A program made the translations under genes and the position numbers. A stretch of DNA of 32,191 nt, from NCBI GenBank assembly GCA_902559815.1, contig CACEJE010000008.1:1-32191 (forward strand), in the 5' to 3' direction. Shown one piece after another: positions 1 through 32,191 of the stretch. The notes beneath the pieces are model-generated. The model saw only the letters and a list, made by a program, of their open reading frames with translations. It searched no databases and was not told the origin of the DNA. The first letter of the stretch is position 1. The number at the start of each line of letters is the position of its first letter. This DNA comes from an uncultured Thiothrix sp. (GTDB taxonomy: Bacteria > Pseudomonadota > Gammaproteobacteria > Poriferisulfidales > GCA-002705445).

Positions 1-727
1 TATCTCTTAGAAATTGTGTATGTCTTGGATAATTTAACTTTGATAAATAATAAGAAACAATTTGTTGCCCATTATCAGGGCCAAAACATGGTGAAAAATT
101 TTTTTGTATGGATAAGTATTTTCTTGAATATATTGCTGTTGTATCTGGCGCATAAGCACATTCCCATAAATCGTGGTAATTTCTATTTCTATATACAGAA
201 GTTCTTAATCTAAAAATATTATCATCTTCGAAACTTATATACTTTTCTAAATTATTATCCCAACCCTTTTGATTAACATACATTTCATCTGAAATATTCA
301 TAACAAATTTTGAATACTTAGATGAAACTTTAAAAAGAAAGTTTATCCATTGCCAAAGATCAATAAAACCCCTGCCTCTTGGTGAGGATAAAATTATAAA
401 ATTAAATTCAAATTTCGATATTTCTTTCAAAAAACTATCTACAAAAGTAGTATCGTCATTATCAATTTTTATACAGAATTGTATTTTTTCTGGGTGAGCT
501 GTTTTTTCAAGAAATTTCTTAAGGATTGAGACAGTTTTCTCAATATTATTTGTATTGAACAAAATAGATATTAAATAATTCTTAAAATCTGACCTTATAG
601 TGGAATCACCATATAAGTGACTGGTAAATTTTTTTTCTTTACTTGATTTTATATACTTTATACAGTCTTTTGAAGGATCCACTATATGATTTAAATCAAG
701 ATCTTTTTTTTGCTTTATAAAATTCAT
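1..727 (-). CDS. Putative glycosyltransferase-like surface polysaccharide protein (C-terminus beyond left window edge)
   Basis: Manual minus-strand translation from ATG at 727 is open to the window edge: MNFIKQKKDLDLNHIVDPSKDCIKYIKSSK...IQFCIKIDNDDTTFVDSFLKEIS...SSPRGRGFIDLWQWINFLF...NISDEMYVNQKGWDN...GPDNGQQIVSYYLSKLNYPRHTQFLRD. Start overlaps the stop of the ABC ATPase gene (ATGA overlap at 724-727). DNDD motif and context suggest a GT-A-like protein. Absent from the ORF track because it has no stop in the window. Confidence 0.7.
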   Translation of the reverse strand, partial: MNFIKQKKDLDLNHIVDPSKDCIKYIKSSKEKKFTSHLYGDSTIRSDFKNYLISILFNTNNIEKTVSILKKFLEKTAHPEKIQFCIKIDNDDTTFVDSFLKEISKFEFNFIILSSPRGRGFIDLWQWINFLFKVSSKYSKFVMNISDEMYVNQKGWDNNLEKYISFEDDNIFRLRTSVYRNRNYHDLWECAYAPDTTAIYSRKYLSIQKNFSPCFGPDNGQQIVSYYLSKLNYPRHTQFLRD

Positions 728-1500
728 CTCAAATGATATGTGTCTTTATAAAAATTAATTACTTCTTTTGGTGCTCCAGATAAAATAATCTCTCCATTCT
801 TCATTAATATTGCTTTATTACAAATATTTTGAAGTAAATCCATGTCATGAGAAGCAAAAACTAAAATTGAGGAGTTATCCATCATTTCTAAAACCTTTGT
901 TTTACTTTTTTCTGAAAACTCAATATCTCCAGTTGAAAAAAACTCATCTATTAATAATATGCCAGGCGTGCTTGCAATCGCTGATGAAAAAGCTAACCTT
1001 GCTTGCATTCCGCTTGAGTATGTTCTTAATGGCATATCTAAAAATTCACCTAACCCACTAAATTCAGCGATATCAGGAAGTAATTTGTCAATTTCATTCT
1101 TAGTGTGGCCTCTTATGATATTCGAAAGAATTATATTTTCATATCCTGTGGCGTCTAATTCAAAGCCAAAACCTATATCTAGCATACAACTTAACTCACC
1201 TCTAGAGCTTACCTCTCCAGAAGTTGGAAAGTAAATACCTGCAATTAATTTAAGTAATGTCGTTTTTCCTGATCCATTTGGACCAAGTATTGCAAGCTTA
1301 TCGCCATGATTAAGGTTAAGATTTATATTTTTTAACCCTTCAATCACTCGCGCTCCAGAAATATCCTCTTTTGACCTTGATACAACTTTACTTCCAATGT
1401 CACGTATTTTATTTCTAATTGATAAAGATTGAGCATCATATATCGGAAAATTTAGGTATACATCTTTCGCAATAATCTCTGATTTCATAATTACACCCAA
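724..1500 (-). CDS. Polysaccharide ABC exporter ATP-binding protein (Wzt/KpsT type)
   Basis: Walker A LGPNGSGKTTLLKLIAG, signature YSSGMQARLAFSSA, Walker B ILLIDEFFSTGD, H-loop FASHDMD; adjacent to permease. Alternative start at M5 (1488). Confidence 0.92.
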   Translation of the reverse strand: MGVIMKSEIIAKDVYLNFPIYDAQSLSIRNKIRDIGSKVVSRSKEDISGARVIEGLKNINLNLNHGDKLAILGPNGSGKTTLLKLIAGIYFPTSGEVSSRGELSCMLDIGFGFELDATGYENIILSNIIRGHTKNEIDKLLPDIAEFSGLGEFLDMPLRTYSSGMQARLAFSSAIASTPGILLIDEFFSTGDIEFSEKSKTKVLEMMDNSSILVFASHDMDLLQNICNKAILMKNGEIILSGAPKEVINFYKDTYHLR

Positions 1501-2288
1501 AAAACAATTCTTTTATTTTTCTTTGAATATAATATTAAAAAAAATAATAATTGAAAAATAGTTATTACCAATGCTCCGATCCATATGTATATATCAAAAT
1601 CTAATCCAATTAAATCATTTCTCAAAATACCAACAAAATATGTAAATGGATTAATATATACGTAAGATGAGTAGGCGCCAAGCATTTCAGGTTTCCATAA
1701 AACTGGGGTCAACAGGAGCATTGGCGGCATTAAGGATTTAATTAATGGATCTATATCTCTATATCTTGCAGCAAGCATACCAATATTTGAACTAAATAAA
1801 ATAGAGTTTATAAAAACTATAAGTAGACCTAAAGGCAATGAAAATAAAACAATTAGATCAATTTTATGATTAACAAATAATGAAATCAAAATTATTAAGG
1901 GAATGTGATGCAAAAAAAGTAGGAAACTAGAAAAACAATGTCTAAATACATAAAATAATGGATTGTTTGGATAAGCCTTAATATATTGTGCTGCATCTGA
2001 AAATACCTCAGGTGCATCAATTATTTGCTGACTAATCCACATCCAAATAATAAATCCAGAAAATAAATATGTTAAATATGATTTCCAATCTAGACTAAAA
2101 ATTGTACTCCACAAAAAGCACATTGCTGTTGCTGATATAGCAATACCTAGCACGACCCACCATGGACCCAAAAAGGTTCTTCTATATTTTAATTTTAAAT
2201 CAAAATAAGATAAATATGACCAAGAGTAATAATTTTTAATAGAAAAGATAAAATCCTTTACTGCTAAGTTATTTTTAAAAAAGTTCAT
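1491..2288 (-). CDS. Polysaccharide ABC exporter permease (Wzm/KpsM type)
   Basis: Multi-TM ABC-2 family protein: LKLKYRRTFLGPWWVVLGIAI, ARYRDIDPLIKSLMPPMLLLTPVLW, INPFTYFVGILRN; overlaps downstream ATPase gene. Confidence 0.92.
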   Translation of the reverse strand: MNFFKNNLAVKDFIFSIKNYYSWSYLSYFDLKLKYRRTFLGPWWVVLGIAISATAMCFLWSTIFSLDWKSYLTYLFSGFIIWMWISQQIIDAPEVFSDAAQYIKAYPNNPLFYVFRHCFSSFLLFLHHIPLIILISLFVNHKIDLIVLFSLPLGLLIVFINSILFSSNIGMLAARYRDIDPLIKSLMPPMLLLTPVLWKPEMLGAYSSYVYINPFTYFVGILRNDLIGLDFDIYIWIGALVITIFQLLFFLILYSKKNKRIVFWV

Positions 2289-2293
2289 TATTT

Positions 2294-3514
2294 TTATTTT
2301 TCAATCTTAAATTTTTTTTGATATAAAAGACTTATAATTATTACTAAAAATAATCCTAGCATATTATCGTAAAAAGCGCTGTTAAAAGTTGAAGAAATAA
2401 TCACCAATACTGAAACTCCAATAGATAACACCCCGGATGATTCTTTAATTAAATATAGCATGAATAGTAAAAATAATATTAAACCCGGTAATCCTAATTG
2501 CGAGGATATGCTTATAAATTCATTATGTGGATTACTTGTAACAAAATATTGCTTATCTACAATTTGAGAATTATGCAGATATTTTTCAGTAGTAACTTTA
2601 TAAGATCCTACTCCATATCCATAAAATGGGCTATCTATGAGATTATTTAAACCAATCTTAGCCCAGGTTAACCTTAAGCCTAAAGAAGATTTGTAATTAT
2701 TATTTTCAATAAGTTTAACGTCACTAGCTATATTACCAACTCTTTTTTCAAAATTACTTGCATATTGGGTAAACATAAATGAAATAAAAATCAATAAAAA
2801 ACAAATTCTAATTTTATTGTTAGTAATAATTTTATAAAAAGATATTAATGTTAAGCATAAAATTATTATATAAGCAGCTCTTGAATCATTTAAAAATAAA
2901 ACATTTATAAAAGATAAAAAAGATAATATATAATAAATAAAACTATTTTTTTTTGTTGCTAAATACAGGCATAAGAATGAATAAAAAGATAAAATAGTTC
3001 CTTGAATAATATAATTTTGAAAAATTGATGCTCTAGTTATTATTATTTTTTCTTGTACATTAGCTAAATTTATATATTTTAAAAAATCATAAAAATAACT
3101 AAAATCAAAAAAATTATAATATTTTATGTATGATAAAAAAAGAATTATTGAGCAACCATATATAAAAAATTCCATAATAATTTTTTCATTTTTTTGCACA
3201 TTAATTAAATAATATAGAATAGGAATATAAAGTAGTTTTACATATTTTTTCAGTAAACTTAATATATCAGCTGTTTCTGCCACACTATATAGTGATGAAC
3301 ATAAGAGAAAAGTAAATAATAAATAAATAAATTTAAAAAATTGTTTATCAAAAAGTATTTGAAAATTAGAATTTCTAATACAATGTTGTAATGCATATAA
3401 AACAGATGCAAATAAAAATATGTTTGTAAGTGCTGAAGATATTAACAATGAAAATGCAGCAACTGGTAGTGCATACATGAATATAATGTTAATTTGATTT
3501 AATTTAATAAACAT
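2294..3514 (-). CDS. O-antigen ligase/polymerase-like membrane protein
   Basis: Polytopic hydrophobic protein with Wzy/WaaL-type motif TSNPHNEFISISSQLGLPGLILFLLF. Confidence 0.75.
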   Translation of the reverse strand: MFIKLNQINIIFMYALPVAAFSLLISSALTNIFLFASVLYALQHCIRNSNFQILFDKQFFKFIYLLFTFLLCSSLYSVAETADILSLLKKYVKLLYIPILYYLINVQKNEKIIMEFFIYGCSIILFLSYIKYYNFFDFSYFYDFLKYINLANVQEKIIITRASIFQNYIIQGTILSFYSFLCLYLATKKNSFIYYILSFLSFINVLFLNDSRAAYIIILCLTLISFYKIITNNKIRICFLLIFISFMFTQYASNFEKRVGNIASDVKLIENNNYKSSLGLRLTWAKIGLNNLIDSPFYGYGVGSYKVTTEKYLHNSQIVDKQYFVTSNPHNEFISISSQLGLPGLILFLLFMLYLIKESSGVLSIGVSVLVIISSTFNSAFYDNMLGLFLVIIISLLYQKKFKIEK

Positions 3515-3529
3515 AAATTACTACCAAAT

Positions 3530-5783
<2,254 letters not shown>

Positions 5784-5822
5784 ATTTTTATTATTTTTTT
5801 AGATTTATTATTATTATTTGAC

Positions 5823-6677
5823 CTATTTAACATCTTTAAAATATTTAAAAAAGTCAGAATCTGGATCAATCACTAACATATCAGACTTGTTTTTAAACGA
5901 ATTAATATATGCTTTTAAGCTTCTAGTAAAAGCATAGAACTCAGGATCCTGACCGTAAGCATTTGCATAAATTGCTGTTGATTTAGCATCACCAGAACCA
6001 CGTTCTTGTTCTGATGTTCTATATGCTTCAGCTATTATAACAGTCCTTTTTTTATCAGCTTGCGCTCTTATGTTTTCAGCAGTTTCTTTTCCCCTTGCTC
6101 GAAAATCCTTAGCTGTTCTGCTTCTTTCAGCTCTCATACGTTGGTATACAGACTCACTAACATCACCGGGAAGCTCTATCCTACTAATTCTAACATCTAC
6201 AAGTTCTATACCAAGTTCAGATGCATCTAATTGTGCTTTTGTTTCAAGCTCTTGCATTATTTCTTCTCTCTCTCCTGAGATTGCTTGTTGTATTGTTCTG
6301 ATACCAAATTGGTTCTTCAATTCATCTTTTACAATTTGAGTAATTCGCCCTTCAGCTCTTGCTCTGTCACCCAATGTGGACTTGTAATAAGACTTCACAT
6401 TTGCAATTCTCCATTTTACAAAAAAGTCTACTGACATATTCTTTTTTTCGCTTGTTAAAAATAGCTCAGGTTTAGCATCCATAGTTAAGATTCTTGCATC
6501 AAATTTTCTAACATTATTAACTAAAGGCAGCTTGAAATGTAAACCCGGCTTTAAATCATCTCTTTTAATTTCACCTAATTGGAAAACCATTGCCCTTTGA
6601 GTTTCTTTAACAAAAAAAGTCGTTGAACTAATTATCAAGAATAATCCACCAATAAAAAATAGTAATTTTGTATTCAT
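5823..6677 (-). CDS. hflC: HflC, SPFH-domain protease modulator
   Basis: SPFH protein, TTFFVKETQRAMVFQLGEIKRDDLKPGLHFKLPLVNNVRKFDARI; starts right after hflK. Confidence 0.96.
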   Translation of the reverse strand: MNTKLLFFIGGLFLIISSTTFFVKETQRAMVFQLGEIKRDDLKPGLHFKLPLVNNVRKFDARILTMDAKPELFLTSEKKNMSVDFFVKWRIANVKSYYKSTLGDRARAEGRITQIVKDELKNQFGIRTIQQAISGEREEIMQELETKAQLDASELGIELVDVRISRIELPGDVSESVYQRMRAERSRTAKDFRARGKETAENIRAQADKKRTVIIAEAYRTSEQERGSGDAKSTAIYANAYGQDPEFYAFTRSLKAYINSFKNKSDMLVIDPDSDFFKYFKDVK

Positions 6678-7813
6678 TATCTTCCCTCTCTAATATTATT
6701 TGTTTCTTTCTCAATAAATTCATTATCAAGGTTTTCTTGTCCATCTATATTTTGAATTTCAGGCGATGAAATAATTTTGTCTAATGGTAATAACATTAGG
6801 TTATTCCCAGCTTTGATATCAATCATCAATTTTGAACTATTTGATAATACTGATTCTAGAGAATCCATATACAAACGTTTTCTTGTAACTTCTGGCGCAC
6901 GTTTATACTCTTTTAAAAGCTTTAAAAATCTATCAGCATCACCTTCAGCATTTGCTATAACTCTCTCTTTATAAGCAAGCGCGTCTTGTATCATACGTGC
7001 AGCTTCTCCTCGTGCTTGAGGAACAATTTCATTTGCGTATGCTTGTGCGTCATTTTTATAACGCTCCATATCTTCTCTTGCTTTTGTTGCATCCTGAAAT
7101 GCATCTTGCACAGCGTCAGGTGGCTGTGAGTCCTGAAGGTTAACTGTTGTAACTTGTATTCCTGCTTGATAACTATCTAAAACTTGCTGCATCAGTTGCT
7201 CGGTTATATTGGAAATTTCTGTTCTTCCTTCTCTAAGAATGTAGTCCATTTTATTTTTTCCAACAACATCTCTAATAGCTGAATCTAAAACTCCACAAAT
7301 TGTACTTCTGCTTCCAAACCTACAAGTTCTATCACCTGGGATATCGGGATTTTCAACATTAAATAAATAGTCTTCAGCATTTTTAATTCGATACTGTACT
7401 GAAAAAGCTAGCTCAACTATGTTTTCATCTTGTGTAAGCATTGTTGTTCTTTTTTCCACACTTCTTATGCCAGTAAAGTTTATAGTTTCGTGAGATTCAA
7501 TTGGTCTTGGTAAATGCCATCCGGGACCAGGCATAGCCGTTCTTTGATACTCACCAAATCTTAGTATTACAGCTCTCTCATTTTCACTTACAATATAAAA
7601 CCCAGTTGCTGACCAAATTATTGAAGCAATAATCAACAAAGACGCGATAGAGGTGCTTTTCTTGCCGCCGCCGCCGCTATTTGATTTTTTCGACCCCAAT
7701 AATCCACCAAATGATGACATAAATTTATTTATAGCAGCATCTAAATCAGGAGGAGACTGCCTTCTGTCTCTTTCCCAAGGATCTTTATCATTGTTTGACT
7801 GATTCCACGGCAT
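6677..7813 (-). CDS. hflK: HflK, SPFH-domain protease modulator
   Basis: MPWNQSNNDKDPW N-terminus, Gly-rich linker, TGFYIVSENERAVILRFGEYQRTAMPGPGWHLPRPIE; upstream of hflC. Confidence 0.96.
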   Translation of the reverse strand: MPWNQSNNDKDPWERDRRQSPPDLDAAINKFMSSFGGLLGSKKSNSGGGGKKSTSIASLLIIASIIWSATGFYIVSENERAVILRFGEYQRTAMPGPGWHLPRPIESHETINFTGIRSVEKRTTMLTQDENIVELAFSVQYRIKNAEDYLFNVENPDIPGDRTCRFGSRSTICGVLDSAIRDVVGKNKMDYILREGRTEISNITEQLMQQVLDSYQAGIQVTTVNLQDSQPPDAVQDAFQDATKAREDMERYKNDAQAYANEIVPQARGEAARMIQDALAYKERVIANAEGDADRFLKLLKEYKRAPEVTRKRLYMDSLESVLSNSSKLMIDIKAGNNLMLLPLDKIISSPEIQNIDGQENLDNEFIEKETNNIREGR

Positions 7814-7875
7814 ATTTTTAACTCTCCATTTATATTAATTTAATAATTTATTATAACAATATTTTATAAAATATA

Positions 7876-9192
7876 TTATCCAGTTTTATAAATTTCTTGT
7901 GTATTTTTTATATTTTTCTTGTCTTTATCAGCAAGTACGCCCTTTTTGTATAGATATTTTACAAAGCTTTGATTTGCCATAAATTTAATCATATTATGCC
8001 CTGATTTTGTAAAGACATCATCTACAACATTACATTTTTCATATATTAAAGATCTGATTTCTCCCTGGGTATTAGATAGTTCAACTTGAAAGAACTTATG
8101 GTTCTCAAATAGTTTTTCAAAAATAATTTTTTTTAAACTATCTATACCATATCCTGTCTTTGCAGAAATATAACAAAAACAATTTTTTTGAAGATGGTGA
8201 AAATTCTCAGGATTGTAATTTTGATCTATTTTATTAAATACCAAAATTTGAGGGATATTTTCAGAATTTATACTTTCTAAGACGTTATCAACTTCTTTGA
8301 TATATGATAAAAAATTATCGTCACTTAAATCTATAACATGGAGCAGTAAGTCACTTTCAGATACCTCTGATAAAGTTGATTTAAATGATTCAATCAAATG
8401 ATGAGGTAATTCTCTAATAAAACCAACTGTGTCACTAATTATCGCGTTTTTATTATTACCTATTTCTAATTTTCGATGTATAGGATCTAGAGTTGCAAAC
8501 AACTTATCTTCAGCTAAAGTATTATTTTTTGTAAGCAAATTGAATAGAGTCGATTTTCCTGCGTTTGTATAACCGACAATACTTATTCTATGAATATTAT
8601 TTTTTAATCTTAGGTTACGACTCAATTGTCTTTGATTAGTTACTTTTATGAGTCTTTTATTAATAGTTTTTATCCTTGCTCTGATTAATCTACGGTCAGT
8701 CTCTAACTGAGTCTCACCTGGGCCTCTCAGCCCAATTCCGCCTTTTTGTCTTTCTAGATGACTCCATCCTCGAACCAGTCTTGTGGACAAATAATTTAAT
8801 TGAGCCAATTCAACTTGTAGTTTTCCTTCGTGAGAAAAAGCTCTTTGTGAAAAAATATCTAAAATTAAGCCAGTTCTATCAAGTACTCTAGACTTCAAAT
8901 GCAATTCTAAATTTCTCTCTTGACTTGGGCTTAAATCAATATTGAAAATTACTAGTTTACTACCTGTAAGTTCTATCTTCCTTTTTATAAAATCAGCGTC
9001 ACCTTTTCCTATAAAGTATTTAATGCCAATATTTTTATTTTTCTTTGTCAAATAAAGGACTTCATTAAATTCTATATTGGCAGACTTTGCAAGATCTACG
9101 AACTCTTCTTTAGTGTTAGAGGATACTATAGGAAATTTTTCTACGTGAACTAAAAGAGCATTATTTGAAAAATTTTTGTTTACATCAATCAA
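7876..9192 (-). CDS. hflX: GTPase HflX
   Basis: GGIGLRGPGETQLETDRRLIRARI, GYTNAGKSTLFNLLT, SDTVGFIRELPHHLIESFKSTL, VFNKID. Confidence 0.97.
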   Translation of the reverse strand: MIDVNKNFSNNALLVHVEKFPIVSSNTKEEFVDLAKSANIEFNEVLYLTKKNKNIGIKYFIGKGDADFIKRKIELTGSKLVIFNIDLSPSQERNLELHLKSRVLDRTGLILDIFSQRAFSHEGKLQVELAQLNYLSTRLVRGWSHLERQKGGIGLRGPGETQLETDRRLIRARIKTINKRLIKVTNQRQLSRNLRLKNNIHRISIVGYTNAGKSTLFNLLTKNNTLAEDKLFATLDPIHRKLEIGNNKNAIISDTVGFIRELPHHLIESFKSTLSEVSESDLLLHVIDLSDDNFLSYIKEVDNVLESINSENIPQILVFNKIDQNYNPENFHHLQKNCFCYISAKTGYGIDSLKKIIFEKLFENHKFFQVELSNTQGEIRSLIYEKCNVVDDVFTKSGHNMIKFMANQSFVKYLYKKGVLADKDKKNIKNTQEIYKTG

Positions 9193-9213
9193 ATTTCATA
9201 TTCCTTAATTTAA

Positions 9214-9435
9214 TCAACCCTCTTGAAATTTTACAGTTTTTGATGGCACAATTGTCGATACAGCATGCTTGTAAACCATTTGATTAACTGTATTTTTCAA
9301 AATAATCACATATTGATCAAATGAATCAACTTGACCTTGAAGTTTAATACCATTTACTAAATATATAGAAACAGGAATTTTCTCTTTTCTAAGAGCATTT
9401 AAAAAAGGCTCTTGAAGTACTTGGCTTTTTGTCAT
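9214..9435 (-). CDS. hfq: RNA chaperone Hfq (short form)
   Basis: [59 protein letters not shown] (Sm1 and Sm2 motifs). Confidence 0.98.
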
Positions 9436-9462
9436 TATTATATCCTCGCCTTTATTTTGTTT

Positions 9463-10401
9463 TTAATTAGCTAAAAAATTCTTAACTGTTTTTTCAATAT
9501 TATCATAATCTGTGCAAGTATACACCGTAGTTGCATCAAGATGTCTCAGCCAGGTTATTTGTCTTTTTGCCAACTGACGAGTTGCTGCTAAAGTGCTATC
9601 TCTCATAGTTTCTTTATCGATATTACCATTCAAGTATTCACTTGCTTGCTTATATCCTATTGTACTCATTGCCGGCAATTTAAGGTTTTTATATTTTTTT
9701 CTGATCTGTAAAACCTCTTCTAAAAAACCCTTTTTAATCATATTATCAAATCGATTTTCTATATTATTATGAATAAGTGTTCTATCTCTAGGCATTATAG
9801 ATATATTTAAATTATTAAAGTACTGAACATTTTTTGAACACCGTTTTAATAAATTGCTGGGTTTTTCTTTATTTGAAAAATATATTTCAAGCATCCTTAT
9901 AATACGGTATTTATCATTATAATGAATTTTTTTAGCCGCATTTTTGTCTACATTCATTAAAAAATTATATAAATAATTTAAATCATTTTCCCTTAACATA
10001 TCATTTATTTTGTTTTTAATTTCTTCTGATACAATACTCAAGTTTGATAAGCCTCCGGAGAAAAAAGTTTTAAAATACATCATAGACCCACCAACCAGTA
10101 AGGGAGTTTTTCTATTTAAATGAACTTCTTTAATTTGGACTAATAAATCTTTATAAAACATTGCAACTGAGTATCTTTCAAAAGGATCTAATATATTGAC
10201 TAATCTGTGCGGATACTTTTGTAATATATTTTTTTCAGGTTTTGCTGATCCAATATTAAATTCTCTATAGAACATCACTGAATCAACACTAATGATTTCT
10301 AGATTATTATTTTTTAATAAATTTAAAGCTAAATCTGTTTTCCCAGAAGCTGTTGGTCCCATTAACGAAATTACTTTATTATTTAGTTTTGTTTGCAACA
10401 T
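9463..10401 (-). CDS. miaA: tRNA dimethylallyltransferase
   Basis: ISLMGPTASGKTDLALNL, EIISVDSVMFYREFNIGSAKP, ATRQLAKRQITWLRH; adjacent to hfq. Confidence 0.97.
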   Translation of the reverse strand: MLQTKLNNKVISLMGPTASGKTDLALNLLKNNNLEIISVDSVMFYREFNIGSAKPEKNILQKYPHRLVNILDPFERYSVAMFYKDLLVQIKEVHLNRKTPLLVGGSMMYFKTFFSGGLSNLSIVSEEIKNKINDMLRENDLNYLYNFLMNVDKNAAKKIHYNDKYRIIRMLEIYFSNKEKPSNLLKRCSKNVQYFNNLNISIMPRDRTLIHNNIENRFDNMIKKGFLEEVLQIRKKYKNLKLPAMSTIGYKQASEYLNGNIDKETMRDSTLAATRQLAKRQITWLRHLDATTVYTCTDYDNIEKTVKNFLAN

Positions 10402-11062
10402 TATCTCTAATATAATTTAAGTTTATACTCTCAGAATTGTATAAAAAATTTTTTTTATTTAATAACTCAATATATTTAAATATGTTATTAAGCTTCTGCA
10501 TACTGCTATTTTTCTCTATTTCTTCGATATTGGGATCATTAACTTCATAGCTTTTTAGTATATCGGGTGAATTTTTAATTAATAAAATTTTTTTAAAAGA
10601 TAATTCCTCTAATGATCTAAAAAAAAATTTTTCCGATGATAAATAATTTTTATTTTCACTCGCTATGATCTCGTTATAATTTTTATAATAAGTCCAATAT
10701 AATTCATCCATTCTTGCATCTATAGCTACAAAGATTGGTATATTTTTATTACTAACATTGCTTGATAAAGCTAAAATTTGAAATGAATTTAGTGTAATTA
10801 CAGGTATATTTAGATAAAAAGATATAGCCTTTGTATATGATAGTCCAACCCTAAGACTTGTAAAGTTTCCAGGGCCATTATTAAAACATATGTATTTAAA
10901 ATTATTTTTTTTTGAATTTGTTTTTTTTATAAGCTCATCTACACTATTAATTATATTTTTTGAAATAAAATTATTCTCTATGATTTCTTTGTAATAAATT
11001 TCATTACCACTTTTGATTGCCAATAGTGTTTTATCAAATGCAGTGTCAATAAAAAGAATCAT
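10379..11062 (-). CDS. tsaB: tRNA threonylcarbamoyladenosine biosynthesis protein TsaB
   Basis: ILFIDTAFDKTLLAI, NNGPGNFTSLRVGLSYTKAISFYLNIPVITLNSFQILA. Confidence 0.9.
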   Translation of the reverse strand: MILFIDTAFDKTLLAIKSGNEIYYKEIIENNFISKNIINSVDELIKKTNSKKNNFKYICFNNGPGNFTSLRVGLSYTKAISFYLNIPVITLNSFQILALSSNVSNKNIPIFVAIDARMDELYWTYYKNYNEIIASENKNYLSSEKFFFRSLEELSFKKILLIKNSPDILKSYEVNDPNIEEIEKNSSMQKLNNIFKYIELLNKKNFLYNSESINLNYIRDNVANKTK

Positions 11063-11532
11063 TATTTTTCTATAAGGATCACAACGTGTGACTCTATTCC
11101 CTCTATACGACCTATATAACCCAAGTTGTCATTACTTTTTGATTTTACATTTACCTGCTCTTCCTTAATTTTCAAAAACTTTGATAATGATTTTTCAATT
11201 TTCTGAGCATATTTTGATATCCTGGGTGTTTCAGCGATAATTGTTGCATCAATATTTATAATTTTATAATCTTCTGTATTTAGTATTTTTATTACTTCCT
11301 TCAGAAAATGTAAGCTGCTAATATTTTCAAATCTCTTTGAAGAATCAAAATAAGAGCCCAAATCACCTTTTCCCATAGCACCTAATAATGCATCACATAA
11401 TGCGTGAATTAATATATCGCCATCAGAATGTGCAACAATAGCTCTTTTAGATGGGATTTTTATTCCACCTAAAATAATAAATTCACCATCTTTAAATTTG
11501 TGCGAATCAAATCCGTGTCCAATTTTAATCAT
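11062..11532 (-). CDS. ispF: 2-C-methyl-D-erythritol 2,4-cyclodiphosphate synthase
   Basis: IGHGFDSHKF, AHSDGDILIHALCDALLGAMGKGDLGSYF, KSKSNDNLGYIGRIEGIESHVVILI. Confidence 0.97.
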   Translation of the reverse strand: MIKIGHGFDSHKFKDGEFIILGGIKIPSKRAIVAHSDGDILIHALCDALLGAMGKGDLGSYFDSSKRFENISSLHFLKEVIKILNTEDYKIINIDATIIAETPRISKYAQKIEKSLSKFLKIKEEQVNVKSKSNDNLGYIGRIEGIESHVVILIEK

Positions 11533-12313
11533 CTAAATTCTCTTTTTCTTCTTGAAAAGTATAAATTCTAGCCATTGGCTTTGCATGAATCAAATCAATA
11601 TCAGTAGTTATTTTAATATTATATGGTTTTCCTTGTTGAACTTCACATTCGAATCCTAATGTTTCTAATGCCTGACTTTCATCAGTTACACTGATATTAT
11701 TATCAATACAATATTTTAATGAATCAAATAATACATCAAATTTAAACATTTGAGGAGTCTGAGCAAGCCAAGCTTCACTTCGAGATTTTGTCTTTATAAT
11801 CTCATTTTTTTTATTAACTTTTTTTATTGTTTCAGATACAGGTATCGCCATAATGCAGGATTTGTTCAGTTTAATTGTGTTGCTAATAAATTTAGATATT
11901 TCGTTAAATCCTAAAATTGGTCTTGCTGCGTCATGAACTATAACCCAAACATCATTAATATCTTTATTATTTGATTTTTTAAAGTAGTTTAAGCCATTAA
12001 AAACAGTATTCTGTCTAGAATTTCCACCTTCATAAAGTTCAATTTTTTTATACTTTTTTGTAGCCTCTTTGTTAATTAAAATATTATCAATAGAATTCTG
12101 GTAATCAGATTTTTTAAACTCATTTGCATTATAACCAATAAATACTTGATCAATTGTATCTACGTTAACTATATTATTTATTGTTGCTTCAAGTACATTG
12201 AAACGTTTATTTAAATTTTGAAATAATTTATTTCCTTTTTTAAATCTAGAGCTATTTCCTGCTGCGGGAATTACACATAAAATTTTTATATCATTTTCAC
12301 TTTTTTCGCTCAT
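11525..12313 (-). CDS. ispD: 2-C-methyl-D-erythritol 4-phosphate cytidylyltransferase
   Basis: VIPAAGNSSRFKKGNKLF, GGNSRQNTVFNGL, VIVHDAARPIL, VTDESQALE; overlaps ispF. Confidence 0.96.
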   Translation of the reverse strand: MSEKSENDIKILCVIPAAGNSSRFKKGNKLFQNLNKRFNVLEATINNIVNVDTIDQVFIGYNANEFKKSDYQNSIDNILINKEATKKYKKIELYEGGNSRQNTVFNGLNYFKKSNNKDINDVWVIVHDAARPILGFNEISKFISNTIKLNKSCIMAIPVSETIKKVNKKNEIIKTKSRSEAWLAQTPQMFKFDVLFDSLKYCIDNNISVTDESQALETLGFECEVQQGKPYNIKITTDIDLIHAKPMARIYTFQEEKENLDD

Positions 12314-12320
12314 AAATAAA

Positions 12321-12590
12321 CTATTTTAGAATTTGATAAAAAGTTTCGTTTTCTTTAATTAAACCTAGCTCTTGTCTTGCCTTTTCTTCAATAACTTCTA
12401 AGCCAGTTTTTAAACTTCGTATCTCAGCCTGTAGAACCTTGATTTTTTCTTTAAACTTAATATTTTCATTTTGAATACTTATTACTTGTTTTTTTAATTC
12501 TTGATATTTAAAGAAGCTTGTGTTTCCAAATGAAAATTTATATAAAAGTACTATTAAAAAAAAAGATAATATAAGTATAATTTTATTCAT
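12321..12590 (-). CDS. ftsB: Cell division protein FtsB-like
   Basis: 89 aa, one N-terminal TM then coiled coil, [20 protein letters not shown]; canonical position between eno and ispD. Confidence 0.9.
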
Positions 12591-13879
12591 TTATTTATAA
12601 TTTTATCAAAAATGGAACTTCCAGGATAACTAGATCTTTTTCCTAACTCCTCTTCTATTCTAATTAGTTGATTATATTTTGCCACCCTATCTGACCTGGA
12701 AAGTGATCCTGTTTTTATTTGTCCCGATGAATATGCCACAGATAAGTCGGCAATAAATGTATCTTCTGTCTCACCTGATCTATGCGAAACTACTGAGTTA
12801 TAGTTATTTTTTTGCGCCATATTAATTGCATTTATAGTTTCAGTAAGGGTGCCTATTTGATTTAATTTTATTAAAATTGCATTTGCAATACCTTTATCAA
12901 TTCCTTGTTGAAATACTTTAGGATTCGTAACAAATAAATCATCACCAACTAGTTGTACTTTTTTTCCTAGCTCTTTAGTTAGTAGCGACCAACCATCCCA
13001 ATCATTTTCATCTAAAGCATCTTCTATAGAAATAATTGGATAAGCTTCGGTCCAAGATTTTACTAATTCTATAAATTCTTCAGTAGAATAATTTTTATTT
13101 TCGGATAAAAGTTGGTATTTACCATTGTCATAAAATTCACTACTAGCAACATCTAACGCTAACATAATATCTTCACCAGGCTCATAACCAGCATTTTCAA
13201 TTGCTTGCATAATTACATCTAAAGCCTCTTTATTTGATGACAGATTTGGAGCATAGCCACCCTCATCACCAACAGTTGTAATGTAATTTTTACTTTCCAG
13301 TAATTTTCCAAGAGCTTGAAAAACCTCAACTCCATATCTAACCGCTTCCTTTATAGAATTAGCACCTACTGGCATTATCATAAATTCTTGAACATCAACA
13401 CTATTATTTGCGTGAGATCCACCATTTATTATATTCATCATTGGAACAGGCATTAAATATTTATCCATATAATTTATATGTTCAAACAAAGAAGTGCCAT
13501 TATGATTTGCGGCCGATTTAGAATTAGATAGAGAAACAGCTAAAATTGTATTTGCTCCAAAATTTGATTTATTATCTGTTCCATCAAGATCTAATAATAT
13601 TTTATCAACTAATTCTTGGTTATTCGAATCTACCCCCACTAATGCTTCCTGAATGGAAGTTTCAATCAATTTGACATTATTTAATACACCTTTGCCGTTA
13701 TATCTATTTGATTTAGAGTCTCTTAATTCTAATGCTTCTCTAGACCCCGTTGATGCTCCTGATGGGACCGCAGCCCTGCCTACGACTCCTGACTCAAGTG
13801 TTATCTCTGCTTCAAGAGTTGGATTTCCTCTTGAATCAATTATTTCTCTTGCTTTTATTTTTTTTATATTTGATTTCAT
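12587..13879 (-). CDS. eno: Enolase
   Basis: [74 protein letters not shown]. Confidence 0.99.
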
Positions 13880-13882
13880 TTT

Positions 13883-14695
13883 TTATTCTTTTGTAATTTG
13901 ATCAATTTTTTTTAATTTTATTAGTAAATTTTCTAATGCATTTAAAGGAATAGAATTCATTCCGTCACTTAAAGCCTCTTTTGGATTTGGATGAGTTTCC
14001 ATAAAAATCCCTGAGATACCAACAGACATTGCTGCTTTTGCTAATGGTTCTATAAATTCACTTTGACCACCTGAACTATTTTTATTAAATCCTGGTAGTT
14101 GAGTTGAATGAGTTGCGTCAAAAATAACTGGGCATCCTGTGTCTCTCATAATAATTAATGACCTCATATCAGATATTAAATTATTATATCCAAAACTAAA
14201 ACCTCTTTCACATACAAGTATGTCTTTATTGCCAGTAGATTTAGCTTTTTCTACAACACTGCTCATCTCCCAAGGTGATAAGAACTGGCCTTTTTTTATA
14301 TTCACTGGTAAATTATATGAAGCAACTTTTTTTATAAAGTTTGTTTGTCTGCACAAAAATGCTGGTGTTTGTAATACATCAGCTATTTCTGAAATTTCAT
14401 CTAAGGGAGAGTCTTCATGAACATCTGTTAATATGTGCACGTCTAGTTCTTTTTTTATTTTATTTAGAATTTCTAAACCTTTTGTGTAACCAACTCCTCT
14501 ATATGAATTATGAGATGTCCTGTTTGCTTTATCTAGAGAAGACTTATATATGAAAGGTATTTTAAGTTTATCAGTAACCTCTTTTAACTTTTCAGCAGTT
14601 TTTAAATTCAATTCTTCATTCTCAATAACACAGGGGCCCGATATAAGAAAAAAAGTATTATTTCTATTTAAATTAAAATCAAAATTATTTTTCAT
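13883..14695 (-). CDS. kdsA: 3-deoxy-D-manno-octulosonate 8-phosphate synthase, apparently metal-dependent class
   Basis: [77 protein letters not shown]. Confidence 0.95.
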
Positions 14696-16311
14696 TTAAT
14701 ATCCTTAGCTGCGCTAATAAATGCTTTAAATAATGGATGACCATCTATAGGTTTTGATGTAAATTCTGGATGGAATTGACAACCTAAAAACCAAGGGTGA
14801 TCTTTTAATTCTATAACTTCAACCAAAGTTCCATCAACAGATCTTCCGGATAAAATTAAACCATTCTCTTCTAATATACTTTTGTATTCATTATTAAATT
14901 CATATCGATGACGATGTCTTTCAAAGATTGAATCTAATTTATAAGCGTTATAAACATTAGATTCTTTTTTAAGTTTACATTCCTGTTCTCCTAATCTCAT
15001 AGTTCCGCCTATGTTTGAATTTTTATCCCGATATTCAATTGATCCTTTTTGGTCTAACCACTCTTCAATTAATCCTATTACAGGATAATGTGTTTTTATA
15101 TTAAATTCTGTACTATTTGCATCTTTTAAATTACAAACATTTCTTGCGAATTCTATAACTGCCGCCTGCATGCCAAGACATATTCCTAGAAAAGGAATCT
15201 TTTTCTCACGCGCAAAATTAATTGCATTAATTTTTCCTTCAATTCCTCTTGGCCCAAATCCACCAGGAACAATTATACCATTTGTGTCTTTTAATTGAGA
15301 GAAATCATTTCCTTCTAGCGATTCAGAATCTACATAAAGTATATCTATATTTACACCACAGTATACTCCGGCATGTTTTATAGCTTCGTTTAAAGATTTA
15401 TACGACTCTGAATAATTACCATATTTAGCAATTATTGAAATTTTTATATTACCTTTTGCATCACTTCTTTTATGTTTATAGTTTTCCCAGTCAGTTAATG
15501 ATTTCGGTTTACAAGATAAATTTAATTTTTCAACAATAATATTGTCTAACCCTTGCTCATTTAATACTAGTGGTACTTCGTAGATATCGTCGACATCAAT
15601 GGAATTAATAACTGCTTTTGCTTCAACATTTGTAAATAGTGCAATTTTCTTTTTATCTTTATCACTAATTTTTTTTTCAGACCTACAAATTAAAATATCG
15701 GGCTGTATTCCTATTGATCTTAATTCTTTAACTGAATGTTGGGTTGGCTTTGTTTTGATTTCATTTGCTGCTTTAATATATGGTACTAAAGTTAAATGCA
15801 TATATGTAACAATATCTTTGCCTAACTCAACACCCATTTGTCTTATTGACTCAATAAATGGTAAAGATTCAATGTCGCCAACTGTACCACCTATTTCAAC
15901 TATACAAACATCTTTTTTGAATGATCCTTTTTTAATATTTAAAATAATTTCGTCGGTAATATGTGGAATTACCTGAACAGTACTTCCTAAATATTCTCCT
16001 TTCCTTTCCCTTTTTAAAACAGAATCATATATCTGGCCGGTAGTATAATTACTAGACTTACTAGTTTTATAACTAATAAAACGCTCATAGTGGCCTAAAT
16101 CTAAATCTGTTTCTGCGCCATCATAGGTTACAAAGACTTCACCATGCTGAGATGGACTCATTGTGCCAGGATCAACATTTATGTATGGATCAAGTTTAAT
16201 GACTGAGACACTTAAATTTCTAGATTCTAAAATTGATCCAAGAGATGCAGCAACTATCCCCTTTCCAAGAGATGAAACAACGCCACCTGTAATAAATATA
16301 TATTTAGTCAC
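14692..16311 (-). CDS. pyrG: CTP synthase
   Basis: [46 protein letters not shown], glutamine amidotransferase [20 protein letters not shown]. Confidence 0.99.
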
Positions 16312-16448
16312 ACTTTAAAAAAGTTATGTAAGACGGGAATATAGTTTAACAAATATAATTATATTCTACAATTTTATACGAGAAATTAATAATTCCAAAA
16401 AACATTCATATGTAATATTATATTTTATTTAACAGAAAGGAATATTCA

Positions 16449-16640
16449 ATGTTTTGCATAAATGTAGGAAAATTTGAAAGGTTAATTAGAGTGCTTGCTG
16501 GTTTTGTAATACTCTATATTGGGGTTTTATCTCAAGTCGAGCCTAAATTTTGGGGTTATATAGGATTTATTCCTATAATCACTGGAGTTTTAGGGTGGTG
16601 CCCAGTTTATTTGCCTTTTAAAATAAATACAAATAAATAA
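16449..16640 (+). CDS. Small membrane protein, DUF2892/YgaP transmembrane-domain-like
   Basis: MFCINVGKFERLIRVLAGFVILYIGVLSQVEPKFWGYIGFIPIITGVLGWCPVYLPFKINTNK; NVGxxxRxIR start, two TM segments, GWCPxY end; purine-rich aaagga upstream of ATG. Confidence 0.82.
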   Translation: MFCINVGKFERLIRVLAGFVILYIGVLSQVEPKFWGYIGFIPIITGVLGWCPVYLPFKINTNK

Positions 16641-16650
16641 TAAAAAAGTA

Positions 16651-17919
16651 TTAGTCCCAAACAATTTCAAGATTTTGATTAATATATATTAATAGTGTCC
16701 TTTCGCGATTCCAAGGTGAGATTTTTCTCTCTCTCATATATTCTTTTAAACTTTTTTTTGGGCTAAACATTATATTTTGTCCACTTTTTCTAAATTTAAC
16801 TTCAACGTCATTATTTATACTTCGTCCACACTTATTTTCTAAGTCCTTCCAGCTAAGATTGATATTTAAATTTGGAATAATTAGATTTTCATTAAACTTC
16901 CATTTATAAATTTCCGATGGGTTATGTTTTTTTAAAGGTTTCATAATTTCAAGATAGTTGTCATATCTCCTAATCTCAAAATCCTTACAATTAAAAAAAG
17001 GATTTTTATCATCACCTGCATTTAATATATTCAAACAAATGGATTTGATTTGTTCTGTAGACGGCATTCTATAGCCATTCTTTTTTATCCAATATCTTAA
17101 AATATTATTTAATCTATAATCTTGAAGATCTTTTATATTTTTTTTTATCTTATTTAAATCTTTGCAAGCATATTTCTGCATATCTATTTCTGCTAGGTCT
17201 TCGCTCAATTTTTTTGTGTTCGCCAAATTAAATGAAGCTCTAGTGATCGTGGATGAACAACTTGGCCATTTTTCTTTTATAACTGGAATAATATTTTTTC
17301 TAATATAATTTCTTGAAAACTTAGTATCAGTATTTGATGGGTCATTTATATATTTTAGTTCTATAAAATTAACAATATCCAGAAGTGTACTTTTATTGAT
17401 ATTTAAAAAAGGCCTAACGTGATAACCGCCCGGAATTTCTTTTATTAACGGCATTGCACTCAGACCTGCTACACCTGCACCTCTAAAAAGCTGATATAAT
17501 AATGTTTCTGCTTGATCTTCAGCATGATGAGCTGTCAGCATCAATGTTTTTTTATTCATTGCTGAATAAATAGCCTTATATCTCTCCTGTCTTGCTCTTT
17601 CTTCAATACTTTCATTTTTTTTTAAAATAATTTTTATATCTTTTATATCTAAATGAATATTTTGATTAATGCAAAATTCTTTACAATGTTTTTCCCATTC
17701 TTTTGAATGCTTGCTTAGATTGTGATTTACGTGAATAGCTTTTAGATTGATCTTTATTTTTTTTGATAATTTTTGCGTAAAATATAATAGAGCTGTAGAA
17801 TCTATCCCTCCACTATATGCAACAAGAAGTTCATTGAAATCTTTTTTATTTATATGTGTAGCTATTGTAGATTCAAAAAGTGAGAAAAGGTTCTCGAAAT
17901 CAAAATCTGATGTCTCCAT
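16651..17919 (-). CDS. tilS: tRNA(Ile)-lysidine synthetase
   Basis: LLVAYSGGIDSTALLYF PP-loop, AIHVNHNLSKHSKEWEKHCKEFC, LTAHHAEDQAETLLYQLFRGAGVAGLSAM. Confidence 0.97.
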   Translation of the reverse strand: METSDFDFENLFSLFESTIATHINKKDFNELLVAYSGGIDSTALLYFTQKLSKKIKINLKAIHVNHNLSKHSKEWEKHCKEFCINQNIHLDIKDIKIILKKNESIEERARQERYKAIYSAMNKKTLMLTAHHAEDQAETLLYQLFRGAGVAGLSAMPLIKEIPGGYHVRPFLNINKSTLLDIVNFIELKYINDPSNTDTKFSRNYIRKNIIPVIKEKWPSCSSTITRASFNLANTKKLSEDLAEIDMQKYACKDLNKIKKNIKDLQDYRLNNILRYWIKKNGYRMPSTEQIKSICLNILNAGDDKNPFFNCKDFEIRRYDNYLEIMKPLKKHNPSEIYKWKFNENLIIPNLNINLSWKDLENKCGRSINNDVEVKFRKSGQNIMFSPKKSLKEYMRERKISPWNRERTLLIYINQNLEIVWD

Positions 17920-17920
17920 T

Positions 17921-18865
17921 TTATTCCGTGTAATATCCTACTGAAGATAATTTATCTTTTCTATTTTTTATTAATGTTCTTGAATCCATATTAAAATAAA
18001 TTGATAGATTTTTAGAAATTGATTGTGAAATTTCTTTAGTGACTTGAGATGAATTCCTATGTGCTCCCCCTAAAGGCTCTGGTATTAGCTCATCAATTAA
18101 TTTTAATTTTAATAAATTATCTGCTGTAATACACATTGCCTCAGCAGCTATATTTGCATTATCTGGAGATTTCCATAATATTGACGCGCAACCCTCTGGC
18201 GATATAACAGAATAAACACTGTATTCAAGCATTACTAAATGATCGCAAACACCAATTGCCAATGCACCTCCAGAACCTCCTTCACCTATAACATAAGATA
18301 AAATTGGTACAGAAATGTCTGACATCTCAAGAAGATTATTGGCGATTGCTTCACTTTGCCCTCTTTCTTCGGCGTCAATTCCTGGATATGCTCCAGGAGT
18401 ATCAATGAATGTTATAATTGGCATATTAAATCTTTCAGCAAGCTTCATAATTCTTAAGGCCTTCCTAAAGCCTTCTGGTTTTGCCATACCAAAGTTTCTT
18501 TTTATTTTATCGTTTGTACCTCTTCCTTTTTGATGACCAACTACAGCAACAGATATATCCTCAAATTGTGCAATTCCAGATATTATGGCGTGGTCATCAG
18601 CATATGCTCTGTCACCATGAAGTTCATGGAAATTTTTAAAAATACTATTAATATAGTCAATTGTATAAGGTCTATCAGGATGTCTTGCAATTTGAGTAAT
18701 TTGCCAAGGTGTTAACTTACTATATATATCTTTAATTAAAATGTTGCATTTTTTTTGCAAAACATTAATTTCTTCAACAATATTTACTTGGCCATCAGAA
18801 CCAAGATTTCTTAATTCTTCGATTTTATTTTCTAAATTTTTTATAGGCTTTTCGAATTCCAACAT
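17921..18865 (-). CDS. accA: Acetyl-CoA carboxylase carboxyltransferase subunit alpha
   Basis: TPWQITQIARHPDRPYTIDYI, HGDRAYADDHAIISG, FNMPIITFIDTPGAYPGIDAEERGQSEAIA, GEGGSGGALAIG. Confidence 0.98.
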   Translation of the reverse strand: MLEFEKPIKNLENKIEELRNLGSDGQVNIVEEINVLQKKCNILIKDIYSKLTPWQITQIARHPDRPYTIDYINSIFKNFHELHGDRAYADDHAIISGIAQFEDISVAVVGHQKGRGTNDKIKRNFGMAKPEGFRKALRIMKLAERFNMPIITFIDTPGAYPGIDAEERGQSEAIANNLLEMSDISVPILSYVIGEGGSGGALAIGVCDHLVMLEYSVYSVISPEGCASILWKSPDNANIAAEAMCITADNLLKLKLIDELIPEPLGGAHRNSSQVTKEISQSISKNLSIYFNMDSRTLIKNRKDKLSSVGYYTE

Positions 18866-18881
18866 AACGGTCCTCGTCTAA

Positions 18882-21800
18882 TCAAACTGATGAATACAAT
18901 AATTCCAAGTTTTCAACACAATCTAAATCTCTCAATTCTGTAATTATATCATTAGTTGGGGAAATTTTATAATTTTCGCCTAGAACTAATGATTTTGTTA
19001 TATTATCAACCGTATAGTCAATCCTAACAAGACAATTACCATCGTTTTTTGAATTAAAAAAGGATTCTAATTTTTTTACTAAAATTGATGAATCTTTTTC
19101 ATCAGTAACTTTGATTTTGATTCCTGTTGAAAATAAAATCCTTGCGTTTTCAATTGAATTAATAGATTTAGCTCTAAAACTTAACCTGTTTGTGTATTCG
19201 TCCATTCTAAGCATACCTTCAATAATTACAATATCATCTCTACTGATTGTTTCATTTAAAAGATTATTATTAGCAATTACATCAATATTATCGGTATCAT
19301 CCCCAAGATTAATTTGTGCAAGCTTTTCCTTAGTACTTGTTGTTCTAATTCTAATACTGTTAATTACTCCCGCTATTTTATATAAGCTACCTTTTTTATT
19401 TTTATTAAACTTATTTTTAATTGTAAGTAAATCATTATTAACTATATTTCTTAATTCTTTTTTAAATTCGGTAATTGGATGACCGCTTAAATAAAATCCC
19501 AAAACATCTCTTTCATATGTTAATTTTTTTAAATTTGACCATTCTTCAATATTTTTATCATTTTTTTTGTTAACAGTTTTTTCTGAAAATCCGAATATAT
19601 CTATTTGTCCTTGCTGGATATTTTTTGTATTTTGCTCAGCTAATTTCATTGACTTTGGATACATAGAATATAGAGACGATCTTGTTTCTTGAAAAACATC
19701 TAATGAGCCTGATTTTATAAGGGCCTCTATTACTCTTTTATTAATCTTGGTTGTGCCACACCTTTTCAAAAAATCGTCTAAACTGTTATAACTTCCATTT
19801 TTATTTCTCTCGTTAATAATAATTTCTATAATTGACGACCCAACACCTTTTATTGCGCCCAGACCATATGAAATCTCATTATCATTTGTAACATCAAATG
19901 TATAATTTGACTCATTTATATTTGGCGCTTTCAAGTTAATATTCATATATTCACACTCTTTTACAAACTTTACTACTTTGTCGGTATTATCCATATCGCT
20001 TGATAAAACTGCTGCAATAAAAGGTTCTTTATAATGAGTTTTTAAGAAAGCAGTTTGATATGCTAGTAGAGCATATGCAACTGAATGAGATTTATTAAAA
20101 CCATAACCAGCAAATTTTTCCATTAGATCAAAAATATATTCTGCCTGCTTTTTTTCTATATTATTTTTTAAGGCACCATTAACGAATATTTCTCTTTGTT
20201 GTTGCATTTCTTCATATTTCTTTTTCCCCATAGCTCTTCGTAATATATCAGCCGAACCTAAACTATACCCAGCTAAAACTTGTGCGATTTTCATAACTTG
20301 TTCTTGATAAAGTATAACTCCGTAAGTTGGCTTTAAAACATCCATTATTAATGGGTGTAAATATTCAACATTTGCACCATTTTTTCTATCTATAAAATCA
20401 TCAACCATACCTGATTGAAGCGGCCCTGGTCTATATAGAGCAACTAATGCTACTAGGTCATCGAATTTATCAGGTTTAAGTCTTTTTATAATATCCTTTA
20501 GTCCCCTAGATTCTAATTGAAAAACCCCATTTGTTTTTTGTTTTCTTAAAAGATCAAAAGTATCACTGTCGTTAAGGGGAATATTATCTAGTATAAATTC
20601 TTCCGAGTTTTTTTGATTTATAATTTTTATCGTATTCTCAATAACAGTTAATGTTCTTAACCCTAAAAAATCGAATTTAATTAATCCAATTTCTTCAACA
20701 TCATCTTTATCTAATTGGGTTAGTAATGAACTATCGTGGGCATCTTTGTACAAAGGTGTATAGTTTATTAGTTTTTTTGGTGAAATTACAATTCCACCCG
20801 CGTGTGTTCCAGCATTTCGAGGTAATCCTTCTAAAATCATAGCCATATCAATTATTTCTTTCACATCATCATCACTTTCATAAAGTTTTTTTAATTCTTG
20901 ATCCTCAAGTGCATTTTTTAGAGTTATACCTATTTCAAAAGGAATTAATTTGGCGATCTGATCTACAAATGGATAGGGGTATTGCAAAACTCTCCCAACA
21001 TCCCTTACTACAGCTTTTGCAGCCATAGTTCCATATGTAATTATTTGACTTACTTTATCTCGTCCATATTTTTTTGATACGTAGTCAATTACACTATCTC
21101 TTTTATCCATACAAAAATCTATATCAAAATCTGGAAGAGATACTCTTTCTGGATTTAAAAACCTCTCAAATAGTAGATCATATTTTATTGGATCAATATT
21201 AGTTATATTTAAAACATAAGCTACGAGTGATCCTGCTCCAGATCCTCTTCCTGGTCCGACAGGTATATTATTTTTTTTCGCCCACATGACAAAATCAGAG
21301 ACTATAAGAAAGTATCCTGCATAACCCATCTTTAAAATTACATCCATTTCAAGCTTAATACGATTTGTGTATGGCTCTTGATTAACTATATTTTTTTCAG
21401 ATAATTTATATTTTAAACTTTGCATAACTAAGGAATTAAAATATTCATTTTCTTTTTGTCCGTTATCTAAAGGAAAAATTGGCATCGCTATTTCACCTAA
21501 AGAAAGTTGCAAATTACATCTTTTAGCAATCTCATATGAATTTTCGATAGCTGAGGGGATGTCATAAAATAACTCTTTCATCTCTTCGCTAGATTTTAAA
21601 TATTGATTTTTATTATAGTTACTTTTTCTTTTTTCATCTTTTAAATATGTTCCGTCATTTATACAAACTCTTACTTCGTGAGCCTGAAAATCTTTTTTTT
21701 CAAGAAATCTTGCATCATTTGAAGCAACTAAAGGTAATGAATACTTTTCTGCGAGTTCTATCACATGCGAATTATATTCATCCTCAAAGTCTTTCCCAGT

Positions 21801-22313
21801 CCTTGTAATTTCAATATAATAATTATTTGAAAAATTCTTTTTCCAGTAATTTATTTTTTTTTCAATGAGTTCTTTTTTATTAGACCTTATTGCTTCTGCT
21901 AAATCACCGTGAATTCCTCCTGATAAAACAATTAGTCCATCAGATCTTTCGGCAAGCTGCTCCATTGTGATATAAAAATTATTGTTTACGTCAAGATTTA
22001 CATATGAGTTTGTAATAATATTGCTTAAGTTGATAAACCCATCTCTATTTTTGCATAACAAAACTACCTTATTAAATACTTTATCGTTCAAATCACTTTG
22101 AATGCTTACTTCAATACCTATTATCGGCTTTATGCCATTTTTAATTGAAAGCTTATAAAATTTAACTAAAGAAAATATATTATTAAAATCTGTTATTGCG
22201 ATAGATGGGTATTTATTTGTCACAGCGTGATCAATCAAATCGTTAACTCTTATTAGACTGTCTGATATTGAGTATTCACTGTGTAAATGTAAATGTATAA
22301 AGTTATTTGTCAT
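18882..22313 (-). CDS. dnaE: DNA polymerase III subunit alpha
   Basis: PHP domain FIHLHLHSEYSISDSLIRV, GPGRGSGAGSLVAYVLNITNIDPIKYDLLFERFLNPERVSLPDFDIDFC, VALYRPGPLQSGMVDDFI, FNKSHSVAYALLAYQTAFLK. Confidence 0.99.
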   Translation of the reverse strand: MTNNFIHLHLHSEYSISDSLIRVNDLIDHAVTNKYPSIAITDFNNIFSLVKFYKLSIKNGIKPIIGIEVSIQSDLNDKVFNKVVLLCKNRDGFINLSNIITNSYVNLDVNNNFYITMEQLAERSDGLIVLSGGIHGDLAEAIRSNKKELIEKKINYWKKNFSNNYYIEITRTGKDFEDEYNSHVIELAEKYSLPLVASNDARFLEKKDFQAHEVRVCINDGTYLKDEKRKSNYNKNQYLKSSEEMKELFYDIPSAIENSYEIAKRCNLQLSLGEIAMPIFPLDNGQKENEYFNSLVMQSLKYKLSEKNIVNQEPYTNRIKLEMDVILKMGYAGYFLIVSDFVMWAKKNNIPVGPGRGSGAGSLVAYVLNITNIDPIKYDLLFERFLNPERVSLPDFDIDFCMDKRDSVIDYVSKKYGRDKVSQIITYGTMAAKAVVRDVGRVLQYPYPFVDQIAKLIPFEIGITLKNALEDQELKKLYESDDDVKEIIDMAMILEGLPRNAGTHAGGIVISPKKLINYTPLYKDAHDSSLLTQLDKDDVEEIGLIKFDFLGLRTLTVIENTIKIINQKNSEEFILDNIPLNDSDTFDLLRKQKTNGVFQLESRGLKDIIKRLKPDKFDDLVALVALYRPGPLQSGMVDDFIDRKNGANVEYLHPLIMDVLKPTYGVILYQEQVMKIAQVLAGYSLGSADILRRAMGKKKYEEMQQQREIFVNGALKNNIEKKQAEYIFDLMEKFAGYGFNKSHSVAYALLAYQTAFLKTHYKEPFIAAVLSSDMDNTDKVVKFVKECEYMNINLKAPNINESNYTFDVTNDNEISYGLGAIKGVGSSIIEIIINERNKNGSYNSLDDFLKRCGTTKINKRVIEALIKSGSLDVFQETRSSLYSMYPKSMKLAEQNTKNIQQGQIDIFGFSEKTVNKKNDKNIEEWSNLKKLTYERDVLGFYLSGHPITEFKKELRNIVNNDLLTIKNKFNKNKKGSLYKIAGVINSIRIRTTSTKEKLAQINLGDDTDNIDVIANNNLLNETISRDDIVIIEGMLRMDEYTNRLSFRAKSINSIENARILFSTGIKIKVTDEKDSSILVKKLESFFNSKNDGNCLVRIDYTVDNITKSLVLGENYKISPTNDIITELRDLDCVENLELLYSSV

Positions 22314-22876
22314 AATAGCGATATCGGTTTAAATGTTTTTCTATGATATTTGCATATTCCATATTTTTTTATCATTTCTATATGTTTTTTCGTTGGATAT
22401 CCTTTGTGTTTTTTAAAATCATATTCTGGATATTCTCTATCAATTTCAATCATAATTTTATCCCTTGTTACCTTTGCTACTATTGATGCTGCACTTATAA
22501 TAGGCACCAATCGATCGCCGTGCTTTATTGTAATGCAATTTGCATCAATGTGCGGGGCAAAGAGGCCATCTACGTAAACTTTGCAATCATTGCAATTAAT
22601 AGCATCAAATGACTTCTTCATAGCTTTTAATGTAGCATTATGTATATTTAATTTATCAATTTCATTAGAACTTACTATCCCAACACTATATTTTAAAGCA
22701 TTTTGTAAAATTTCTTCATAAAGTATTTGTCTCATATTCTGACTAATTTGTTTTGAGTCGTTAATTTTTTCAGATAGATATTTTTCTTCTATTATAACTG
22801 AAGCAGCAACAACAGGACCAGCTAATGGCCCCCTTCCTGCCTCATCAATTCCAACAATTGTATATTTTTTTTCCAT
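22310..22876 (-). CDS. rnhB: Ribonuclease HII
   Basis: VGIDEAGRGPLAGPVVAASVI, SAASIVAKVTRDKIM, YPEYDFKKHKGYPTKKH. Confidence 0.98.
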   Translation of the reverse strand: MEKKYTIVGIDEAGRGPLAGPVVAASVIIEEKYLSEKINDSKQISQNMRQILYEEILQNALKYSVGIVSSNEIDKLNIHNATLKAMKKSFDAINCNDCKVYVDGLFAPHIDANCITIKHGDRLVPIISAASIVAKVTRDKIMIEIDREYPEYDFKKHKGYPTKKHIEMIKKYGICKYHRKTFKPISLL

Positions 22877-22941
22877 AAACTAGATTATAATATCTTTAAA
22901 TATCATACATCAGTAAACTAATTTGAAAAATATATTTTATT
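22877..22941. promoter_or_regulatory. 65-bp divergent intergenic region between rnhB and gnnA-like gene; candidate promoter
   Basis: Only divergent gap in this block; contains plus-strand TATAAT at 22886-22891 upstream of the start at 22942; no convincing -35 seen. Confidence 0.35.
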
Positions 22942-23880
22942 ATGAGTAAATTAAGAGTTGCCGTAATTGGAATTGGTTATCTAGGTGAGTTTCATGCTGA
23001 AAAATACAAAAATAATAAAAATGCTGATTTAATTGGCGTAGTTGATACTGACGAAAAAAGATGCCAAAAAATTTCAAAAAAATTTAATACTCAATCCTTT
23101 AATAAATATCAAGATATTATTAATGATGTTGATGCAGTGAGTATTGTGGTCCCAACTAATTTGCATTATAAAATTGCTAAATTTTTCATAGAACATAAAA
23201 AGCACGTATTAATAGAAAAGCCATTTGCAACAAATGTATTACAAGCAAAAAAACTAAGGGACATATCAAAAAAAAATAATACTATTTTGCAAGTAGGTCA
23301 TCTTGAGAGATTTAATAAAGCATTTATAGGACTAAAAGATAAAATAAAAAAACCGCTTTTTATTGAATGCAATAGAATTTCACCATATAAATTAAGAGGA
23401 ACAGAAGTAGACGTAATAAAAGATTTAATGATTCATGATTTAGATCTAATCATTTCGCTTAATAATTCAAGAGTAAAAAATATACAAGCAAATGGGATCA
23501 ACGTACTTACAAACAAAATAGATATTGCAAATGCAAGAATTACCTTTGATAACGGATGTGTTTGTAATTTATCCTCAAGTAGAATTAGCGATAAAGTTGA
23601 AAGAAAGATGCGTGTATTTCAAAAAAATTCTTATTTTTCTTTAGATTTTCAAAAATTTGTTTTAGATTCTTATAAAAAACTAACTATTAATAACAAAAAA
23701 ATTATAAAGAAAGAGCAAATCAAATTTTCAAAAAATGACTCATTAAAAGATGAAATCCAAAGTTTTATCCACTGCATAAATAATAATAAAAAACCAATTG
23801 TAACTTCTTTAGATGGTATAAATGCTTTAGAATATGCTATTAAAATTTCTAAATTAATAAAAAATGATTCCACAATTTGA
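22942..23880 (+). CDS. gnnA: Gfo/Idh/MocA-family NAD-dependent oxidoreductase; probable UDP-GlcNAc 3-dehydrogenase
   Basis: Rossmann VAVIGIGYLGEFHAEKY, EKPFATNV, VGHLERFNKAF, DVIKDLMIHDLDLIISL; overlaps DegT aminotransferase, followed by lpxB, next to lpxA. Confidence 0.75.
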   Translation: MSKLRVAVIGIGYLGEFHAEKYKNNKNADLIGVVDTDEKRCQKISKKFNTQSFNKYQDIINDVDAVSIVVPTNLHYKIAKFFIEHKKHVLIEKPFATNVLQAKKLRDISKKNNTILQVGHLERFNKAFIGLKDKIKKPLFIECNRISPYKLRGTEVDVIKDLMIHDLDLIISLNNSRVKNIQANGINVLTNKIDIANARITFDNGCVCNLSSSRISDKVERKMRVFQKNSYFSLDFQKFVLDSYKKLTINNKKIIKKEQIKFSKNDSLKDEIQSFIHCINNNKKPIVTSLDGINALEYAIKISKLIKNDSTI

Positions 23881-24958
23881 CTTAAAAAAAGAATATTCTT
23901 TATTAGAGAATAAAATACAAGCTGAAATTAGAAAAGTATTTTCTAAAACAAATTTCATTCAAGGAGAAAATGTTAAGAAGTTTGAAGAAAAAGTTGCCAA
24001 TTATATTGGAGTCAAATATGCAATCTCTTGTAATTCAGGTACTGATGCCTTACATTTTGCATTAAGATCCCTAAATATAGGTAAGGGCGATGAAGTTATA
24101 ACTACGCCATTTACCTTTATCTCAACAATTGAAGCAATTATGTATCTAGGAGCAAAGCCTGTCTTTGCGGATATTAATAAAAGAACATACAACATAAGTA
24201 AATCAGAAATACTGAAAAAAATTACATCGAATACAAAAGCAATAATACCCGTTCATCTTTTTGGAAACCCATTTGATGTTGAGGATTTAAAAAAAGATAT
24301 CGATAATAACTTTATAAATATTATTGAAGATTGTGCTCAAAGCTTTGGTGCTGGAATCAATCATAAAAGAACTGGTAGTTTAGGTGATATTGGATGTTTT
24401 AGCTTTTATCCCACAAAAAATCTTGGGTGTTATGGTGACGGAGGAATAATCACAACAAATTCTGAAGCAATATATAAACATATTAAAAAGTTAACAAATC
24501 ACGGAAGCTCAAAAAGATATCATCATGATATTATTGGTTTTAATAGCAGACTTGATGAAATTCAAGCTGCAATTTTAAATATTAAACTAAAGTTAATTGA
24601 TGAAACAAATATGATGAGAGTAAATATAGCAAATATATATAACGAAAATTTGTCCGAAGTAAAAAATCTTACGTTACCTTATAAAGAAAATAATACACAT
24701 CACGTTTATCATCAATATACAATTTCTTCATTAGATAGAGATATAATAAAAAAAACATTAGAAAAAAATAATATTGGTTCTGCTGTTTATTACCCAATTT
24801 CTTTAGAAAAACAGAATGCATATAAATACTTTTTTAAGGATACAGCAAATTATAAAAATTCAAATTTTATATCCAATACTTGCCTCTCATTGCCAATGTA
24901 TCCATATCTTAGTGAAAGTGATGTTTTAAGCGTCTGTAATACTATTAAAAATATATAA
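23864..24958 (+). CDS. gnnB: DegT/DnrJ/EryC1-family PLP aminotransferase; probable UDP-3-keto-GlcNAc aminotransferase
   Basis: CNSGTDALHFALRSLNIGKGDEVITTPFTFISTIEAI, IEDCAQSFGA, FSFYPTKNLGCYGDGGIITT (PLP lysine), GFNSRLDEIQAAIL; 17-bp overlap with upstream gene. Confidence 0.75.
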   Translation: MIPQFDLKKEYSLLENKIQAEIRKVFSKTNFIQGENVKKFEEKVANYIGVKYAISCNSGTDALHFALRSLNIGKGDEVITTPFTFISTIEAIMYLGAKPVFADINKRTYNISKSEILKKITSNTKAIIPVHLFGNPFDVEDLKKDIDNNFINIIEDCAQSFGAGINHKRTGSLGDIGCFSFYPTKNLGCYGDGGIITTNSEAIYKHIKKLTNHGSSKRYHHDIIGFNSRLDEIQAAILNIKLKLIDETNMMRVNIANIYNENLSEVKNLTLPYKENNTHHVYHQYTISSLDRDIIKKTLEKNNIGSAVYYPISLEKQNAYKYFFKDTANYKNSNFISNTCLSLPMYPYLSESDVLSVCNTIKNI

Positions 24959-26070
24959 TGAATAAACTAAAAAATATAATAATTTCTGCGGGTGAAGAGT
25001 CTGGAGACATGTATGGTGCAAATATAATAAATTACTTCTCTAAAAATAAAAATATACATTTTTATGCTATGGGATCAAACAAAATTAAGAACACTAGCGC
25101 GGAAATTATTATAGATTCATCAGATTTGTCAGTCGTAGGTTTTTTAGAAGTTATAAAAATATATCCAAAATTATTAAGATCATTAAATATAATGAAAAAA
25201 TCTATTGATAGTATAAAACCTGATTTAATAATATTAATAGATTATCAAGAATTTAATATGAAGTTAGCTAAATATGCAAAATCTAGAGGTGTTAAAGTTT
25301 TATTTTATATTAGTCCTCAAATTTGGGCTTGGAGAGAAAGTAGAGTTAAAAATATCATAAATAATATTGACATTATGGCCGTGATTTTTCCTTTTGAAAA
25401 AAAATATTATGATCAATTAGGTTTGGAGACACATTACGTAGGGCATCCATTAGTTGAGTCAAAAAATTATAAAGAGGATAATTATAAGAAAGATAATTAC
25501 ATTGGTTTTTTCCCCGGAAGTAGAATTAACGAGGTAAGAAAACACTTGCCTATTATGAAAAAAATTATAAGTAAAATCTCTAAAAAATATCCAGATGAAA
25601 AGTTTTTAATATCTAAATCCTCAAATATTGACATACAATTATACGAAAATTTTTTTATGAATGAAACAAATATAAAAATTGTTGAGAATGAAAATATTTA
25701 TAAAACCATAAGTTTATGTAAATCTGCAATTGCTGCTTCTGGAACAATAACTTTACAAATTGGATTAATGAAAATTCCAGTTTGTGTTTTATATAAACTA
25801 TCAAGCCTAACGTATTATTTTGCTAAATTACTAGTAAAGACAAAATATATATCATTAATAAATATTGTATTACAAAAATTTCTAGTTAAAGAATATATTC
25901 AAGATAATGCATCAGCTGATAATATTTGCATTGAACTAGAAAAACTGACTTTTGATCAAAATTATAGGAATAATATTATAAAAGAGTATGGTGCTTTGGA
26001 AGAAAAATTATTAAATGATAATTTAAAAACTAATATTAATAATTTAATAACGAAAATTTTAAAAATATAA
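24958..26070 (+). CDS. lpxB: Lipid A disaccharide synthase
   Basis: ISAGEESGDMYGANII, FYISPQIWAWRESRVKNI, VGHPLVES, GFFPGSRINEVRKHLPIM; TAATG overlap with preceding gene. Confidence 0.96.
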   Translation: MNKLKNIIISAGEESGDMYGANIINYFSKNKNIHFYAMGSNKIKNTSAEIIIDSSDLSVVGFLEVIKIYPKLLRSLNIMKKSIDSIKPDLIILIDYQEFNMKLAKYAKSRGVKVLFYISPQIWAWRESRVKNIINNIDIMAVIFPFEKKYYDQLGLETHYVGHPLVESKNYKEDNYKKDNYIGFFPGSRINEVRKHLPIMKKIISKISKKYPDEKFLISKSSNIDIQLYENFFMNETNIKIVENENIYKTISLCKSAIAASGTITLQIGLMKIPVCVLYKLSSLTYYFAKLLVKTKYISLINIVLQKFLVKEYIQDNASADNICIELEKLTFDQNYRNNIIKEYGALEEKLLNDNLKTNINNLITKILKI

Positions 26071-26078
26071 CTATTCTT

Positions 26079-26912
26079 CTATTCTTGTTTTGATGACTGA
26101 ATAACTCCCCTATCACTTTTCTCTATAAAATTTAATAGTTTTGATACTTCTTCATATTCTTGACAAAGTATATCTAATTCGTTTGTATTTGTAGGGTTAT
26201 TACTTGACCTAAATATTAGCTTATATGCTTTATGTAAAGCATTTATTTTTTTTTGATCAAAATTATTTCTTCTTAAACCTTCTCGATTTAACCCATGAGT
26301 TTTAGCGAAACTCCCTGTAGCTAAAAGATAAGGAGGCAGATCTTGATTTAATGCTGCACCCATTCCAGCAAAAGCGAAATCTCCAATTCTGCAAAACTGG
26401 TGCACTAATACATATCCTGCTAAAACTATATTATTACCCATTATAACGTGACCAGCTAATGAAGTTGAATTTGACATTACATTATTATTTCCGACAATAC
26501 AGTCATGAGCTATATGCACATAAGCCATTATCCAATTATTATCCCCTACTCTTGTTTCTGACTTCCCGCCAGCTTTAGTTCCACGATTTATTGTGCAATA
26601 TTCCCGAATTGTATTTCCAGAGCCAATAATTAATCTGCAATCCTCACCTTCATATTTTTTATCTTGTGGAATTTCTGCAATCGAAGCAAATTGATAAATT
26701 TTATTTTCTTTACCAATATCACAATTACCTGATATAACAACGTGAGGACCGATTATTGTATTTGAATCTATAGAAACATTTTCACCAATAATTGAGTAAG
26801 CGCCAATTTCAACAGAAGAATCGATTTTTGAAGAAGGGTGAATTATTGCTGTTGGATGAATTTTTGACAAGATATTTAACCTATGTTTTTTTTGGTAGTT
26901 CTTTAAAACCAC
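26079..26912 (-). CDS. lpxA: UDP-GlcNAc (or UDP-GlcNAc3N) acyltransferase
   Basis: Left-handed beta-helix hexapeptides, KIHPTAIIHPSSKID, IYQFASIAEIPQDKKYEGE, VHIAHDCIVGNN (catalytic His), LVHQFCRIGDFAFAGMG. Likely true start is TTG at 26870 rather than ATG at 26912. Confidence 0.96.
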   Translation of the reverse strand: MVLKNYQKKHRLNILSKIHPTAIIHPSSKIDSSVEIGAYSIIGENVSIDSNTIIGPHVVISGNCDIGKENKIYQFASIAEIPQDKKYEGEDCRLIIGSGNTIREYCTINRGTKAGGKSETRVGDNNWIMAYVHIAHDCIVGNNNVMSNSTSLAGHVIMGNNIVLAGYVLVHQFCRIGDFAFAGMGAALNQDLPPYLLATGSFAKTHGLNREGLRRNNFDQKKINALHKAYKLIFRSSNNPTNTNELDILCQEYEEVSKLLNFIEKSDRGVIQSSKQE

Positions 26913-27339
26913 ACATTAATTCAGCTGAAGCAGCTACATCATTTCCTACAGTAGCTACCGCATCAAAGATAGCAAAACCTTGTTTGCTTTTCGTCATCTC
27001 TACAGTTAATTTAAGTTGATCTCCTGGCTCAACTGGTTTCTTAAACCTTGCCTTATCTATACCAACAAATAAATATAAACTTTCATTCGGTGGGCATAAT
27101 TTTGGAGTTTTAAAAACTAATAATCCAGAAGCTTGAGCAAGCGCCTCTAATATTAATACGCCTGGCATAACTGGATAATTTGGAAAATGACCATTAAAAT
27201 ATGGCTCATTAAAACTTACATTTTTTATTGCCAGTATTTTTTTTCCTTCTTCAAAATCTATAATTTTGTCAACTAACAAAAAAGGATACCTGTGTGGCAA
27301 AAGATTCATTACTTCGTATATATCACCTTTCATATTCAA
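26881..27339 (-). CDS. fabZ: 3-hydroxyacyl-ACP dehydratase
   Basis: LLPHRYPFLLVDKII, GHFPNYPVMPGVLILEALAQASG. Confidence 0.98.
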   Translation of the reverse strand: MNMKGDIYEVMNLLPHRYPFLLVDKIIDFEEGKKILAIKNVSFNEPYFNGHFPNYPVMPGVLILEALAQASGLLVFKTPKLCPPNESLYLFVGIDKARFKKPVEPGDQLKLTVEMTKSKQGFAIFDAVATVGNDVAASAELMCGFKELPKKT

Positions 27340-27371
27340 CGCATCACTCCATTATTTAAATTATTATTCTT

Positions 27372-28379
27372 TTATTTTGATTTATTTTTTTCTTTAAATT
27401 TTACAAACAACTCATTTAAATTTTTAAATCTTACAGCATTCCTTAACCATTTTTTGTTATGCATTAAAGGAGTTCCAGATGTGTATATTCCAGCCTCTTT
27501 AATATTACTAGAAACTTTTGTCATGCCAGTGATTTGTGTATTATCACAAATCTCGATGTGGCCTTGAATACCTGCACCGCCGCCAATCATGCAATTTTTT
27601 CCAATTTTTGCACTTCCTGCGATTCCAACGCATCCTGCTATTGCAGTATTGTTACCAATTTTTACATTATGTGCAATCTGAACCTGATTGTCTATTTTAA
27701 CCCCATCTCCAATTAAGGTATTATCCAATGTACCTCGATCTATAGAAGTATTTGATCCAATTTCTACATTGTTCCCAATCCTAACGCTTCCTACCTGCGG
27801 AATCTTCACCCAATTATTTTTTTCAAGTGCGTAACCAAAACCATCTGAACCTATAACTGTCCCAGAATGAACTATTATATTATCTCCAATTTCTACATCT
27901 TTATATATTGTCACATTTGCATATATGGTTGCATTTTTACCAATTTTAACGTTATTTCCAATATAACTGTTTGCACCTACATAACCGTCATCACCTAAAA
28001 TTACATTTTTACCAATAACAACATTTGGTTCTATATGTAATTTTTTGCTTAATGGATTTGTGTAAGTTATAACAGAATCATGAACTTCATAGTCATTTTT
28101 TAAATTTTTGTTGAAAATTTGTGATATTTTTGCAAATAATAAATATGGATTATCAGTTATTAAAATATTATTTTTACAAAACTTAGAGAGATTTTTTGTA
28201 GTTATAACTACTCTTGCTTTCGACTTATCCAATGACTTTAAAAACTTTTTTTCCGATAAAAAAACAATACTATTCTCATTTGCATTTTCTATACTAGATA
28301 CATTTTCTATAGAATAGTTTTTATCACCTTTGTATTCTACTTCAAATAATTCAGATATTTTTTCTAATGTATAATTCAC
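27372..28379 (-). CDS. lpxD: UDP-3-O-(3-hydroxyacyl)glucosamine N-acyltransferase
   Basis: N-terminal LpxD domain, hexapeptide repeats, [35 protein letters not shown]. Confidence 0.97.
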
Positions 28380-28384
28380 AAATA

Positions 28385-28897
28385 TTATTTTGCGTTAAAT
28401 TTTTTTAATACTCTTGCGGTAATATTTATAGGCGATGTGTCACTAGCATAGGTTACATCGGCATTTGTTAATATTAAGTCATATTTTCCACTTTCAGCTA
28501 TAGATAAGATTACTTCTTTGAGCTTATTTTCAATTTTCCCAAGCTCATCTCTTCTTCTAAGTTTAAAATCCTCTTGCGCTTCTTTTGCGTCTCTTTGAAG
28601 ATCTCTTTCAGCTTTCATAATTTTTCTTTGCAAAGATTCAATCTGTTCTTTCGACATAATATCAGATTCTTTTTGAAGTTTTTCTTTTTGCTTATTTACT
28701 TTTTTTGCTTGTGCCTCTAGTTGCTTATTTCTTGGACTAAATTCTTGTTCTAATTTTTTTTGTGCAGCTTTAGCAGCAGGTGACTCATTTAAAATCTTTG
28801 ATAAATCAACATATCCAATCTTGTAGTCCGCAGCAAATGCACTATTACAAATAAAAATTGCAAACGTGAATATTATTGCTTTTTTAATTTTATTCAT
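28385..28897 (-). CDS. skp: OmpH/Skp-family periplasmic chaperone
   Basis: Signal peptide, [29 protein letters not shown], long coiled coil; located between bamA and lpxD. Confidence 0.93.
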
Positions 28898-28947
28898 TTT
28901 TTTACCCCATATTTAAGATTTAGTATAAATTTTTTTAGTATTATAGA

Positions 28948-31236
28948 CTAATTGGTGCCAAGGTTGAACTGGAAGCCTTCAGTTTTATCATCCTCTTCGC
29001 TATTTAACGCAGTACTAATATTTATACTGATGCCTCCAAAAGGTGATAAATATCTTAGAGATAACCCAATAGAGCCCTTTAAATCTCCAAATTCAAAAGA
29101 ATCATAATCTTTATAGGCTCTACCAAAATCAACAAAAAAAGCTGTTCTCAAATTGTCCATATCTAGTGGTGGTCGGAATATAACTTCAGCTGCACCAGCA
29201 ACCATGAAATCTCCACCAAGGGGTCTTCCTTTTGAGTCATAAGGTGAGAGACTATTTTTTTCATAACCTCGAATTGACTTAGGTCCACCAGCTTTAAATT
29301 TATCATAAAAAGGCAAACCTTTTGTTCCTCCATAGCCCTGTCCATAACGAGTAATACCTTTTAATCTAAGGATAATGTCATTTTCTCTATTAATTTCAAA
29401 AAATGAATCTGTTTTAAAATAAATTTTGTAATACTCCAAATCACTTCCTGGAACAAAAACTTCGGTCCCTAAATTAGTTTTAAAGCCTGATCTTGTAAAC
29501 TGACTACTGTCTCTTGTGTCTATAGAGTAATTCAAATCAAAAGAAAAGTTATCAAACTGATCTCCATTTTGCGCAATAAAGTTCAAAATTTCATCTGCAC
29601 TTCCCGTAGTTGCTCTAACATCCCAATTTAAATATCTTAGAGTTAAATTAAATCTATTATCTTCTGTCATTGGAAGCCCATAACTATAATTTAAACCAAT
29701 TCTATCCGCTTCATAATCTGATACTGTATCCGTATTATCTGTTTTTGTTCTTTCAAGGTTAAATCCAAATGATCGACTTACGTTATCCATATTATGATAT
29801 GGATTAAAAAAGTTAAAAGAATAGTTTCTTGATGTCTTTGCAGTACTCAAATTAAATGCAACTTTACTACCAAATCCCAAAAAATTATCTTGTTCTATAC
29901 CTGCATTTAAACTAAAGCCTGTGCCTGAGCCACCAAATCCAGCGCCTACGTTGAAGTTTCCTGATAATTTTTCTTCAATTTTTACATTTAGATCAAGCTT
30001 ATTTACTGAGCCTGGAACTCTAATTTCATCAATTATCACATTTTCGACATAAGATAATCTCTTCAATCTACTTTTTGATAGTTTGATTGCATTTGACGAG
30101 TACCAACCGCCTTCCATTTGTCTTATTTCTCTTCTAAATACTTCATCCTGAGTTGTAATATTTCCGGTAATATTTATTCTTCTTACATATGTTCTCTTTC
30201 CAGGGTCTATATAAAAACTAATATCTACTTCGTTTGATTCACTTACTTTTTCTGGCATTGGATTAATTCTTGCAAAAGCATAACCCTCTTCTGCAAGTCT
30301 TGATTTTATATTTTCAGTTGACTGTAAAATTTTTCCTTTAGATATATATTCTCCTGTTTGAACAGTAATTAAGTCGGCAATCTCCTCAATTGGAATAATT
30401 AATTTACCAGCAACATTAATTTTATTAATAATATATTGTTCCCCTTCAATAATATTTATTGTTATATATACCTCTTCTTTATTTTTACTTAATGAAACTT
30501 GGGTTGATTCAATGGCAAAATCCATAAATCCTTTATTTTGATAAAAACTTATTAATCGATCAATATCTCCTCTTAGCATTGGAGAAGAATATGTTCCGCG
30601 AGTAGACCAAAACATATACCATATTGGTAAATTAGTTTCAAAATTTCTAGTTATTTTTGCATCAGAAAAAGTTTTGTTGCCAATTATTTTTATTTGTTTT
30701 ATTTTTGCTCTTACGCCTTCTGAAACAATCACTTTTAAATATATTCTATTGTCAGACAGTAGTGTTTCTTCAACTTGAATGTCAACTGAGTACATCCCTC
30801 TAGCAAAATTTTGCTCTCTTAATTCAGATTTTATTCTATCTAAAACTGAACTATCGTATATTCTTCCTGGAGCTATATTAGCTGCATCTAAAATTTTATC
30901 TAACTGTTCTGGCTCAATATCTTCGAGACCTTCAAAATCAATATCTATAATTGTTGGTCTTTCATCAAAGTAAAAAACCAAAGTACTTCCTTCACGCTCA
31001 ATAACTATGTCATCAAAAAATTTTGATTTAAATAAAGATTTAATTATTTGTGGAGTAGTCGAGCTATCAAAAACATCGCCAATTTCAAATGGCAAATATG
31101 TATAGATTGTACCTGGGTCTACTCTTTGTAAACCCTTTAAAATTATATCTTTTATAACAAATTTTTCAGCAGCAATAGCATTATTAAATGTCAGTGCAAA
31201 AAGTAGTACTAAAAAAAAATTTTTTCTTAAAAACAT
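28948..31236 (-). CDS. bamA: Outer membrane protein assembly factor BamA
   Basis: Signal peptide, POTRA repeats, Omp85 barrel with FKAGGPKSIRGYE; upstream of skp, downstream of rseP. Confidence 0.98.
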   Translation of the reverse strand: MFLRKNFFLVLLFALTFNNAIAAEKFVIKDIILKGLQRVDPGTIYTYLPFEIGDVFDSSTTPQIIKSLFKSKFFDDIVIEREGSTLVFYFDERPTIIDIDFEGLEDIEPEQLDKILDAANIAPGRIYDSSVLDRIKSELREQNFARGMYSVDIQVEETLLSDNRIYLKVIVSEGVRAKIKQIKIIGNKTFSDAKITRNFETNLPIWYMFWSTRGTYSSPMLRGDIDRLISFYQNKGFMDFAIESTQVSLSKNKEEVYITINIIEGEQYIINKINVAGKLIIPIEEIADLITVQTGEYISKGKILQSTENIKSRLAEEGYAFARINPMPEKVSESNEVDISFYIDPGKRTYVRRINITGNITTQDEVFRREIRQMEGGWYSSNAIKLSKSRLKRLSYVENVIIDEIRVPGSVNKLDLNVKIEEKLSGNFNVGAGFGGSGTGFSLNAGIEQDNFLGFGSKVAFNLSTAKTSRNYSFNFFNPYHNMDNVSRSFGFNLERTKTDNTDTVSDYEADRIGLNYSYGLPMTEDNRFNLTLRYLNWDVRATTGSADEILNFIAQNGDQFDNFSFDLNYSIDTRDSSQFTRSGFKTNLGTEVFVPGSDLEYYKIYFKTDSFFEINRENDIILRLKGITRYGQGYGGTKGLPFYDKFKAGGPKSIRGYEKNSLSPYDSKGRPLGGDFMVAGAAEVIFRPPLDMDNLRTAFFVDFGRAYKDYDSFEFGDLKGSIGLSLRYLSPFGGISINISTALNSEEDDKTEGFQFNLGTN

Positions 31237-32191
31237 TACATTATTCTCAAAAGGTCATTATAAAGCGCAAAAAAGGATAACAATATTAAAAAAGTCATAC
31301 CAATTTGCTGAAAAACTAATTGGGCCTTTTCTGGTATTGGTCTCCTTACAACAAATTCAACTAAATAATACATCAAATGACCACCATCTAACATAGGTAT
31401 CGGCAGTAAGTTTAATATACCAATACTAATACTAAGCATAGCTAATAAGCTTAAAAAACTTGTAAAACCATTATCAAATGAGTCTGCTGCGTAATTTGCA
31501 ATACCCACAGGCCCTGAAATATTTTTTGCTGACGCTTCCCCCTTAATCAATTTACCAATAAAATTAAAAGTTAATAAAGTAAAATCATATGTTTTTATAG
31601 CAGATAGTTTAATGCTCTCAAAAAAACTGTATTGAATATCGATAGTGTTACTTTTTATAATTTGCTCATTAATTAGCGGGCTTATTCCAAGTCTTCCATA
31701 AAAGCCATCTTCTCCATTAACGCTTGCAGGCTTTACAGAAAATTCTAGTCTTTTATTATCTCTTTGTATATTTAGTTTTATATATTTTTCAGGATTAACC
31801 TTTATAATATTTACGAGCTGATTCCAATTTTTAATCTCTTTATTATTAACAAATAAGAATTTATCTCCAATTTTTAATCCGATATTTTCAGCTGGACTAT
31901 TTTTTTCAATATAACCAATCTCTAATGATTTACTTATAAAGTTCAATATACCTATTTGCTGAAGTATATTTTGATTATTAAGTGAGATTTTTTCATAATC
32001 TACTTTATCAAGTTTTCTTTTTTTATTATTTGAAATTACCTCAAAATAAATATCTTCTTTATCAGATAAAAATTTAACTGTTTGTAATTTTAAGTCTGAC
32101 CACGTTCTTACCTCTACATTATTTACCGAGTAAATCTTATCATCTCTTTGCATACCAATATTTTCTGCAATACTTTTTTCTATTATAATAC
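31236..32191 (-). CDS. rseP: RIP metalloprotease RseP, C-terminal part (N-terminus beyond right window edge)
   Basis: PDZ domain KSIAENIGMQRDDKIYSVNNVEVRTW continues in frame past the track start to the edge; LNLLPIPMLDGGHLMYYLVEFV is the conserved C-terminal S2P motif. Confidence 0.95.
   Translation of the reverse strand, partial: IIIEKSIAENIGMQRDDKIYSVNNVEVRTWSDLKLQTVKFLSDKEDIYFEVISNNKKRKLDKVDYEKISLNNQNILQQIGILNFISKSLEIGYIEKNSPAENIGLKIGDKFLFVNNKEIKNWNQLVNIIKVNPEKYIKLNIQRDNKRLEFSVKPASVNGEDGFYGRLGISPLINEQIIKSNTIDIQYSFFESIKLSAIKTYDFTLLTFNFIGKLIKGEASAKNISGPVGIANYAADSFDNGFTSFLSLLAMLSISIGILNLLPIPMLDGGHLMYYLVEFVVRRPIPEKAQLVFQQIGMTFLILLSFFALYNDLLRIM

Follow-up and report, generated by a model that had tools for sequence, protein, structure and literature searches.

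The lipid A locus of an uncultured Thiothrix sp. raises the question of what kind of lipid A is built when the position usually held by lpxB is taken by three genes that run the other way, two of which resemble amino sugar enzymes. The window, i.e. the whole stretch of 32,191 nucleotides that was analysed, comes from a small, AT-rich gammaproteobacterium whose genome assembly is 0.91 Mb in 34 contigs and approximately 80% complete. Between rnhB (22310-22876, minus strand) and lpxA (26079-26870, minus strand) lie gnnA (22942-23880; 312 aa), gnnB (23864-24958; 364 aa) and lpxB (24958-26070; 370 aa), all on the plus strand and each with an ATG start. The open reading frames of gnnA and gnnB overlap by 17 bases and those of gnnB and lpxB share one base. 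The coordinates given in the preliminary description for the three overlapping genes between lpxA and rnhB are exact. The most plausible start of lpxA is a TTG at 26870, and its stop and that of the convergent lpxB are 8 bases apart. Beyond lpxA, at higher coordinates and likewise on the minus strand, lie fabZ (26881-27339) in its canonical context, lpxD (27372-28379; the second acyltransferase of the pathway, identified by open reading frame and family search), skp, bamA and rseP; on the other edge of the block, beyond rnhB, also in canonical context, lie dnaE, accA, tilS and pyrG. In E. coli K-12, the order is bamA-skp-lpxD-fabZ-lpxA-lpxB-rnhB-dnaE on one strand throughout, in agreement with the lpxA-lpxB-rnhB order that had been taken as usual. 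The canonical lpxB slot of the window is occupied by the reverse-oriented gnnA-gnnB-lpxB.

The 65 bases between the divergent rnhB and gnnA (22877-22941) are the likely promoter site of the block; promoter and terminator scans returned sites no more numerous than in shuffled sequence. GC and AT skew shift across positions 22001-26000, as expected from the placement of the block genes on the opposite strand.

The identity of the first two genes is the basis for any prediction of lipid A chemistry. GnnA belongs to the Gfo/Idh/MocA family (PF01408) and contains the EKP and DLMIHD motifs, the latter within DLMIHDxD, as for a UDP-GlcNAc 3-dehydrogenase. GnnB belongs to the DegT/DnrJ/EryC1/StrS family (PF01041, E 6e-115) of PLP-dependent aminotransferases, with the PLP lysine in FSFYPTKNLG, and would act at position 3. 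Matches of LpxB (TIGR00215) and LpxA (NF003657/TIGR01852) both exceed the curated cut-offs. No GnnA or GnnB equivalog in NCBIfam scored above its cut-off, with the archaeal UDP-GlcNAc 3-dehydrogenase model reaching 219 of the required 450 bits. Among solved structures, a profile built from twelve GnnAs gave 355 bits for 7bvj, which we take to be the GnnA of Acidithiobacillus ferrooxidans and to which the window GnnA is 33% identical; the runner-up scored 134 bits, and 3q2i and 3q2k, presumably both WlbA, scored 60 and 53. The best solved relatives of GnnB are 7b0d, QdtB and WbpE. In the GnnB tree, where A. ferrooxidans GnnB is represented by that of genome G045 (its GnnA is 57% identical to 7bvj), the window GnnB falls inside a 26-row clade of gnnA-adjacent GnnBs (SH-aLRT 96), with WbpE outside the clade and QdtB and 7b0d on another branch.

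Both families also serve O-antigen sugar pathways, as the relatives WlbA and WbpE illustrate, and the two enzymes could in principle supply O-antigen, capsule or some other glycan with an amino sugar while standing next to lpxB by accident. This is very improbable given that the reading frames of gnnA, gnnB and lpxB overlap, that no sugar dehydrogenase or acetyltransferase partner adjoins the block, and that linkage of gnnA and gnnB to lpxA or lpxB recurs across several phyla and in lineages as distant as Geobacter, Limnohabitans, Methylococcaceae, Thioalkalivibrio, Legionella and others. An O-antigen role through grouping with the WlbA/WbpE or WlbE families, the outcome that would have spoken against the preliminary description, was rejected by the profile scores for GnnA and by the tree for GnnB, which place them apart from WlbA, WbpE and QdtB. 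The earlier assignment of GnnA and GnnB as enzymes of lipid A GlcN3N synthesis is upheld by the 355-bit match and by the position of GnnB among its gnnA-adjacent counterparts, and we consider it highly probable from these relationships that the block supplies UDP-GlcNAc3N for lipid A.

The third gene indicates how the block may have come to lie in reverse. In a tree of 43 LpxB sequences, an E. coli-type lineage (100/100) is separate from the gnnA-linked LpxBs, and the LpxBs of the window, Thioalkalivibrio, Methylococcaceae, Legionella and Geobacter form one group (100/97). With an LpxB from a separate, gnnA-tied lineage, gnnA-gnnB-lpxB behaves like a cassette, and the simplest reading of the tree is that such a unit likely replaced the native lpxB, which would also account for the opposite direction of the block. 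A constrained tree with the window LpxB placed inside the E. coli-type lineage was only marginally rejected (AU p 0.051), and the replacement is therefore likely rather than proven. The tie between LpxB lineage and gnnA is not absolute, since two gnnA-linked loci, in Limnohabitans (L128) and in genome G047, retain an E. coli-type LpxB. In a member of the Ectothiorhodospiraceae (L103, 8231-13739), the native order lpxA-lpxB-rnhB is undisturbed, and rnhB and dnaE are separated by a second lpxA-gnnA-gnnB. No description of an LpxB lineage tied to the cassette was found in the open-access papers searched, and its separateness leads to a testable question, namely whether 3-amino and 3-oxy substrates are told apart by LpxB.

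The block is conserved among close relatives. In seven of the ten genus mates, a gnnA of 62-71% identity is present in the order rnhB (minus), gnnA (plus), gnnB, lpxB, and the recurrence of this block divergent to rnhB argues against a chance arrangement. Order mates of family f2 likewise have gnnA-gnnB-lpxB divergent from rnhB, so the survey of related genomes that had been proposed finds the block in the genus, in the order and in further lineages. In the remaining genus mates (G002, G009 and G010) and a family mate (G011), gnnA, LpxA1 (the ordinary-type LpxA encoded in the window), lpxB and rnhB are all absent and LpxC is present. Loss of the block in these four genomes was considered and rejected, as rnhB and lpxB go missing together with gnnA, which indicates an assembly gap. 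In the order mate G014 (L166, 6168-8148), lpxB and rnhB are divergent and both gnnA and gnnB are missing, which suggests that the cassette is able to lose its first two genes; a search for LpxA in this genome (95% complete) found none.

Beyond the order, a scan of named genomes yielded 80 loci, annotated by tblastn, in four arrangements. These are lpxA-gnnA-gnnB-lpxB on one strand (Geobacter, Limnohabitans); the inverted gnnA-gnnB-lpxB between rnhB and lpxA, as in the window, Thioalkalivibrio (L126), Halothiobacillaceae (L152), L095 and L162; gnnA-lpxB with gnnB not adjacent (Legionella, where it is divergent from rnhB, and many Desulfobacterota and Nitrospirota); and gnnA/gnnB adjoining a different LpxA (L130, L133, L145, L149). 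Loci with gnnA directly 5' of lpxB and no adjoining gnnB include L009, L012, L016, L024, L087, L107, L121, L124, L132, L135, L148 and others, and are seen in Legionella, Desulfobacterota, Nitrospirota and some gammaproteobacteria. Many of them have a gap of approximately 0.8 kb between lpxA and gnnA, a size that would presumably fit lpxI.

Within the class, 281 gammaproteobacterial genomes, nearly all at least 95% complete, were sampled, and GnnA was detected in 98 of them at a threshold of >330 bits. The lipid A of Legionella pneumophila, also a gammaproteobacterium, has been shown chemically to have a GlcN3N disaccharide backbone, and L. israelensis and L. bozemanae have a mixed GlcN3N/GlcN backbone (PMC7867332). 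The view that this chemistry is unusual for gammaproteobacteria is thus not supported in that form; with related inverted blocks elsewhere, including in Legionella, whose lipid A contains GlcN3N, it is of a known kind.

Which acyltransferase would use the amino sugar is a separate matter, and it was here that the preliminary description, in having the window LpxA N-acylate UDP-GlcNAc3N, was not supported as it stood. A second gene, LpxA2, is encoded on contig C6 (L061: 7877-8638, minus strand); its product is 39% identical to the window LpxA, scores above the PF13720 cut-off and retains residues H122, H125, H160 and Q161. In the genus, as well as in G011 and the order mates, the locus is flanked by ligA and yaaA, and this fixed position across the order indicates that LpxA2 is neither contamination nor a recent acquisition. 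The best solved relative of LpxA2 is the Leptospira interrogans LpxA (3hsq), an enzyme reportedly selective for UDP-GlcNAc3N, whereas LpxA1 matches Pseudomonas and other ordinary enzymes best. In the LpxA tree, the LpxA2s and L. interrogans stand on one side of a branch (100/98), although an AU test did not reject a placement of L. interrogans on the LpxA1 side (p 0.34) and the sequence with which its LpxA shares most identity (48%) belongs to that side. The window LpxA1 falls not with L. interrogans but within the ordinary gammaproteobacterial LpxAs of E. coli/Pseudomonas type, alongside enzymes of gnnA-less genomes, and at positions 65, 77, 84 and 200 (E. coli numbering), the four that separate LpxA2 from the LpxAs of gnnA-less genomes, it carries the ordinary residue throughout. 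L. interrogans LpxA has the LpxA2 residue at 77 (F) and 200 (V). A single-residue marker of GlcNAc3N use was sought and rejected, as only these four positions discriminate and B. fragilis is an exception at position 200. With Q73, H122, H125, H160, Q161, N198 and R204 common to both types as well, residues alone cannot decide the substrate of an LpxA.

The association of a second LpxA with gnnA extends across the class. At least two LpxA matches were found in 38 of the 281 genomes, and GnnA is present in 37 of these versus 61 of the remaining 243 (Fisher 2e-18). The count by family is safer, since genomes share ancestry, and gives GnnA in 26 of 27 two-LpxA families versus 34 of 129 (Fisher 5e-12). 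GnnA is also present in every one of the 24 genomes, from 17 families, that carry an LpxA2-type gene (>300 bits). The exception among the 38 genomes with at least two LpxA matches is G159, where the GnnA score reaches only 143 bits. Further, LpxA2 adjoins gnnA and/or gnnB at L130, L133, L145, L079, G131, G076 and G061, and lies at most 0.9 kb away at L149. At L079 (7648-11453; genome G047), the genes form a tandem lpxA1-gnnA-lpxA2-lpxB, with gnnB not adjacent. In the open-access papers searched, no description was found of such an association of gnnA with a second LpxA across the class.

An LpxA2 serving the choice of acyl chain (for example, with temperature) and not of sugar, with GnnA and GnnB still feeding lipid A, would also account for two enzymes in one genome, and is how the authors tentatively read the two LpxAs of Psychrobacter (PMC4557000) and S. 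copri (PMC12643348), where the two homologs are not reported together with gnnA. We regard this as improbable here, because acyl-chain choice predicts neither the near confinement of two-LpxA genomes to gnnA genomes nor the position of LpxA2 beside gnnA or gnnB at several loci.

A division of sugars between the two LpxAs is the reading that we favour, at a probability of roughly 55%: the GlcN3N cassette together with two LpxAs would lead to a mixed GlcN/GlcN3N backbone. The genome carries gnnA, gnnB and two LpxA genes, and encodes LpxC, LpxK and one LpxL/M-type acyltransferase in addition to the LpxD of the window. As predicted from family membership and known chemistry, GnnA would oxidise the 3-OH of UDP-GlcNAc and GnnB would transaminate the product to UDP-GlcNAc3N. 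The ordinary-type LpxA1 would then O-acylate UDP-GlcNAc and the Leptospira-like LpxA2 would N-acylate UDP-GlcNAc3N, and the only LpxC detected, followed by LpxD, would process both products. Finally, the cassette LpxB would join them into a mixed backbone with amide and ester chains at 3 and 3'. There is a proven precedent in Capnocytophaga canimorsus, where gnnA and gnnB are accompanied by two lpxA genes and the lipid A is a GlcN3N'-GlcN hybrid (PMC3342949).

The preliminary description had gone further, with amides in place of all the 3-O ester-linked chains. This does not follow from the presence of the block, and the second LpxA points rather to a mixed lipid A. In an all-amide lipid A, LpxA1 or both LpxAs would N-acylate UDP-GlcNAc3N and the backbone would be GlcN3N-GlcN3N, as in most Legionella and in A. 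ferrooxidans. The identity of GnnA and GnnB is compatible with this outcome, as is the GlcN3N disaccharide of L. pneumophila (PMC7867332), the genus Legionella sharing the rnhB-divergent gnnA-lpxB. In addition, 61 gnnA genomes in the sample of 281 have a single LpxA match, and with no other LpxA match there, an LpxA1-type enzyme must serve. C. jejuni, reported in a study cited in PMC3342949 to have a hybrid backbone, has an LpxA that falls with LpxA1 in our analysis, which implies that an LpxA1-type enzyme can use UDP-GlcNAc3N. Nevertheless, the second LpxA is retained across the order and the window LpxA1 resembles gnnA-less LpxAs at positions 65, 77, 84 and 200, so an all-amide lipid A seems rather unlikely. 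A genome with a Leptospira-like LpxA2 and an ordinary LpxA in the window makes the mixed backbone at least as likely as the all-amide one.

A broader scenario is put forward tentatively, at somewhat less than even odds. A mobile gnnA-(gnnB)-lpxB cassette, with its own LpxB lineage suited to 3-amino substrates, may have displaced the native lpxB between lpxA and rnhB, and in many gammaproteobacteria may have been paired with a dedicated Leptospira-like LpxA2; the two LpxAs would split UDP-GlcNAc and UDP-GlcNAc3N between them and yield a mixed lipid A that is position-specific, even where the genome is only approximately 1 Mb. The strong association of a second LpxA with gnnA provides a simple genomic marker for a lipid A that is probably mixed GlcN/GlcN3N. 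Amides at position 3 alter how chemically stable lipid A is and how it is met by immune receptors and esterases, and the LpxA1 and LpxA2 of one genome are an enzyme pair for direct comparison of sugar selectivity.

Several known systems resemble parts of this one. GnnA and GnnB have reportedly been described from A. ferrooxidans, whose lpx cluster, like the window, has an oxidoreductase and a transaminase inside the lipid A genes and whose GnnA is the nearest solved structure. In the Thiothrix sp., by comparison, GnnA is only 33% identical, the block is inverted, LpxB comes from the cassette lineage and the genome holds another LpxA. The L. interrogans LpxA (3hsq) is like LpxA2 as its best solved relative, with V at 200 and F at 77, but is distant from the LpxA2s, at a tree path of more than two changes per column. 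Legionella shares gnnA divergent from rnhB and followed by an LpxB of the cassette lineage, and unlike in the window gnnB does not adjoin gnnA in the Legionella loci annotated. In gene content, C. canimorsus resembles this genome, with gnnA, gnnB and two LpxA genes (lpxA and lpxA'; PMC3342949). It differs in being a member of the Bacteroidota with another gene order, and its hybrid structure has been proven chemically, whereas that of the Thiothrix sp. is a prediction from its genes.
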